DNA from: Alkaliphilus sp. B6464
GTDB taxonomy: Bacteria > Bacillota > Clostridia > Peptostreptococcales > Natronincolaceae
Assembly (NCBI RefSeq): GCF_018141165.1
Contig: NZ_CP058557.1
Location: forward strand, 1,364,001 to 1,428,000
DNA: 64,000 bases
Direction: 5' to 3'
Shown here: piece by piece, positions 1 through 64,000 of the stretch
Numbering within the stretch: the first letter of the stretch is position 1
How the letters are laid out: each line of letters begins with the position of its first letter
Notes under the pieces: model-generated
Told to the model about the DNA's origin: nothing
Database searches by the model: none
Seen by the model: only the letters and a program-made list of their open reading frames with translations
Made by a program: the position numbers and the translations under genes

Positions 1-573
1 GCCTGTGAGCAGTGCCGTATGTGTACGGATATGTGTCCACGTTATCTGCTTGGACATGAAATGCAGCCTCACAAGATGATGAATGCTTTAAATTATGCTC
101 TAACAGATATGGAAGGTCAAAAGATTGCGCAGCTCTGTTGCCAGTGCAATTTATGTGAATTATTTTCATGTCCAGCAGGGCTTTATCCTAAATCTGCAAA
201 TACCTATTTCAAAGAAAAACTGGCAGAGGAAAATATAAGATACAAACCGAAGAAGTCGGAGTTTACATCCCGTAAAAGTCGAGAATATCGTATGCTTCCA
301 AGTAAGCGTCTTATAGCTAGATTAGGCCTGATGAGTTTTGATAATCCAGCTCCTATGACAGAAGTTGAATTAAGCTCAGAAATGGTATATATCTCAACGA
401 GGCAGCATGTAGGGGCACCTGCGGTTCCTATTGTTTCTGTTGGAGAGCATGTTGAGGCAGGTCAACAAATAGGTAGAATTTCTGAAGGCAGCTTAGGGGC
501 TACTATACATGCAAGTATCTCAGGAAGTGTAGTTGAAATTGAAAAAGATTTTATTGTAATAAGGAGGGACTAA
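1..573 (+). CDS. pduS: PduS-like cobalamin reductase/electron-transfer flavoprotein, C-terminal part
   Basis: The reading frame is open from base 1, so this is the 3' end (about 190 codons) of a longer gene. It opens with a 4Fe-4S motif (CEQCRMCTDMCP) and carries a second one at CCQCNLCELFSC, followed by a C-terminal lipoyl/barrel-sandwich-like segment (GEHVEAGQQIGRI). This is the layout of PduS, the RnfC-like flavoprotein that shuttles electrons into bacterial microcompartments, reducing cobalamin or serving other redox enzymes. It ends one base before the PduT-like gene, which fits: PduS is thought to hand electrons to the Fe-S shell protein PduT. The NADH/FMN-binding N-terminal half is outside the window. 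The subtype could also be an RnfC-like microcompartment protein from a non-Pdu locus. Confidence 0.85.
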   Translation, partial: ACEQCRMCTDMCPRYLLGHEMQPHKMMNALNYALTDMEGQKIAQLCCQCNLCELFSCPAGLYPKSANTYFKEKLAEENIRYKPKKSEFTSRKSREYRMLPSKRLIARLGLMSFDNPAPMTEVELSSEMVYISTRQHVGAPAVPIVSVGEHVEAGQQIGRISEGSLGATIHASISGSVVEIEKDFIVIRRD

Positions 574-574
574 T

Positions 575-1123
575 ATGCCAAAAGCAATAGGAATGGTTGA
601 ATTTTCAAGTATCGCCCGGGGAATATATGCAGCAGATCAAATGGTAAAGGTTTCTGATGTTGAAATAGTTACAGCTGGTTCTACCTGTCCCGGCAAATAT
701 ATTGCAATTGTTCATGGTGATGTTGCATCAGTTTATGATGCAGTGAGTACCGGTGAAAGAGTAGCAGAAGAATATTTAGTGGATTCAATTGTTATACCAA
801 ATGTTAGCCCTCAGATATTTCCAGCAATTACAGGTGCAACCATGCCAGATAGTATTCAGGCTTTAGGCATTATCGAGTCTTTCGCTCAAGCGACCATGAT
901 TATCGCTGCCGATGCAGTCCTTAAGGCAGCAGAGTTACAGCCCTTAGAATTGCGTTTAGGAAATGGATTGGGAGGGAAGTCATTCTTTACTTTCACTGGC
1001 GATGTGGCGGCTGTACAGGCTGGTATTGAAGTTGGGAAGGCTGCTGCTAAGGATAATGGACTCTTAGTAAATGTAGAGATTATACCTTCTCCATCCCCTG
1101 TATTGGTGACATCTTTACTTTAA
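575..1123 (+). CDS. pduT: PduT-like tandem BMC-domain shell protein with Fe-S Cys38
   Basis: This 182-residue protein has two tandem BMC domains (about residues 4-85 and 95-180), as in trimeric shell proteins of the PduT class. Cys38 lies in the motif TAGSTCPGKY, the same position as the PduT cysteine that ligates a [4Fe-4S] cluster at the three-fold pore. The second domain starts at IQALGIIESF. The start ATG sits directly after the pduS stop, with the site AAGGAGGG just upstream. The likely role is electron transfer across the microcompartment shell, partnered with the PduS-like protein. I see the cysteine and the double domain; the function is inferred from the PduT family. Confidence 0.9.
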   Translation: MPKAIGMVEFSSIARGIYAADQMVKVSDVEIVTAGSTCPGKYIAIVHGDVASVYDAVSTGERVAEEYLVDSIVIPNVSPQIFPAITGATMPDSIQALGIIESFAQATMIIAADAVLKAAELQPLELRLGNGLGGKSFFTFTGDVAAVQAGIEVGKAAAKDNGLLVNVEIIPSPSPVLVTSLL

Positions 1124-1182
1124 TATATAAGAATTTATTTGGATAAAAGGTGTCTTAATACTATAGGAGAGGATGTGAAAAC

Positions 1183-1857
1183 ATGAAAAAATTGATCTGT
1201 GCAAAGGATGTTGAGGCTGCTGGAAATCAAGGGGAAAAAGTGATTTGCATTGACAGCAATACAATTATTACTCCTTCAGCAAAAGATGTAGCAAAAGCAT
1301 GTGGAATAGAATTTTCTACAGAAGCATCTGTTTGTGAGTCAAAGAGTGCTTGTGAAGCAAAAGTAGCTGAAACAGTTAAAAACTGTGGTGAAGGACTGGA
1401 CAGTGAAATGATTTATAATCTACTCAAGACTATGATGGATAAGGGACTTTTAAATGGAATACTGGATTCAATTATGAAGCCTAAGCCCTATGAAGCTGAA
1501 ACTGCTTCTAATGGATTAAAGGTAGTACGTGGCAGCTCTGTAAAGTTTGACACTTTTGATACTGGAAATCCTAATGCAAAGGTATCCTATCAAGAGTTAA
1601 TCAGTAAAGAAGAGTCTGCTATGAGTGCTGGCTTCCTAACTATTGATAATTCTAAATTTGACTGGGAGCTGACTTATGAAGAAATTGATTATGTAATTGA
1701 AGGAACTTTAACAGTTACTATTGATGGTAAGACTTTAACAGCATATCCTGGCGATGTAGTCTATGTTCCATCAGGTTCAAAAGTTATTTGGGGTTCCCCT
1801 GATAAAGCTAAGGTGTTTTATGTTACCTATCCAGCCAATTGGGCTGATCTTGTATAA
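1183..1857 (+). CDS. eutQ: EutQ-like cupin protein of the microcompartment operon
   Basis: The 224-residue protein has a Cys-containing N-terminal region (about 1-65) and a C-terminal single-cupin domain (about 110-220; motif YEEIDYVIEGTLTVTIDG, then YPGDVVYVPSGS). This is the EutQ layout. EutQ has been reported to act as an acetate kinase in ethanolamine microcompartments and is needed for compartment assembly. Here it would work next to PduL, turning acyl-phosphate into acid plus ATP. It sits 59 bp after pduT with its own GGAGAGG ribosome site. The precise acyl substrate cannot be read from the sequence. Confidence 0.8.
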   Translation: MKKLICAKDVEAAGNQGEKVICIDSNTIITPSAKDVAKACGIEFSTEASVCESKSACEAKVAETVKNCGEGLDSEMIYNLLKTMMDKGLLNGILDSIMKPKPYEAETASNGLKVVRGSSVKFDTFDTGNPNAKVSYQELISKEESAMSAGFLTIDNSKFDWELTYEEIDYVIEGTLTVTIDGKTLTAYPGDVVYVPSGSKVIWGSPDKAKVFYVTYPANWADLV

Positions 1858-1880
1858 GCTAAAGCTAGGGAGGGTTAGCA

Positions 1881-2591
1881 ATGCAGGCACTTGGATTAAT
1901 TGAAACAAAAGGACTTATTGCAGCTACAGAGAGTGCAGATGCTATGCTAAAGTCGGCAGCTGTGAATCTCTTAGAAAAAACATATGTTGGAGGCGGTCTC
2001 GTTTCCATTGCCATAACTGGTGATGTTGGAGCTGTGAAGGCAGCTGTAGAGGCTGGTGGGGCAGCAGTAAGAAACATTGATGAAAAACTACTGGTCTCAC
2101 AACATATAATTCCTCGTCCCCATGAGGAATTAAACAGCATAATTTTAGCAGCTAAAACAGAACAAGAAGAAATAGTAGAAGAAACTGTAACAACAGAGAC
2201 AGAACAAGAAGTACCAATTGATGAAAGTGTAACAGCAGAAATAGAAAAAAAAGAAACATTAATTGAAGAAGTTGTAGCGATAAAGTCTGAGCCAGAAGCA
2301 GTAACTCAAAATTCAATAGTGAAAGATTCAAACATAGATAAATCTGAAGAAGAAGCTGTTGGTTCTATACAAATAGATTTTAGTGAGTCTCATAATAAGG
2401 AAGCTATAGATAATATGCTACTTGAATATGGTTTAGAAAAAACCATTGAACTTATTAAAAGTTTCAAGGTTGTAAAACTTCGAGATTTAGCTCGTGAATA
2501 TAAGGATTTTGGCATAGTAGGAAGAAAGATTTCTAAAGCAGACAAGAAGCTATTAATTGCAGAGTTTAGAAAATATTACGAGAATAACTAA
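1881..2591 (+). CDS. BMC shell protein with acidic linker and extra C-terminal domain (PduK/EutK-like layout)
   Basis: Residues 1-90 form a canonical hexameric BMC domain (start MQALGLIETKG; later HIIPRPHEEL). They are followed by a Glu/Thr/Val-rich low-complexity linker (about 92-155) and a compact charged helical C-terminal domain of about 70 residues (VVKLRDLAREYKDFGIVGRK within it). PduK and EutK also carry extensions on a BMC domain: PduK a Cys-rich one, EutK a helix-turn-helix. This extension has no cysteines and I do not recognise it with certainty; a SAP-like or peripheral-subunit-binding-like helical fold is possible. AGGGAGGG precedes the ATG. It lies between eutQ and the aldehyde dehydrogenase gene. 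Confidence 0.85.
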   Translation: MQALGLIETKGLIAATESADAMLKSAAVNLLEKTYVGGGLVSIAITGDVGAVKAAVEAGGAAVRNIDEKLLVSQHIIPRPHEELNSIILAAKTEQEEIVEETVTTETEQEVPIDESVTAEIEKKETLIEEVVAIKSEPEAVTQNSIVKDSNIDKSEEEAVGSIQIDFSESHNKEAIDNMLLEYGLEKTIELIKSFKVVKLRDLAREYKDFGIVGRKISKADKKLLIAEFRKYYENN

Positions 2592-2648
2592 TTAAATTCA
2601 AAATTTAAAATATAGATTAAAGCACCACAAAGAAGGAGGGCTATAATT

Positions 2649-4184
2649 TTGGAAAGCATTGATCGTGATTTACGTTCAGTACAAGAAGTAAGAGATCTTG
2701 CACGATTAGGAAAAGTTGCTGCAAATCAGCTTGCTGACTATACTGAAGAACAAATTAATAGGATTTTATGCAACATGGTTAAAGTAGCGAAAGAAAATGC
2801 AGTTTCTCTGGCTAAAATGGCTGTAGAGGAAACTGGATTTGGTAAAGTTGAAGATAAAACATATAAAAATCATATGGCTTCTGTTATGCTCTATGAATCA
2901 ATTAAAGATATGAAGACTATTGGTGTGATCAAAGAAGATATTAATCAGCAAGTAATAGATATTGCTGAGCCTATGGGTTTATTAATGGGTATTGTACCAT
3001 CAACGAACCCAACATCTACTGCTATTTTTAAAGCAATAATAGCAATTAAATCACGTAATGGGATTGTTTTTTCACCCCATCCTTCAGCATTAAAATGTAC
3101 ACTTAAAGCTGTAAGTTTAATGCATGATGCAGCAGTAGAAGCAGGAGCTCCTGCAAATATTATAAGCAGCATTTATACACCAACTATACAAGCTACAAAC
3201 GAGCTAATGAAACATAATGATATTGCCATGATTATTGCAACAGGAGGCCCAGGAATGGTAAAGGCAGCCTATAGTGCTGGCAAGCCTGCTTTAGGTGTTG
3301 GTGCTGGTAACTCACCAGCCTATATTGAAAGAACTGCTAATATCCAAAAAGCAGTTAGCAATATTATTGCAAGTAAGACTTTTGATAATGGTACAATTTG
3401 TGCATCTGAACAATCAATAATTGTGGAAGAGTGTAATCGTGAAGAAGTAGTAGCTGAGCTTAAGAAGCAAGGCGGATACTTTATGACAGCAGAAGAAACT
3501 GAAAAAGTTTGTAGGCTGCTATTTAAGAATGGTCACACAATGAATGCTAAGTTTGTAGGTAGAACTCCACAGGTTATTGCAGAAGCAGCAGGAATTTCGA
3601 TTCCAGCAGGAACAAAAATTCTAATTGGAGAGCAGCAAGGTGTTGGTGCGGAATATCCATTATCATATGAAAAGCTTACAACAGTTATAGCTTTCTACAC
3701 AGTTAAGGACTGGCATGAGGCATGTGAGCTTAGTATACAACTACTTCAAAATGGTATAGGCCATACTATGAGCCTTCATACTGAAGATAGAGATATAGTA
3801 ATGAAGTTTGCTAAAAAGCCAGCGGCTCGTATTTTAGTGAATACAGGTAGCGCCCAAGGTGGAACTGGTGCAAGTACAGGCCTTATGCCTTCATTTACAC
3901 TAGGTTGTGGTACATGGGGAGGAAGCTCAGTTTCCGAAAATGTTACTCCAATGCACTTGGTTAATATAAAAAGGGTAGCATATGGATTAAAGGACTGTAG
4001 TACATTAGCTTCTGCTGATTCTTCTTTCAACTATCCTGAACTTAATAACTATGAAGTAAAGAGTGAAACAGGATGCTCTGCAACTAATTCTGCTTTAAAT
4101 GGATTAAAAATAGATTGTACTGATAATGAAAAACTTTTAAACCTAGTAAGTGAATTAGTAAAAGCTATGAAGGGAGCCAACTAA
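2649..4184 (+). CDS. CoA-acylating aldehyde dehydrogenase (PduP/EutE family)
   Basis: This 511-residue enzyme oxidises an aldehyde to acyl-CoA with NAD+ and CoA inside the microcompartment. The catalytic cysteine is in FDNGTICASEQS (about residue 252), and the cofactor region has IATGGPGMVKAA and GVGAGNSPAYIE. The first 20-odd residues (DRDLRSVQEVRDLARLGK) look like an amphipathic encapsulation peptide followed by a short spacer. Translation starts at TTG at 2649, eight bases after AAGGAGGG; no ATG lies near. At 511 residues it is longer than Salmonella PduP/EutE (about 465) and closer to clostridial and glycyl-radical-locus homologues. It is followed one base later by pduL, the next step. 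Aldehyde chain length is unknown because the signature enzyme is outside the window. Confidence 0.92.
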   Translation: MESIDRDLRSVQEVRDLARLGKVAANQLADYTEEQINRILCNMVKVAKENAVSLAKMAVEETGFGKVEDKTYKNHMASVMLYESIKDMKTIGVIKEDINQQVIDIAEPMGLLMGIVPSTNPTSTAIFKAIIAIKSRNGIVFSPHPSALKCTLKAVSLMHDAAVEAGAPANIISSIYTPTIQATNELMKHNDIAMIIATGGPGMVKAAYSAGKPALGVGAGNSPAYIERTANIQKAVSNIIASKTFDNGTICASEQSIIVEECNREEVVAELKKQGGYFMTAEETEKVCRLLFKNGHTMNAKFVGRTPQVIAEAAGISIPAGTKILIGEQQGVGAEYPLSYEKLTTVIAFYTVKDWHEACELSIQLLQNGIGHTMSLHTEDRDIVMKFAKKPAARILVNTGSAQGGTGASTGLMPSFTLGCGTWGGSSVSENVTPMHLVNIKRVAYGLKDCSTLASADSSFNYPELNNYEVKSETGCSATNSALNGLKIDCTDNEKLLNLVSELVKAMKGAN

Positions 4185-4185
4185 A

Positions 4186-4836
4186 ATGGATAATTTCGAA
4201 GCTGTCTTAAAGCTTTTTCTAGAGGCAGTTCAAGCTAACATATCTTCAGTAGAAACAAAACAAGATATACACGAAATTCCAGTAGGGGTTTCCAACCGCC
4301 ATGTTCATCTGTCACAGGCAGATGTGAACTGTTTATTTGGAGAAGGTTATCAGATGACAAAAATGAAAGATTTGTCACAGCCTGGACAATATGCTTGTAA
4401 GGAAACAGTGACAATCTGTGGACCAAAGGGCGCAATTGAAAAAGTTAGAGTTTTAGGTCCAGTGCGTAGTAAGACCCAGGTAGAAGTTTTAACAGGAGAT
4501 TCCTTTAAGTTAGGTGTAGCATCGCCCATAAGGTTATCAGGTGATTTACATGGAACGCCTAGAATAACATTAGTTGGCCCAAAGGGTTCTGTTCAAATTA
4601 CTGAAGGTCTAGTTGTAGCACAACGACATATTCATATGAATTGTGAAGATGCTAAGCGCTTAGGCGTACAAGATGGACAGGTAGTCTCAATTGAGGTTAA
4701 TGGTCCAAGAGGTGGTATTTACAATAATGTTGCCATTAGAGCAAATGGTACTTCTGCTTTAGAGCTTCATGTTGATACTGAAGAAGCAAATGCTATGAGT
4801 ATTAATTCGTTATCTAAAATTAAAATTATAAAATAA
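4186..4836 (+). CDS. pduL: PduL-type phosphate acyltransferase
   Basis: This 216-residue protein is a PduL (PTAC) phosphotransacylase, which turns acyl-CoA plus phosphate into acyl-phosphate and regenerates CoA inside the compartment. The two Zn-binding histidine motifs are visible as VSNRHVHLSQ (about 35-44) and AQRHIHMNCEDA (about 145-156), one in each half of the duplicated barrel. The N-terminal 20 residues (MDNFEAVLKLFLEAVQANIS) are amphipathic and fit an encapsulation peptide. The gene starts two bases after the aldehyde dehydrogenase stop, so the two are probably translationally coupled. The assignment is firm at family level. Confidence 0.93.
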   Translation: MDNFEAVLKLFLEAVQANISSVETKQDIHEIPVGVSNRHVHLSQADVNCLFGEGYQMTKMKDLSQPGQYACKETVTICGPKGAIEKVRVLGPVRSKTQVEVLTGDSFKLGVASPIRLSGDLHGTPRITLVGPKGSVQITEGLVVAQRHIHMNCEDAKRLGVQDGQVVSIEVNGPRGGIYNNVAIRANGTSALELHVDTEEANAMSINSLSKIKIIK

Positions 4837-4872
4837 AAAATAAAAAATAAAAAAAATTAGGAGGAATAAAAA

Positions 4873-5172
4873 ATGAAATATGATGCATTAGGAATGATAG
4901 AAACAAAAGGTTTAGTTGGAGCTGTTGAGGCTGCAGATGCAATGGTTAAGGCGGCAAATGTTTACCTAGTAGGTAAAGAGCATATTGGTGGAGGTTTAGT
5001 AACAGTAATGGTAAGAGGAGATGTTGGAGCTGTAAAGGCAGCAACAGATGCTGGAGCTGCAGCTGCACAAAGAGTTGGAGAGTTAATTTCAGTTCATGTT
5101 ATTCCACGTCCACATGTTGAAGTTGAAGGTATTCTTCCAGCAGGAAAGATAGCAAAGGAATCTGTAAAGTAA
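4873..5172 (+). CDS. EutM/PduA-like BMC hexamer shell protein
   Basis: A single 99-residue BMC domain ([20 protein letters not shown]; pore-side [20 protein letters not shown]; end [14 protein letters not shown]) typical of the main hexagonal shell tiles PduA, PduJ and EutM. It forms the flat facets and small-molecule pores of the compartment. TTAGGAGGAATAAAAA provides a strong ribosome site, as expected for a highly expressed shell protein. It is the last gene of the operon, followed by a perfect hairpin. Its N-terminal domain resembles that of the extended shell protein at 1881, so the two probably arose by duplication. Confidence 0.93.
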
Positions 5173-5190
5173 TAGCATCAATATGATTTT

Positions 5191-5226
5191 AACTAAACGG
5201 TAGGGCTTAAGCCCTACCGTTTAGTT
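5191..5226 (+). terminator. Terminator-like perfect inverted repeat after the microcompartment operon
   Basis: The two 18-base arms are exact reverse complements (AACTAAACGGTAGGGCTT and its complement). It sits 18 bp after the last shell gene and is the only strong hairpin there. No long T-run follows, but the arms are A-rich on the left and T-rich on the right. Confidence 0.75.
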
Positions 5227-5331
5227 ATATATGCACCCGGAACAAACAAAAAGGAATATATGGTCAATGAAATCAATTAAATGGAGAATGCTTTGAAAAT
5301 ATGGAATGTAAAAAAAGGAGGCATAAAAAAT

Positions 5332-7443
5332 ATGAAATCAATTAAATCAAGAATGGTTGTAAGTATTTTGTCAATTGTTTTAGTAATATTCGCATCAGTT
5401 ATTGGATTTTTTACATTTAAGTTCAACAGTATGGAAAGAGAAAATGCCATAGATTATGTAGAAACAGTAGCAGAAAAATATGTAGAGTTAGTCCAAAGTG
5501 AATTAGAGGAGGCATTGACTATTGCTGAAACAATATCTGATGCATTTGAAGGAATGAAACAAAGTGGAAATGCTGATAGATCCACAATGAATGAAATTAT
5601 GAAAAATACCATAAATAAAAATAAAAATCTAGTAGGAGTATGGACAACTTGGGAGCCAAATGCTTTAGATGGAAAAGATAGTGAATATGCAAATACTAAT
5701 GCACACGATCATACAGGACGATTTAATCCGTACTGGAATAGAGTGAGTGGTACAGTTGTTCACGAACACGGTTCAGATACATATGATAATTTAGATGATA
5801 GTGGGTTATGGTATCAAACTTCTAAGCAATCAAAACAACCAGCAGTTTTAGAACCATTTACATATAGATTTCAAGGTCGAGATATAACCCTGGTTTCTGT
5901 TACAGCTCCTATTATATATAATAATGCAGTTGTTGGAGTTGTCGGAGTAGATATTTCTTTAGATAGGCTGCAAGAAATCATATCAAATATAACTTTGTAT
6001 GATAATGGGTATGCCCAATTGGTTACCGGTCAGGGAGAAATTATAGCACATAGAGATAATGAGCTTCTTGGAAAAAATATATTTGGAATATTGGACGATA
6101 ATGAAGCTAAAGAAGCTATATCTAGTGGAGAACATTTGATGTTAGAAGGAAATATCTCTTCTAATGGAGAAAAACAAACTTTAGTATTAGATCCTGTAAT
6201 GACTGCTGATACAGATTTTAAATGGTCTTTTATATCCGTTATACCTGAACATGAAATATATAAAGAATTAGATAAATTTATAACTATAGCTATCATTATA
6301 AGTACTATAGGAATTCTAATATTAATAGGGTTTATTCTAATTATTACACAATCTATAGCGAGGCCAATTATAGATGTATCCGAATCCATTAAAAAGCTAT
6401 CTAATTTTGATCTAAGTATTGATAAAAATAGTAAATCAAAACAATATTCAAATAGAAAAGATGAAATAGGGATTATGTCTAAATCTTTAGAAACGATGCA
6501 GGAAAATTTCATTAGTTTAATTAAAAGTGTTTCAGATACTTCCCACCAGGTAGCTTCTTCTTCTCAGGAGCTAACAGCTATTATTGAACAATCACTTATG
6601 ACCTCAGAGGAAATAGCTAGAGCAATTGACGGAATAGCTAGAGCAACTAATGAACAAGCCAAGGATACAGAAATAGGAGCAGAAGAAATCTATATGTTAG
6701 GAAAAGAGATAGAAAACAATAAAGAATGTGCAAATAAATTAAGCAAGGCTGCAAATGAAGTAGATAGTTTAAAAAATGATGGAATTAAAATTGTGGAAGA
6801 TCTTGTTGAAAAAACTAAGGCTAGTAATAGCTCTGCTACTGAAATATCTGAAATTATAATAAATGCCAATCAAAGTGCAGAGAAAATTGAAAATGCCAGT
6901 CAAATGATAAAAAGCATTGCAGAGCAAACAAATTTATTGGCTTTAAATGCAGCTATAGAAGCAGCCAGAGCAGGGGAAGCTGGTAGAGGATTTGCAGTTG
7001 TTGCAGATGAAATAAGAAAACTGGCAGATGAATCTAACAGATTTGCAGGAGAAATAACTATAGCCATAGAGGATTTAACAGATAAAACAGAATATGCAGT
7101 TGGCACAATACAGGAAGTTAGCCAAATAATAAAACTTCAAACAGATAGCGTAGCAATAACAAGCACTAAATTTGATGGTATTGCTTCTGCTATCGAAAAT
7201 GTAAAAGAAGCAATAGAATCTATTATTCAATCAGGATTAAAAATGGAAAATAAAAAGGAAGAGATTATACAAGTAATACAGAGCTTATCTGCTATATCTG
7301 AGGAAAATGCAGCTACAACAGAAGAAGTATCCGCTTCTGTAGAGGAACAAGCTTCATCTATGGCAGAGATCTCAAATGCCAGTGAGGCCTTATCAAAACT
7401 AGCAGAAGAAATGCAAGATGGTATTGCTAAATTTAAATATTAG
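5332..7443 (+). CDS. Methyl-accepting chemotaxis protein with dCache-type sensor
   Basis: A 703-residue transmembrane chemoreceptor. Order: TM1 (about 8-28), large extracytoplasmic double-Cache sensor (about 35-315), TM2 (about 322-345), HAMP, then the coiled-coil signalling domain with the kinase-binding tip [18 protein letters not shown]. It would signal to CheA/CheW. The start chosen is ATG 5332, behind AAAAAGGAGGC; an upstream in-frame ATG at 5281 has no ribosome site. The sensor has [11 protein letters not shown] and a late [10 protein letters not shown] motif typical of amino-acid/organic-ligand Cache domains, but the ligand cannot be named. Just upstream lies a second copy of its first codons (see findings). 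Confidence 0.93.
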
Positions 7444-7550
7444 ATTATATGGTGTCTAGTTGTATATGAGAGCTTCTTTATGCTTAAAAGCTTTGCAGAT
7501 AATTTATCAAAATCATATTATAATAATAATAATATGATTAATAAAAAGAG

Positions 7551-7700
7551 GTGCTTTATAAGACCAAATTTAAGAAATCAGATGGATTACAGAAAATAGA
7601 TATTAATTTAAAGGGAGCTAATAATATTATAGTAGAGTTTTCTGTGGAACAAAGTAGCAATTTAAATTATTTCGTTTTACTAGAGCCTAAATTAAAATAA
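7551..7700 (+). other. Possible short ORF or gene remnant (49 codons)
   Basis: A GTG-initiated frame of 49 codons contains residues such as DGLQKIDINLKGANNIIVEF. It has only a weak AAAGAG upstream and no recognisable family. It lies in a 700-bp region with other debris (arginase fragment) and is followed by a terminator. I think it is more likely a remnant than a working gene. Confidence 0.25.
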
Positions 7701-7723
7701 TTATGTTTATCAATAAAGGATAT

Positions 7724-7756
7724 AAAAAACCTCACTAAGTAATAGCGAGGTTTTTT
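7724..7756 (+). terminator. Rho-independent terminator
   Basis: AAAAAACCTC pairs with GAGGTTTTTT around a 13-base loop, giving a stem with A-run and T-run on either side; it can work in both directions. The region 7757-7827 holds nothing I can identify. Confidence 0.75.
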
Positions 7757-7827
7757 ATATTGCAGATATTTAAAAGTATGGTCAAGCAGCCCCATGCAGG
7801 TTTTAACAGTTATTCCAGATTCGTCAT

Positions 7828-8013
7828 CTAGTGTAGGATTAATTCTACAAAGTCCATTGAAGTTACAAATCTTTCTTTTAATAATTTTTCAATTGTAAAT
7901 TTACCTTCATCTAAAGTAAAACCGTTAGGCTCAGGTGTTCCTGTACATGGCACAAGGGAGGGAGCTAAAACATCTATATCAAAGCTTAAGTGAACCCCAT
8001 CTCTAAAAAGCAT
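7828..8013 (-). pseudogene. Arginase/agmatinase-family fragment
   Basis: About 61 residues match only the C-proximal part of ureohydrolases: DGVHLSFDIDVLAPS (metal-binding DxD), then GTGTPEPNGFT and VTSMDFVEL. Intact arginases are about 300 residues, so roughly four fifths is missing. The expected metal-site surroundings (SFDxDVLDPS..PGTGTP) carry changes (LAPS, PCTGTP). No ribosome site precedes the first Met. This is a decayed arginase (rocF/speB-like) gene, useful as a marker that the DNA left of the sao region has been rearranged. Confidence 0.75.
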
Positions 8014-8168
8014 TGGGACGATTTTTTTTGATTGCTATTTTTTATATTTGTATTTAAAAAATATATAAATAGGGACTTAGATATAGATATATCCAATGAT
8101 AAAGATTGGTACAAGTATGTTATATTGTTAATATAATAACTACCTATATAGTCTATGGAGGCTTAAAA

Positions 8169-9332
8169 ATGTATAACTTACCTAAAATGTTTAATGAATA
8201 TGATGAAGCAAGACAAAAAGGGTTTATAAAGGTAAAAGATTATAAAGAACAAGGTAGGAAGATAGTAGGCACATTTTGCACTTATACTCCAAAAGAAATA
8301 ATTGAGGCGGCAGGTGCTATCTCTGTAAGTTTATGTGGTACTAGTGAAGAACCTATACAAGATGCAGAGAGGGATTTGCCTAGAAATCTTTGTCCTTTAA
8401 TTAAATCAAGCTATGGATTTGCTATAACTGATAAGTGCCCTTATTTTTACTTTTCAGATTTAATAGTTGGAGAAACTACATGTGATGGAAAGAAAAAGAT
8501 GTATGAACTACTGGGAAAATTAAAATCTATGTATGTGATGCAGCTTCCTCAAAACAATAAAGATGAAGAATCCTTAAATCTATGGAAAAAGGAAGTAATA
8601 AAGCTAAAGGAACGCTTAGAAAGTGAGTTCGGAGTAGATATAACTATAGAAAAGTTAAAACAAGCGATAAAACTTGTAAATGAGGAGCGAAGAGCAAAAG
8701 AGGAGTTTTATGGATTAGGGAAATTATGTCCACCACCAATGACAGGCCTAGAGATGCAAAAGGTTCTATATGGTTCTCAGTTTAAAATGGATATAAGAGA
8801 AAGCATAGAGAATCTAAGAGAACTTACGGATAAAATTAAAAAAGAATATGAATCAGGCAAGACTAATGTGTCTAAAGATGCACCAAGAATACTAATAACA
8901 GGTTGTCCTATAGGTGGTGCCTCTGAAAAGGTTATAAAAGCTATAGAAGATAATGGTGGAGTAGTAGTATGTTATGAAAATTGTGGAGGAGTTAAAGCTA
9001 CATACACAAAAGTTGACGAAGAGAAAGATCCTATAGATGCAATAGCAGAAAAATATTTGAGTATACCATGTTCAGTAATGTCCCCTAATGAAGATAGACT
9101 TAACCTGATTTTGGAAATAATTCATGAATATAAGATAGACGGAGTGGTAGAAGTAATCCTTCAAGCTTGTCATACTTATAATATTGAAAGCTATTCTGTA
9201 AAGAAATTTGTTACAGAAGAGAAAAACACACCTTATATAAGTATAGAAACAGACTATTCTCAGAATGATATGGGGCAAATTGGAATAAGAGTAGGAACAT
9301 TTATAGAAATGATTATAGAAATGATGTCTTAA
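8169..9332 (+). CDS. Double-cubane cluster protein (2-hydroxyacyl-CoA dehydratase HgdB/BcrC family)
   Basis: The 387-residue protein belongs to the HgdB/BcrC Fe-S family. Cysteines typical of the family are seen in GTFCTYTPKEI, LPRNLCPLIKSSYG, DKCPYFYFSDLIVGETTCDGKK, GKLCPPPMTG, ITGCPIGG and VCYENCGG. A stand-alone protein of this length resembles the YjiM-like double-cubane proteins, which reduce small molecules at very low potential with an ATP-dependent activator. Start ATG 8169 follows TATGGAGGC; an upstream in-frame ATG lacks a site. The stop is 28 bp before saoB, on the same strand with no terminator, so it may be co-transcribed with the sao genes. The activator gene is not in the window. 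Substrate unknown. Confidence 0.85.
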   Translation: MYNLPKMFNEYDEARQKGFIKVKDYKEQGRKIVGTFCTYTPKEIIEAAGAISVSLCGTSEEPIQDAERDLPRNLCPLIKSSYGFAITDKCPYFYFSDLIVGETTCDGKKKMYELLGKLKSMYVMQLPQNNKDEESLNLWKKEVIKLKERLESEFGVDITIEKLKQAIKLVNEERRAKEEFYGLGKLCPPPMTGLEMQKVLYGSQFKMDIRESIENLRELTDKIKKEYESGKTNVSKDAPRILITGCPIGGASEKVIKAIEDNGGVVVCYENCGGVKATYTKVDEEKDPIDAIAEKYLSIPCSVMSPNEDRLNLILEIIHEYKIDGVVEVILQACHTYNIESYSVKKFVTEEKNTPYISIETDYSQNDMGQIGIRVGTFIEMIIEMMS

Positions 9333-9360
9333 GAAAGAGTAGTATTAGAGGGAGAATTAT

Positions 9361-10167
9361 ATGAATACAAATCAAAAATTATTTTTATTTTTTCTAGTAA
9401 TATGCATCATAGGAATTGGATCTATTTTTATTCTACCTAAAGAAGAATATGTTGCAAATACAGATATGAGTCTAAGAATCGGAGCTGGAGATGATATTAC
9501 AGGATTACTTCTACAGCAGATCATGAGAACAAGCAATAATATGGGGAGAGAGAATCTCGTCAAGGGAGAAGCTCAAAAAAGGATTTTTGAGGACTTTACT
9601 TTTAAGGATTGCTGAAGTAACACAGCACAATGGGCCTTGAGCTCAGAAGAAATCGATATGGCCTTTTATTGTAACCATATAGCTTTGCATTTAGTGCGTT
9701 CTAGTGATGACTTTGAAATTTATGCACCAGTCATTATGAATGGTGAAATTATTGCCTATAATAAGGAACTGGATAATATGTACAAGCTAGGTATGGGCCA
9801 AAAGAGAGAACATTTACATAAGGTCTCTAAGGAGAATTATCCACAGATTCAAGAGATTTTGGAGATGCAACCTATATCCTTGCCGTATTCTTTGGAAGAA
9901 GGACAAATAGATGGTGCAGTTATGGATGTAACTAAGGCAGCCTTATTGCCAAAATTCAATTTTGCATCCCTTTCAGAAAATGACTATGTTTCTTTCGTTC
10001 TAGTTGTTAGGAAGGATATTATAGATACCAGAGCTTTTAGAGATTTTTTAGATGTGTACAATAAGACAATAGAAGAGTTAAGCCAAACGGAAACACTTAT
10101 TACACACATGGGTATGACAAAGGAATTTTGGGATAAAGCAAAATTAAAATTTCTAAGTTTAGAATAG
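9361..10167 (+). CDS. saoB: ABC transporter substrate-binding selenoprotein SaoB, TGA at codon 85 read as Sec
   Basis: Two open stretches (9361-9612 and 9616-10167) lie in the same frame, separated by one TGA at 9613-9615. Read through, they give a 268-residue protein: N-terminal signal anchor (LFLFFLVICIIGIGSIFI), then a periplasmic-binding-protein-like domain (RIGAGDDITGLLLQQIMRTS ... EEGQIDGAVMDVTKAALL). The TGA falls in FKDC-U-SNTAQWAL, giving a vicinal Cys-Sec pair. A SECIS-like hairpin follows (9624-9643). GAGGGAGAATTAT precedes the ATG. It heads saoA-saoP, so it should be the capture protein or an accessory subunit of that importer. Naming follows the SaoB family as I recall it. A plain nonsense mutation is unlikely given two further TGA genes in the locus. 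Confidence 0.85.
9613..9643 (+). promoter_or_regulatory. SECIS-like element of saoB (UGA plus hairpin)
   Basis: After UGA (9613-9615) the RNA can form AGCaCAA/UUGaGCU (arms 9624-9630 and 9637-9643, one A-A mismatch) closing the loop UGGGCC at 9631-9636. The loop starts 16 nt after the UGA and holds guanines at its apex, both features of bacterial SECIS elements. This was folded by eye only. Confidence 0.6.
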
Positions 10168-10181
10168 GAAAGGTGGATTAA

Positions 10182-11051
10182 ATGTCAATATCAATACAAG
10201 GAATAACTAAAGTTTTTCCCAACAGAAGAGATAAAAAGGCAAATAATATTGTATTACAAGATATCTCATTTGATGTGAATGAAGGTGAATTTGTTTCCTT
10301 ATTAGGTCCCTCCGGTTGTGGAAAGACAACAACATTAACAATTGTTGCAGGGTTTTTAAAGCATAATGGTGGGAATGTTTTTGTCAATGGGAAAGAGGTG
10401 AATAAACCAGGGCCGGATAGAGCCTTTGTGTTTCAAAATTATGCTTTGTTTCCATGGATGAAGGTAAAGGAAAATATTATGTATCCTATGAAGCTGAGAG
10501 GTATACCAAAAAGAGAACGTGAGGAGAAGCTAAAAAATTTATTGGAGATGGCGCAGCTTGAAGATTATGGAAATTATTATATTCATGAAGTATCAGGTGG
10601 TATGAAGCAAAGAATAGCTTTACTACGAGCCTTAGCTTGTGACCCAGATATTTTGTTAATGGATGAACCCTTGGGTGCAGTTGATTTTCAAATGCGTCAA
10701 TTACTTCAAATTCAATTAGAATCTATGTTGCAAGCAAACAAGAAAACAGCTCTTATGGTTACTCATGATGTTGATGAAGCTATCTATTTAAGTGACAGAG
10801 TTATTGTTATGTCAAGAGATCATGGAAAAATATTGGCTGATTTAAAAATTCAGCTTCCTAGACCTAGAGATAGAAAGAATGAAAAATATCATCAATATAC
10901 TAATGAATTAACTGACATCTTAAGAACTGCACTAGATGGTGATGTTAAAAATAAAGAAGATGAGGAATTATTAGAATTTATTAATACATCAAAACAAAAA
11001 GAGAATACAAACAAACCTTATTCTCAAAAACCAGCTCTTCAAGGAAGATAA
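10182..11051 (+). CDS. saoA: ABC transporter ATP-binding protein SaoA
   Basis: A 289-residue ATPase of the nitrate/sulfonate/taurine (SsuB/TauB) type. Walker A GPSGCGKTT is at 42-50, the signature VSGGMKQR near 145, Walker B ILLMDEPLGAVD near 165 and the H-loop VTHDVDEA near 200. After the canonical domain there is a charged tail of about 35 residues. AAAGGTGG precedes the ATG, 14 bp after the saoB stop. It energises import through SaoP. Without the neighbouring TGA genes it would be annotated only as a generic SsuB-like ATPase. Confidence 0.88.
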   Translation: MSISIQGITKVFPNRRDKKANNIVLQDISFDVNEGEFVSLLGPSGCGKTTTLTIVAGFLKHNGGNVFVNGKEVNKPGPDRAFVFQNYALFPWMKVKENIMYPMKLRGIPKREREEKLKNLLEMAQLEDYGNYYIHEVSGGMKQRIALLRALACDPDILLMDEPLGAVDFQMRQLLQIQLESMLQANKKTALMVTHDVDEAIYLSDRVIVMSRDHGKILADLKIQLPRPRDRKNEKYHQYTNELTDILRTALDGDVKNKEDEELLEFINTSKQKENTNKPYSQKPALQGR

Positions 11052-11114
11052 TAAATTTAGTTTTGAATTAGATTTAAGACATATTTTGAAATACTAGGAG
11101 GTGAGTAAATAAAA

Positions 11115-11942
11115 ATGAACGCACAACAGAAACAAGTTAATAGAATGGTACACGCAACCAAAATGAAAGATAGACGTGCATGGAAAAACTCAAGTGGAAA
11201 GGACTTTAATTATCATACTCCTATAGCTATTATTATACTGGGAATTATATGGATGATAGCAGCTAGAATTGTAAATAAACCATTTATTTTCCCTTCCCTA
11301 GAAAGTGTAATTGAAGCATTTTTTAAAGCGATTACAGACTTATATGTATTGAGAAATATTGGAATTACCATACGCCGAGTTATGACAGGTGTATTCTATG
11401 CATTTATTATAGGGTTACCTATTGGTATGATTATGGGATATTCACAAAATATGTTACGAGCTTTTGCACCATTTATCAATTCACTTAGGCAAGTTCCAAT
11501 TATGGCCTGGGTACCATTGTCCATTATATGGTTCGGCCTTGGAGATGGACCAACAATTTTCATGATTGCATTTACTGGAATATTTACAGTTATTTTAAAT
11601 ACCATTGCTGGAGTACAGGATATTAGTAAGGAATATTATCATGCTGCTCGTAGTATGGGTGCAAGAACAATTGATATTATTAAAGACATTGTACTTCCTG
11701 GTTCTCTACCAGGAATCATCACAGGGATTAGATTAGCAATTGGTTTGGGCTGGATGTCGGTTATCTGAGCGGAGTTCATTGCGACGAGTGCCGGGTTCGG
11801 TTACTGTATAGTAGAAGCTCAATCTAGAATGGAAACCCATACAATAATTGCGTATATGATTATAGCTGGATTGATTGGATTTTCCATTGACAAGGTGATG
11901 CTCTTAATTGAAAGTATGTTATTAAGATGGAAGGCAGACTAG
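11115..11942 (+). CDS. saoP: ABC transporter permease selenoprotein SaoP, TGA at codon 218 read as Sec
   Basis: The frame is open from ATG 11115 to TAG 11940-11942 except for TGA at 11766-11768. Read through, it gives 275 residues, the usual size for SsuC/TauC-type permeases, with about six membrane segments. The EAA loop (YYHAARSMGARTIDIIKDI) comes before the TGA. The TGA itself falls in GLGWMSVI-U-AEFIATSAGFGY, inside a conserved transmembrane segment where homologues have a small residue. The 57 codons after it keep clear family similarity (GYCIVEAQSRMET ... IGFSIDKVMLLIE) up to a normal TAG stop. Upstream AGGAGGTGAG is a strong site. Sec here would place a selenolate in the transport path, suited to a soft metal ligand. 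Confidence 0.86.
11766..11805 (+). promoter_or_regulatory. SECIS-like element of saoP (UGA plus hairpin)
   Basis: Downstream of UGA 11766-11768 the RNA can fold as AGUG-CCG (11787-11793), loop GGUU (11794-11797), CGG-UU-ACU (11798-11805) with one bulged U. The loop begins 26 nt after the UGA, within the window used by bacterial SECIS elements, and has the apical GG. Folded by eye. Confidence 0.65.
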
Positions 11943-11984
11943 AAAGTATTTTTTAGACAGCAAAACTAGAGGGAGAGATCAATT

Positions 11985-13166
11985 ATGAAAAAAAGGGTGA
12001 TTTTAGCTATTCTTGCATTATCGATGATGCTAGCTGGTTGTACAGATAGCAGTCAACAAAGTGTTGTAATCGAAGATATTGATTATGACCCTGCTGCAGA
12101 GGTAGTAAGGTATGAGTTAGAAGAATTAAATGATGCAGACAAGGAATATGTTGTACAGTTAGGATATAGAGATTGTGATCACATGGTGCCAGCTATTATA
12201 GGGGAAAAGGCAGGGATTTATAAAGCTTTAGGGCTTAATGTTGTAGTTACAAAGACAGGTAAGATTATGGAAGCCATGTCCTCAGGAGAATTAGATGTAG
12301 GATATCAAGGTATTGAAGGAGCTATTAATTCTGTTAATCAGGGAGCACCACTATTTATGGCAGCAGCTAATCATTTAGGAGGGTCTAGATACTTAGTTGT
12401 AAGCAATGACATTAAAGAACCAAAGGACTTAATAGGAAAAAAAATAGCTGTTGGATCTGGGGCAGAAGCAAAGCCAGAATGGCGAAAATGGGCTGAAGAG
12501 TTGGGCATTCCAGCTGAGTTAGAAAACTATGAAGTAGTGGATATGTCTGATAAGGATAAAGTTTTTGCATTAAAAGCAGGACAGCTAGATGCCTTTTCTG
12601 CCTGCGATCCTTATGGTTCTCTAGTAGAATTTGAAGGTTTTGGTCGTATTATGGCAACTGGTTGGGGTGCACATGTTTCAGAGGATATGGAAGAAGGTTG
12701 GGGAATATGCTGTATTTACGCTATGAACAATGATTTCCTAGAGGAACATCCAGAATTGGCGAGAAGATTAGTTCTTGCACATTCTCTTGCTATTAAATAC
12801 TTGTATGAACATCCATACAATGCAGCTATGATGTTTGCTGATGGATTTGGAACAGTACCAGAAGTTGCACTAAAAACTGTGTATATGAAAACTGTTGCTG
12901 AAGGAAGAACAATTACATGGCAATTCTCAGAAGAAAACTTAAATAATTATATTGATTACTTCTATGACTATGAAATTGCAGAAGATAATATTCCAAATAT
13001 AAATGATATTGAAAAATTCATGTCAACAGATTTACTAGAAACCTGCGGTATTGAAGATTTCGATACATTCATTGAAGAAGCAAATATTGATAAGGAGTTC
13101 CCAGTTGGTATGAGCTATGACGATTGGCTAGCTAAGGCAAAAGCTATAGATGGTATTACAGAGTAG
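11985..13166 (+). CDS. Cys-rich ABC substrate-binding lipoprotein (NMT1/SsuA-like) of the sao operon
   Basis: A 393-residue lipoprotein (lipobox LAGC, Cys19) with the type-II binding fold of the SsuA/NMT1 family (PAIIGEKAGIYKALGLNVVV; VGYQGIEGAINSV; LIGKKIAVGSGAEAKPEWRK). Unusual for the family are cysteines in likely ligand-facing places: RDCDH (62-66), FSACDPYG, WGICCIYAMNN and LETCGIED. These could bind a thiophilic ligand. The start ATG follows GAGGGAGAGATC, 42 bp after saoP. It is the probable main binding protein of the SaoA/SaoP importer, with SaoB as a second subunit; the division of labour is inference. The gene ends at a strong bidirectional terminator. Confidence 0.85.
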   Translation: MKKRVILAILALSMMLAGCTDSSQQSVVIEDIDYDPAAEVVRYELEELNDADKEYVVQLGYRDCDHMVPAIIGEKAGIYKALGLNVVVTKTGKIMEAMSSGELDVGYQGIEGAINSVNQGAPLFMAAANHLGGSRYLVVSNDIKEPKDLIGKKIAVGSGAEAKPEWRKWAEELGIPAELENYEVVDMSDKDKVFALKAGQLDAFSACDPYGSLVEFEGFGRIMATGWGAHVSEDMEEGWGICCIYAMNNDFLEEHPELARRLVLAHSLAIKYLYEHPYNAAMMFADGFGTVPEVALKTVYMKTVAEGRTITWQFSEENLNNYIDYFYDYEIAEDNIPNINDIEKFMSTDLLETCGIEDFDTFIEEANIDKEFPVGMSYDDWLAKAKAIDGITE

Positions 13167-13200
13167 AAGTATAAGAAATAGTTAAAAATATTACATAAAT

Positions 13201-13238
13201 AAAGAGGATATAACAAAGTACTTTGTTATATCCTCTTT
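13201..13238. terminator. Bidirectional terminator between the converging sao transcripts
   Basis: Arms 13201-13218 and 13221-13238 are perfect 18-base inverted repeats with a two-base centre, bounded by A-run and T-run. It serves both the binding-lipoprotein gene (+) and saoC (-). Confidence 0.9.
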
Positions 13239-13251
13239 ATTATTTTATAAG

Positions 13252-13722
13252 TTAACAACAATCTTCCATACCTTCCCCAAACAAATTTTTCAGCTCTGTA
13301 TCATCAATTAACCTAAATATAGAGTAACCGAAATTCTCATCCTTTGAACCAGATATAATAATCTCTATTGGTCCAGTTTTATCGATATCCTTAAATTCTA
13401 TTTTTAGGTTTTCTATTGGAGCAGGAATGTGGTCAGATAACTGAAATCCATCTTCTTTATCTATAACTACAAGCATTGCATTTTTTCTTTTAGATTCATT
13501 ATAGATTACCAGTAAGTCCTTACGTCCATCATCATTTAAGTCTTCATATCCACACTTTAAAACCTCATTGTTTGGAAAATTTTCTTTAAAGTATATAAGA
13601 AGTTCATTATCTGGCTCTACCCCTAGTGCCTCTATAGTATTACTTTTTTTTAGAGAAAAAGAATAGAGCCCTAATGCAAAAATTACAAATATGATTAGTA
13701 GATTTTTAAATTTTTTATTCAT
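13252..13722 (-). CDS. saoC: SaoC, exported protein ending Cys-Cys-COOH
   Basis: A 156-residue protein with an N-terminal signal anchor (LLIIFVIFALGLYSF), an FG-GAP/dockerin-like segment (GYEDLNDDGRKDLLVIY) and the C-terminus GEGMEDCC, so the last two residues are cysteines directly before TAA. That terminal Cys-Cys is the hallmark of the SaoC family; some relatives have Sec in this place, here both codons are TGT. A dithiol at a free C-terminus outside the membrane is well suited to pass a metal or organometal between proteins. The ATG is three bases after the saoE stop, with AGGTGAT inside the end of saoE, so the two are tightly coupled. Confidence 0.85.
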   Translation of the reverse strand: MNKKFKNLLIIFVIFALGLYSFSLKKSNTIEALGVEPDNELLIYFKENFPNNEVLKCGYEDLNDDGRKDLLVIYNESKRKNAMLVVIDKEDGFQLSDHIPAPIENLKIEFKDIDKTGPIEIIISGSKDENFGYSIFRLIDDTELKNLFGEGMEDCC

Positions 13723-13725
13723 ATT

Positions 13726-14823
13726 TTACATCACCTGCTCAGTACTTTTTTTAAAGAAATCCTTAACTTTAGGATACATTCCCTTTAGGAAAAATAGGAA
13801 AATGATGAATGAGCATAAGTACTTAACTGGTTCTGGCAAGTTAAAAAGTAATTTATTTGCACTTTCAATGCTATTATCAATCCTATTAAAGTTAACAGCA
13901 GGCTTAAACCCAGGCATAAGCCATAAATTAGTTAGATAACCAACTATTAATGAAAAGACAGAGATAGTTACTCCATATATTACAGCTGTTTTCTTACCAA
14001 TTAACTTATAAATACTAAGTAGCTCAGGAATATTAGTAGCTGCACCTGCCATCAAAAAGGTAATAGCAGCACCAGGTGAAGCACCACTTGCAATTAGAGC
14101 AGCTATAAAAGGAATATGTCCAACAGCACAAACATACATGAATGCAGCAAGAACTGCTACATTCCAAAGTGATAGCATACTAGGATTTCCTAAATACTTT
14201 TGTATAAATGTATCTGGAAATGCAGTTAGAATAAATCCTCCAAACAACATACCTAAAACTACGTATTTACTTAATACTACAGCTAAATCACCTATTACCC
14301 ACTGAATACCGGATCTAAATTTTTCTAGTAAAGTGATTTTTTCTATCGGTTTTAATGAACTAGCTATTATTTCTTCTTCTAGGCCTTCTTTTCTTACTTC
14401 ATTGCCTCCCAGTTTATTGCCGATTATTCCTACAATAAAAGGAAGCAAAAGTCCTGCAACTATATTTATTATAGTTATTTCTTTACCTAATAAGCCATAG
14501 CTAAGTATTAGTGCTATAGGATTTAGTACAGGAGTAGATGCCATAAAAGCTAGTGTGGGCCCTACATATGCTCCAGAGTAGTATAGGCTAATGCCAAGTG
14601 GAATTGTACCGCAACTACAAATAGGTAAGCAAGTACCTGAAAGTGTTGACTTTAAAATAGAGCTAAGCTTAGTATTTCCTAAGGCTTTATGAAATCTCCT
14701 AGGAGAAATAACATCATGCAAAAGCCCTGCTACTATGTAACTAAAAACAAGCCAACCAGAAGCTCCATTTAATAAACTTATTGAGGTAAATATAATGTCC
14801 TTTAAAAAATCTAGTATTAACAA
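13726..14823 (-). CDS. saoE: SaoE, ArsP-like permease (DUF318/COG0701 family) efflux transporter
   Basis: A 365-residue polytopic membrane protein with about ten membrane segments and the cysteine motif TCLPICSCGTIPLG (Cys65, Cys69, Cys71), which marks the ArsP/YraQ permease family. ArsP is known to export trivalent organoarsenicals, so an organometal(loid) substrate is a reasonable inference. The second half has VCAVGHIPFIAALIASG and MAGAATNIPELL. Translation starts at TTG 14823-14821, seven bases after AGGTGA, which overlaps the saoT stop TGA. saoT, saoE and saoC are thus one coupled unit. Confidence 0.87.
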   Translation of the reverse strand: MLILDFLKDIIFTSISLLNGASGWLVFSYIVAGLLHDVISPRRFHKALGNTKLSSILKSTLSGTCLPICSCGTIPLGISLYYSGAYVGPTLAFMASTPVLNPIALILSYGLLGKEITIINIVAGLLLPFIVGIIGNKLGGNEVRKEGLEEEIIASSLKPIEKITLLEKFRSGIQWVIGDLAVVLSKYVVLGMLFGGFILTAFPDTFIQKYLGNPSMLSLWNVAVLAAFMYVCAVGHIPFIAALIASGASPGAAITFLMAGAATNIPELLSIYKLIGKKTAVIYGVTISVFSLIVGYLTNLWLMPGFKPAVNFNRIDNSIESANKLLFNLPEPVKYLCSFIIFLFFLKGMYPKVKDFFKKSTEQVM

Positions 14824-14830
14824 TAAAACA

Positions 14831-15100
14831 TCACCTCATATCATCTAGCTCACTAACAGCTAGAGCAATTTCATTTTCGATAATATTCTTAGATATTCGT
14901 TGAATTTTCTTTTTTTCATTTATAATTAAAGTTCCTCTAAATATAACTCCATACTTCTTAACATAGCTCATATCTTTGCCTGCTATATAAATCTTCACAT
15001 CGACCTTATCTTTGTATTTTGCTGCAGCAGCCTCTACAGCTCGGGTATACCCATCGCAGCTAGGTCAAGTATTAATAAACTCAACTAGAACCTTTGACAT
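14831..15100 (-). CDS. saoT: SaoT, thioredoxin-like selenoprotein with UxxC motif (TGA codon 12)
   Basis: No uninterrupted ORF covers this stretch. Reading ATG 15100-15098 through the TGA at 15067-15065 gives 89 residues: MSKVLVEFINT-U-PSCDGYTR then AVEAAAAKYKDKVDVKIYI and RGTLIINEKKKIQRIS, ending at TGA 14833-14831. The pattern beta-strand, U-x-x-C, helix, KYGVIFRGTLIINE is that of short redox-active thioredoxin-like proteins (NrdH/thioredoxin_3 type). TGA stands exactly where the N-terminal active-site cysteine belongs and Cys15 is the partner. GAGGTGTATAA precedes the ATG. It probably reduces or relays ligands for SaoE/SaoC. The position of the TGA makes Sec very likely. Confidence 0.88.
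15034..15067 (-). promoter_or_regulatory. SECIS-like element of saoT (UGA plus hairpin)
   Basis: After UGA (15067-15065) the RNA can pair CUA-GCU (15063-15058) with AGC-(UG)-UAG (15041-15034) and GGG (15052-15050) with CCC (15045-15043), loop UAUA. The internal loop is large, so this fold is weaker than those of saoB and saoP. Confidence 0.4.
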
Positions 15101-15121
15101 TTATACACCTCATTCCTAGTG

Positions 15122-15150
15122 AATAAAATAACAAAATCCGTAAAAACGGA
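15122..15150 (-). terminator. Terminator/attenuator between saoD and saoT
   Basis: On the minus strand TCCGT-TTTT-ACGGA (15150-15137) is followed by TTTTGTTATTTTATT. The short stem could terminate part of the saoD transcript and lower expression of saoT-saoE-saoC, or work as an attenuator. Confidence 0.55.
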
Positions 15151-15164
15151 CTCTTTATTGTAGG

Positions 15165-15497
15165 TTAGAATGTAATTACCTGATCAAGTTCTACTGAACC
15201 AAGAGCACCATATAGTACTGGAAAACAACCGATTGCAGCACCTGGTATAAGTCTATTTTCAATTTGTCTCTCAAGGGCACATTGGTCACATGCTAATAAT
15301 ATCATACCTGTTTCTTCATGAAGTTTTTGAAGTCTTTCACCTATATCAGTTTCGTTCAATAATAAGAAGGTATTATCGAATAAGAAAAACATCCCTATTA
15401 CCTCAGCACCATGATTACCAGCTTCTAATTGTGGAATTACCATATCTCTTAAAATAGCTCTTGAATTATCCGAGCTTATAACATATGCAACTTTCAT
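15165..15497 (-). CDS. saoD: SaoD, DsrE-related small protein
   Basis: A 110-residue cytoplasmic protein of the DsrE/DsrF-like fold (MKVAYVISSDNSRAI; HGAEVIGMFFLFDNTFLL). It has a CxxC motif LACDQCALER (Cys70, Cys73) and Cys91 in GCFPVLYG. DsrE-type proteins carry persulfide sulfur or selenium on cysteines, so a relay role for selenium, sulfur or a metal is plausible. Start ATG 15497 follows AAGGAGGGATTTGG; a longer frame upstream has no site. It is first in the minus-strand set saoD-saoT-saoE-saoC. Confidence 0.85.
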   Translation of the reverse strand: MKVAYVISSDNSRAILRDMVIPQLEAGNHGAEVIGMFFLFDNTFLLLNETDIGERLQKLHEETGMILLACDQCALERQIENRLIPGAAIGCFPVLYGALGSVELDQVITF

Positions 15498-15694
15498 CCA
15501 AATCCCTCCTTCCATCGTCAAAATTCGTCTTAATAATAACATATTTGTCTAAAAAATAACAATTGCAATATATTATAATAGAATTCTCATCTATTAATAT
15601 TATCTATTTAACAATTACTGATTGTGATGTTATCATAACAAGTAAAAGGCAATAAAAGATGTGATATGAATAAGGGTATTGGGGGAATGTGTGA

Positions 15695-17767
15695 ATGATT
15701 AAGGGAATATGTGGTTTTTGTGGCGGAAACTGTGGAATTGAACTACTGGTAAAGGACAATAAAATAATTGAAGTTAAGGGAGATAAAAACCATCCCATAA
15801 GTAAAGGATTTATCTGTCCAAAGGGAAAGGCCTTACCTGAAATAGTTCATTCTAAAGATAGATTATCCAAGCCAATGAAAAAAGATGAAAACGGTAATTG
15901 GATAGAGATAGACTATAAAGATGCTATTGATATTATAACTAGAAAATTAAAATCATTAAAAGATGAATTTGGAGCAGAAGTCTTATCAATGCATACGGGT
16001 GAAGCAGGAGTGAGAAGACAGTTTCCAGAGTATGTAAAAAGGTTTTGTCAGTGTTATGGAACACCTAACTACTCAGCAGCAGGAAGTCATTGTCACCTAT
16101 CAAAACAAATGGCAAACATGGTGACTATGGGAATGCTACCAAGTGCTGATTATAAGAACAGTAAATGTATAGTTTTATGGGGTTATAATCCAGCTAATGC
16201 TCATCCATATATGATGATGGATATAAATGAAGCTGTTAGAAAAGGAGCTAAATTAATAGTCGTAGATCCTAATAGAATACAAACTGCTAAAAGAGCAGAT
16301 ATTCATTTAAAACTTAGACCTGGAACAGATGGAGCATTAGCCCTAGGACTTATTTATGTAATTATTAAGGAAAATAACTATGATAGAAAATTTGTAGAAA
16401 ACTGGACTATAGGTTTTGACAAATTAGTGGATTTAGTTAAAGATTATACACCGGAGTATGTTGAAGGAATTACAAATATTCCTGCTGAAACTATTGTAGA
16501 AACAGCTAGAATGTTTGCAAAGAATAAACCAGCAAATATTTCTCCCGGAATAGCAATAGAGCTATTGACAAATGGATTTCAAACCGCAAGAGCAATTTCA
16601 ATACTTCAAGCAATAACAGGAAATATTGATTTAGTTGGTGGAGCTATGATGAATTCACCTGCACCTTTATCTCCAATAAAGTGGGAAAACCCTAGATATA
16701 ATAAGAAACCTATAGGAAGTACTGAGTTTCCTTTATTTTATGAAACCTTTGATGCAGCCCAAGCCAATATTATTAGTGATGTCATACTTGAAGGTAAGCC
16801 TTACCCATTAAAAGCTATGATAGTAATAGGAAGCAATCCAATACTGACATGGCCAAATGCTAATAAGTTAAAAAAGGCTTTAAAGTCCCTTGACTTATTA
16901 GTTGTAATGGACAACTTTATGACAGAGACGGCAAAACTTGCGGACTTAATTATTCCTGGGAGTTTCTTTGTGGAAAGATATGAAATATGGAATAAAAGGG
17001 GCATGTTGAATGAGGGTATCTTAGGCCTGTCATCTAAAATAATTGATAATGAATATGGCACTTCAGAATGGAAGTTTATTAGCGATATAGCAAAAGCCAT
17101 GGGATACGAGGAAGAATTTCCTTGGAATACAGAAGAGGAGGCTATTGATTATAGGTTTAAAAAACTTGGACTAAGTTTTGAAGAAATATCTGAAATGTAT
17201 TATGGATATAAATATGAGGATTTTAAAGAAAAGAAATACGAAGAAAAAAGATTTGATACACCTACAGGTAAAGTAGAAATATACTCAAAAAATTTAGAAG
17301 AATTAGGCTATGATCCTCTGCCTATATACTATGAACCACTAGAAAGTCCAATGTCTACTAAGGATTTAGCTAAGGAGTATCCTTTTGTACTTTCTACAGG
17401 AGCTAGATATTTAGAATATTACCACTCAAGATATAGAAATATAAAATCCATTAAGGACTATAAAAATGAGATCGAGCCAACAGTTAAAGTTCATCCTGAG
17501 GCAGCAGAAAAAGAAGGTATTAAGAATGGGGATATGGTGAAAGTTGAAAGTTTAAGAGGAAGCATAAAATTAAGGGCAGAAATAACAGATAATATACTTC
17601 CTACAACAGTTCTCATACCTCATGGTTGGAATAATGCAAATGCAAATGAGTTAACAGACAATGAGAAGCTAGATCCTATAAGCGGATTCCCACCGGGTAG
17701 GGCATTGTTAGTTAAAGTAAAGAAAATATTCAATTTAGATACTATTGATAAAGGATTAGGAGAGTGA
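15695..17767 (+). CDS. Cytoplasmic molybdopterin oxidoreductase (DMSO reductase superfamily)
   Basis: This 690-residue enzyme has the N-terminal 4Fe-4S motif with Cys6, Cys9, Cys13 and Cys41 (GICGFCGGNCG ... GFICPKGKA) and a bis-MGD binding body (VLWGYNPANAHP, ITGNIDLVGGAMM, VIGSNPILTWPN). Cys133 in AGSHCHLSKQ is the likely metal ligand. There is no Tat or Sec signal, so it is cytoplasmic. The C-terminal domain is complete (PHGWNNANANELTDN). No ferredoxin-like or membrane subunit is adjacent. The gene diverges from saoD across 197 bp. It resembles formate-dehydrogenase/polysulfide/thiosulfate-type catalytic subunits, but the substrate cannot be named. Its closeness to the sao genes may be chance. 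Confidence 0.88.
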   Translation: MIKGICGFCGGNCGIELLVKDNKIIEVKGDKNHPISKGFICPKGKALPEIVHSKDRLSKPMKKDENGNWIEIDYKDAIDIITRKLKSLKDEFGAEVLSMHTGEAGVRRQFPEYVKRFCQCYGTPNYSAAGSHCHLSKQMANMVTMGMLPSADYKNSKCIVLWGYNPANAHPYMMMDINEAVRKGAKLIVVDPNRIQTAKRADIHLKLRPGTDGALALGLIYVIIKENNYDRKFVENWTIGFDKLVDLVKDYTPEYVEGITNIPAETIVETARMFAKNKPANISPGIAIELLTNGFQTARAISILQAITGNIDLVGGAMMNSPAPLSPIKWENPRYNKKPIGSTEFPLFYETFDAAQANIISDVILEGKPYPLKAMIVIGSNPILTWPNANKLKKALKSLDLLVVMDNFMTETAKLADLIIPGSFFVERYEIWNKRGMLNEGILGLSSKIIDNEYGTSEWKFISDIAKAMGYEEEFPWNTEEEAIDYRFKKLGLSFEEISEMYYGYKYEDFKEKKYEEKRFDTPTGKVEIYSKNLEELGYDPLPIYYEPLESPMSTKDLAKEYPFVLSTGARYLEYYHSRYRNIKSIKDYKNEIEPTVKVHPEAAEKEGIKNGDMVKVESLRGSIKLRAEITDNILPTTVLIPHGWNNANANELTDNEKLDPISGFPPGRALLVKVKKIFNLDTIDKGLGE

Positions 17768-17808
17768 ATTTCCAAAGGAGAAAATCAATATTGACCAGGG
17801 TGTGCATT

Positions 17809-17836
17809 AAAAAACCTCACAATTGTGAGGTTTTTT
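17809..17836 (+). terminator. Rho-independent terminator of the molybdopterin enzyme gene
   Basis: AAAAAACCTCAC and GTGAGGTTTTTT pair perfectly around AATT. It is followed within four bases by a 26-base sequence that recurs at 62372 (see that repeat). Confidence 0.88.
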
Positions 17837-17839
17837 AAT

Positions 17840-17865
17840 GTGCGCCCAGCATGGGCGATAACTTG
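17840..17865 (+). repeat. 26-bp repeat after a terminator, group II intron 5'-end-like (copy 1)
   Basis: GTGCGCCCAGCATGGGCGAT followed by AACTTG. A copy with two differences lies at 62372-62397, also directly behind a terminator T-run. GTGCG is the 5' consensus of bacterial group II introns, and class C introns insert behind terminators, so both may be truncated intron 5' ends. No reverse transcriptase or intron body follows. Confidence 0.5.
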
Positions 17866-17901
17866 ACGGAAAATAAAATAATTATTTTCCTTCTACTATA
17901 T

Positions 17902-18651
17902 TTATTCGTTAATTGTAACTTCGTATTCTTTTTTTAATTCATCAACTCTATTAAGATATGTTTCTTGTTGTTTCATAGCCATTAATTGTTGGCTTAATTG
18001 ACTTTTAACTTCATCGAAGGCTTTTATAGACTCCTCTTTCTTATCAACTACTTTAATAATGTGATAACCAAATTGAGTTTTAACAGGAGCGCTAACTTCT
18101 CCAGCTTTCATATTAAATGCAGCAGCTTCAAACTCAGGAACCATTCTTCCCTTTGTAAAGTATCCTAAATCTCCACCTTGAGCATTAGATGGGCAGTTAG
18201 AATATTTTGTAGCAGCTTCTTCAAATGCTAATCCGTCAATAATTTCCTTAGCAATTTCTTCAGCTTTTGCTTCATCCTCAACAAGAATGTGGCTTGCTTT
18301 TACACTTTCAGGCTCTTTAAACATATCTTTATGTTCGTTATAATAGTTTAAAAGGTCCCCTTCACTTACTTTAATATCTTTTAATAGGTTATGAATTGCA
18401 AATTGCTTCAAAATATTATCTTGCATTCTTTTCGCTTCTTGGATATAAATTTCATCTTTATCGAGTCCACTTTTAACTGCATCTAAGTAAAATAGTTCTT
18501 GGCTAACTAACTCTTGTAGTAATTGTTTTCTACCTTCTTCAGAGTTAAATTGCATTGCTCTTTGAGGATCTAAGCTATTTAAAAGCAGGTTAAAGTCTTG
18601 CTCTGTTACTTCTCTACCACCAACAGTGGCTAATACCTTTTTATTATCCAT
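17902..18651 (-). CDS. Parvulin-type peptidyl-prolyl isomerase (PrsA/PpiC-like), cytoplasmic
   Basis: A 249-residue protein with a SurA/PrsA-like N-terminal helical domain (VTEQDFNLLLNSLDPQRAMQ) and one parvulin rotamase domain (KASHILVEDEAKAEEIAKEI ... SNCPSNAQGGDLGYFTKG ... PVKTQFGYHIIKV). It speeds cis-trans isomerisation of prolyl bonds and acts as a chaperone. The start MDNKKVL at 18651 is behind AAAGGAGC; with this start there is no signal peptide or lipobox, unlike true PrsA, so a cytoplasmic place is likely. It is separated by about 110 bp from the pepF gene upstream on the same strand. Confidence 0.88.
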   Translation of the reverse strand: MDNKKVLATVGGREVTEQDFNLLLNSLDPQRAMQFNSEEGRKQLLQELVSQELFYLDAVKSGLDKDEIYIQEAKRMQDNILKQFAIHNLLKDIKVSEGDLLNYYNEHKDMFKEPESVKASHILVEDEAKAEEIAKEIIDGLAFEEAATKYSNCPSNAQGGDLGYFTKGRMVPEFEAAAFNMKAGEVSAPVKTQFGYHIIKVVDKKEESIKAFDEVKSQLSQQLMAMKQQETYLNRVDELKKEYEVTINE

Positions 18652-18764
18652 TAGTAGACGCTCCTTTATTAGTTTATCTTTATTCTTACCCATAATAACA
18701 AAAAAAGTAAAGTATGTCCAATAAACATAGTATATGGGACTTTTAAAGAATTAATAGAAGCATT

Positions 18765-20549
18765 TTATTTATTTTTCAATCTCTCATCTGCAAGCTCTAC
18801 AAATTTTTCAATATCCTTTTTAATTAAATCCAAAGAGCTTCTCCAAAAATCAACTGATGTAACATCTATATCCATAACTTTACCCACATCTACAATGTTG
18901 TTTTTACCAGTTGCCTCTAGTAGATTATTGTACTCATTAACAAAGGATTCACCACGTTTTAAATACTCGGAGTAAAGTCCCTTTGAAAATAATAGTCCAA
19001 AAGCATAGGGGAAGTTGTAAAAATGGCGTTCTGGCATATAATAGTGAGACTTGTTTATCCACATAGAGTCATGTAGTACATTATGATCTAATCCATTTCC
19101 ATAGGCTTCTTTTTGTGCGCTTATCATTATTTCTTTCAGCTCATTAACTGAAAGGGAACTATCTTCACGGCGTTTAAATACTTCAGATTCAAATAAGAAA
19201 CGACTATATATATCCACTATTACCTGCCCTGCGTCAGAAATAGAGGTTTCTAATATTGCAAATGCTTCTTCTGCTGTGGCAGTTTTTAATGCCCCATTTA
19301 TAATAATAGTTTCAGCAAATATAGATGCAGTTTCTGCAAGTGGCATTGGGTAACGACTGTTCAATAGACTTGCGTTTTTCAGGCAGTGCCCATGATAACC
19401 ATGACCTAACTCGTGAGCTAATGTAGTCATATTACTGAAACTACCATCAAAGTTAGCTAAAATTCTACTTTCTTTAATAGGGTGTAAATTAGAGCAGAAG
19501 GCGCCACCTCTTTTACCAATTCGTGGCTCTGCATCTATCCAGTTTTTATCAAAGGCTTTTTGTGCAAAATCCCCGAGCTCTTTGCTAAAGGTATTAAAAT
19601 TATCCACGATATACTTCTGTGCTTCTTCATATGTAAACTCCATACCTACATTTCCAATTGGTGCAAACATATCATAGAAAGGTAGTCCATTACTATGTCC
19701 TAATAGCTCTCCTTTTTTACGATAATATTGGTGAAAGAATGGTAGGCTTTCCTTCATAGCAGTTAGCATTGCATCTAAGGTTTCTCTATTCATCCTAGAT
19801 GTAATAACCGCTTGCTCTAGAGGAGATGCAAAGCCACGTTTTTGTGAGATCGTAATTGATTCACCCTTAATACCATTTAATGCAGCTGCTGAGCTTTCTT
19901 CAATTTTTAAATAGGATTTTAATTCTGCTTCGTAGGCTGTTTTTCTTGTAGTGGCATCAGCACTATAGGCCATGTTTCTAACCACAGGTAGAGGAAGCTG
20001 TTTCTCTTCTCCATCTATTGTAATATCTACAAGTAGGGTAGAGGATAATAATTGTTGTAATTTAGTCCACGCCTTTGCTCCTGTTTGGCTCATTTTAGAA
20101 ATTAATATTTCTTCCTTTTCGCTCAGAAGATACTGATTATTTAGCATAATATCCTCTAAGTAGAATTGATGTTCCTTTAAAAGAGGAGAAGACTGTATTA
20201 TTTCTTCAATATTTTCTATATTACCAAGCCATTTTTCAAATTGAACAGTTGCTTCTGCTAAATTTGAAGCCTTACTTTGAAGTTGATCTGCTATTTTAAG
20301 AGCAGTTTCATTTTTGGCATCTACACTAGATATAAGCACAGAATAGCTTATTAATCTAATATATATGCTACCAAACTCTTGTTGCTTTTTAACATAGTTT
20401 TCTATTTTTTCTTTTGCTCCTTCAGTACTTTGTAACTCCTTTTTTACCCAAATAATTAATTCTTGAATATATTCGTTACACTTATCCATATCATTTCTAA
20501 ATTCTGTTGATTCAAAGGATGTGTAAAGCTCATTTAAACTCCAACGCAT
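18765..20549 (-). CDS. pepF: Oligoendopeptidase F family M3 metallopeptidase
   Basis: A 594-residue cytoplasmic zinc peptidase. The HExxH zinc motif is seen in TTLAHELGHGYHGH, with the third ligand Glu in ETASIFAETI. The N-terminal half is the helical M3 prolyl-like domain (start MRWSLNELYTSFES). It cuts short peptides of about 7-17 residues, feeding amino-acid recycling. Start ATG 20549 follows AAAAGGGGGATTATT; the longer frame to 20603 lacks a site. Length agrees with the PepF family (about 600). Confidence 0.92.
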   Translation of the reverse strand: MRWSLNELYTSFESTEFRNDMDKCNEYIQELIIWVKKELQSTEGAKEKIENYVKKQQEFGSIYIRLISYSVLISSVDAKNETALKIADQLQSKASNLAEATVQFEKWLGNIENIEEIIQSSPLLKEHQFYLEDIMLNNQYLLSEKEEILISKMSQTGAKAWTKLQQLLSSTLLVDITIDGEEKQLPLPVVRNMAYSADATTRKTAYEAELKSYLKIEESSAAALNGIKGESITISQKRGFASPLEQAVITSRMNRETLDAMLTAMKESLPFFHQYYRKKGELLGHSNGLPFYDMFAPIGNVGMEFTYEEAQKYIVDNFNTFSKELGDFAQKAFDKNWIDAEPRIGKRGGAFCSNLHPIKESRILANFDGSFSNMTTLAHELGHGYHGHCLKNASLLNSRYPMPLAETASIFAETIIINGALKTATAEEAFAILETSISDAGQVIVDIYSRFLFESEVFKRREDSSLSVNELKEIMISAQKEAYGNGLDHNVLHDSMWINKSHYYMPERHFYNFPYAFGLLFSKGLYSEYLKRGESFVNEYNNLLEATGKNNIVDVGKVMDIDVTSVDFWRSSLDLIKKDIEKFVELADERLKNK

Positions 20550-20800
20550 AATAATCCCCCTTTTGATTTGAATAAAATATTTGGAAAATTCGGCTATTAT
20601 CATAATACACTTTATTCATTTCGAATTCAATATATTTCGATAGTCTAATATATTTTATTTCAAATTTTATGTTTAAAATATCTATAACTTTATAATATAC
20701 TTAGAAATTATTAGAAATATACAAAAAATAATCTACCTATTGACTAAATAAGCAAAATGGTGCATAATGTTTAAATAAGTGCAAAGTGAATAATTAAAGG

Positions 20801-20968
20801 TAGAGGCGCAATCTTTAATAGTACTATTGTGGAGGTAAGCACGATGATACGATAGGAAAGGAAAGATTGCCGAAGTATATGGTTTAAGCTAAAGGGCCAT
20901 ATAACTGGTCTTGCATATAATATATGTAAGATTGTCACAAATAACCTATTTGTGGGGAGCTATCATTC
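20801..20968 (+). promoter_or_regulatory. Lysine riboswitch (LYS element)
   Basis: The leader shows conserved L-box segments in order: AGAGGCGCAATCTTTAATAG, GATTGCCGAAG, GGTCTTGCA, TAAGATTGTCAC and GGGGAGCTATC. These are the hallmarks of the lysine-sensing riboswitch. It lies 145 bp before an NhaC-type transporter gene and is followed by a terminator, so lysine should shut the transporter off. The region 20604-20800 before it is AT-rich and holds no gene I can see. Confidence 0.92.
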
Positions 20969-21016
20969 AAACTAAAACATAAAATAGACATAATTTATTA
21001 TTGTCTATGTTTGAAA

Positions 21017-21052
21017 AGTCTTGAGTGAAAAAAGCTTAAGGCTTTTTGTTTT
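21017..21052 (+). terminator. Riboswitch-controlled terminator
   Basis: AAGTCTTGAG pairs with CTTAAGGCTT (allowing G-U) and is followed by TTTGTTTTGTT. It lies between the LYS aptamer and the transporter gene; an upstream hairpin (20975-21012) may be the competing antiterminator. Confidence 0.75.
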
Positions 21053-21112
21053 GTTGAAGAGTTCTCCCTCCTAACCGTTTAGTCACTACACAAAATTAAG
21101 GAGGAGAAGAAA

Positions 21113-22840
21113 ATGAAAAGGAAAAATCTTATCGCAATTACCACTCTAGTTTTTACTTTATTACTATCTATTACTGCTTTTGCAGAACCAACTGTAGCAG
21201 AAACAAATGCTGCTAGGTTTGGTGTTTGGACAATTATTCCCCCACTGATTGCTATTATATTAGCATTCATTACAAAAAATGTTATCTTATCATTATTTAT
21301 TGGTGTATTCTCGGGAACGTTTTTATTACAATTGAATGGTTTTAATGTAGGACCAGCATTTGTTAATGGGTTTTTAGATATTATTAACAGGGTTATAGAA
21401 TCACTATCAGATCCATGGAATGCAGGTGTTATTCTTCAATGTTTAACTATTGGTGGACTAATAGCTTTAGTTAGTAAAATGGGAGGAGCAAAAGCTATTG
21501 CCGAAAGCTTAGCTAAAAAGGCGAAGTCTCCTACTAGTGCTCAGATTATTACCTGGTTAATGGGGCTTTTAGTATTCTTTGATGACTATGCAAACTCATT
21601 AATCGTCGGACCGATTATGAGACCTATTACTGATAAAATGAAGATTTCAAGAGAAAAATTAGCTTTTGTCGTTGATGCTACAGCAGCACCTATTGCAGGT
21701 ATTGCTTTAATATCTACATGGATAGGACTTGAAATAAGTTTAATAAGGGATGGATATTTATCTATTGGTCAAGAGGTTAATGCTTATGGTATATTTATTT
21801 CTACTATTCCTTACAGATTCTATAATATATTAATGCTATTATTCGTAGTTATTACAGCTGTTTTGGTAAAAGAATTTGGTCCAATGCTTAAGGCTGAAAG
21901 AAGAGCAAGAACTACTGGAAAAGTAATGGCTGACAGCTCTCAAGTTGCAGCATTTTCTGAGGATAAATCCTTAGAGCCTAAAGAAGGAATTAAATTAAGC
22001 ATTTGGAATGCTATTATTCCTATAGGTACTTTAATAGTTTTTGCATTTGTAGGTTTTTATTTTGATGGATATAAAGCTATAATGGGTGGAGAAGATGCAG
22101 CTCTTATTGAACTATTAAAAAGTTCTCCATTATCATTTGCATCTATTAGAGAAACATTTGGTAACTCTGATGCTAGTATCGTTTTATTTCAGGCAGCATT
22201 ACTTGCAAGTATTGTAGCTGTTATAATGGCTGCTGGACAAAAAATTCTTACTGTCTCAGAAGCACTTGAAGTTTGGGTAGAGGGTATGAAATCTTTAGTA
22301 ATTACAGGGGTTATTCTACTATTAGCTTGGTCATTAAGTAGTGTTGTTAAAGAACTTGGGACAGCAGCATTTTTAGTATCTACACTATCAAATACTATTC
22401 CAAAGTTTTTACTACCTTCTATTATTTTTATATTAGGTTCAATTATTTCATTTGCAACAGGAACTTCATATGGAACAATGGGAATATTAATGCCATTAGC
22501 TATTCCATTGGCTCATGCTATATCACCAGATGCAACCTTTATTGTGATTAGCGTTGGAGCAGTACTGACAGGATCTATTTTTGGAGATCATTGCTCTCCA
22601 ATATCAGATTCAACTATTTTATCCTCTATGGGTAGTGGTTGCGATCATATTGATCACGTAAAAACTCAGCTTTTGTATTCTCTTACTGTAGGCGCAATTA
22701 CAATAGTATTTGGATATATCCCAGCAGGATTAGGATTACCAATTTTTATAGTGCTACCAGTAGCTATGGTCGCGGTATGGGCTACTGTATACTTCTTTGG
22801 TGAATCTCCTGAAGTACCAGAAGAAGTTAAAGCTGCATAG
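21113..22840 (+). CDS. NhaC-family transporter, probable lysine transporter
   Basis: A 575-residue membrane protein of the NhaC Na+/H+ antiporter superfamily, about 12 membrane segments, with the family motifs FFDDYANSLIVGPIMRPITD and GSIFGDHCSPISDSTILSS. The N-terminus resembles a cleavable signal sequence (LLLSITAFAEP). A LYS riboswitch controls it, and lysine-riboswitch-linked NhaC members have been proposed as lysine transporters (LysW), so lysine uptake is the best inference over proton/sodium exchange alone. AAGGAGGAGAAGAAA is a strong ribosome site. A hairpin terminator follows. Confidence 0.88.
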   Translation: MKRKNLIAITTLVFTLLLSITAFAEPTVAETNAARFGVWTIIPPLIAIILAFITKNVILSLFIGVFSGTFLLQLNGFNVGPAFVNGFLDIINRVIESLSDPWNAGVILQCLTIGGLIALVSKMGGAKAIAESLAKKAKSPTSAQIITWLMGLLVFFDDYANSLIVGPIMRPITDKMKISREKLAFVVDATAAPIAGIALISTWIGLEISLIRDGYLSIGQEVNAYGIFISTIPYRFYNILMLLFVVITAVLVKEFGPMLKAERRARTTGKVMADSSQVAAFSEDKSLEPKEGIKLSIWNAIIPIGTLIVFAFVGFYFDGYKAIMGGEDAALIELLKSSPLSFASIRETFGNSDASIVLFQAALLASIVAVIMAAGQKILTVSEALEVWVEGMKSLVITGVILLLAWSLSSVVKELGTAAFLVSTLSNTIPKFLLPSIIFILGSIISFATGTSYGTMGILMPLAIPLAHAISPDATFIVISVGAVLTGSIFGDHCSPISDSTILSSMGSGCDHIDHVKTQLLYSLTVGAITIVFGYIPAGLGLPIFIVLPVAMVAVWATVYFFGESPEVPEEVKAA

Positions 22841-22877
22841 AAACATAGGATACTACAGATTATAAAATAACAATTAA

Positions 22878-22917
22878 AAATAGAGGCTACCTTCTAGAAA
22901 AGAGGTAGCCTCTATTT
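22878..22917 (+). terminator. Rho-independent terminator
   Basis: AAATAGAGGCTACCT pairs with AGGTAGCCTCTATTT around a ten-base loop, after the transporter gene. The stretch 22918-23136 contains another weak stem (CTCCAGT/ACTGGAG, about 22925-22968) and probably the promoter of the next operon. Confidence 0.85.
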
Positions 22918-23136
22918 GTAAAGATCTCCAGTATTTCTAGTATTATTAACCTATTGAAAAACTGGAGGATGTAAACATTTTGAGTACTTGAAAATTAATA
23001 TAATTTTAAGTGCGACATGAAGCTTTACTATGAAAGCAACAGCAGAATTTTAAGCTTTTTTTAAGATTTTAACTATCATTTGTTAAGGACTTTTAGCTAT
23101 AATATAGTTAGCATAGAGTAGAAGGAAGGGTTACTT

Positions 23137-23832
23137 ATGGCAAAGGAAAAAATACTTGTTGTAGATGACGAGAAGGAAATAAGGGATCTAATAGAGATTT
23201 ACCTAAAAAATGAGGGCTTTGATGTTATTAAAGCATCTGATGGTATAGAAGCCTTAGACATACTAGAAAAAGAAAAAGTTCATCTTATTATACTAGATAT
23301 TATGATGCCTAAAATGGATGGTATAAAGGCTTGTATGAAGATTAGAGAAGAAAACAATGTGCCTATTATAATGCTTTCTGCAAAGGCAGAAGATATGGAT
23401 AAAATATTTGGGTTAACTACTGGTGCAGATGACTATATAACAAAACCATTTAATCCATTGGAGTTAATTGCACGGGCTAAATCTCAAATTAGAAGATATA
23501 CAAAGCTTAATAGTATAGCTACAACTACAGGCGAGGAAATAGAAATTGACGATTTAGTAATTAATGTATCTACTCATGAAGTTAAAATAAATGGTAAGGA
23601 TGTTAAACTCACACCTAGAGAATTCGATATATTAGAACTATTAGCTAGAAATAGAGGTATGGTTTTTAGTATGGAGAAGATCTATGAAAAGGTTTGGAAG
23701 GAGGATTTTTTTGACTCCACTAACACTGTAATGGTACATGTAAGAAAAATTAGGGAGAAGATCGAAGAAAATCCCAGAAGTCCTCGATATATAAAAACTG
23801 TATGGGGGGTAGGATATAAAATTGAAAGTTAA
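23137..23832 (+). CDS. OmpR/PhoB-family response regulator
   Basis: A 231-residue regulator: receiver domain 1-118 with acidic pocket Asp-Asp (VVDDEKE), phospho-acceptor in LIILDIMMPKMDG (about Asp54) and the conserved Lys in DDYITKPFNP, then an OmpR-type winged helix (about 130-230; TPREFDILELLARNRG, VMVHVRKIREKIEENP, YIKTVWGVGYKIE). The closest well-known relatives by look are VanR-like regulators of Firmicutes. It overlaps the histidine kinase gene by 11 bp. Targets are unknown. Confidence 0.93.
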   Translation: MAKEKILVVDDEKEIRDLIEIYLKNEGFDVIKASDGIEALDILEKEKVHLIILDIMMPKMDGIKACMKIREENNVPIIMLSAKAEDMDKIFGLTTGADDYITKPFNPLELIARAKSQIRRYTKLNSIATTTGEEIEIDDLVINVSTHEVKINGKDVKLTPREFDILELLARNRGMVFSMEKIYEKVWKEDFFDSTNTVMVHVRKIREKIEENPRSPRYIKTVWGVGYKIES

Positions 23833-25390
23833 GCCTAAAAAACCTAGATTTAGATTACTTCGTAAAATGTTTTCGCCAGTTAGAAAGCTATGTACTACTC
23901 TAGACAATGTTATCTCATTAGTAAGGGAGCGAGTTGGAAAGAGTGTACGTATGCAATTAATGGCTACTTTTATAGTTTGTCTTCTAAGTGCAATGGTGGT
24001 AGCATCTGCAACTGATAGCTATTTATCTAAGCTGAATAGAGATCCTGTTGTAGACTATTCAAATGGAGCAGAATCTATAGATTACTATGCTAGAAACATT
24101 GTACAAGACTTAACTGACTATATACAGGCTAGGTACGACGATAAGCATGAAATAATATGGGAAGAAGAGTATGGTAGAATAGAATTGGAAGAATATATTA
24201 AACATGTACTGAATAGATGGAATGGGAAAACAAAGGCTCTTATAGTTGATATGGACGGAAATGTCCTTTATCGTTCTGAAAATGCTACAGAAAATCAGGT
24301 AGATCTTCATAATACTATTCGTAATGCCATGAATACCCGTATTGATTCTTATAGGCTTCATGAGAGAGCAGAGTTTAGTAGCTTTTACCCTATTACCATA
24401 AATGATATAAGGGCATATGTAATTGTTAGTGGTATGCCTGAGGCAAGTATTACCTATCATGAAGGAGGAGGAGGATTTGTTCCTGTAATCCTAGGAGTTG
24501 CTACCTTTATATTGCTTTTTTACTTCGCAACACAGCAAAAGATGAAATATATTGAAGAACTAGCATCTGGACTTTTAGAAATTTCAAAGGGTAACTTAGA
24601 CCATAGAATAGTCGGAAAAAGTGACGATGAGCTAGGGTCTTTAGCTAATAATATTAACTTTATGGCAGAGGAGTTAAAAAATAAAATAGAAGAGGAAAGA
24701 AGGGCAGAAGTGCTTAAAAATGAACTAATTACCAATGTTTCTCATGATTTAAGAACTCCCCTTACTTCCATTATGGGCTATTTAAATCTGTTGAAGGACA
24801 GAAAATATGAGACTGTGGATGAAGCTAAGCAATATTTAGATATTGCTTATGGAAAATCTGAAAAGCTAAAGGTTCTAATAGAGGACTTATTTGAATATAC
24901 AAAGGTTACAAACCAAGGAATACAATTATCTCTAGAGAAGGTATATTTAAACGAACTTATAGATCAATTAACTGAAGAGTTAGTTCCCATTTTAGAAGAA
25001 AAACAATTAGTGTTTAAAAAGGAATTTTCAAAAGAGAAAGCTATAGTGTTTGCTGATACAGATAAAATGGTGAGAATATTTGAAAATCTTTTGACAAATG
25101 CAATTAGATACAGCAAAGAACAGGCAGAAATATTAATAAAAACTACAGTAGGAGAAAAGCATATTACAGTATGCATAGAAAACAAGGGAGAACCTATTAG
25201 CCGTGAAGATTTAGATCGTATATTTGATAGGTTTTTCAAGGTTGAAAAATCAAGAACATCTAATTCAGCAGGGTCTGGATTGGGATTAGCTATCTCTAAA
25301 AACTTAATAACACTTCATGGGGGAAGAATTTGGGCAGATTGTAAAGAGGACACAATACAATTTTTTGTTGAGTTAAATAAATTTTCTTAA
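23822..25390 (+). CDS. Membrane sensor histidine kinase (VanS-like)
   Basis: A 522-residue kinase paired with the regulator at 23137. TM1 lies about residues 40-60, an extracytoplasmic sensor of about 155 residues follows, TM2 is in VPVILGVATFILLFYFA, then HAMP, HisKA (VSHDLRTPLTSIMGYLNLL) and HATPase (N box ENLLTNAIRYS; G box SAGSGLGLAIS). Translation begins in the end of the regulator gene at TTG 23822, which sits in AAAATTGAAAG after GGGGGGTAGGA. The signal sensed is unknown. Confidence 0.92.
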   Translation: MKVKPKKPRFRLLRKMFSPVRKLCTTLDNVISLVRERVGKSVRMQLMATFIVCLLSAMVVASATDSYLSKLNRDPVVDYSNGAESIDYYARNIVQDLTDYIQARYDDKHEIIWEEEYGRIELEEYIKHVLNRWNGKTKALIVDMDGNVLYRSENATENQVDLHNTIRNAMNTRIDSYRLHERAEFSSFYPITINDIRAYVIVSGMPEASITYHEGGGGFVPVILGVATFILLFYFATQQKMKYIEELASGLLEISKGNLDHRIVGKSDDELGSLANNINFMAEELKNKIEEERRAEVLKNELITNVSHDLRTPLTSIMGYLNLLKDRKYETVDEAKQYLDIAYGKSEKLKVLIEDLFEYTKVTNQGIQLSLEKVYLNELIDQLTEELVPILEEKQLVFKKEFSKEKAIVFADTDKMVRIFENLLTNAIRYSKEQAEILIKTTVGEKHITVCIENKGEPISREDLDRIFDRFFKVEKSRTSNSAGSGLGLAISKNLITLHGGRIWADCKEDTIQFFVELNKFS

Positions 25391-25474
25391 AATCACAAAT
25401 AATACTATTGACATTATAAATGTAATAATATACAATGTAATGAATAAATTTAATATAAACCTTTTAAAGACAAT

Positions 25475-25845
25475 GAGGAAAAGAGTAAGCATGAGGAAGT
25501 AGTTTTAGCGAGTTGGTGACAGTGGAAGACCAATACGAAGCCTATGTTGAAGAACATTTCTGAGTTCCTAACCGAAATCTTGATGATAGTAGGCTTAGGC
25601 GGAGCCAAACCGTTATAGATTGGAAAGTATCGAAATCGTAGTTTGATAGCACTAGACGACTTTTGAACACTTGAAATTTTTTACCGAAGGCTAAAATTTT
25701 AGGTGAGACAGGAATCGAGGCTATAGAAACAGACGACTTTTTCCGTACTGATTTAAGAGAGCCGTTTGGCTAATTAAGGTGGTACCACGGAAGTTAAGTC
25801 TTTCGTCCTTATTTTTATAGGGATGAAGGGCTTTTTTTATTTTCT
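25475..25845 (+). promoter_or_regulatory. T-box leader of asnA, probable Asn specifier
   Basis: The T-box sequence AAGGTGGTACCACGG is at 25776-25790, followed by a terminator stem (about 25797-25833) and a T-run to 25843. The upstream part has typical stem I pieces (GTTGGTGACAGTGGAAGACC; GATGATAGTAGG). The likely specifier is AAC at 25553-25555 in GAAGAACATTTCTGAG, an asparagine codon that matches the gene downstream. Uncharged tRNA-Asn would stabilise the antiterminator and turn asnA on. Confidence 0.9.
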
Positions 25846-25904
25846 AAAAATATATTTTTAAAATTGCATCGGCCGTGCAAAAAACTAAAACTGGAGGTAA
25901 AACC

Positions 25905-26927
25905 ATGAAAAATATAAAAGAAAGATTAATAATACCAGTAGGATATAAAACTAGTTTAAATATTAAAGAAACAGAAATAGCTATTAAAAAACTGAAGGAT
26001 TTTTTCGAAACAGAACTATCTAAAGTTTTAAGATTAACTAGGGTTTCTGCGCCGCTATTTCTTTGCCCACAAACAGGAATGAACGATAACTTAAGTGGTG
26101 TGGAAAGGCCAGTATCCTTCGACATTAAAGATATGGAAGGACAGTATGTAGAGATAGTGCATTCTTTAGCCAAGTGGAAACGCATGGCACTACATCGGTA
26201 TAAATTTGAGACTGGAGAAGGTTTATATACGGATATGGATGCTATTAGGAGGGATGAAGAATTAGATAATATTCATTCTATTTATGTGGATCAATGGGAC
26301 TGGGAAAAGATTATTGACAAAGAACATAGAAACGAAACTACACTGAAAGAAATAGTTGAAGATATTTATGGTGTTTTTAAAAGCACTGAAGACTATGTAC
26401 ACAATCTATATCCTGAGTTAGATCATGTATTACCAGAAAAGATTACCTTCATTACATCTCAAGAATTAGAAGATATATATCCTAATTTATCATCTAAAGA
26501 TAGAGAGAATGCAATAGCTAAAGAAAAAGGCGCAGTGTTTATTATGAAAATAGGAGGAAAGCTAAGATCAGGTGAAAGGCATGACGGTAGGGCGCCAGAC
26601 TATGATGACTGGGAGTTAAACGGAGATATTATATTTTGGTATCCTACGCTAGATATGGCTTTAGAACTTTCATCAATGGGTATAAGGGTAGATGAGGAAA
26701 GTTTAGAAAAACAATTAAAGATAGCAGGTTGTGAGGAAAGAAGTAGCTTTGATTTTCATAGATTAGTTTTAGATAAAAAACTTCCGTATACAGTCGGTGG
26801 TGGAATAGGTCAATCTAGAATATGTATGTTTTTCTTAAAAAAAGCTCATATCGGAGAAGTGCAAGCAACTATATGGCCTAAGGAAATGATCGATACTTGT
26901 GAAGAATATAATATAGGGCTGCTTTAG
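25905..26927 (+). CDS. asnA: Aspartate-ammonia ligase (asparagine synthetase A)
   Basis: A 340-residue class II aminoacyl-tRNA-synthetase-like enzyme that makes asparagine from aspartate, ammonia and ATP. Family signatures: [63 protein letters not shown] and [18 protein letters not shown] 25905 is behind ACTGGAGGTAAAACC; an earlier GTG in frame at 25875 lies too near the leader terminator and has no site. The Asn-type T-box gives independent support. Confidence 0.96.
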
Positions 26928-27039
26928 TCTAAATACAGCAACAAAACTTTGCAGAGTATTATGAATATGGTATAATGTGAAAATAACAATAATTAGATAT
27001 ACGAAATAAATAGTATATCTTAATAGTAGAGGGAGAGTT

Positions 27040-28767
27040 ATGCCTATGATAAAACTTTTTGCGAAGTATTACCGAAATCATTTACCATTGTTTTATTTAG
27101 ATTTTGCATGTGCATTTTTAATGGCAGGATTAGACCTGGTTTTTCCTAATGTTGTTAGAAAAATGATAGATGATATTATACCTGCAAGGAATCTTTCCTT
27201 AATTATATGGGCAGGAGTAGGGTTGCTAATTTTATATGTTGTTAGGGCAGTTTTACAGTATATAGTTGATTATTGGGGACATGTTATGGGTACAAGGATT
27301 GAATATGATATGAGAAAAGATTTATTTAATCATATACACAAACTATCCTTTAGTTATTTTGATAATACAAAAACAGGTCATATTATGTCTCGTATAGTAA
27401 ATGACTTAAATGAAATTTCAGAGTTAGCCCATCATGGACCAGAAGACCTCTTTATTGCCACAGTTACATTGTTAGGTTCATTTATTATTCTACTAAACCT
27501 TCATTGGCCTTTAGCTCTAATTACTTTTTCTGTAGTACCTATGATGTTAGGATTTGCTATTTTTAAAAATAAAAGAATGCAGTTCGCTTTTAGAGAAATG
27601 CGTTTAAAAATTGCAAATGTTAATGCTCAGGTAGAAGATAGTGTTTCGGGAGCAAGAGTAGTTAAATCTTTTACTAATGAGTGGTACGAAGAGCAAAAAT
27701 TTGAGAAGGGGAACATGAACTTTAGAAAATCTAGAGAAAGTGCATTTAAAGTAATGGCTGGCTTCTTCTCTGGTGTAACCTTTTTTTCCAATTTGATTAA
27801 TTTAGTTGTAATAGTGTTCGGCGGTATATTTGTATATTATGAACAAATGACACCTGGAACTTTAGTGGGATTTTTACTATATGTTTCTATGTTTTTACAA
27901 CCAATTCGAAGACTTACAACATTAATAGAAAACTATCAGAATGGTATGTCTGGGTTTGCTCGATTTGTAGAAACTTTAAACTTAGAGCCTGATATTAAAG
28001 ATGATCCAAAAGCTGTGGATATTGATAGAGTAAATGGAGAAATTATATTTGATAATGTCACCTTTAGTTATAATAATAAAGAAAATGTATTAGATAGTAT
28101 AAGCCTATCAATTAAACCAGGAGAAACCATTGCTTTTGTAGGTCCATCTGGAGGTGGGAAAACCACACTATGTAGTCTAATACCAAGGTTCTATGAAGTG
28201 GATAAGGGTAGTGTTAAGGTTGATGGTATAGATATTAAAACAATTACACAGAGGTCACTAAGAGAAAATATAGGTATTGTTCAGCAAGATGTATTTCTAT
28301 TTTCCGGCACAGTAAGAGATAATATTGCCTATGGACAAATAGGTGCAACAGATGAACAGGTTATAGATGCGGCTAAGAAAGCTAATGCTCATGAATTTAT
28401 TATGGCACTTGAAAATGGTTACGACACTTATATTGGCGAAAGAGGAGTTAAGCTATCGGGAGGACAAAAACAGAGGCTTTCTATTGCTAGAATATTTTTG
28501 AAGAACCCTCCAATTCTAATATTAGATGAAGCTACATCTGCTTTAGATAATGAAACAGAAAAGGTTATTCAAGAATCTTTATTCGACCTAGCAGAAAATA
28601 GAACAACCTTAGTAATTGCTCACCGCTTAGCTACTATTAGAAATGCAGATAGAATTGTAGTTTTAACTGATGAAGGTATTGCAGAAGAAGGAACACATAA
28701 GAATTTATTGGAAAAAGACGCAATTTACGCAAACCTATATAAGACACAGTTTGATGGATTTATGTAA
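27040..28767 (+). CDS. ABC exporter half-transporter, multidrug/lipid type
   Basis: A 575-residue fusion of a six-helix exporter domain (1-310) with an ATPase (330-575). Walker A GPSGGGKTT, Q-loop NIGIVQQDVFLF, signature KLSGGQKQRLSIARI, Walker B ILILDEATSALD and the H-loop VIAHRLATI are all present. Such proteins (MsbA/BmrA/YfiB types) work as homo- or heterodimers to export lipids or drugs. Only one copy is here, so a homodimer is likely. Substrate unknown. Confidence 0.92.
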   Translation: MPMIKLFAKYYRNHLPLFYLDFACAFLMAGLDLVFPNVVRKMIDDIIPARNLSLIIWAGVGLLILYVVRAVLQYIVDYWGHVMGTRIEYDMRKDLFNHIHKLSFSYFDNTKTGHIMSRIVNDLNEISELAHHGPEDLFIATVTLLGSFIILLNLHWPLALITFSVVPMMLGFAIFKNKRMQFAFREMRLKIANVNAQVEDSVSGARVVKSFTNEWYEEQKFEKGNMNFRKSRESAFKVMAGFFSGVTFFSNLINLVVIVFGGIFVYYEQMTPGTLVGFLLYVSMFLQPIRRLTTLIENYQNGMSGFARFVETLNLEPDIKDDPKAVDIDRVNGEIIFDNVTFSYNNKENVLDSISLSIKPGETIAFVGPSGGGKTTLCSLIPRFYEVDKGSVKVDGIDIKTITQRSLRENIGIVQQDVFLFSGTVRDNIAYGQIGATDEQVIDAAKKANAHEFIMALENGYDTYIGERGVKLSGGQKQRLSIARIFLKNPPILILDEATSALDNETEKVIQESLFDLAENRTTLVIAHRLATIRNADRIVVLTDEGIAEEGTHKNLLEKDAIYANLYKTQFDGFM

Positions 28768-28768
28768 T

Positions 28769-28797
28769 TACCCCCCTATTGGGGGTTTTGTTTTTTA
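28769..28797 (+). terminator. Rho-independent terminator
   Basis: ACCCCCC-TATT-GGGGGT followed by TTTGTTTTTT, directly behind the ABC exporter stop. Confidence 0.88.
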
Positions 28798-28820
28798 ACA
28801 ATATGAAATTAGAACTATAG

Positions 28821-28896
28821 CCCTATTGTATGTGAAATAAATATATAAAATATTTTGAAGTAAAATAGAGGAGTATATCAAAATATGTCGAATAGA
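28821..28896 (+). promoter_or_regulatory. Regulatory region upstream of agrB with Spo0A-box-like site (copy A)
   Basis: Starting at CCTATTG and ending at ATATGTCGAATA, this stretch resembles 30405-30475 upstream of the kinase gene (CCTATTG ... TATATCAA, then GTCGAAT). TGTCGAA at 28886-28892 matches the Spo0A box. No other gene lies here. Confidence 0.6.
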
Positions 28897-28942
28897 TGTC
28901 TTGTATGCATTTATATATTACATAGGGAGAAGATGGATATAT

Positions 28943-29542
28943 ATGTGGATTGAAAAAAAGCTAATAGATGGTTTGAAAAATGAATTAAAGTTATCTGAAG
29001 ATAAGCTAGAGATAGTAACATTTGGCTATAGATTACTTATATATAGTATTTTAGGCTATTCTTTTATAGTTTTAGTAGCCCTATTATTTGGAACATTAGG
29101 TGCCACATTAACTGCGGCTATAACAGCTTCTGTATTTAGAATTTTTTCAGGTGGTGCTCATGCCAGCACCCAAAAAAGATGCACAATTATAGGGGCTATA
29201 ATTTTTAATTTAATTGGACTTATAGCTACTATTTGTTATAATAGCATATCTTTGTACTTAATAAATTTGCTCTCTTGGATTACTGCCATAGTTGCTTTAA
29301 TTACTTTTATTTTATATGCTCCAGCTGACACTCCAGGTAAGCCAATTACTACTAAAGTCCAAAGGGATGAATTAAAAAAAATGTCTATTGCACTTTTAGT
29401 TATTTGGATTGTATTAAGTAAATTTGTTTTTAAAGGGGAAACAAATATATACAAACTATATTTTTTATCCAGCACATTAGGTTTAGCATGGCAGAGTGTA
29501 AGCTTATGGCCCTCTACTTATCGATGGAACATATTCAAGTGA
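28943..29542 (+). CDS. agrB: AgrB-type quorum-sensing peptide processing protease
   Basis: A 199-residue membrane cysteine endopeptidase that cuts the AgrD C-terminal tail and helps cyclise the signal peptide. The catalytic pair is visible as His73 and Cys80 in SGGAHASTQKRC, matching the known spacing (His77/Cys84 in S. aureus). About five membrane segments follow. ATG 28943 is chosen behind AGGGAGAAG; the longer frame from 28901 has no site. agrD lies 21 bp downstream with its own AAGGAGG. Confidence 0.93.
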   Translation: MWIEKKLIDGLKNELKLSEDKLEIVTFGYRLLIYSILGYSFIVLVALLFGTLGATLTAAITASVFRIFSGGAHASTQKRCTIIGAIIFNLIGLIATICYNSISLYLINLLSWITAIVALITFILYAPADTPGKPITTKVQRDELKKMSIALLVIWIVLSKFVFKGETNIYKLYFLSSTLGLAWQSVSLWPSTYRWNIFK

Positions 29543-29563
29543 AAGTATTAAGGAGGAATAAAA

Positions 29564-29686
29564 ATGAAGAGAAAATTAATGGGATTAATAGTAACACTTT
29601 TAAGTTTTTTTGCTTTAGCTAATGTAGCTTCTGCAAGTACTGTTTTGAGCTATCAGCCAGAACTTCCAAAGTCTTTAAAAAAATAA
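29564..29686 (+). CDS. agrD: AgrD-like cyclic peptide precursor with Ser in place of the ring Cys
   Basis: A 40-residue peptide: amphipathic/hydrophobic leader (MKRKLMGLIVTLLSFFALAN), core around VASASTVLSYQPELP and charged tail KSLKK. The conserved tail QPELPKSL places the ring as STVLS directly before YQPE. Most AgrD have Cys at the first ring position (thiolactone); here there is no Cys at all, so the product should be a lactone formed through Ser, as in S. intermedius-type peptides. AAGGAGGAATAAAA precedes the ATG. It is too short to show in ordinary gene calling. Confidence 0.85.
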   Translation: MKRKLMGLIVTLLSFFALANVASASTVLSYQPELPKSLKK

Positions 29687-29745
29687 GTACAAAATAAGTA
29701 AAAATAAGGCCTAGCAAATAATCATTACATCGAGGAGGAAGCCAT

Positions 29746-30213
29746 ATGCGATACTTAACACATTTTGTACATGCATTTTTAATGTTTGTTGCCCCTTTAA
29801 AATTTTTAAATTATAAGCCGACTATTAAACAAAGATCCTTATTTACATTAATTTATGGCTTAGCGATAATTTTTTCAAGGAGAATATATGATTTTCTTCC
29901 ATTGACCTTTGGAGCGCATACTATATTACTGGTTCCTATAAGCATAGTATTATTTAAAAAGATATTAAAGGATTTTAGTTGGTCAAAATCCATATATACA
30001 GCTTTAATTCTTTTTATAGCTTTATTAATAAATGATGCACTTATATTGTTGCCTAGCATGAAATTATTTGATTTAACTGTTCTAAAAATAGAAACTAATA
30101 GTTTTTTAGCATTTTTAATAACAATGCTATTATCAAACTTTACTTTGATTTTAGTATATATTGTTGGATATTTAAAAAATAAAAAAGACAAACAAATTTC
30201 TTTAAATAGCTAA
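29746..30213 (+). CDS. Small membrane protein of the agr cluster
   Basis: A 155-residue protein with four or five membrane segments and no catalytic domain. It resembles the membrane sensor half of AgrC/ComD-type kinases in length and topology, but I do not recognise the family with confidence. It has a strong site (CGAGGAGGAAGCCAT then ATG) 60 bp after agrD and is followed by a hairpin terminator. Because a kinase with few membrane helices comes next, the two may form a split receptor; this is inference. Confidence 0.7.
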   Translation: MRYLTHFVHAFLMFVAPLKFLNYKPTIKQRSLFTLIYGLAIIFSRRIYDFLPLTFGAHTILLVPISIVLFKKILKDFSWSKSIYTALILFIALLINDALILLPSMKLFDLTVLKIETNSFLAFLITMLLSNFTLILVYIVGYLKNKKDKQISLNS

Positions 30214-30253
30214 AAAACAACTTCAGCCCTTAACAGAGGTTGAAGTTGTTTTT
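30212..30253 (+). terminator. Terminator after the agr genes
   Basis: AAAAACAACTTCA pairs with TGAAGTTGTTTTT across a loop of about 14 bases, right behind the small membrane protein gene. Confidence 0.85.
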
Positions 30254-30404
30254 ATAACACATATGAAATTATGTACTTTTTAAAATTGGCAATAAGTCAT
30301 AATTTCCGTAATAAGTTTAAATAAAATCTACATTGAGAATCTTTGAGAAAGATTTTGTTCTATTTTATTTAAGTAAATGGCATAATAAAATTCAATACTC
30401 AAGA

Positions 30405-30475
30405 CCTATTGTGTATAAAAAGTAAGCGGAATATTTTTAGGGAAAATAAAGGGATATATCAAGATGCGTCGAATG
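30405..30475 (+). promoter_or_regulatory. Regulatory region upstream of the kinase gene with Spo0A-box-like site (copy B)
   Basis: This is the counterpart of 28821-28896: CCTATTG at the left, AATATTTTTAGGGAAAATAAA in the middle and TATATCAAGATGCGTCGAAT at the right, with CGTCGAA at 30467-30473. The rest of the 350-bp gap has no gene I can see. Confidence 0.55.
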
Positions 30476-30563
30476 TACTGTTGTTAGCTAGTATCAGTTT
30501 TGGATTATAATAAGTTAAAAAAAAGACAAGTATACACTTTCTAGAATAGTAGGTGAATAAATA

Positions 30564-31463
30564 TTGAAGACTAAAATATTTAGGTTAAGTTTAAATGATA
30601 AAAAAGATAATGTTAAAATGTTATTTTTGGCCCAGATTTTTGTTATAATTGCAACCATGGTTTATTTTAGTTTAGCTAAATGGAACATGATAGAGGATCA
30701 GTACCATCCTATTGCTGGAGACAGGGTATTAATGTCCTTGCTTATATTATGTGGAGTTGTTGGAATTGGATCAATGTACTTATTTAATGAAGTAGTAAAG
30801 TTAATTGAGAAGGAAAAGGATTATGAATTACAGAGAATTAAAATTGTACAAATGCAGGAATTTAACGATTTGTTAAGGGCTCAAAAACATGATTTTTCCA
30901 ACAATCTTCAAGTAATATGGGGAATGCTAAGTCTTGGAAAAGCTGAGAAAGCGAAGGCCTATTTAGAAAATTATACAAATATGTTAAAAATAGATGAAGA
31001 GGAACTAGAAGAAATTAATCAAATAAATAATACTTATCTATATACCTTGTTTTTAAACAAGTGCTATATGTGTAAAGATATGGAGATAGATATTCACTAT
31101 AGTATAGATCCAAATATTTGTCTAGATAGATTTAATCCAATTGACCTTATTAGAATATTTGGCAACTTAATTGATAACGCTATTTATGCTGTAAAGGAGT
31201 TAGAAAAACAATATAGAGAGATTTTAGTAGATATATATTGTGATGACAATAATTACTTTTTTAGTGTTTGTAATAAAGGCTCTGTAATACCTAATGATAT
31301 AAAGAATAAAATATTTAAACAAGGATTCACTACTAAAGGAAACAATGGGAGTGGTATGGGGTTATATAATGTTAATCAATTAATAAATAAGTATAGAGGA
31401 AAGGTTTGGGTTGAAAGTAACGAGCATAGTGGAACCCAATTTGTTGTAAATATACCTAAATAA
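30564..31463 (+). CDS. GHKL sensor histidine kinase (AgrC/CitA-like catalytic part)
   Basis: A 299-residue kinase with two membrane segments (about 20-38 and 55-75), a short coiled stretch, the phospho-acceptor motif LLRAQKHDFSNNLQVIWGML (Spo0B-type HisKA) and an HATPase (NLIDNAIYAV; TTKGNNGSGMGLYNVNQLI). Such kinases work with LytTR or other regulators; none is next to it. Start TTG 30564 is behind GTAGGTGAATAAATA. It shares a promoter-like element with agrB, suggesting co-regulation, and may be the receptor kinase for the AgrD-derived peptide, perhaps with the small membrane protein. Confidence 0.85.
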   Translation: MKTKIFRLSLNDKKDNVKMLFLAQIFVIIATMVYFSLAKWNMIEDQYHPIAGDRVLMSLLILCGVVGIGSMYLFNEVVKLIEKEKDYELQRIKIVQMQEFNDLLRAQKHDFSNNLQVIWGMLSLGKAEKAKAYLENYTNMLKIDEEELEEINQINNTYLYTLFLNKCYMCKDMEIDIHYSIDPNICLDRFNPIDLIRIFGNLIDNAIYAVKELEKQYREILVDIYCDDNNYFFSVCNKGSVIPNDIKNKIFKQGFTTKGNNGSGMGLYNVNQLINKYRGKVWVESNEHSGTQFVVNIPK

Positions 31464-31728
31464 GATGGGAAATAATGTATACACTGTAGGCGTCATATTA
31501 GACTATATTTTCTCAAAATTCATTAAAATATAAACTTTTCTAAAAAAGTATCATTATTAATTAGCTAAATTACAATGTTTGACATAGTATTAAACAAAAT
31601 TTTTAACAATTCTAAAAAGTTGCTCTATAAATTTGCAATTTTTTTTTATATAATAGTATTGTATACAAGACACAAAATTTTGTCTTTTATAGATAATAAT
31701 TTTAAATATATATTAAGGGGGAATAAAA

Positions 31729-34700
31729 ATGGCAAGAAAAATGAAAACCATGGATGGTAATGCTGCAGCTGCCCATGTTGCTTATGCTTTTACAGATGTA
31801 GCCGCTATCTATCCTATTACACCATCTTCAAACATGGCAGAAAACGTTGATGAATGGAGTGCTAATGGACAAAAAAACATTTTTGGACAAACAGTTCAAG
31901 TAACCGAGATGCAATCTGAGGCAGGAGCCGCAGGAGCAGTTCACGGTTCATTATCAGCAGGTGCTTTAACTACAACATTTACAGCATCTCAAGGTTTATT
32001 ATTAATGATTCCTAATATGTATAAAATTGCAGGAGAATTATTACCAGGAGTATTCCATGTAAGTGCTCGTGCTATTGCTGGACATGCACTTTCAATATTT
32101 GGTGATCACTCTGACGTAATGGCTGCAAGACAAACGGGATGTGCTATGCTTGCTTCTGGTAGTGTTCAAGAAGTTATGGACTTAGCAGGAGTAGCTCATT
32201 TAACTGCTATTAAAGGAAGAGTACCATTTATTAATTTCTTTGATGGTTTCAGAACTTCTCACGAAATGCAAAAAATTGAAGTATTAGAATATGATGAGCT
32301 TGCAAATCTTGTAGATTGGGAAGCTGTTAAGGCTTTCAGAAATAGAGGACTAAATCCAGAGCATCCATATTTAAAAGGAACAGCTCAAAACCCAGATATT
32401 TTCTTCCAAGCTAAGGAAGCTGCTAATACATATTACGCTGCTATTCCTGACCTTGTAAATGATTACATGAAGGAAATAACTAAATTAACAGGTAGACACT
32501 ATGCTCCATTTACTTACTATGGTGCAGAAGATGCAGAAAATATTATTATTGCAATGGGTTCTGTAACAGAAACAACTGAAGAAGTAGTAGACCACCTAAA
32601 TGCAAAGGGAGAAAAAGTAGGTCTTATAAAAGTACATCTTTATAGACCTTTCTCAGAAAAATATTTCTTTGATGTTCTTCCAAAAACAGTGAAGAGAATA
32701 GCTGTACTTGATAGAACTAAAGAGCCAGGTGCATTAGGCGAGCCATTATACCAAGATATTAGAACATTATTCTTCGATAAAGAAAATGCTCCTCTAATAA
32801 TAGGCGGAAGATATGGTCTTGGATCTAAGGATACAATTCCAGCTCAAGTTAAAGCTGTATTTACTAACCTTAAATCAGAAAAACCTAAAAATGGATTCAC
32901 TATTGGTATAGTAGATGATGTTACAAACACATCTCTACCTGTAGAAGAAGACGTTGTAACTGCTCCAGAAGGAACAATTAGATGTAAGTTCTGGGGATTA
33001 GGATCTGACGGAACAGTAGGTGCAAATAAGAGTGCTATCCAAATCATTGGAGATAATACAGACATGTACGCACAAGCATATTTTGCATATGACTCCAAAA
33101 AATCTGGTGGTGTTACAATTTCCCACTTGCGTTTTGGTAACCAGCCTATTAAATCTACCTATTTAATTGACCAAGCAGACTTTATTGCCTGCCATAACCA
33201 AGGATATGTATACCAATACGATCTAGTAAAAGGACTTAAAAAGGGTGGAATATTCCTACTTAACTGTATCTGGTCACCAGAAGAGTTAGAAGAAAGACTA
33301 CCTGCATCAATTAAAAAATATATTGCAGATAACAACATTAATTTCTATACATTAAATGCAACTAAAATTGCATCTGAAATTGGACTAGGTGGAAGAATTA
33401 ATATGATTATGCAATCTGCATTCTTTAAGTTATCACAGGTTATTCCAGTGGAAGATGCTATTAAGTACTTAAAGGAAGCTGTTGTAGATTCTTACGGATT
33501 AAAAGGTGAGAAAATAGTTAATATGAATAACGAGGCTATCGAGCGTGGTGTAGATGCATTAGTTAAGATTGATGTACCTGCTAGTTGGGGTAGTGTAGTT
33601 GAAGAAGCTGCTGCTACAGTTGCTCAAGATGAGCCAGATTTTATCAAGAACATCTTAAGACCAATGACAGCACAGCAAGGTGACGATCTTCCAGTAAGTG
33701 CTTTTGTTGATATGGCTGACGGAGTATTCCCAATGGGAACTACAAAATTTGAAAAGCGTGGTATTGCTGTTAATGTACCAGAGTGGTATAGCGATAAGTG
33801 TATCCAATGTAACCAATGTTCATTTGTATGTCCACATGCAGCTATTAGACCGTTTTTATTAGATGAAGAAGAGGCTAAAAATGCTCCGGAAGGATTCAAC
33901 ACAATAAAAGCAATGGGTAAAGAATTTGAAGGATTACAATATAAAATTCAAGTAAGTGCATTAGATTGTACAGGTTGTGGAAACTGTGTTGACATTTGTC
34001 CTGCAAAAGAAAAGGCTATAGCAATGATGCCTCTTGAGCCACAAGTAGAAGCGCAAAGAGAAAACTGGGAATATGCTATGACTGTAACAGATAAATCCCA
34101 CTTAACAAATAAATTTACATTTAAAGGTAGCCAATTTGCTAAGCCTCTATTTGAGTTCTCAGGAGCTTGTGCAGGTTGTGGTGAAACTCCTTACATTAAG
34201 CTAGCTACCCAATTATTTGGAGATAGAATGATAATTGCCAATGCTACAGGTTGTTCTTCAATCTATGGTGGTAGTGCCCCATCTGTTCCGTACTGCACAA
34301 ATGCAGAAGGACAAGGTCCTGCTTGGGCTAACTCATTATTTGAAGATAATGCTGAGTACGGATACGGTATGTTCTTAGCTGTTAAGCAAATGAGGAATAG
34401 ATTAACAGACTTAATGACACAAGCATTAGAGCTTAATATTGCTGACGAATTAAAGGATGCTTTCAAAGCTTGGTTAGAAGGAAAAGATAATGCCGATGCA
34501 TCTAAGAAGGCTACTTATGATATGCTATCATTACTTGATGCAGCTAAAGGTAATGCTGTAATCGATGAAATAATCGAGAAGAAAGACTTCTTAGTTAAAA
34601 AATCTCAATGGATCTTCGGTGGAGATGGTTGGGCTTATGACATCGGATTTGGTGGATTAGACCACGTAATAGCTTCTGGAGAAGATGTAAATATTCTTGT

Positions 34701-35247
34701 TGTAGATACAGAGGTTTATTCAAACACAGGAGGACAATCTTCAAAATCATCTCCAACAGCTGCTATTGCTAAGTTTGCATCTGCTGGTAAGAGAACTAAG
34801 AAGAAAGACCTTGGTATGATAGCAATGAGCTATGGATATGTTTATGTAGCGCAAGTATCTGTAGGAGCTGATAAAAATCAATTAATGAAGGCTATGAAAG
34901 AAGCAGAAGCATATAATGGACCATCTATTATCATTGCTTACTCACCATGTATTGCTCATGGTATTAAAGCAGGAATGGGCAAAACTCAAGAGCAAGGTAA
35001 GAAAGCTGTTGAGGCTGGATACTGGCATCTATACAGATTCAACCCAGAGTTAAAAGAGCAAGGACAAAATCCATTTACACTAGATTCTAAAGAGCCTACA
35101 GCATCATTTAAAGACTTCTTATTAAGTGAAGTACGTTACGATTCATTAGTTAAGACATTCCCAGAAGTAGCAGACATGCTATTCGAGAAGTCTCAAAAAG
35201 AAGCTAATGAAAGATATGAAACATACAAACGTTTAGCTGGAAAATAA
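31729..35247 (+). CDS. nifJ: Pyruvate:ferredoxin (flavodoxin) oxidoreductase
   Basis: A 1172-residue single-chain PFOR that converts pyruvate and CoA to acetyl-CoA, CO2 and reduced ferredoxin, the central catabolic step in clostridia. It starts with the domain I motif AYAFTDVAAIYPITPSS, has two ferredoxin-type motifs (CIQCNQCSFVCPH; CTGCGNCVDICPA), further cluster cysteines (CAGCGETPY) and the thiamine-diphosphate site GGDGWAYDIGFGG. ATG 31729 follows TTAAGGGGGAAT. Length is typical (about 1170-1200). The 266 bp before it are AT-rich, probably with its promoter, and hold no gene. A terminator follows. Confidence 0.97.
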   Translation: MARKMKTMDGNAAAAHVAYAFTDVAAIYPITPSSNMAENVDEWSANGQKNIFGQTVQVTEMQSEAGAAGAVHGSLSAGALTTTFTASQGLLLMIPNMYKIAGELLPGVFHVSARAIAGHALSIFGDHSDVMAARQTGCAMLASGSVQEVMDLAGVAHLTAIKGRVPFINFFDGFRTSHEMQKIEVLEYDELANLVDWEAVKAFRNRGLNPEHPYLKGTAQNPDIFFQAKEAANTYYAAIPDLVNDYMKEITKLTGRHYAPFTYYGAEDAENIIIAMGSVTETTEEVVDHLNAKGEKVGLIKVHLYRPFSEKYFFDVLPKTVKRIAVLDRTKEPGALGEPLYQDIRTLFFDKENAPLIIGGRYGLGSKDTIPAQVKAVFTNLKSEKPKNGFTIGIVDDVTNTSLPVEEDVVTAPEGTIRCKFWGLGSDGTVGANKSAIQIIGDNTDMYAQAYFAYDSKKSGGVTISHLRFGNQPIKSTYLIDQADFIACHNQGYVYQYDLVKGLKKGGIFLLNCIWSPEELEERLPASIKKYIADNNINFYTLNATKIASEIGLGGRINMIMQSAFFKLSQVIPVEDAIKYLKEAVVDSYGLKGEKIVNMNNEAIERGVDALVKIDVPASWGSVVEEAAATVAQDEPDFIKNILRPMTAQQGDDLPVSAFVDMADGVFPMGTTKFEKRGIAVNVPEWYSDKCIQCNQCSFVCPHAAIRPFLLDEEEAKNAPEGFNTIKAMGKEFEGLQYKIQVSALDCTGCGNCVDICPAKEKAIAMMPLEPQVEAQRENWEYAMTVTDKSHLTNKFTFKGSQFAKPLFEFSGACAGCGETPYIKLATQLFGDRMIIANATGCSSIYGGSAPSVPYCTNAEGQGPAWANSLFEDNAEYGYGMFLAVKQMRNRLTDLMTQALELNIADELKDAFKAWLEGKDNADASKKATYDMLSLLDAAKGNAVIDEIIEKKDFLVKKSQWIFGGDGWAYDIGFGGLDHVIASGEDVNILVVDTEVYSNTGGQSSKSSPTAAIAKFASAGKRTKKKDLGMIAMSYGYVYVAQVSVGADKNQLMKAMKEAEAYNGPSIIIAYSPCIAHGIKAGMGKTQEQGKKAVEAGYWHLYRFNPELKEQGQNPFTLDSKEPTASFKDFLLSEVRYDSLVKTFPEVADMLFEKSQKEANERYETYKRLAGK

Positions 35248-35258
35248 TATAAACGATA

Positions 35259-35287
35259 GAAGCGGGGCTTATGCCCCGTTTCTTTTT
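35259..35287 (+). terminator. Terminator of the PFOR gene
   Basis: AGCGGGGC-TTAT-GCCCCGTT then TCTTTTT. Confidence 0.85.
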
Positions 35288-35385
35288 GCTAATAGTTAGC
35301 ATATAATGGGTAATAATAATGAAATAATATACAGATCGAAATTGGTTATATGTTGTTTCTAGATTAGTATTTAGGGGGATTATGA

Positions 35386-36825
35386 ATGAATGTACTTCAA
35401 GTTATTACTATACTGTATACAATAATAAATATAATTATTGGTGTAGATGTATTATTAGACAATCGTGATCCTTCTAGTACGATCGCATGGCTTATGGTTT
35501 TATTCATTTTACCAGGAGTAGGAATTTTTCTATACTTATATATTGGACGGAATCATCGTAAACAGAAAACCTTCATTAAAAAAAGAAGAGAAGATTATAT
35601 TATTTTAGACCATCTATTAAATGAGCAATTAGTATCTACAAACTATGGAGAGCTATTTAAAAGAACTTTTAATGATACTAGAGGAAAGGTTATTCCGCTT
35701 CTATTAAATAATACCCGTTCTCCAATTACGGTAAATAATAAGGTGAAGGTACTACAGAATGGTGAGGTAACTTTTTCAGAAATGTTAGCCTCTATTAATA
35801 ACGCAAAAGAGCATATTCACATGGAGTATTTTATTATAAAAGATAGCCATATAGGTAGAAAGTTTCAGCAAGCCTTAATAAAAAAGGCACAGGAAGGACT
35901 TGAGGTGCGTCTCATATATGATGCTGTTGGTAGCTGGAGGTTGAAAAAGAGTTTTCTTAAACCATTAAAAGATGCAGGAGTACAGATGGAAGCATTTTTA
36001 CCTGTAACATTACCTTTGTTTGGAAGTAGACTAAACTATAGAAATCATAGAAAGATACTAGTTGTAGATGGTAAAGTAGGATTTGTCGGTGGGATTAATA
36101 TAGGGGATGAATATTTAGGAAAAAATAAAAATATGGGATTTTGGAGAGATACCCATCTAAAACTTCAAGGGGAAGCTGTATATGTACTCCAAGGAATATT
36201 TTTAGCAGATTGGTACTTTGTTTCTAAGCAAACTATAGATAATTTAAAGTATTTTCCATCTCAAGGATATTGTGGAGAAAAAATTGTGCAAATTGCATCT
36301 AGTGGTCCAGATTCCTATTGGGCATCTATCCACCAAGCATATTTTTCTGCTATTAATAGTGCAAGAGATAGACTATATATTACAACTCCGTATCTTGTTC
36401 CAGATGAAGGTATTTTACTTGCATTAAAAACAGCTGCATTAAGAGGAGTAGATGTTAGATTACTTCTTCCGATTAAACCAGATCACAAAACTGTATTCTG
36501 GGCATCTAAGTCCCATTTTATTGAGTTGCTAGAGGCGGGGGTAAAAATTTATCAATATGGTAAAGGTTTTGTTCATGGGAAGGTATTTATTGTAGACAAT
36601 AACTTTACTTCTATAGGTACAGCAAATTTAGATATACGAAGCTTCAATCTGAATTTTGAAGTAAATGCTTTTATTTATGATAAGGAAGTAAATTATAAAA
36701 TAGCTAGAGATTTTATAGAGGACTTAAGAGTTAGTAAGGAAGTTCTATTAGACGAATATGAAAAAAGACCATTTATACACAAGGTTAAAGAGTCTATAGC
36801 TAGAGTTTTTTCACCTATACTATAG
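35386..36825 (+). CDS. cls: Cardiolipin synthase (phospholipase D family)
   Basis: A 479-residue membrane enzyme: two N-terminal membrane segments (to about residue 60) and two phospholipase-D motifs, NYRNHRKILVVDG and GFVHGKVFIVDNNF (HxK...D twice). It joins two phosphatidylglycerol molecules to cardiolipin and glycerol. Length and the PGVGIFLYLYIGRN segment fit ClsA-type enzymes of Firmicutes. ATG follows TTAGGGGGATT. It stands alone with its own terminator. Confidence 0.95.
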   Translation: MNVLQVITILYTIINIIIGVDVLLDNRDPSSTIAWLMVLFILPGVGIFLYLYIGRNHRKQKTFIKKRREDYIILDHLLNEQLVSTNYGELFKRTFNDTRGKVIPLLLNNTRSPITVNNKVKVLQNGEVTFSEMLASINNAKEHIHMEYFIIKDSHIGRKFQQALIKKAQEGLEVRLIYDAVGSWRLKKSFLKPLKDAGVQMEAFLPVTLPLFGSRLNYRNHRKILVVDGKVGFVGGINIGDEYLGKNKNMGFWRDTHLKLQGEAVYVLQGIFLADWYFVSKQTIDNLKYFPSQGYCGEKIVQIASSGPDSYWASIHQAYFSAINSARDRLYITTPYLVPDEGILLALKTAALRGVDVRLLLPIKPDHKTVFWASKSHFIELLEAGVKIYQYGKGFVHGKVFIVDNNFTSIGTANLDIRSFNLNFEVNAFIYDKEVNYKIARDFIEDLRVSKEVLLDEYEKRPFIHKVKESIARVFSPIL

Positions 36826-36826
36826 C

Positions 36827-36868
36827 AAAAAATCTAGGGGCTAGTATAAAGTTACCCCTAGACTTTTT
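36827..36868. terminator. Terminator between cls and the superoxide reductase gene
   Basis: AAAAAATCTAGGGG pairs with CCCCTAGActTTTT; A- and T-runs on both sides allow use from both directions between these converging genes. Confidence 0.85.
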
Positions 36869-36892
36869 ATTATATTATATTGCAAGAAGAAG

Positions 36893-37267
36893 CTATTCTA
36901 CTACGATTTCTTGGCTGCTTTCCCATAGACCGTGGATATTGCAGTAGCTTTGAGCATAAATAGTACCAGATTTATTTAATTTTACACTAGTGCATCCTAC
37001 AGGTTCTGTAAAGTTTTCTCCCTCTCCATGAGCTGTAAATGTGAAGTTAGCAAGCTCCACTGGGAATTTTGCACCTTCTGCATGGAAATATACTTTAAAC
37101 CAAGATATATAGTGTTCCAATGTATTTGGATGACCTATTGCATCACCTACAGATACCTTTAATTCAAAAGTTTCTCCTGCCTTTACTTTTTCAGGAGCAT
37201 GTATTACTGGAACATGTTTTTCGCCTTTCCAATCTCCGCTTTGTAAAAATTGACCTAATGTTTTCAT
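36893..37267 (-). CDS. Superoxide reductase (neelaredoxin, class II SOR)
   Basis: A 124-residue iron protein that reduces superoxide to hydrogen peroxide without making oxygen, a normal defence in anaerobes. Ligand residues are visible: Glu16 and His18 (GEKHVP), His46 and His52 (GHPNTLEHYI), Cys109 and His112 (SYCNIHGLW). The N-terminal desulforedoxin domain is absent, so it is a one-iron neelaredoxin. ATG 37267 is behind AAGGAAGGATG; the in-frame ATG at 37276 lies inside the site itself. Confidence 0.94.
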   Translation of the reverse strand: MKTLGQFLQSGDWKGEKHVPVIHAPEKVKAGETFELKVSVGDAIGHPNTLEHYISWFKVYFHAEGAKFPVELANFTFTAHGEGENFTEPVGCTSVKLNKSGTIYAQSYCNIHGLWESSQEIVVE

Positions 37268-37413
37268 TAAAATCATCCTTCCTTATATGTTATGTATCTA
37301 AGTTTAATCGCTATAACCTCAGTTATATATATAACCATTATTTTAGTTTTATAACAATTTTATTCATAAAATATAAAAGAAATAATTATTTAGCTAATTT
37401 TTAGTTTTAGAGT

Positions 37414-37448
37414 AGATGCCACTTTCTTTAATTAAAAAAGTGGCATCT
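37414..37448. terminator. Hairpin after thiT
   Basis: AGATGCCACTTT pairs with AAAGTGGCATCT. It ends the thiT transcript on the minus strand; the T-run there is weak. Confidence 0.65.
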
Positions 37449-37491
37449 ATGATTATTCTTATTAAATTTTATAATATATTTATATATGTTT

Positions 37492-38118
37492 TTAAGCAGA
37501 AATTTTTTGCACTTGCTTAATAGCATTTTGTATTTGTGGAATAAGGCTAATAATAGCACAAATTAATGTATCTGTTCCAATAACTAATCCGTTTACAATA
37601 AGTGAGTAAAGCAATGGATTCATTCCTTCTGGTGCATAGGAACCGAAGAAGATAACACCGGATAGGAAGCTCATAAAAAACTTACCAAAACCTCCAATAA
37701 GACAAGATATGGCAATGTTTTTACGATATAATCCAGCTAGTCCTAAGGCTCCATAGGCTAAAGGATAGTCTAGAAAAAATTGTGCCCAATGAATAATATA
37801 CGGGTCTTGAATTAGTTTAATCATACCAAAGGCAAATCCAGCCAATATACCCGCAGTAGGACCAAACATAATAGCAAATATAAACATAGGTAACATGCTA
37901 GCTGGTGTTATACTACCACCTTGTGAGAAACGATATAGACGTATATAGGAAAGAACAAAAGATAGAGCTATACATAAACTGCCATATACTATTACCTGAG
38001 TATAATTAGATTTTTGAGACTCTTTTTTTCTTCTAAAAGCAAAGGCTACAGAAATTAATACTAAGGAAGCTAAAATGATGATGGTTATAGGCTTGAGTTG
38101 TAGTAATTTTTCAAACAT
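37492..38118 (-). CDS. thiT: Thiamine ECF transporter S component
   Basis: A 208-residue six-helix membrane protein of the ThiT (YuaJ) family, the thiamine-binding subunit that works with the shared ECF module. The family motifs QGGSITPASMLPMFIFA, YIIHWAQFFLDYPLAYG and GGFGKFFMSFLSGVIFF are present. There is an additional N-terminal membrane segment of about 35 residues. A TPP riboswitch lies in its leader, which confirms the substrate. The ECF ATPases are not in the window. Confidence 0.95.
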   Translation of the reverse strand: MFEKLLQLKPITIIILASLVLISVAFAFRRKKESQKSNYTQVIVYGSLCIALSFVLSYIRLYRFSQGGSITPASMLPMFIFAIMFGPTAGILAGFAFGMIKLIQDPYIIHWAQFFLDYPLAYGALGLAGLYRKNIAISCLIGGFGKFFMSFLSGVIFFGSYAPEGMNPLLYSLIVNGLVIGTDTLICAIISLIPQIQNAIKQVQKISA

Positions 38119-38160
38119 AATAATACATCCTTTCTTTTGTATCTATCACTGTGTGGATAT

Positions 38161-38191
38161 AAAAAAACGTGAAAAGAAAGCCTTTTCACGT
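38161..38191 (-). terminator. TPP-riboswitch terminator
   Basis: On the minus strand AACGTGAAAAGGCTTTCTTT then TCACGTTTTTTT: stem AACGTGAAAAG/CTTTTCACGTT followed by T-run, between the aptamer and thiT. Confidence 0.85.
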
Positions 38192-38199
38192 TAATGTAC

Positions 38200-38287
38200 A
38201 TAGAATCCGCTTTCCTACGCAGGTTTTAACCTACAGGTTCTAAGGGTCGGAATACTCCTCTCAGCACATGGCACCCCCAGCGATAAA
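38200..38287 (-). promoter_or_regulatory. TPP riboswitch (THI element)
   Basis: On the minus strand the conserved blocks appear in order: CTGGGGGTGCC, GCTGAGAGG, GACCCTTAGAACCTG and ACCTGCGTAGGAA. It precedes thiT; thiamine pyrophosphate would favour the terminator and stop uptake. Confidence 0.95.
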
Positions 38288-38472
38288 TATTTTTTCTTTT
38301 ATTATAACACAATTTCAGAAATAAGTCTTAGATATTTATTTAGAGGCAGGATAATTTTGTAAAAGTAGTACTTTAGACCTATATATATAAATATTACATA
38401 ATTCTACAATATATGATAAAATGGTAACATATTTATATGTTGGTATTAATTTCTTAATGGGAGGAAAAAACT

Positions 38473-40476
38473 GTGAAATCTATACGTAAGCAAATAATAA
38501 TGTTTTTTGGATTGTCAATTACTACTTTATTAGTAATAATGGGGTTTTTTGTTCACACGCAAGTTAGAGATACTATTATACCTCTAACGGAAGGAATGAT
38601 AGTTCAAGTAGCTGATGCTAGAGATGGGGAAATATCTCAATGGATGCAAGGAAATAGCCATGAAGTTAAAGCAATATCATCAGAAAAAATTATTAGGTCT
38701 GGTAATTGGGAAGAAATAAAACCATATTTAGAGTATAGAGGCACCCAATTAAGAGAGGATTTTCTATTAATGTGGTTTGCAGACTTAGATGGAAATTTTC
38801 ATACAACAACCGGTGGTTCAGGCAACATAAGAAATAGAGAAGACTTTAAGGCTATTGTAGATGAAAAGAAAGAAATGTACATATCTAATCCTATGATATC
38901 TGAAGTAACAAAGGAGCCAATAGTAACAATTGTACATCCTGTTAAGAATGAAGGTGGAGAATTAATTGGTGCCTTTGCTGGGGTAATAAAAATTGATAAA
39001 CTATCAGAAATCGCTAATGATATTGGTATAGGAAATAATGGATTTGGTATGATTGTAGATGGTGCTGGTTTAGTTTTGGCTCATCCTGATGATGAAACAA
39101 GATTAAAATTAAATCTTAATACTGGTTCCGAAAATGGGTATGAGGGGCTGGAAGAAATAGCACAAAGAATGGCAGCTGGTGAGACGGGTAGTCAAATATA
39201 TAAAGATGCAGATGGTCAAAGAAACTTTTTGATATTTTCTCCTATTGGTGCTACTCCAGGTTGGAGTTTGGCTATTAAGATACCAGTGGATCAAATAAGA
39301 CAGGCAAGCGATAGCATTTTAAATACTATTATTATATTGACATCTATTGTTATTGCGATAACTTTAGTTGTATTTTATATTATATCAGGTTCAATAAGTA
39401 GGCCTATAGTTGAAAGTGCAAATTATGCAAATCAAATTGCCAATTTAGATGCTTCAAAAAATGTACCTGATAAGCTTTTAGCAAGGAATGATGAAGTAGG
39501 TACTTTAGCACAGTCTCTACAATCAATTGTAGAGAAGTTAAGGGATTTTATAGGTACTGTTGGAGATTCTGCAGATCAGGTCTCTATCTCGTCACAAATT
39601 TTAGCAAACACATCTGAACAGTCGTCTGCTTCCTCAGAGGAAGTAGCAAGAACAATAGAACAAATAGCTGAAGGGGCTACAGAACAGGCTGAAAATACTG
39701 AAGAAGGAGTAAGAAAAACAGATGAATTAGGAGAGATTATTGAATTAGAGCTAGAGTGTATAGTCGAGATAATGAAGCAGGCGGAGGCAGTTATGCAACT
39801 AAAGGATGATGGAGCAGCCATTGTTTCACAATTAACAAATAAAACTAATGCAAGTATCAATGCTATTAAAGAAGTACATGATGGAATTATAAAAACAAAT
39901 GCTAGTTCAGAAAAAATAGATGAAGCAAGTAAGGTGATACAAAGTATAGCAGAACAAACTAATTTATTAGCTTTAAATGCTGCTATAGAGGCTGCAAGGG
40001 CAGGTGAAGCTGGAAGAGGATTTGCTGTAGTGGCAGAAGAAATAAGAAAATTAGCAGAGCAATCTAGTAATTCTACTAGAGAGATTGAAGAAGTAGTTAG
40101 GGAGTTACAAAGCAATTCACAGATTGCAGTTGAAATTATTACTAATGTGGCTGAGATTACTAGAGATCAGGAAAATAGTGTTGAAATGACTAAAAATTCT
40201 TTTGACGGAATTTCAGATGCTATTATAATGACACAGGCAATGATGAATGAGCTCAATGAGGCTGGTAAAGATATGGCAGAAAAGAAGAACGAAATAATAG
40301 GAATTATTCAAAATTTATCTGCTATAGCTCAGGAAAATGCAGCTGCAACTGAGGAGGCTTCTGCTTCTACAGAAGAACAATCAGCTTCCATGGAGGAAAT
40401 TTCTAGTGCTAGCAATGACATGGCTAACTTAGCAAATGAATTAAAAGAAGTAATTTCTAAATTCAAGATTAGCTAA
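38473..40476 (+). CDS. Methyl-accepting chemotaxis protein with dCache-type sensor
   Basis: A 667-residue chemoreceptor: TM1 (about 8-28), double-Cache sensor (about 32-275, with [20 protein letters not shown]), TM2 (about 283-303), HAMP and a long signalling coiled coil with the tip [18 protein letters not shown]. It starts at GTG 38473, behind ATGGGAGGAAAAAACT. The C-terminal half is very like those of the receptors at 5332 and 47220, while the sensors differ, which fits different ligands feeding one CheA. No che genes are near. Confidence 0.93.
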
Positions 40477-40617
40477 TATATATTTTATGAAATAAAAAAG
40501 AAATATAAAATAATTGGCAAAAAAATCAAAACTAACTATAGGAATATAGTTGAAAGGATAAATACAATATAATATAATAGTAACGGTCAAAGTTTATTTA
40601 GAGAAGGAGAAAGAGAA

Positions 40618-41115
40618 ATGAGCTTATATAGTCAATGGAAACAAATTGCCTTTGAACATACAGAGGAACAGCAAGCTGTTAAATTCTGGAACGAATATTG
40701 CGCAGTAGAAAAAACAATATATGAAAAAGTTTTAGAAGGTCCTACAACTACTATAAAAGGGATACTTGCTGACTTGGCAAAAGAATATGGAGTTGACAAC
40801 GTTACTTTTGTAGGATTTATTGATGGGATCAATACTAGTCTTCAGCCAGAGATCAATTTAGAAGAGTTAGATGAAAATAGTACTGTAGAGTTAAACATCG
40901 ATTTAGAAAAGCTGTACTATAACATGTTAGGAGCTAATGCTGAATGGCTTTATACTTTACCTCAGTGGGATAATATTCTTACTGAAGAAAAGAGAAAAGA
41001 AATCAAAAAGTCCTATAACTCTACTAAAACTGTAGTTAAAGAAGATAAAATAGGTAGAAACGAAGTGTGCCCTTGTGGTAGTGGTAAAAAATATAAGAAG
41101 TGTTGTGGTAAATAA
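40618..41115 (+). CDS. SEC-C motif protein
   Basis: A 165-residue soluble protein. Residues 1-135 form a helical domain I do not recognise ([20 protein letters not shown]); the last 22 residues are a SEC-C zinc motif ([18 protein letters not shown]). SEC-C motifs end SecA and also occur on stand-alone proteins tied to protein export or nucleic-acid work. AGAAGGAGAAAGAGAA precedes the ATG. Function unknown beyond zinc binding. Confidence 0.8.
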
Positions 41116-41128
41116 CTAGTATATATAA

Positions 41129-41158
41129 GACTGTCTATAGATTAGTAGGCAGTCTTAT
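41129..41158 (+). terminator. Terminator after the SEC-C gene
   Basis: AAGACTG...CAGTCTT stem followed by ATTATTTT. Confidence 0.7.
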
Positions 41159-41214
41159 TATTTTAGATATCAGTATAGGAATTTTTGATATGCTATATAG
41201 AATGGAGGATTAAA

Positions 41215-41700
41215 ATGGATTTAATTAAATTATATGAAATACAAAAGCAACTAGATGATCGTATACATATAGAACATGGACTTAATGGTAAAAACCTTAT
41301 ACCATATAAAATATTAGCTCTGCAGGTAGAGTTAGGAGAATTAGCTAATGAAACTCGTTGTTTTAAGTTTTGGAGTAATAAAGGAGCTTCTTCTAAGGAG
41401 GTTATTTTAGAGGAATATGTAGACTGTCTTCATTTTATTTTAAGTATAGGTTTGGATAGTGGATTAACAAATATTAATTTAAAGCAAATTAATAATTCTA
41501 ATGATCTAATAGATCAATTTCAAAATATATTTACCCGCGTTATTACATTTCAATATGAGCCTGTAATAGATAACTATGAAAAATTATTTAATCATTTCCT
41601 ATTATTAGGCAAAAAATTAGATTTTACAGAGGAAGAAATATATGCCTCTTATTTAGAAAAGAATAGAATAAATCATCAAAGGCAGGATGAAGGATATTAA
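41215..41700 (+). CDS. Dimeric dUTPase (dUTPase_2, MazG-like fold)
   Basis: A 161-residue all-alpha NTP pyrophosphatase that hydrolyses dUTP/dUDP to dUMP, keeping uracil out of DNA. The metal-binding motifs ALQVELGELANETRCFKFW (ExxE) and EEYVDCLHFILSIG (ExxD) are visible. This is the dimeric family found in many clostridia and phages, unrelated to trimeric Dut. ATG 41215 is behind AATGGAGGATTAAA; an earlier frame start at 41185 lacks a site. Confidence 0.88.
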   Translation: MDLIKLYEIQKQLDDRIHIEHGLNGKNLIPYKILALQVELGELANETRCFKFWSNKGASSKEVILEEYVDCLHFILSIGLDSGLTNINLKQINNSNDLIDQFQNIFTRVITFQYEPVIDNYEKLFNHFLLLGKKLDFTEEEIYASYLEKNRINHQRQDEGY

Positions 41701-41705
41701 GTAAT

Positions 41706-41740
41706 AAAGAAGAAGGCACTAAGCAAGCGCCTTCTTCTTT
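41706..41740. terminator. Bidirectional terminator
   Basis: AAAGAAGAAGGC pairs with GCCTTCTTCTTT around an 11-base loop between the converging dUTPase and MATE genes. Confidence 0.88.
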
Positions 41741-43086
41741 ATTATTTGTTTTTGCCATTTGCCGCTTAGGTAAACTATAAGACCAAAAATACAGATTAAT
41801 CCATTACTAAGTACCATAGCATACCAAACACCACTAGAACCCCAATGTGTATATTTTTTAAATAACATAATCATTGGAATACGTATACCCCACAGACGGC
41901 CCATATCCATCATCATAGCATATATAGTATGGCCAGAACCTTGGAAGGTGCCTACAAAAACTTGGAAGAATCCCATTAGTGGTAATGATGCAGATATAAG
42001 TTTTAAGTATTCTGTACCTTGTCTAAAAACTTCAGGATCATTTTTTACAAATATTGATACAATATTTGGAGAAGCAATAAATAAAATAATACCACCGATA
42101 ATCATAAATATAGTAGAAAGTCTCATTGATGTTTTAAAAGCTAATGTAGTCCTATCCTTTTTATTTGCACCTAAATTTTGACCAATAATAGTAGCAAGAG
42201 CATTGCCAATTCCCATAACAGGCATTAATATTAGAGAGTTAATTCTATTTCCTATCCCAAAAGCGGCTAAAGTATCTGCACCGTATGAAATAACAAATCC
42301 ATTTAAAATAACAAATCCAAAAGCTGCTGCAGATTGGCCTAAGGAAGCGGGTAATCCAATACTAATAATCTCACCAAGAGTTTTTCGATCTAATCCTAAA
42401 TTATTTTTGTCTAAATAAATTCCGTTTTTCTGGGCAAATAAAGTGTAAATAGCGTATAAGGCAAAAATCATTCTAGATAAAACCGTTGCTATTGCTGCTC
42501 CCCTAATACCCATTCCAAAGGTAAATATGAATATTGGATCTAAAATGATATTAAGAATTACACCCATTACATTTAAAACCATAGGCGTAACTGTATCTCC
42601 CTGACCTTGCTTTATAGAAGTGTAAACAAGAAATAGGAACATACCTGGGATTTCCCAAAACATAATTGATAAATATTCAGTGCTATAGGTAAATACATCA
42701 CCATTTCCCCCCATAGCCTTTACTATGTAGGGAGTAGAAAAATAACCTATAATACCAAGAATAATAGATAAAATTACAGAAAAGCTGAACATCTGGGTGG
42801 CTACTCTTGTTGCATCTTTTTCTCCATTAGAGCCAATATACTGAGATATTAAGGCAGTTCCAGCAACATTAATACCTGTTCCTACGGATAGGGTTAAAAA
42901 AATCACAGGAAATACTAATGTAATAGAGGCCATTTCTAGGGTTCCTAACTTACTTACCCAATAAGTATCTGCTAAATTATATAGGGTTTGAACCAAATTG
43001 TTAAACATAATTGGGGCAGCTAAGGTTAATATAACTCTAGACATGTTTCCTTCTAAGATGAGTTTTTGTTTTTCTTTGTAGTTCAT
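41719..43086 (-). CDS. MATE-family multidrug efflux protein
   Basis: A 455-residue, 12-helix exporter of the NorM/DinF superfamily. It begins with the usual KQKLILEGNMSRVILTLAAP and has FNNLVQTLYNLADTYWVSKL and GNALATIIGQNLGANKKDR. Substrates are probably cationic drugs or metabolites driven by Na+ or H+. ATG 43086 is chosen because the EGN segment before MSRVIL is conserved in the family; an internal Met at 43044 with AGAAGGAAAC is the alternative. A possible leader peptide or hairpin precedes it (see next feature). Confidence 0.92.
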   Translation of the reverse strand: MNYKEKQKLILEGNMSRVILTLAAPIMFNNLVQTLYNLADTYWVSKLGTLEMASITLVFPVIFLTLSVGTGINVAGTALISQYIGSNGEKDATRVATQMFSFSVILSIILGIIGYFSTPYIVKAMGGNGDVFTYSTEYLSIMFWEIPGMFLFLVYTSIKQGQGDTVTPMVLNVMGVILNIILDPIFIFTFGMGIRGAAIATVLSRMIFALYAIYTLFAQKNGIYLDKNNLGLDRKTLGEIISIGLPASLGQSAAAFGFVILNGFVISYGADTLAAFGIGNRINSLILMPVMGIGNALATIIGQNLGANKKDRTTLAFKTSMRLSTIFMIIGGIILFIASPNIVSIFVKNDPEVFRQGTEYLKLISASLPLMGFFQVFVGTFQGSGHTIYAMMMDMGRLWGIRIPMIMLFKKYTHWGSSGVWYAMVLSNGLICIFGLIVYLSGKWQKQIIKKKALA

Positions 43087-43141
43087 CCTTATTTAGGCAA
43101 AATCAGTGCCCATTTCAATATGGGATGTATTGCCAACTCCT
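43087..43141 (-). promoter_or_regulatory. Structured leader of the MATE gene, possible 15-codon leader peptide
   Basis: On the minus strand, after AAAGGAG, a hairpin can form: GGCAA with TTGCC outside, CCCAT with ATGGG inside. The same bases hold a TTG-started frame of 15 codons (MAIHPILKWALILPK) ending TAA only two bases before the MATE ATG. Either the hairpin or the coupled peptide could control the exporter. The following stretch 43142-43588 is AT-rich and holds no other gene I can support. Confidence 0.35.
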
Positions 43142-43588
43142 TTCTTTTTTAAAATCTATTCTATGGCGTATAGGAAGGTATAGAACTTATTAATATATTT
43201 CCGTAAAATACATTTCAACAAAGTTTTCTCCGATTTAAAAAGATTTGCTAGAAGCCCTTGTTCATATATTTAGATACGCTAAATATATTATAGCAGATTT
43301 ATTTAAAAATTCAAAAACCTTTTTTATTATCAATTTTACACATACAATTGTTAAAAACAGCTTGATATCCATCATCTCTCTATATTACGTATATATAATT
43401 ATATCAATTGATTGGCAAAAAAATAGATAATGGATAAATACGCACTGAGTAGTCAAACTATTTTGACTTGTACATACAATCCATGTAAAATTATAATAGA
43501 GATATATTGAAATAGAGTATTGCACAATTTCAGTACTAGAGAATTACAGTAACAATGGGGTTAAAGGTTGTAAGAGAGGAGGAGATTA

Positions 43589-44206
43589 ATTATCAGATCT
43601 AGACTAAAGGAAAAAATATATCTGTGTATAAACAGGCCGTATATACCACCGGAGATAAAGAACGAAAAAGGTCCTATCTTATTACATATCAGCGATACTC
43701 CAGAAGAATCTTACCAATACATTATGAAGGCTATTAATAATATTAATCCACAATATATTGTGCATACTGGGGATATCGTAGACAATATAAAGTTAGAGAC
43801 TAACCATAAATATTTACCGCTGTATGAAAGGGGCCTAAAAAAATTTATTGATTGTATAGAAGGCCATAGTGCAACCCCCTATTATGTGATGGGAAACCAT
43901 GATGATATAGATAGTGTTATAAAGTTCTCAAATAAGGGTATTATTTTTAAAAAAGGAGTAATAGAAATAGAAGGGTGCTCATTTTATGTAAGTCACGAGT
44001 ATGAAAAATCCAATAATAAGACAGACTATTGTCTATTTGGTCATTCCTTTGATCCTGTTCATCATAAAGAGGAGGATAAAGTTATTTTAAATGGGTTACT
44101 CAACATGAATGCTATTGCCTTATCCACAGGAAAAATTTATAAAATTGAATATCCCTTGGGGATAAACTATTATAGAAAAATGGAAAGAGGCAGTATAGGA
44201 CTATAG
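43589..44206 (+). CDS. Degenerate metallophosphoesterase-like protein, non-canonical start likely
   Basis: The frame containing ATG 43724 continues upstream through a clear calcineurin-like beginning (GPILLHISDTPEES) to a ribosome site AGGAGG at 43577-43582. No ATG, GTG or TTG occurs between them at a suitable distance; ATT 43589 (six bases after the site) or ATC 43592 are the only fitting starts, giving about 205 residues. Motifs TGDIVDN and MGNHDD are kept, but the first DxH is DTP and the last GHxH is GHSF, so metal binding is changed. It lies 21 bp before the next gene. Function unknown. Confidence 0.6.
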   Translation: MIRSRLKEKIYLCINRPYIPPEIKNEKGPILLHISDTPEESYQYIMKAINNINPQYIVHTGDIVDNIKLETNHKYLPLYERGLKKFIDCIEGHSATPYYVMGNHDDIDSVIKFSNKGIIFKKGVIEIEGCSFYVSHEYEKSNNKTDYCLFGHSFDPVHHKEEDKVILNGLLNMNAIALSTGKIYKIEYPLGINYYRKMERGSIGL

Positions 44207-44227
44207 AATCATTAGGGGGAGATAACT

Positions 44228-45229
44228 ATGCTTTTTTTAAGAATGGGAGCTAGACTTTTATTTTTAAGAACAGATAATACAGAAGAGTTGAAAGACTTTA
44301 TTGTAAAAAAATTGGATGGCAAACTTAGAGAATTTGAGCAATGTTTAGATGAATCAACAGAGGATAGTACAATTGTTTTTATAACAGATGCGCAACGAGA
44401 AAAGACAGATATAGATGATGCAAAATATATTATTTTAATAAGAGAGCCATCTTCTATATTTTTAGCTTCTATTTTAACTAGCCATCTAAGTGGACTTATA
44501 CATAGGGCAGATTTGGGACCAGCTTGTCTAATAATGAGAATTGCCGGGGATGAAAACAAAGTAGTAGATAGATTGAAAAAATCCTATGATGGAGAAATTA
44601 TTTCCTGGAAGGAAGGTATTAGAAAAGGCGAAAAAATGGATACGCTACTGGCACTAACGAATAAGCCTATAGGTGGTAAATTAGGTGGAAAGGATTTTAT
44701 TGAAAGCTTACTATTATTACCTCATCCTGTTAATAATGTTCAAAAAAGGCTTAGGCTAGAGGGGATTGTATTTCTTACTCAAAGTATGGATGGTGGACAA
44801 TGGTACGAATTAAGGATTAATATATATGATTCTAAGGGATACTATTCTGAACATTATAGAAGACTTATGTTAGTTTTAAATCAGCTAGAGCTAGGTATGG
44901 CTTTAGGAGAGACTTGGACACGGGACCATGCTCTAGTACTATACTCTGTACTAGCCTATCAAGTGCGATTGTTTACACTTTACCCTCCGGAAAAAGTAAA
45001 AAAAATATTATTAGGATTAGAGTATAATGAAGAAGGAGAACGTTTAGTAGACTTTGATCTATACTATCGTAACAAGAAGGTATCTTGGGTAGATATTGAA
45101 AGAAAGCAGAAAAAACGAAATAAGGTAGACGAATGTAAACAATACAGGAAAGAGTTACTTGAAAAATTACCTGAGGCAACTATAGAAAAGTTGATACAAT
45201 TAGAGTTAGAAATTAAGCAAAAGGAATAG
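44228..45229 (+). CDS. Hypothetical protein
   Basis: A 333-residue protein with no family I recognise. It has no signal peptide or membrane span after the first 15 residues (LFLRMGARLLFL). The C-terminal 60 residues are strongly charged (KKVSWVDIERKQKKRNK ... EKLIQLELEIKQKE). AGGGGGAGATAACT precedes the ATG. It follows the degenerate metallophosphoesterase by 21 bp and is probably co-transcribed with it, so the pair may work together. Confidence 0.75.
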   Translation: MLFLRMGARLLFLRTDNTEELKDFIVKKLDGKLREFEQCLDESTEDSTIVFITDAQREKTDIDDAKYIILIREPSSIFLASILTSHLSGLIHRADLGPACLIMRIAGDENKVVDRLKKSYDGEIISWKEGIRKGEKMDTLLALTNKPIGGKLGGKDFIESLLLLPHPVNNVQKRLRLEGIVFLTQSMDGGQWYELRINIYDSKGYYSEHYRRLMLVLNQLELGMALGETWTRDHALVLYSVLAYQVRLFTLYPPEKVKKILLGLEYNEEGERLVDFDLYYRNKKVSWVDIERKQKKRNKVDECKQYRKELLEKLPEATIEKLIQLELEIKQKE

Positions 45230-45342
45230 TGAAATCGGCTATTTTGCTTTTGTATAAATTTAGATTATTAAAGATTGGATTTGTATTTAAGAGGGTATAC
45301 AAAAATAATATATTATATAGAATATAAAAAGGAGTGAGGGTC

Positions 45343-46173
45343 ATGAGATTTATTAATTTACTTGAAAATCGGAAATCTGTTAGGGAGTATCAGAAAAGTC
45401 GATTAAGTTCTAAGGAAATTAAAGAGCTGGAGAAGTTTTTAGATGAAGTAAAGGTATTACGAAAGAATATAGAGGTTAATTTTGCTTTTATTGAAGATGG
45501 TTGGGGAAAAGAGGAGATTTTAAGAGGAAGAGCAGGCTATGTGGGTAACCCAATTTTAGCCCCTAATTATATTGCATTACTTAGCGAACCTAAGGAAGGA
45601 TATTTATTAAATACAGCTTATATTTTAGAACAATTAGTGTTAAAGGCAGTAGAGCTTAACATAGGAAGTTGTTGGGTTTCAGTAGAGAAGGATGCAAGTG
45701 GGTTGAAAGATGCTCTTGGAATAGATAAACCAGGCGAAATAGTTGCTATGGTGGCTCTTGGATATCCAAAGACACGTATACCATTTACTAAAAAGAGTGT
45801 AAGTTCACGTATAGGAGTAGAAGATTTTGTATTTAAGGGTCAGTGGGGCAAGTCTATTTCTCATGAGGAGCTAGAGATGATGGGAATAGAGAGAATATTA
45901 CATAGTATTAGGTTAGCACCATCTTGGGCAAATCTTCAGCCATGGAGACTAATTATAGATAATGATCAGATTATTTTAACTGTAGGTGGAAAAGATGTTG
46001 CGGAAAAGCATCTTATGTTAGATGCTGGTATTATGATGCTTTACATGGAAAGAGCCTTTAACCAAGAAGGATTAGTAGCAAATTGGAGTATATATACAAA
46101 GGAACTAGATGGCGACTTTTCTGAATATAATATACCTTCGGAATACAGAGCTATTGGCACACTACATATTTAA
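45343..46173 (+). CDS. Nitroreductase-family protein
   Basis: A 276-residue protein resembling putative nitroreductases of the TM1586 type, with two nitroreductase-like halves: ENRKSVREYQKSRLSSKEI at the start, an FMN-type segment AVELNIGSCWVSVEK, and SIRLAPSWANLQPWRLII in the second half. It would bind FMN and reduce nitro- or quinone-like compounds; substrate unknown. ATG 45343 follows AAAAAGGAGTGAGGGTC; the in-frame GTG at 45334 lies within that site. It is followed by folD after 43 bp. Confidence 0.85.
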   Translation: MRFINLLENRKSVREYQKSRLSSKEIKELEKFLDEVKVLRKNIEVNFAFIEDGWGKEEILRGRAGYVGNPILAPNYIALLSEPKEGYLLNTAYILEQLVLKAVELNIGSCWVSVEKDASGLKDALGIDKPGEIVAMVALGYPKTRIPFTKKSVSSRIGVEDFVFKGQWGKSISHEELEMMGIERILHSIRLAPSWANLQPWRLIIDNDQIILTVGGKDVAEKHLMLDAGIMMLYMERAFNQEGLVANWSIYTKELDGDFSEYNIPSEYRAIGTLHI

Positions 46174-46216
46174 ATAAAAACTAGGCTACAAATATTACTA
46201 GAGAGGGGTTATGTAA

Positions 46217-47071
46217 GTGGCTACATTATTAAAAGGAAAGCCTGTTGCTGATAATATTAGTGAAGGCTTAATAAAAGAAGTGGAGATTTTGAAAGAAAAA
46301 GAAACAACTCCAAAGCTTGCAATTATTAGGGTAGGTGCAAGACCAGATGACTTGGCATATGAAAGGGGTGCATTAAACAGATGTGCTAAGGTTGGAGTAC
46401 AAACAGATGTAAAGGAGTTACCAGAAGATATTACACAAGAAGACTTCATCGAAGAATTGAGAAAGGTAAATAAGGATACCAATATTCATGGAATATTGGT
46501 GTTTAGACCTCTTCCTAAGCATTTAAACGAAGAAGTTATTAAATATGAAATTGCACCAGAAAAAGATGTAGATTGCTTTAGTCCTATTAATGCTGCAAAA
46601 CTACTAGAGGGAGATGATACAGGTTTTCCTCCGTGTACACCTATGGCAGTTATTGAAATTTTAAAGCACTATCAGGTCCCTATGGAAGGGAAAAAGGCAG
46701 TGGTTTTAGGAAGATCAATGGTTGTAGGTAAGCCTGCTGCATTATTACTACTTAAGGAAAATGCTACAGTAACAATTTGCCACTCCAGAACACAAGAACT
46801 CTCTCGGGTTACCCAAGAAGGAGATATTTTAGTAGCAGCAATAGGTAAGGGTAAATTTGTAAAAGAGGATTTTGTAAAAGAAGGGTCAGTAGTTATTGAT
46901 GTTGGTATAAATGTAGATGAAGAAGGAAATTTACATGGTGATGTGGATTTTGGTCAGTGCGAAAAGAAGGCTAGTATGATAACACCTGTACCTGGTGGTG
47001 TAGGATCTGTAACCACTTCAATTTTAGCTAAACATGTAATTAAAGCTTGCAAACTCCAAAATAATCTTTAA
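46217..47071 (+). CDS. folD: FolD, methylenetetrahydrofolate dehydrogenase/cyclohydrolase
   Basis: A 284-residue bifunctional enzyme of one-carbon metabolism. Motifs: YERGALNRCAKVGV (Tyr and Lys of the active site), NIHGILVFRPLPKHL, DVDCFSPINAAKL, PCTPMAVIEIL, VVLGRSMVVGKPAALLLL (NADP site) and ITPVPGGVGSVTTSIL. The common DDLAYxxxxxK/QLPLPxH consensus reads FRPLPKH here, a mild change. The start is GTG 46217 behind GAGAGGGGTTATGTAA. It ends at a bidirectional terminator. Confidence 0.94.
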   Translation: MATLLKGKPVADNISEGLIKEVEILKEKETTPKLAIIRVGARPDDLAYERGALNRCAKVGVQTDVKELPEDITQEDFIEELRKVNKDTNIHGILVFRPLPKHLNEEVIKYEIAPEKDVDCFSPINAAKLLEGDDTGFPPCTPMAVIEILKHYQVPMEGKKAVVLGRSMVVGKPAALLLLKENATVTICHSRTQELSRVTQEGDILVAAIGKGKFVKEDFVKEGSVVIDVGINVDEEGNLHGDVDFGQCEKKASMITPVPGGVGSVTTSILAKHVIKACKLQNNL

Positions 47072-47182
47072 AAAATTATCCACCACTATCACATCGATCT
47101 TTGTACCACTGAAATTTCTAATTTTCATTAAAAATTTCAAGTGTAAAGAATATTATTTGTTTAATTTTTAGATAGAAAACAG

Positions 47183-47215
47183 AAATAGTCTCTAGGAATT
47201 TCCTAGAGACTATTT
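47183..47215. terminator. Bidirectional terminator
   Basis: A 16-bp near-perfect stem AAATAGTCTCTAGGAA/TTCCTAGAGACTATTT between converging folD and the chemoreceptor gene. Confidence 0.88.
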
Positions 47216-47219
47216 TTAA

Positions 47220-49205
47220 CTATATTTTAAATACTTCTACTTGAGACTTTAATTGTCCAGCCAAGTCATTTAAGTGATCTGCTGCATTGGCTACTTCATC
47301 AACAGCTGAAGCAGTTTGTTCCATGGCAGCAGTAACTTCTTCAGAGGCAGCCGCTGTCTGTTCGGACACTGCAGATATATTTTCTATAAAAGAAACAATA
47401 TGGCCACTATTTTCAGTCATCTCATCTATGTGGGTAGTTAACCCCTTAATTTTTTCCGTCATTTTCTCTATTGAATCATATATACTTCCAAAGGAAGTGC
47501 TCACATCCTCTACTGCTAAAATTTGATCATCAGTTTGAGATTTTACCTCACCCATTATTGATACTGCATTACTACTTTTTGTTAATATATCCGTAGTAAT
47601 ATACCTTATTTCATCAGTAGACGAACTAGATTGCTCAGCTAATTTCCTAATTTCTTCAGCAACTACTGCAAATCCCCTACCAGCTTCTCCAGCTCTGGCA
47701 GCTTCAATAGCAGCATTAAGAGCTAATAAATTAGTTTGGTCTGCTATAGAGCTAATGGTCTGTAATATTACACCAATTGACTGTGTGTGTTCATCAAGTT
47801 CCTTGATAGCTATTTCAACTCGATGAATTGCATCTTTATTGCGATCTGTTTTTTCTGTTAACTCTTGTACAGTTTCAACACCTTTTTCATTGGCACCTAC
47901 CACCTCATTTGATAATTCTAACATTTCTATAGTTTCATTATTTAATTCAGTAAATTTTTCAGATAACTGATGAATCATAACAGCACCTTGCTCTGCATCT
48001 CTAGCTTGATCAGAAGCACCTCTTGCGATTTCTTCTACCGTTCTACTAACTTCTTCAGTGGAAGCACTAGTTTGTTGTGAAGATGCAGCTAAACTGTCAG
48101 CAGCCAAATTAATTTCACTTGAAGCTTTTTGTACATTAAATAACAATTGTCTAGTATGCTCTATAGTTTTATTTATAGTTATTGATAGTGATCCTATCTC
48201 ATCATGTGAAGTGATATTAGTACGTACAGTAAAGTCTCCACTTCCTATTCTATCCATATCTTTAACTAGTTTACCTGTAGCCCTTGTAATACCTAATGCA
48301 AAGAAAATACCGATAATGATAGTAATTAATAGAGATAATCCTCCGTATAACATACTTTGATTGAGTATTGTAGAAGTATTATGCTCTATTTCGCTAATAA
48401 AAACTGTACCTATTACTTTCCAACCAGTTCTGTCTATATTATCAAATACTCCAATACGATCTTTATCTCCATAAGTATATTCTACCGGCTCCATATTGTT
48501 GGATCTAATAGCATTAAGAAGATCTGGTACTGGAAGCTCTTGTCCTACAAGTTCTTTATCCGGATGTATTATTAAGACACCGTTATTATCTGATAATGAT
48601 AAATATCCTTCTTCTCCTATGGTGGCATCTGTTAACATGGTCGATATGCTATCTAAGGACACATCAATACCTACAACACCAATAAACTCATTGTCGTTTC
48701 TCCTATTATATACAGGTTTTGAAACCGTAATTGTAAGGTTACCTGTAGCTTCATCCACATATGGACTAGTCCAAGAGATGCCATTATTTTTAATCGCACC
48801 TGTATACCATTCTCTAGTTTGAGGATCAAAATCTACTGATAAATCTATATGAGGATAAATAAGAGTTTCTTTATCCCTTGTACCTAAATAAATAGATTGT
48901 ATATTTTTATGGGTATCTTTAATGGATTTTAAACTCTCCATCATCCAAGATTTAGATGCCTCAACCGTGTATATTTGCTGAACATTAGCATCTTCTGACA
49001 ACATATTCGTAGCTTCTTCCATAGAGTTCATAAATACATTAAATGTATCACTCATTCTATAGGTAATTTCATGGGAACTTTCTTCTAGTGATGTAGTTAA
49101 AATTTTATTCGCAACTCGATAGTTAACAAAGCCCAAAAATACAGTAGGAAGCAAAGTTAGGACTACGAGCAAGGCGACAATTTTCCACTTTAAAGACATT
49201 TTCAT
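47220..49205 (-). CDS. Methyl-accepting chemotaxis protein with dCache_1 sensor
   Basis: A 661-residue chemoreceptor: TM1 ([20 protein letters not shown]), double-Cache sensor (about 35-280; [20 protein letters not shown] and [18 protein letters not shown], typical of amino-acid-type dCache), TM2 (about 285-308), HAMP, and a signalling domain with tip [21 protein letters not shown] 49205 is behind GAGAGGAGATTTATA; the frame upstream is only chance-open. The 350 bp to the next gene hold no feature besides divergent promoters. Confidence 0.93.
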
Positions 49206-49558
49206 TATAAATCTCCTCTCATAAAAAATTTGACTATAATTGTCTAGAAAATTGCATATTATAATTTTACAAAATATTTGGTAGAATCCATTATGCAATC
49301 TCTTTAGTCAAGTAATTTGCTTAATTATGTAATTGCCCTAAAAGTACATTATATAATTCAACAAGTTTTTTAGCAATCCTTTATTTGAGTCCTAGAAAGT
49401 TATTGCATTCAATCTAAATTTAAATAAGTCTAAACTGGGTTTAAATTGAAATACGTTATTTTTAAGAAATATATAGAACCTTAGAACTATTAACTATTGA
49501 ATTAATTTATTAAAAAAGGGAAAAATACAATAAACATAGTGTAAGGTGGTGCAATGTT

Positions 49559-50887
49559 ATGAAAAAAAGGTCATTTTTATGTATAAATATCCTTGTAATT
49601 TTAATAGTATTTATAGGGTGTTCTAAAATATCAAAGGAAGAAAGTAATAATAATTTGCCTATTAATATGAAAAAGGGAGAACTTTTTCAAGTAAAATCAG
49701 TAGGAAAATTTTCTAGTATTAATGGATTTAAAGTAGAAGATGGCAAGTTCTTTTTTAGTGGAATTAAAAATGATAAATGGGGATTTTATGCATTAGATTT
49801 AAATAGCCACAGTCTAGAACAAAGATATAGTCAAGTTGGAGAATATGATGTTTTTATTCCACTAAATGGGCGGGATGCTATATATGTAGATTTAGATGGA
49901 AGACTATTTGTTAGACAGAATGGTAATGATAGAAAAATAGATGAGGAAATATATGGATCTTATAGTCCTAATATATTGGTTTCACCAGATCAGAAAGGAA
50001 TTTTATATACTAAGGGAGTTCGAGGAGAATCAGATTTATATAGATATATGCTGGATGAAGATGCTCCTATAAAAATAAAGGATAAGATTTCTAAGGATGC
50101 ATTTTTTACATTTTCATACACAACTCATTGGAGTAACAAAAGTCACTGCTTTATATTTGACAATAGAGAAATTTATGATAGCAATGGTAAACTATATGAT
50201 ACTATAGATGCAACTGCAGCAAAGTGGTCTCCAAATGATGAGATGGTAGCATTTATTAGAGAACCAAAAATATTGAAAAACAAACAAATTTTTGTAGGAG
50301 ATTGGCAGTCTTACATAGGTACTGAGTTCGCTGTTTATAATATAGATGACAAAAATGACAAGACTATATATAAAAATGATATAGGTTTAATAGATGCTAT
50401 AGATAATATCCAGTGGTCCAAGGATAGCTCTCTTGTAGGGCTTTCAGTGGGGAAAATAAACAGGAATACAAATGGAGAACTTGAGAATATAGATTACGAA
50501 AAAATATTTATTTATAGCTTTAAAACTAAAACAGGAAAAGAAGTAGGTAATATGCCTTATAACTTTTATGAGGTATTGTTTGACACATACATATATGGAA
50601 GCAGTATAGGAAAAAGGGATAGGGTAGAGATTGTTGAGGTTTTTGAAGATAATAGAAAAATCTTTGATAAACCAGTTATTTTGAATAGTAAAGATATGTT
50701 TGTTATTTCATATGAGGATACGGCATATTTAATTAACGGACGCGAGTTGATAGAAATAAATAGAGCAGGAGAGAGTAAAAAGATTATAGATCTTCCATGG
50801 GATATTAGTGAGATGTATTTTGATTCTAAAACACAACAATTAATTATTATTGATAAGGATTATTTTTTATTTGTAATAAAAATGTAA
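49559..50887 (+). CDS. Lipoprotein with beta-propeller-like repeats
   Basis: A 442-residue lipoprotein (lipobox VFIGC, Cys21). After the signal come repeated stretches of TolB/WD40-like form: VSPDQKGILYTKG, AAKWSPNDEMVAFIREP, IQWSKDSSLVGLSVG, each with a turn followed by a strand. Such propellers bind proteins or peptides outside the membrane. No enzyme motif is visible. AAGGTGGTGCAATGTT precedes the ATG. It stands alone; function unknown. Confidence 0.8.
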   Translation: MKKRSFLCINILVILIVFIGCSKISKEESNNNLPINMKKGELFQVKSVGKFSSINGFKVEDGKFFFSGIKNDKWGFYALDLNSHSLEQRYSQVGEYDVFIPLNGRDAIYVDLDGRLFVRQNGNDRKIDEEIYGSYSPNILVSPDQKGILYTKGVRGESDLYRYMLDEDAPIKIKDKISKDAFFTFSYTTHWSNKSHCFIFDNREIYDSNGKLYDTIDATAAKWSPNDEMVAFIREPKILKNKQIFVGDWQSYIGTEFAVYNIDDKNDKTIYKNDIGLIDAIDNIQWSKDSSLVGLSVGKINRNTNGELENIDYEKIFIYSFKTKTGKEVGNMPYNFYEVLFDTYIYGSSIGKRDRVEIVEVFEDNRKIFDKPVILNSKDMFVISYEDTAYLINGRELIEINRAGESKKIIDLPWDISEMYFDSKTQQLIIIDKDYFLFVIKM

Positions 50888-50985
50888 TAAATATGTGAAA
50901 AAAATGTGTAAAACTGTTTTGTTTAGGGTACTAAAGTATTAATGTATAATTTATATGAATTTTTATCGAGATGAGGGTAGGTCAT

Positions 50986-52314
50986 ATGAAATATGAAAAA
51001 AATCTAGAATCGATTGTATCAATAATTAAACAAGGGGAAAAATCACTAAATCAGTTTAGAATAGGCGTTGAGTTTGAACATATTGTTGTTAAGGAAGATA
51101 CCTTACAATCTGTTACTTATTATGGAGAGGAAGGTATAGAAGGAATCCTCAACAAGCTACTATTAAAAGGATATAAAGGTAAATATGAAGAAGAATATCT
51201 AGTAGGGTTAACTGGAGAAGACAGAGAAATTACATTAGAACCTGGGGGACAGTTAGAGATCAGCATCAAACCCTGTGGTACTATAGATGAGATAAAGTCT
51301 ATTTATTTTAATTTTTTAAATGACATAGTACCTATATTAGAAGAACGAAATCTATTACTAATGGCAATAGGATACCATCCAAAGTCATCTATTGACCAAA
51401 TTCCTTTTAATCCTAAAAAAAGATATGAATATATGTCTAAATATCTTGGAGAAAAGGGAAAGTATGCTCATAATATGATGAAGGGTACAGCGGCTCTTCA
51501 AGTATCTATAGATTATATTAATGAGGAGGATTTTATTAGAAAGTTTAGGGTGGCTAATTTTATTAGCCCATTACTATATTTAATATCAGATAATTCACCT
51601 ATTTTTGAAGGACAAATTTATTATAAATTTGGTTTGAGAAGTCTTATATGGGAAAATACAGATAAACAAAGAAGTGACATTGTGCCTAATTCATTAAACA
51701 AGAAATTTGGCTATAAAGATTATGGGAAATATATATTAAGTGTTCCGCCTATTTTAGTTATGAAAGATGGAGAGTTTATTGGTACCGGCGATAAGACTGT
51801 AGAGCAGATTATGGAAGAATATACTTTTTCTGAAGAGGAAATAGCTCATATTATGACCATGGTATTCCCAGATGTTAGGGCAAAACACTATATAGAACTT
51901 CGCATGGGAGATTCTTTACCATATCCATATAACTTCTCCTATATTACCTTAATTAAAGGGATATTTTACAATGAAATCGCTTTAGAGTACTTATACAAAT
52001 TATCTTTGAGAGCTGAGGATGATCAAATTCATATAGCTAAAGATCTTATGCACGAAAAGGGATTTGGTGCGCACATAGGATCAAAAGCCGCATATGATTT
52101 TATTCGTATAATGTTTGATTTAGCGAAAAAAGCTTTAAGTCCAGAAGAGAAGGAATTGTTAATGCCCTTGGAGAAACTATTAATCAATAAAAATAATTTA
52201 TCCACCATATCTAAAGAGAGAGTCAGAAATGAGGGAGTAAGCGGATTAAAGTGGTGCAATTTAAACCAATGGGTGAGAGGGGAAGAAGATGTCCATAACA
52301 AGGGAATTATATAA
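50986..52314 (+). CDS. Glutamate-cysteine ligase (GCS2/EgtA-like)
   Basis: A 442-residue carboxylate-amine ligase of the gamma-glutamylcysteine synthetase superfamily. It has RIGVEFEHIVV (metal site), EITLEPGGQLEISIKP, HNMMKGTAALQVSIDY and YIELRMGDSLP, the order seen in plant-type and EgtA-type enzymes. It would join Glu and Cys with ATP. ATG 50986 is chosen behind GGGTAGGTCAT. It overlaps by 26 bp the ATP-grasp gene that follows, so they are coupled; together they could make a glutathione-like tripeptide or other gamma-Glu-Cys thiol. Confidence 0.87.
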   Translation: MKYEKNLESIVSIIKQGEKSLNQFRIGVEFEHIVVKEDTLQSVTYYGEEGIEGILNKLLLKGYKGKYEEEYLVGLTGEDREITLEPGGQLEISIKPCGTIDEIKSIYFNFLNDIVPILEERNLLLMAIGYHPKSSIDQIPFNPKKRYEYMSKYLGEKGKYAHNMMKGTAALQVSIDYINEEDFIRKFRVANFISPLLYLISDNSPIFEGQIYYKFGLRSLIWENTDKQRSDIVPNSLNKKFGYKDYGKYILSVPPILVMKDGEFIGTGDKTVEQIMEEYTFSEEEIAHIMTMVFPDVRAKHYIELRMGDSLPYPYNFSYITLIKGIFYNEIALEYLYKLSLRAEDDQIHIAKDLMHEKGFGAHIGSKAAYDFIRIMFDLAKKALSPEEKELLMPLEKLLINKNNLSTISKERVRNEGVSGLKWCNLNQWVRGEEDVHNKGII

Positions 52315-53623
52315 TACTTATGAAGATATTGTAATGAAAAACAAAGATGCTTTCCTTAAAGATTATAGTCAAGTAATGCGAAGAGTAGAAGAGTCACCAG
52401 CAAAATATAAAGGGAATCCGGTAGAGTTTTTGTATCAGCCAATGCTTCTAGCTGAAGATGATTTTAAGCGTTTTAAAAGCCTTACAGATCAATTGATAAA
52501 AATACTGAATAAAGTTATAGATAAATATATAGAGGATGAAAACTTTCGATCTTACTTTGGATTTTCACCTCTTCTAGAGCAACTTATTTTAAAAGATCCG
52601 GGGTATAGTATAAATATACCAATGGGTAGATTTGATATTTTTTATAATCTGGACGGTAGTTTTCAATTTTGTGAATTAAATGCTGACGGTTCCTCGGGAA
52701 TGGTAGAAGCCAGGGAATTACAAAAAATAATTGGAGAATCCTTTGCAGTAGATAAATTGAAAAAGTCGCATATATTACAGGATTTTGAGCTGTTTGATTC
52801 TTGGACAGAGGCTTTATTAGCTAATTATAAGGAATTTAGTAAGAGTGATGACAAGCCTCAAATTGCAATTATAGACTGGTTAGATGGTGACCCTCCTAGT
52901 GAGTTTGTAGAATTTAAAAAAACCTTTGAAAACTTTGGATGTAAAACAGTTATTGCAGACCCAAGAGATCTAGTTTATAGAGATAATAAACTCTACTATG
53001 GAGACTTTAGAATAGACTGCATATATCGTAGAGCCGTAACATGGGAGATTGTAGAAAAGCAAGATGAAGTAAAGGACTTTATTAATGCGTATTTAGATGG
53101 GAAGATATGTGTAGTAGGGCCTATACGGTCTCAAGTAATCCATAACAAAATAATATTTGCAATTTTGCACGATTCTACAAAGACACCTTTCTTAACAGAA
53201 GAAGAAAGAGAGTTTGTGAAAAAACATATTCCATATACTACTATATTTGATATAGAAAACGAAGAACTATTAGAATTTACTATTAGGAATAAAGATGAAT
53301 TGGTTTTGAAGCCTATGGATAAATACGCATCAAGAGGAGTACGTATAGGTGCTGATTTTACTAAAGAAGAGTGGAAAAAGATTATAAAAGAAGAAGCGAA
53401 AGATGAATATATATTGCAGCAGCTTTGCAAAATACCTAAACTACCAATGGCTATGGTAAAGGATAATGATATTAAATTTGTAGAAAACAATTACTTAATT
53501 GGACTGTTTATGTATAACGGAAAGCTTCAAGGGCTATATACTCGTACAGGTACTAAGAATATTATAGGAAGTATAGTGGAGTGTTATACAGTACCTAACT
53601 TTATTGTGTCTAAGAATATGTAA
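52289..53623 (+). CDS. ATP-grasp ligase of glutathionylspermidine-synthase-like type
   Basis: A 444-residue protein with a pre-ATP-grasp region (GRFDIFYNLDGSFQFCELNA, like the RxDF...ExNADxP motif of GSP synthases) and an ATP-grasp core (DELVLKPMDKYASRGVRIGA; EYILQQL; CVVGPIRSQVIHNK). It would ligate an amine or amino acid to a carboxylate with ATP. Because it overlaps the glutamate-cysteine ligase gene, the acceptor is probably gamma-glutamylcysteine, which would make it a stand-in for glutathione synthetase. GAGAGGGGAAGAAG is its ribosome site. The second substrate (Gly, polyamine, other) cannot be told. Confidence 0.8.
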   Translation: MSITRELYNTYEDIVMKNKDAFLKDYSQVMRRVEESPAKYKGNPVEFLYQPMLLAEDDFKRFKSLTDQLIKILNKVIDKYIEDENFRSYFGFSPLLEQLILKDPGYSINIPMGRFDIFYNLDGSFQFCELNADGSSGMVEARELQKIIGESFAVDKLKKSHILQDFELFDSWTEALLANYKEFSKSDDKPQIAIIDWLDGDPPSEFVEFKKTFENFGCKTVIADPRDLVYRDNKLYYGDFRIDCIYRRAVTWEIVEKQDEVKDFINAYLDGKICVVGPIRSQVIHNKIIFAILHDSTKTPFLTEEEREFVKKHIPYTTIFDIENEELLEFTIRNKDELVLKPMDKYASRGVRIGADFTKEEWKKIIKEEAKDEYILQQLCKIPKLPMAMVKDNDIKFVENNYLIGLFMYNGKLQGLYTRTGTKNIIGSIVECYTVPNFIVSKNM

Positions 53624-53765
53624 GCTTTATAAATATAGAGAGTTTTTTAAAGAAAGAGTAGATTGGTAATACTTTCGGCATTTAATAGGGTAGCATTAAA
53701 CTAGCTTTTATTGTTGACGAGAAGCAGAAACTTCAAATAATAATTATATTCTAAGATAATGAGAG

Positions 53766-53799
53766 AATTCTAAAATAGAGTTCTCTTTTATTTTTGTAT
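53766..53799 (+). terminator. Terminator after the thiol-ligase pair
   Basis: AGAGAATTCT pairs with AGAGTTCTCT (one G-U) followed by TTTATTTTTG. The 320-bp gap between the ligase and feoA holds this hairpin and the feo promoter. Confidence 0.75.
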
Positions 53800-53827
53800 A
53801 ATAGCGTCAGGCGATTTTGTTTTTTTG

Positions 53828-53858
53828 TTGACAAAAAAATATAAGAGGAGTATATTAT
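53828..53858 (+). promoter_or_regulatory. Sigma-A-type promoter of feoA-feoB with possible Fur-like site downstream
   Basis: TTGACA (53828-53833), 17-bp spacer, TATATT (53851-53856). About 30-50 bp downstream the sequence TGATAATGACTTTTA contains one good half (TGATAAT) of a Fur-type box and a poor second half. Iron control is expected for feo but the operator match is weak. Confidence 0.55.
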
Positions 53859-53943
53859 AAATGAAAATGGTAATCACTTACATTGTTCTAATGATAATGA
53901 CTTTTAAATTCAAATTCATATAATTACTTGGAGGTGTACTGTA

Positions 53944-54162
53944 ATGACGTTAGATAGTGCAGTAAAGGGGCAGAGAATTGAAATACTTAATATACCTGAT
54001 GCTGGTATTCGTGCTCAGGCTATAAGATTTGGAATTTGTGAAGGGGCACAGCTTATATGTGCAGAAAAATTGCCAGCTGGACCAATTATTTTGCAAAATA
54101 GAATGCAAGAAATAGCGATTGGGCGTAGACTTGCAGAGACTATACAAATAAAAATTATATAA
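53944..54162 (+). CDS. feoA: FeoA, small SH3-like partner of the ferrous iron transporter
   Basis: A 72-residue cytoplasmic protein (QRIEILNIPDAGIRAQAIRF; ILQNRMQEIAIGRRLAETIQ) of the FeoA family, which binds and helps FeoB. ACTTGGAGGTGTACTGTA precedes the ATG; feoB starts 18 bp after the stop. Confidence 0.93.
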   Translation: MTLDSAVKGQRIEILNIPDAGIRAQAIRFGICEGAQLICAEKLPAGPIILQNRMQEIAIGRRLAETIQIKII

Positions 54163-54180
54163 TGAATGTGAGGTATAAGT

Positions 54181-56040
54181 ATGAGTGGTCATGATTTAGA
54201 TACGGTTGTAGAAATTCCTGAAGGTAGCAAGAAAATAGTATTAGTAGGGAATCCGAACGTAGGAAAATCAGTTTTTTTCAATGCTTTAACAGGCGTATAT
54301 GTGGATGTATCTAACTTTCCAGGAACTACAGTTGATATTAGCCATGGAAAGTATAAAGATGATTTTGTAATGGATACTCCTGGTGTATATGGAGTATCAT
54401 CATTTAACGATGAAGAAAAAGTAGCTAGGGACGTTATACTCAATGGAGATATTATTTTAAATGTAGTAGATGCTGTACATTTAGAGAGGGATCTATTTTT
54501 AACTCAGCAAATAATAGATATGGGTAAGCCTGTAATTGTGGCACTTAATATGATGGATGATGTTAAAAGAAATGGAATGAATATTGATATTAAACAACTT
54601 TCAAAAGAGCTAGGTGTTAAGGTAATAGCTACCACAGCCATAAAGGGAGAAGGAATTGAAGATGTAAAAGATGCCATCTGCTGTGCTACATCAGGAAATC
54701 AACTAGATATAGTAAAAAAATATATGCCTGCTGTAGAAGATCAAGTTGAAGTAGCTTCGGAGGCTCTATTAGTACTAGAAGAAGATGAAAATGTTATTTC
54801 TCGTAATAATGTTACATTTAATGATAAACTCCGAGAAACAATCTATATGGAAAGAAGACGAAGAGTAGATGCAATAATTAATAAGGTAGTTTCTGAAAAT
54901 ACTCAAGGAGCATCTTTTAAAACTAAGCTTGGAAGATGGATGGTCCAACCTTTAACAGGTATTCCTATTTTAGCTTTTACATTATTTATTATGTACCAAC
55001 TTATAGGAGTATTTGTAGCACAAACAGTTGTAGGAGTTACAGAAGAAGTTATAATGGGCACTTATTATAATAATTTTATTATGAATTTATTCTCTGGATT
55101 AATTGTAGAAGAGAGTTTTATAGGTAAGTTATTAATTGGAGAATTTGGATTATTTACTATGACTCCAATCTATTTATTGGGACTGTTATTACCTTTAGTA
55201 GTTGGTTTTTATCTTATACTTTCAGCTCTGGAGGACTCGGGATATTTGCCAAGAATAGCTACCTTAGTAGACCGTATGCTTATGAGTTTAGGTCTAAATG
55301 GTAGGGCAGTTATACCAATGATACTTGGGTTTGGGTGTGTTACTATGGCCACTATTACGACCCGACTATTAGGATCAAAAAGAGAGCGTTTTATTGCAAC
55401 TATGCTATTAGGATTAGCAATACCTTGTTCTGCCCAGATTGGAGTTATTGCAGGATTAGTTGCTCCATTAGGATTTAAATATACTATGATATATGTTATT
55501 ACTATATTTGCTGTATTTGTAATTATAGGAACATTACTAAATAAAGTAATGCCTGGAAAGTCAACTGACTTATTAATAGATTTACCACCACTACGATTAC
55601 CACAGTTATCTAATGTGCTTAAGAAAACTTACACTAAATCTATTATGTTTATGAAGGAAGCGGGACCATTGTTCGCACTAGGAGCAGTAATAATTACAGT
55701 TATGCAGTATACTGGTGCTTTAGATGGGGTAATAGGAGTTTTTGCACCAATAACACAAGGATTCTTAAGGCTAGATCCTCGAGTAGCTACAGCTTTTATT
55801 ATGGGTATAGTTAGAAGGGACTTTGGAGCAGCAGGACTAGACTCTTTAGTTAAGGCAGGTTTATTATCCCCTCCACAAATAATAGTATCTTTAGTTGCTA
55901 TTACTTTATTTGTTCCTTGTATCGCAGCTATCATGGTTATATTTAAGGAAAGAAGCTGGCAAGAATCAGTAGGTATTTGGATTGGTAGCTTTGTAATTTC
56001 TTTCTTAACAGCTGGAATATTAGCGCAAATTATTATATAA
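54181..56040 (+). CDS. feoB: FeoB ferrous iron transporter
   Basis: A 619-residue GTPase-permease for Fe(II) uptake. G1 GNPNVGKSVFFNALTG, G2 Thr in FPGTTVDI, G3 DTPGVYGV and G4 NMMDDVKR are clear; the permease half has the gate motifs GFGCVTMATITTRLLGSKRE and IPCSAQIGV and later GIVRRDFGAAGL. It is a little shorter than E. coli FeoB (773) as in many Firmicutes. It forms an operon with feoA and a tiny Cys-rich protein gene. Confidence 0.96.
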   Translation: MSGHDLDTVVEIPEGSKKIVLVGNPNVGKSVFFNALTGVYVDVSNFPGTTVDISHGKYKDDFVMDTPGVYGVSSFNDEEKVARDVILNGDIILNVVDAVHLERDLFLTQQIIDMGKPVIVALNMMDDVKRNGMNIDIKQLSKELGVKVIATTAIKGEGIEDVKDAICCATSGNQLDIVKKYMPAVEDQVEVASEALLVLEEDENVISRNNVTFNDKLRETIYMERRRRVDAIINKVVSENTQGASFKTKLGRWMVQPLTGIPILAFTLFIMYQLIGVFVAQTVVGVTEEVIMGTYYNNFIMNLFSGLIVEESFIGKLLIGEFGLFTMTPIYLLGLLLPLVVGFYLILSALEDSGYLPRIATLVDRMLMSLGLNGRAVIPMILGFGCVTMATITTRLLGSKRERFIATMLLGLAIPCSAQIGVIAGLVAPLGFKYTMIYVITIFAVFVIIGTLLNKVMPGKSTDLLIDLPPLRLPQLSNVLKKTYTKSIMFMKEAGPLFALGAVIITVMQYTGALDGVIGVFAPITQGFLRLDPRVATAFIMGIVRRDFGAAGLDSLVKAGLLSPPQIIVSLVAITLFVPCIAAIMVIFKERSWQESVGIWIGSFVISFLTAGILAQIII

Positions 56041-56062
56041 GTGTAAAAGAGAGGGTGAAGTA

Positions 56063-56209
56063 ATGATGGTTACTTGTCCTAAATGTAAGTTAGAAATAAA
56101 AGATGGTGAAGAAGGACGTTGTCCTAGATGTTATACTATTTTAAAAGTGTATAAAAAATGTGAGGATTGTAAAGGATGCACCTTATTTAGAGCATGTAAA
56201 AAAGATTAA
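56063..56209 (+). CDS. Tiny Cys-rich protein downstream of feoB
   Basis: A 48-residue peptide with zinc-ribbon-like cysteines: TCPKCKLE, RCPRCYTI and KKCEDCKGCTLFRACKKD (nine Cys). GAGAGGGTGAAGTA precedes ATG-ATG (56063 or 56066). Small Cys-rich proteins following feoB are common (FeoC-like or FeoB-associated), probably binding iron, an Fe-S cluster or zinc; which one cannot be told. It is the last gene of the feo operon, ahead of a terminator. Confidence 0.8.
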   Translation: MMVTCPKCKLEIKDGEEGRCPRCYTILKVYKKCEDCKGCTLFRACKKD

Positions 56210-56222
56210 TGTAGCCCCAAGC

Positions 56223-56268
56223 TAATCCCCTTTGGACCAAATAAGTGTAACCGAAGGGGGTTATTTTA
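56223..56268 (+). terminator. Terminator of the feo operon
   Basis: TAATCCCCTTTGG pairs with CCGAAGGGGGTTA then TTTT. Confidence 0.85.
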
Positions 56269-56359
56269 AAATTAAGTTAAATATAAGTGGAATTTATAGG
56301 CCATATACTGTAGAATCATATTAAAGAAAAGTTTAAACATACAGATAAGGGTGAGAAGA

Positions 56360-57565
56360 ATGAAAATTAAGCTAGATAAGCAATATTTAAAGTACTCTTT
56401 ATATGCTTTTTTAACAATAGCACTATCCATTGTTTTCTATTTATCCTTAGGAAATTTAGGTTATTTTTTACAATGGATATCTATTCAGACGAGTAGACTT
56501 AAGAAGGTTTTAAGTCCTGTTATAATGGCTATTTTCATAGCTTATTTATTAAATCCAGGTGTTAGGTGGTTCGAGACCCAGGTATATAATAAAATTGGTA
56601 GAATAAAATCTATTAGGAAGCTACCGAGAGTATTGAGTATTTTAACTATATACCTATTCTTATTCGGCCTAATTGCGATGGTAATAGTTTTTGTTGCTCC
56701 ACAGATTGGTAGTAACATAGCTGAAATTAGCCGAAGGGTTCCAGAATATATAAACTCTACAATTGATATTGTAGATGAGTGGTCCAACAAATGGTCTAAC
56801 GAGCTTAGTGCAGCTAATAATGTTTATAACATTACTGGGCACATTGAAAAGAATATTAATGAAATATTTACAAATGCAAGTAAATTGCTGGATTATATTT
56901 TCAACAATATTGTTATGGGAGTTATGAATATTACATCTGGAATATTCAATTTCATACTAGGTATAATTATTTCCTTCTATTTATTAGGCGATAAGGAATC
57001 TTTTAAGAGGGGGATAGAAAGAATATTACGTGCAATATTTCATGGAAAAACAGTAGATAGATTAAAAGATTTTGGAAGAGAAGCGGATACAATATTTGGG
57101 AAGTTTATAGTAGGAAAATTTATAGATTCTTTTATTATAGGTGCACTTTGCTTTGTGGGATTAACTATATTAAAAATACGATATGCTTTACTAATTAGTG
57201 TTATTATAGGAGTTACTAACATGATTCCTTATTTTGGACCATTTATCGGTGCGGTACCAGCAGTAATTATAACATTTTTTGATAGCCCTATAAACGCCTT
57301 ATGGGTTACAATATTTATATTTATACTTCAACAGTTTGACGGATTGATTTTAGGACCTAAAATCCTTGGAGAGAGTGTAGGGCTAAGTCCATTTTGGATT
57401 ATTTTTTCTATAGTTTTAGGTGGAGGACTTTATGGAGTAATCGGAATGTTCCTTGGAGTACCTGTAGTAGCTATTGTAATAACCTTTGCTAATAGATTAA
57501 TTGATTGGCAGTTAGAGAAAAAGAGTATAAAAATATATGAAGAAGATATACGACTAGATAAATAA
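56360..57565 (+). CDS. AI-2E family permease (PerM/YdiK type)
   Basis: A 401-residue membrane protein with about seven or eight membrane segments and the family motifs IAYLLNPGVRWFE, IISFYLLGDKESFKRGIERI, IIGVTNMIPYFGPFIGAVPA and LILGPKILGESVGLSPFW. Members move small molecules or ions (AI-2, Na+, others); substrate not known here. ATG 56360 is behind AAGGGTGAGAAGA; the GTG at 56351 lies within that site. Followed by a terminator. Confidence 0.88.
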   Translation: MKIKLDKQYLKYSLYAFLTIALSIVFYLSLGNLGYFLQWISIQTSRLKKVLSPVIMAIFIAYLLNPGVRWFETQVYNKIGRIKSIRKLPRVLSILTIYLFLFGLIAMVIVFVAPQIGSNIAEISRRVPEYINSTIDIVDEWSNKWSNELSAANNVYNITGHIEKNINEIFTNASKLLDYIFNNIVMGVMNITSGIFNFILGIIISFYLLGDKESFKRGIERILRAIFHGKTVDRLKDFGREADTIFGKFIVGKFIDSFIIGALCFVGLTILKIRYALLISVIIGVTNMIPYFGPFIGAVPAVIITFFDSPINALWVTIFIFILQQFDGLILGPKILGESVGLSPFWIIFSIVLGGGLYGVIGMFLGVPVVAIVITFANRLIDWQLEKKSIKIYEEDIRLDK

Positions 57566-57663
57566 AAGCAACATTTTAAATGTTAATTGTAGATAAAAGG
57601 AACAGTTTCCCATAGATATGTACAAGAAATGTACATGTATAATTCACATAATATAAATGATAA

Positions 57664-57710
57664 AGCAGCTGTATAATTCAATGTAAAAGAAATATACAGC
57701 TGCTATTTTC
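57664..57710 (+). terminator. Terminator-like hairpin
   Basis: AGCAGCTGTATA pairs with TATACAGCTGCT across a 17-base loop, followed by ATTTTC. The rest of the gap (57711-57928) shows no gene; it likely holds the promoter of the fabG-like gene. Confidence 0.7.
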
Positions 57711-57928
57711 ATATATTATATAGAGTAAGGTTTGTAGGTGATTATATTCACTGCTATAGTCAGCAAAGGTAAAAGTTTTCTTGAGTAAAAGCAGTTAAGG
57801 TGCTTATTTTTACATACAATAAGGTGGTCAATTGTAGGGGATAAAAAATGGCATGGAATTTGCAATGCTTATTGATGATAGAAAATTCAAATAAATTATA
57901 TATTAATAATATAAAGGGAGGGGTTTAA

Positions 57929-58669
57929 ATGAGATTAGATGGAAAAGTTGCAGTAGTAACAGGTTCAACTTCAGGTATTGGTAAGGCAACTGTATTAAGG
58001 TTTGCAGAAGAAGGAGCAAAAGTAGTTGTTTGGGGTATTTCAAATGAAGAAGTTAATCCGATGGTGACTGAGCTTAAAGATAAAGGCGCAGATGTTTTAG
58101 GTGTGGTAGCAAACGTAGTTAATAGCGAAGAAGTTAATAAAACTATGAATGATATTAAAAATCACTTTGGCAAAATCGATATTATTGTTAATAATGCAGG
58201 CATTACAGCAGATGCACAAATATTAAAAATGACTGAGGATCAATTTGATAAGGTAATAGCTGTTAATCTAAAAGGAGTATATAATACAGGGCAGGCGGCA
58301 GCCAAAATAATGGCTGAGCAAGGCTTTGGTGTTATCCTAAGTACATCCTCGGTAGTAGGTTTATATGGAAACTTTGGTCAAACAAACTATGCGGCAACAA
58401 AATTTGCTGTCATTGGTATGACAAAAACATGGGCAAAGGAGCTAGGTAGAAAAGGTATTAGAGCTAATGCAGTAGCACCAGGATTTATTGCTACAGAAAT
58501 GACTGCTAAAATGCCTGAAAAGGTTTTAGATATGATGAAGGATAAATCTCCACTAAAAACATTGGGGGATCCATCTGATGTTGCCAATGCTTTCTTGTTT
58601 TTAGCCTCCGACGAAGCCAAGTTTATAAGTGGTGAAGTACTATCTGTAGATGGAGCTGTTACATTATAG
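57929..58669 (+). CDS. FabG/PhaB-like 3-oxoacyl reductase (SDR family)
   Basis: A 246-residue short-chain dehydrogenase: TGSTSGIGKA (cofactor), NNAGIT, catalytic Ser in LSTSSVVGLYG, Tyr-Lys in NYAATKFAVIG and NAVAPGFIATEM. It is followed 36 bp later by an acetyl-CoA acetyltransferase, so acetoacetyl-CoA reduction to 3-hydroxybutyryl-CoA is more likely than a pure fatty-acid role; no other fab gene is near. AAAGGGAGGGGTTTAA precedes the ATG. Confidence 0.88.
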   Translation: MRLDGKVAVVTGSTSGIGKATVLRFAEEGAKVVVWGISNEEVNPMVTELKDKGADVLGVVANVVNSEEVNKTMNDIKNHFGKIDIIVNNAGITADAQILKMTEDQFDKVIAVNLKGVYNTGQAAAKIMAEQGFGVILSTSSVVGLYGNFGQTNYAATKFAVIGMTKTWAKELGRKGIRANAVAPGFIATEMTAKMPEKVLDMMKDKSPLKTLGDPSDVANAFLFLASDEAKFISGEVLSVDGAVTL

Positions 58670-58705
58670 ATTTATATATTAAATGATAATAAAGAGGTGT
58701 AATAC

Positions 58706-59884
58706 ATGAGAGAAATTGTAATAGTGAGTGCTGCTAGGACACCAATAGGAAACTTTGGTGGGGCACTTAAAGATATAAGTGCGGCAGATTTAGGTGCAAC
58801 AGCTATTAAGGGTGCATTAGATAGAGCAGGAATTACAGGAGATATGGTAGATGAAGTTCTTATTGGATGTGTTTTACAAGGAGGAGTTGGACAAAATGTA
58901 GCAAGGCAGGCAGCCACTAAAGCAGGTATACCTTATGAAGTATCTTCTATGGCTATTAATAAGATATGTGGATCAGGACTTAGGGCAGTTTCTCTAGGCG
59001 CTCAAACGATTATTGCTGGTGATAATGACATTGTAGTAGTAGGTGGAACAGAGAGTATGTCTCAGGCTCCATATGTTTTAAAGGATATGAGATGGGGATC
59101 TAGAATGGGAGATACAAAGGTAGTAGATACTTTAATTAACGATGCATTAACCTGTGCCTTTAATGATTACCACATGGGTATAACTGCAGAAAACCTTGCA
59201 GAAAAATACAATATTTCTAGAGAAGAGCAAGATAAATTTGCAGTCGAAAGTCAAAACAAAGCTGAAAAAGCACAGAAAACTGGATTATTTGATGCAGAAA
59301 TAGTACCTGTTATTGTAAAGACCCGAAAAGGAGATATCCTTGTAGATAAGGACGAGTATATAAAATATGGAACAACTATGGAATCTGTAGAAAAATTAAG
59401 ACCAGCATTTAAAAAGGATGGTACAGTAACAGCTGCAAATGCTTCTGGAATTAATGATGGAGCTGCTGCATTGGTACTTATGAGTAAAGAAAAGGCTGAT
59501 GAGCTAGGAATTAAACCATTAGCTAAATTAGTAGCCTATGCTTCAGGCGGAGTAGAGCCTGCTATTATGGGCTATGGACCTGTAGCTTCTACGGAAAAAG
59601 CATTAAAAAAATCAGGCTGGAAGGTTGAAGATTTAGATATTATTGAGGCCAACGAAGCGTTTGCTGCTCAAGCTCTATCTGTAGCTAAGGGACTAAACTT
59701 CAATGATGAGATAGTTAATGTTAAAGGTGGGGCAATAGCTTTAGGTCATCCGGTAGGAGCAAGTGGAGCAAGAATTTTAACTACTCTGCTTTATGCAATG
59801 GAAGAAAGAGATGCTAAAAAAGGATTAGCAACACTTTGTATCGGTGGAGGTATGGGTACATCTGTGTTAGTAGAAAGAATATAG
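58706..59884 (+). CDS. Acetyl-CoA acetyltransferase (thiolase)
   Basis: A 392-residue biosynthetic/degradative thiolase. Active-site Cys is in [16 protein letters not shown] (about Cys88), His in [14 protein letters not shown] and the second Cys in [12 protein letters not shown]. It condenses two acetyl-CoA or cleaves acetoacetyl-CoA. With the preceding reductase it could feed butyrate or 3-hydroxybutyrate pathways from the acetyl-CoA made by PFOR. AAAGAGGTGTAATAC precedes the ATG. Confidence 0.94.
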
Positions 59885-59891
59885 TATTGAC

Positions 59892-59930
59892 AAAATGCCA
59901 CATGGAGTTAATTCTCCTTGTGGCATTTTT
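59892..59930. terminator. Bidirectional terminator
   Basis: AAAATGCCACATGGAG pairs with CTCCTTGTGGCATTTTT (G-U allowed) between converging thiolase and DMT permease genes. Confidence 0.88.
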
Positions 59931-59974
59931 AATGAAAGCTTTGTTATTTTGGCAAATTCTATATAAGCTAATAT

Positions 59975-60832
59975 TTATTGAACATCTAGGACATGCTTCC
60001 TAGCCCTATAGTTTAAATAAGCTCCTGTTAAAATACAAAGTACACCTAATGTACTTAATAGATTAGGTATCTCTCCCCATAAGATAATTCCTATAAATAT
60101 AGAAAATATAGTATTGCCATATGAATAAATAGATAAATCCCCTGCCTCTGCATAACGATAAGCATGGGTCATTAGATATTGAGCAAATGTTGAGAATACG
60201 CCCACAGTCAGTAAAGATATAAAGGATACTGTATCTGGCATAACAAAATCACCTAATACCATAAAGGGTATAGTTATAATAGTCGATATTCCTGTAAAGT
60301 AAAATACAATCATATGAGGTGTATCAGTTAGTCTTAAATGACGTATCATTGTGTATGCGGAAGCCGCAAATATTGAGGATAGTATTCCTACTACTGCTGG
60401 TAAAATAGTATAGTTAAATTGAGGTTGAGCTATAAAAACCACGCCTATTAATGCTAATATGATAGCAGGAATTTGAAGCTTCTTAATTTTTTCGCCTAAA
60501 AACATGGCAGCTAGAATAATTATAAAGAATGGGTTTAATTGGTTTAATACTACTGCATCAGCTAAGGGAAGATTATCTATTGCATAAAAATAAAAAACGA
60601 CTCCTAAAAAACCTAAAATAGCACGATAGGATAAATACTTAGTATTATTTCCTCTAAAACTTTCCCCCGATTTAAAAATCATATATCCAGATACTACAAA
60701 ACCGACTATATTTCTGAAAAACACCTTTTCCATTGTAGGTATATTGCCAGAAAACTTAACTGCCCCTGCCATTAAGGCGAAGAATAAAGATGATGCTAAC
60801 ATATATAAAATGCCTTTATTTCGATCCGCCAC
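59975..60832 (-). CDS. EamA/DMT-family permease
   Basis: A 285-residue, ten-helix membrane protein with the two EamA repeats (MLASSLFFALMAGAVKFSGN ... DAVVLNQLNPFFIIILAAMF; second half ILSSIFAASAYTMIRHLRLT). Members export amino acids or other metabolites; substrate unknown. Reading on the minus strand, GGGGGTAATAGGGTGG precedes its start. The 360 bp up to the next gene contain a 13-bp tandem repeat and divergent promoters only. Confidence 0.9.
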   Translation of the reverse strand: MADRNKGILYMLASSLFFALMAGAVKFSGNIPTMEKVFFRNIVGFVVSGYMIFKSGESFRGNNTKYLSYRAILGFLGVVFYFYAIDNLPLADAVVLNQLNPFFIIILAAMFLGEKIKKLQIPAIILALIGVVFIAQPQFNYTILPAVVGILSSIFAASAYTMIRHLRLTDTPHMIVFYFTGISTIITIPFMVLGDFVMPDTVSFISLLTVGVFSTFAQYLMTHAYRYAEAGDLSIYSYGNTIFSIFIGIILWGEIPNLLSTLGVLCILTGAYLNYRARKHVLDVQ

Positions 60833-60873
60833 CCTATTACCCCCTTACAAAATTTTTGAAAAATCTTCTGTGT

Positions 60874-60905
60874 ATTATACTATGATATTATACTATGATA
60901 TTATA
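60874..60905. repeat. Short tandem repeat, 13-bp unit
   Basis: ATTATACTATGAT occurs twice in tandem (60874-60886, 60887-60899) plus ATTATA. It lies upstream of the DMT permease gene and includes TATACT/TATGAT words that could be promoter -10 elements. Confidence 0.8.
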
Positions 60906-61194
60906 GTTGGGATGGTACTGTAAAAAATGAGGAATGATATATCTAGTATCTATAGAGCTTGATATATTTTAACAATTATTCATTATATATTATTATATGG
61001 AAATTTTAAGAGAAATTTAATATTTGATTAAGACCGCTTTAACATTATGCTGATATAATTAAAATAAATCCAGTAGGAATGTTATTAAGTTGAAGAATTA
61101 ATTTTAATATATATATAAATATATAGATGAGAAATGGATAGTAAATACATTAATTGGGTAATGTTGTAATATATATAATGGGGGATGAAAGAGT

Positions 61195-62358
61195 ATGTTA
61201 ACAAACAAATATAAAATAATGATTATGACAGCTTCTGTAGGTTGTGGACATGACCAGGCAGCTAAGGTTATAAAAAAACATCTATTAGATAAACACGACA
61301 ATTTAGATATAGAGATTATTGATTTTATTGATATTTTTCCGTCTACAATTGGAAGTCTTATTAAGGCAACCTATTTAAAGATGATAGATATGGTTCCTAG
61401 CTGGTATAATCTTTTATACCAAGGAACTATGAGGCTTAATCAACAAAGCAAGGTAAGCAGTATATTTGCACATAAATATAAAAAGAAAGTCGCGACACTA
61501 ATTGAAGCTTCAAACCCAGATATGATTTTATTTACTAATCCTTTTCCATCAACTCTAGTATCGCATTTAAAAAGGAAAAATAAAATTAACACATATACTG
61601 CGAGTATAATTACTGACTATACTGCTCATAGCGTGTGGCTTGATTCCACTATTGACAGCTACTTTGTTGGCAGCAATATTTTAAAACAGGAGATGATAGA
61701 TAGAGGTATAGAAGGTTCAAAGATACGTGTAACGGGAATACCTATTGAAGGTAAATTTAATACACCAGTTAATAGGGAAGAAAAAATGATAGAGTTAGGT
61801 TTAGAATTAGATATACCTACTGTATTAATTATGGGTGGTGGTCTAGGATTAGGATCAATAGAAGAGGTTCTAAAAACTACAGATAAAATTAATAAACCCT
61901 TACAGCTAATAGTAGTTGCAGGTAAAAATCAATATTTAAAGGAAGAACTAGAAAATAGGGTCTATAATCTAAAACATAATGTGAAGATACTAGGATTTTG
62001 TGATAATGTTCATGAGTTGATGGAATGTTCGCATCTTTTAGTTTCGAAGGCTGGGGGGCTAACAATGACAGAAGCAGTTACTAAAGAGCTACCAGTATTA
62101 GTTTTTGATCCTATACCAGGTCAAGAAGTAAAAAATGCTCAATACTTTTCAGATATAGGGGCAGCAATGTATCTAAAAGACTTAAATGAGCTAAGAGATG
62201 CCATTGAAGAACTATTATATGAAAGCCCACAAAAGAGAGAAAAGATGGTAAAATGTTGTTCTGTAATTCGTAAACCACATGCTGCAGAAGATGTTTCGAA
62301 ATTTATATTTAAAAAAATAGACAATAGAGCTTCTAAAAAAACTCCTATGATTAAGTAG
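61195..62358 (+). CDS. MGDG-synthase/UgtP-type glycolipid glycosyltransferase
   Basis: A 387-residue GT28-type enzyme. N-terminal MGDG_synth segment ASVGCGHDQAAKVIKKHL and TDYTAHSVWLDSTIDSYFVG; C-terminal sugar-nucleotide site VSKAGGLTMTEAVTKELPVL and FDPIPGQEVKNAQYF. It would add glucose or galactose to diacylglycerol to make glycolipids and lipoteichoic-acid anchors. ATG 61195 follows ATGGGGGATGAAAGAGT. Its last codons overlap the terminator stem. Confidence 0.9.
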   Translation: MLTNKYKIMIMTASVGCGHDQAAKVIKKHLLDKHDNLDIEIIDFIDIFPSTIGSLIKATYLKMIDMVPSWYNLLYQGTMRLNQQSKVSSIFAHKYKKKVATLIEASNPDMILFTNPFPSTLVSHLKRKNKINTYTASIITDYTAHSVWLDSTIDSYFVGSNILKQEMIDRGIEGSKIRVTGIPIEGKFNTPVNREEKMIELGLELDIPTVLIMGGGLGLGSIEEVLKTTDKINKPLQLIVVAGKNQYLKEELENRVYNLKHNVKILGFCDNVHELMECSHLLVSKAGGLTMTEAVTKELPVLVFDPIPGQEVKNAQYFSDIGAAMYLKDLNELRDAIEELLYESPQKREKMVKCCSVIRKPHAAEDVSKFIFKKIDNRASKKTPMIK

Positions 62359-62368
62359 GAGTTTTTTT
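62335..62368 (+). terminator. Terminator overlapping the glycosyltransferase 3' end
   Basis: AAAAAACTCCTA pairs with TAGGAGTTTTTT; the stop codon TAG is within the right arm. Confidence 0.88.
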
Positions 62369-62371
62369 GTG

Positions 62372-62397
62372 GTGCGCCCAGCATAGGTGATAACTTG
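62372..62397 (+). repeat. 26-bp repeat after a terminator, group II intron 5'-end-like (copy 2)
   Basis: GTGCGCCCAGCATAGGTGAT followed by AACTTG; 24 of 26 bases equal the copy at 17840. It too sits just behind a terminator T-run. No intron body follows. Confidence 0.5.
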
Positions 62398-62417
62398 CTG
62401 TCCTTTTGTATTTTTTC

Positions 62418-63647
62418 TTAATTATTAATGGTTGAAGTAATCGTGGAAATTAGTTTTTTAGGATTAACTATTTTCATGTTTTTACCTTCATATTTATTAT
62501 CTTGTTTTATCTCATCGAGTGTGTCTCCAGTTGATAAAGCTAAATCCCAAAATATATCTGGAGTTATGTCCGGATTTACTTCACATGCCAACGCATATAG
62601 TCCACTAATGTATGGTATAACCATACTCCACGCACCTTTACTATACATTACATACTCATCTTTTCCAGTTGGACTGGCTAGCCATCTTGCATCCATAGGC
62701 ACCATTAATATATCCTCTGCTGCCTCATATGGTTCAAGATAATAGTCTGCACTATATGATTCTATATACTTTGGATCAGACATTGGATTCCTGTTAAGTC
62801 CAGCAAAGTGAAGATTATCAGTGTCAAAAAGTCGTGCTGTCACGATAAATATGTTCTCTTGTCTTGCTTTTTCAATAGCATTGTAAATTGCTTCTGCATT
62901 TTTGCTGTTTGGATCCCAACCAGATGATATTGATACTACTTTGATTTTATTGTCTTCTGGTAAATCTTTATTTATTTCAATCATTCTTTCTATAGCGTTT
63001 GCTAGATGTATATATCCATTTTCATACTCTGTATCCTCGTCTAAATATGCAATATAGTATATGTTGGCATCAGGAGCTACCCCTACATCTCTTCCACATA
63101 GTATTGATGTTATAGGCGTTCCATGATAGTGAGCTGGTCCATCCATATCGAATATCTCTTCATATACTTTTATATTATCTTTAAATTCTTTATGGTCTAC
63201 TAATAAGCGCCCATCAATTATCCCTACATTTACACCTTTTCCAGTAATCTTTTCTTTGTGCAGATAATCGATATCTAGTCCTGGTTGCTTACCATACTTT
63301 ATAATGGTTTCTATATTAAATCCGTCAGGAAGCTTTTTCGGCCATTTTGTTTGACTATCAAATATAAAACGTTCAAAATTTACTTGTGTTAAATCTAAGT
63401 CAGATATATCGTATCCCCTTAACTCATACTGGCCCCTATTTTCATCAAAAACTTCCTTAATATCTAATAGTTTTCCCCTATTATAATTTATAGGTTCTGG
63501 ATATACTTCTATTTTCTGTTCAAAGTTCTGTTTCTCTCCTGAATCAAATTTTTCAGTTATAGACTGAGCTGCTTGGCTTGTACACCCTACAAAAACTGTG
63601 CTAATTAGTACAATAATTAATACTATACTTAATAATTTGTTTCTCAC
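62418..63647 (-). CDS. Subtilase-like (S8) lipoprotein with altered Ser motif
   Basis: A 409-residue lipoprotein (lipobox VFVGC, Cys22), so exposed on the outer face. The S8 catalytic Asp is in NVGIIDGRLLVDH, His in AHYHGTPITSILCG and Ser in KGAWSMVIPYISGLYAL; the usual GTSMAxP box is changed to AWSMVIP. Asn of the oxyanion hole is not obvious (SISSGWDPNS). It may be a weak protease or a binding protein. GTG 63647 is behind GGGGGTATTAAA; an in-frame start further up has no better site. No partner gene is visible. Confidence 0.82.
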   Translation of the reverse strand: MRNKLLSIVLIIVLISTVFVGCTSQAAQSITEKFDSGEKQNFEQKIEVYPEPINYNRGKLLDIKEVFDENRGQYELRGYDISDLDLTQVNFERFIFDSQTKWPKKLPDGFNIETIIKYGKQPGLDIDYLHKEKITGKGVNVGIIDGRLLVDHKEFKDNIKVYEEIFDMDGPAHYHGTPITSILCGRDVGVAPDANIYYIAYLDEDTEYENGYIHLANAIERMIEINKDLPEDNKIKVVSISSGWDPNSKNAEAIYNAIEKARQENIFIVTARLFDTDNLHFAGLNRNPMSDPKYIESYSADYYLEPYEAAEDILMVPMDARWLASPTGKDEYVMYSKGAWSMVIPYISGLYALACEVNPDITPDIFWDLALSTGDTLDEIKQDNKYEGKNMKIVNPKKLISTITSTINN

Positions 63648-63977
63648 TTTAATACCCCCTTCGTTTACCACTCTAGTACCCCCTTTAAGATTTGTAAGAG
63701 CAAAACATTTACCTAATTATACCAATAAAGAACCAAGAAGTCTACGCTCTTTGTTGCTTTAATTGATTTAACCCTGAAACTACCAACTTATCTACTTGTG
63801 TCTCTACATTTAATGGGATACCAATATGTATAATTATATTTATTTTTTCAATACATAATGATTGTTTAATAGATAGAATCTATTTTTAATTCCTTATTCC
63901 CTATGCTATATTGAAATTATTCAGATATTGTATAAATATTTAACGATTTTATTTAATTTAAAGGGAGGGATTACCAA

Positions 63978-64000
63978 ATGAAAAAAGAAATAAGTATACG
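63978..64000 (+). CDS. Start of a gene cut by the window end
   Basis: AAAGGGAGGGATTACCAA followed by ATG and codons MKKEISI; only seven complete codons are visible. The product cannot be told. The stretch 63672-63977 holds no other gene. Confidence 0.5.

Follow-up and report, generated by a model that had tools for sequence, protein, structure and literature searches.

The sao cluster

The window, by which we mean the whole stretch of 64,000 nucleotides of Alkaliphilus sp. B6464 DNA that was analysed, contains a saoP gene set in a saoB-A-P-X / saoC-E-T-D cluster, all seven partners of which score above the cut-offs of their families (Table 1). The saoP reading frame is interrupted by an in-frame TGA and then continues in the same frame to a TAG, and the read-through product carries U218 within WMSVI-U-AEFIA; the preliminary description of this locus, which had proposed a full-length permease with a regular stop codon, was correct in coordinates, length and stop alike. 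It had also named the gene saoP, a reading borne out by the sao gene neighbours and by the score of the read-through protein against the curated equivalog model for SaoP (ABC_perm_U), which at 388.9 bits lies well above the cut-off of 295. The window's saoP is very likely to encode the SaoP selenoprotein of an SAO importer, SAO standing for Sec-assisted organometallic. Membership in the TauC or SsuC families was rejected, the scores of 136.6 and 135.1 bits falling far under the respective curated cut-offs of 342 and 347.

Table 1. Features of the sao cluster and its surroundings, with positions in the window
Feature	Positions	Strand	Description	Evidence
Reductase gene	8163..9332	+	double-cubane-cluster anaerobic reductase, directly upstream of saoB	NF040772, 555 bits
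saoB	9361..10167	+	substrate-binding selenoprotein, UGA (predicted Sec85) at 9613-9615, Cys-Sec motif	NF040727, 271.5 bits (cut-off 140)
saoA	10182..11051	+	ABC ATPase	NF040729, 424.7 bits (cut-off 360)
saoP	11115..11942	+	ABC transporter permease subunit, 275 aa with predicted Sec218; ATG at 11115, TAG stop at 11940-11942	NCBIfam NF040733
UGA codon of saoP	11766..11768	+	predicted to be read as Sec218	TGA or TGT/TGC alone in 68/68 homologous loci
Bacterial SECIS-like stem-loop	11787..11805	+	AGUGCCG / loop GGUU / CGGUUACU, bulged U on 3' side; 11787-11793 pairs with 11798-11805 (7 pairs), loop at 11794-11797	pair counts, synonymous constraint
saoX	11985..13166	+	substrate-binding protein, Cys 64, 207, 242, 243	NF040735, 503.6 bits (cut-off 300)
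saoC	13252..13722	-	Cys-Cys-COOH end	NF040734, 184.2 bits (cut-off 80)
saoE	13726..14823	-	efflux transporter	NF040736, 525.7 bits (cut-off 325)
saoT	14831..15100	-	thioredoxin-like selenoprotein, UGA (predicted Sec12) at 15067-15065, motif UPSC	NF040730, 123.6 bits (cut-off 65)
saoD	15165..15500	-	DsrE-related protein	NF040732, 186.6 bits (cut-off 169)
Lysine riboswitch	20793..20970	+
T-box leader	25464..25813	+
TPP riboswitch	38195..38288	-

Two of the partner genes, saoB and saoT, hold further UGA-Sec codons. Across up to 50 neighbourhoods, a set of cysteine positions in the partner proteins was invariant or nearly so, namely C64, C207, C242 and C243 of SaoX, C84, C85/U and C104 of SaoB, the C-terminal Cys pair of SaoC, C69, C71 and C232 of SaoE, and C/U12 and C15 of SaoT. 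SaoB carried Sec in 13 neighbourhoods, and SaoP carried Sec in all 13 of them; SaoP Sec was combined with SaoB Cys in 5 neighbourhoods and SaoB Sec with SaoP Cys in none, these being raw counts that ignore the kinship of the genomes.

The role of the SAO system in organometal handling is a prediction in the literature (PMC13188914). A model search of the window's genome (E 0.001) gave no match to SaoL, the MerB-like lyase, and the same held for eight further genomes among the 31 SaoP genomes searched, whereas 21 of the 31, comprising one congener and 20 others, had a SaoL above the cut-off. In the congener (G001), the SaoL gene lies at C2:268825-269298, about 6 kb downstream of saoP. SaoL is therefore found in most, not all, SaoP genomes and is not strictly defining for SAO. 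With none recognisable in the window's genome, the system may handle some substrate other than an organometal, or SaoL may be optional.

Codon 218 in SaoP homologues

SaoP loci came from two sources, a search of about 850 genomes with the family model and a scan of named genomes. At codon 218, the resulting 68 loci, some of which are one genome reached twice, have TGA (33 loci) or TGT/TGC (35 loci) and no other codon, so that every SaoP homologue in the alignment has Cys or Sec at this site, and the absence of Cys and Sec from homologues, half of the refuting evidence asked for by the preliminary description, was not observed; in more distant and related permeases, the position is mainly occupied by Gly, Ser, Ala, Leu or Ile. 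The TGA forms span several families. The SaoP tree requires approximately three changes between Sec and Cys, with the caveat that a number of its branches are long and poorly placed. On these codon counts, the occurrence of TGA at position 218 is far beyond chance. A true stop, left by a sequencing error or by decay into a pseudogene with the downstream frame as a remnant, would likewise show as a single in-frame stop codon, but 33 loci in several families have TGA at precisely this codon and, in nearly all cases, the same stem, every other locus has Cys, and the part of saoP downstream of the TGA is conserved both as protein and as RNA. Comparison with relatives refutes this explanation, which we regard as having practically no chance of being right.

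The genome that contains the window encodes tRNA-Sec (70.1 bits), SelB (390.2 bits) and SelA (627.8 bits). Among the genomes tested, tRNA-Sec was found in every TGA-form genome but one, a 420-contig draft, and it was also present in most Cys-form genomes, four of which had no match. Recoding of the UGA to another residue such as Trp, or its read-through by a near-cognate tRNA, is very improbable in view of this machinery, of the stem that accompanies the TGA forms and of the homologues, which have only Cys at the site and never Trp or Arg; the homologous codons led us to reject the reading of UGA as Trp. With the Cys/Sec-only site, the machinery and the RNA constraint described below, the earlier proposal of Sec at this codon holds up, and UGA 218 of saoP almost certainly directs the insertion of selenocysteine.

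A stem-loop downstream of the UGA codon

The preliminary description had pointed out a 7-bp stem closing a GGUU loop after the saoP UGA, and this stem was found as described, with one bulged U and its start about 18 nt downstream of the UGA codon; the loop reads GGUCU in many relatives as against GGGUU in the window. Folded alone, the window's stretch was no stabler than shuffled sequence (z 0.50), which means that a single sequence does not prove the stem and that the proof has to come from comparison. The family stem, of which the window has 7 of the 8 pairs, was complete with all 8 pairs in 24 of 26 distinct Sec-form sequences versus 1 of 27 distinct Cys-form sequences. At the codon level, ACG AGT GCC at +6 to +8 and TAC at +12 were present in 26 of 27 distinct Sec-form sequences, and the corresponding counts for ACG, AGT, GCC and TAC in the Cys forms were 2, 13, 10 and 5 of 28. 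When Sec forms were compared in pairs at most 75% identical in protein, the identity of synonymous codons exceeded expectation by 0.44 over codons +6 to +13, all top windows overlapping this stretch, and the peak coincides with the position of the stem-loop, whereas no eight-codon window in the Cys forms had an excess above about 0.10.

In an alignment of 18 Sec forms, the stem was 97.9% paired, and three of its pairs had changed on both sides, a number reached by no shuffle and equalled by no slid register. However, all three trace back to a single divergent sequence (L072), and the structure itself had been built from the sequences used in this test, for which reasons the synonymous constraint is the stronger evidence. 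L072 (1504-2319, genome G469) is a Sec-form SaoP and the nearest to that of the window in the tree; its stretch downstream of the UGA has diverged and still partly pairs through two-sided changes, and could also fold into another stem, AAAUUC/GGAUUU around GGGUUUU. Together, the patterns of codon use and pairing indicate that the stem-loop is under RNA-level selection in Sec-form saoP only.

Fold of SaoP and the setting of residue 218

The AlphaFold single-chain model of SaoP (pLDDT 88.3) has CmpB and NrtB as its best fold matches (Z 24.8 and 23.3), and its superposition on 9u9z_A (Z 24.8, 240 residues, 2.2 Å) corresponds to the type I ABC importer permease fold of the NrtB/CmpB class. Residue 218 is placed by the model within helix 185-223, five residues before the helix end, in agreement with the earlier assignment of the Sec to a transmembrane helix. 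This helix is preceded by helix 172-180, the counterpart of the family's cytoplasmic coupling helix; because helix 185-223 follows the coupling helix and residue 218 is near its end, family topology would put Sec218 probably on the periplasmic side. The preliminary description had put the selenolate in the translocation path; helical-wheel moments placed residue 218 at 93-142 degrees from the hydrophobic side, varying with the residues used, and the direction of variability at 4-68 degrees from residue 218, an ambiguous outcome that favours neither a pore-facing nor a lipid-facing orientation. Conservation is complete or nearly so throughout 213-225, whichever face of the helix is considered.

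Residue 218 lies one helical turn from Met214, which is present in 68/68 SaoP sequences versus 4/19 controls; Met130 is similarly distributed (67/68 versus 0/19). Residue 218 is itself the sole conserved Cys/Sec of SaoP, and in the sequences compared Met214, Met130 and Cys/Sec218 together mark the family.

A possible role for the selenolate

The data can be brought together in a model in which SaoP serves a type I ABC importer as its membrane subunit and belongs to the nitrate/taurine/sulfonate permease class, and UGA 218 would be decoded by SelB and tRNA-Sec under the direction of the downstream stem-loop. From the family and the operon, the channel would be expected to consist of two SaoP chains, SaoA supplying the ATPase and SaoX, SaoB or both serving as binding proteins. 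Sec218, near the end of its helix, probably on the periplasmic side and one turn from the invariant Met214, could then be the soft ligand to which a thiophilic substrate, e.g. an organometal or a metal-thiolate, is handed by the conserved cysteines of the binding proteins before being passed inward. We consider this soft-ligand function the most likely role of Sec218, with about an even chance of being correct. A more specific version is tentative, namely that SaoP provides a dedicated transit site for soft metals within the membrane, to which two subunits contribute Sec/Cys218 and Met214 (and perhaps Met130) and which takes metal or organometal from the cysteines of the binding proteins, so that the selenolate would be a transport ligand and not a redox catalyst.

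On the other hand, Sec218 might have a structural or redox-regulatory role and make no contact with the transported substrate; it could, for example, form a mixed selenide-sulfide that gates the transporter near its periplasmic mouth. The near-invariance of 213-225 on all helix faces means that conservation singles out no pore side, a Sec near the periplasmic end could pair with a Cys of docked SaoX or SaoB, and SaoP has no second conserved Cys/Sec; the invariant Met214 and Met130, absent from most relatives, speak indirectly against a redox gate, being more what one would expect of a soft-metal site. We hold a structural or redox-regulatory role to be possible, if rather unlikely. If Sec218 does contact the substrate, as the soft-ligand role would have it, SaoP would belong to the rare instances in which selenocysteine serves as a ligand on a transport route, and since Cys and Sec forms both occur naturally among its relatives, this role can be tested directly.

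Relation to known systems

The presence of Sec in SaoP is already known from a published and curated selenoprotein family, of which the window supplies a further member; a 2026 review lists SaoP, NF040733, among selenoproteins and cites Haft & Gwadz 2023 (PMC13188914). With regard to Sec in permeases, the locus adds little to what was reported in 2023; what still makes it interesting is the role that a selenolate may play in a transporter helix. What is added here to the known SaoP is the SECIS evidence, the SaoP-enriched Met214 one turn from Sec/Cys218, the occurrence of SaoB Sec only where SaoP has Sec, and a genome with no recognisable SaoL despite the SaoL of a congener.

The window's protein is like the SaoP of the SAO system (Haft & Gwadz 2023) in passing the curated cut-off and in sharing with every relative a UGA or Cys codon at the same position, and its neighbourhood is like the published system in having the partners SaoA, B, X, C, E, T and D, whereas the genome differs from its congener and 20 other SaoP genomes in the matter of SaoL. 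SaoP shares a sequence superfamily with the TauC and SsuC permeases, and a fold with NrtB and CmpB, the permeases of nitrate and bicarbonate importers (Z 21-25, 24-28% identity), which, unlike SaoP, have Ala at the position of Sec/Cys218 and Leu at that of Met214. At the RNA level, the element resembles the SECIS elements of bacteria, for example the one of E. coli formate dehydrogenase, in which a stem-loop likewise follows soon after the UGA within the coding sequence and has G and U in its apical loop as well as a bulged U; the bulged U of the E. coli element is placed otherwise than the 3'-side bulge of the window's stem.
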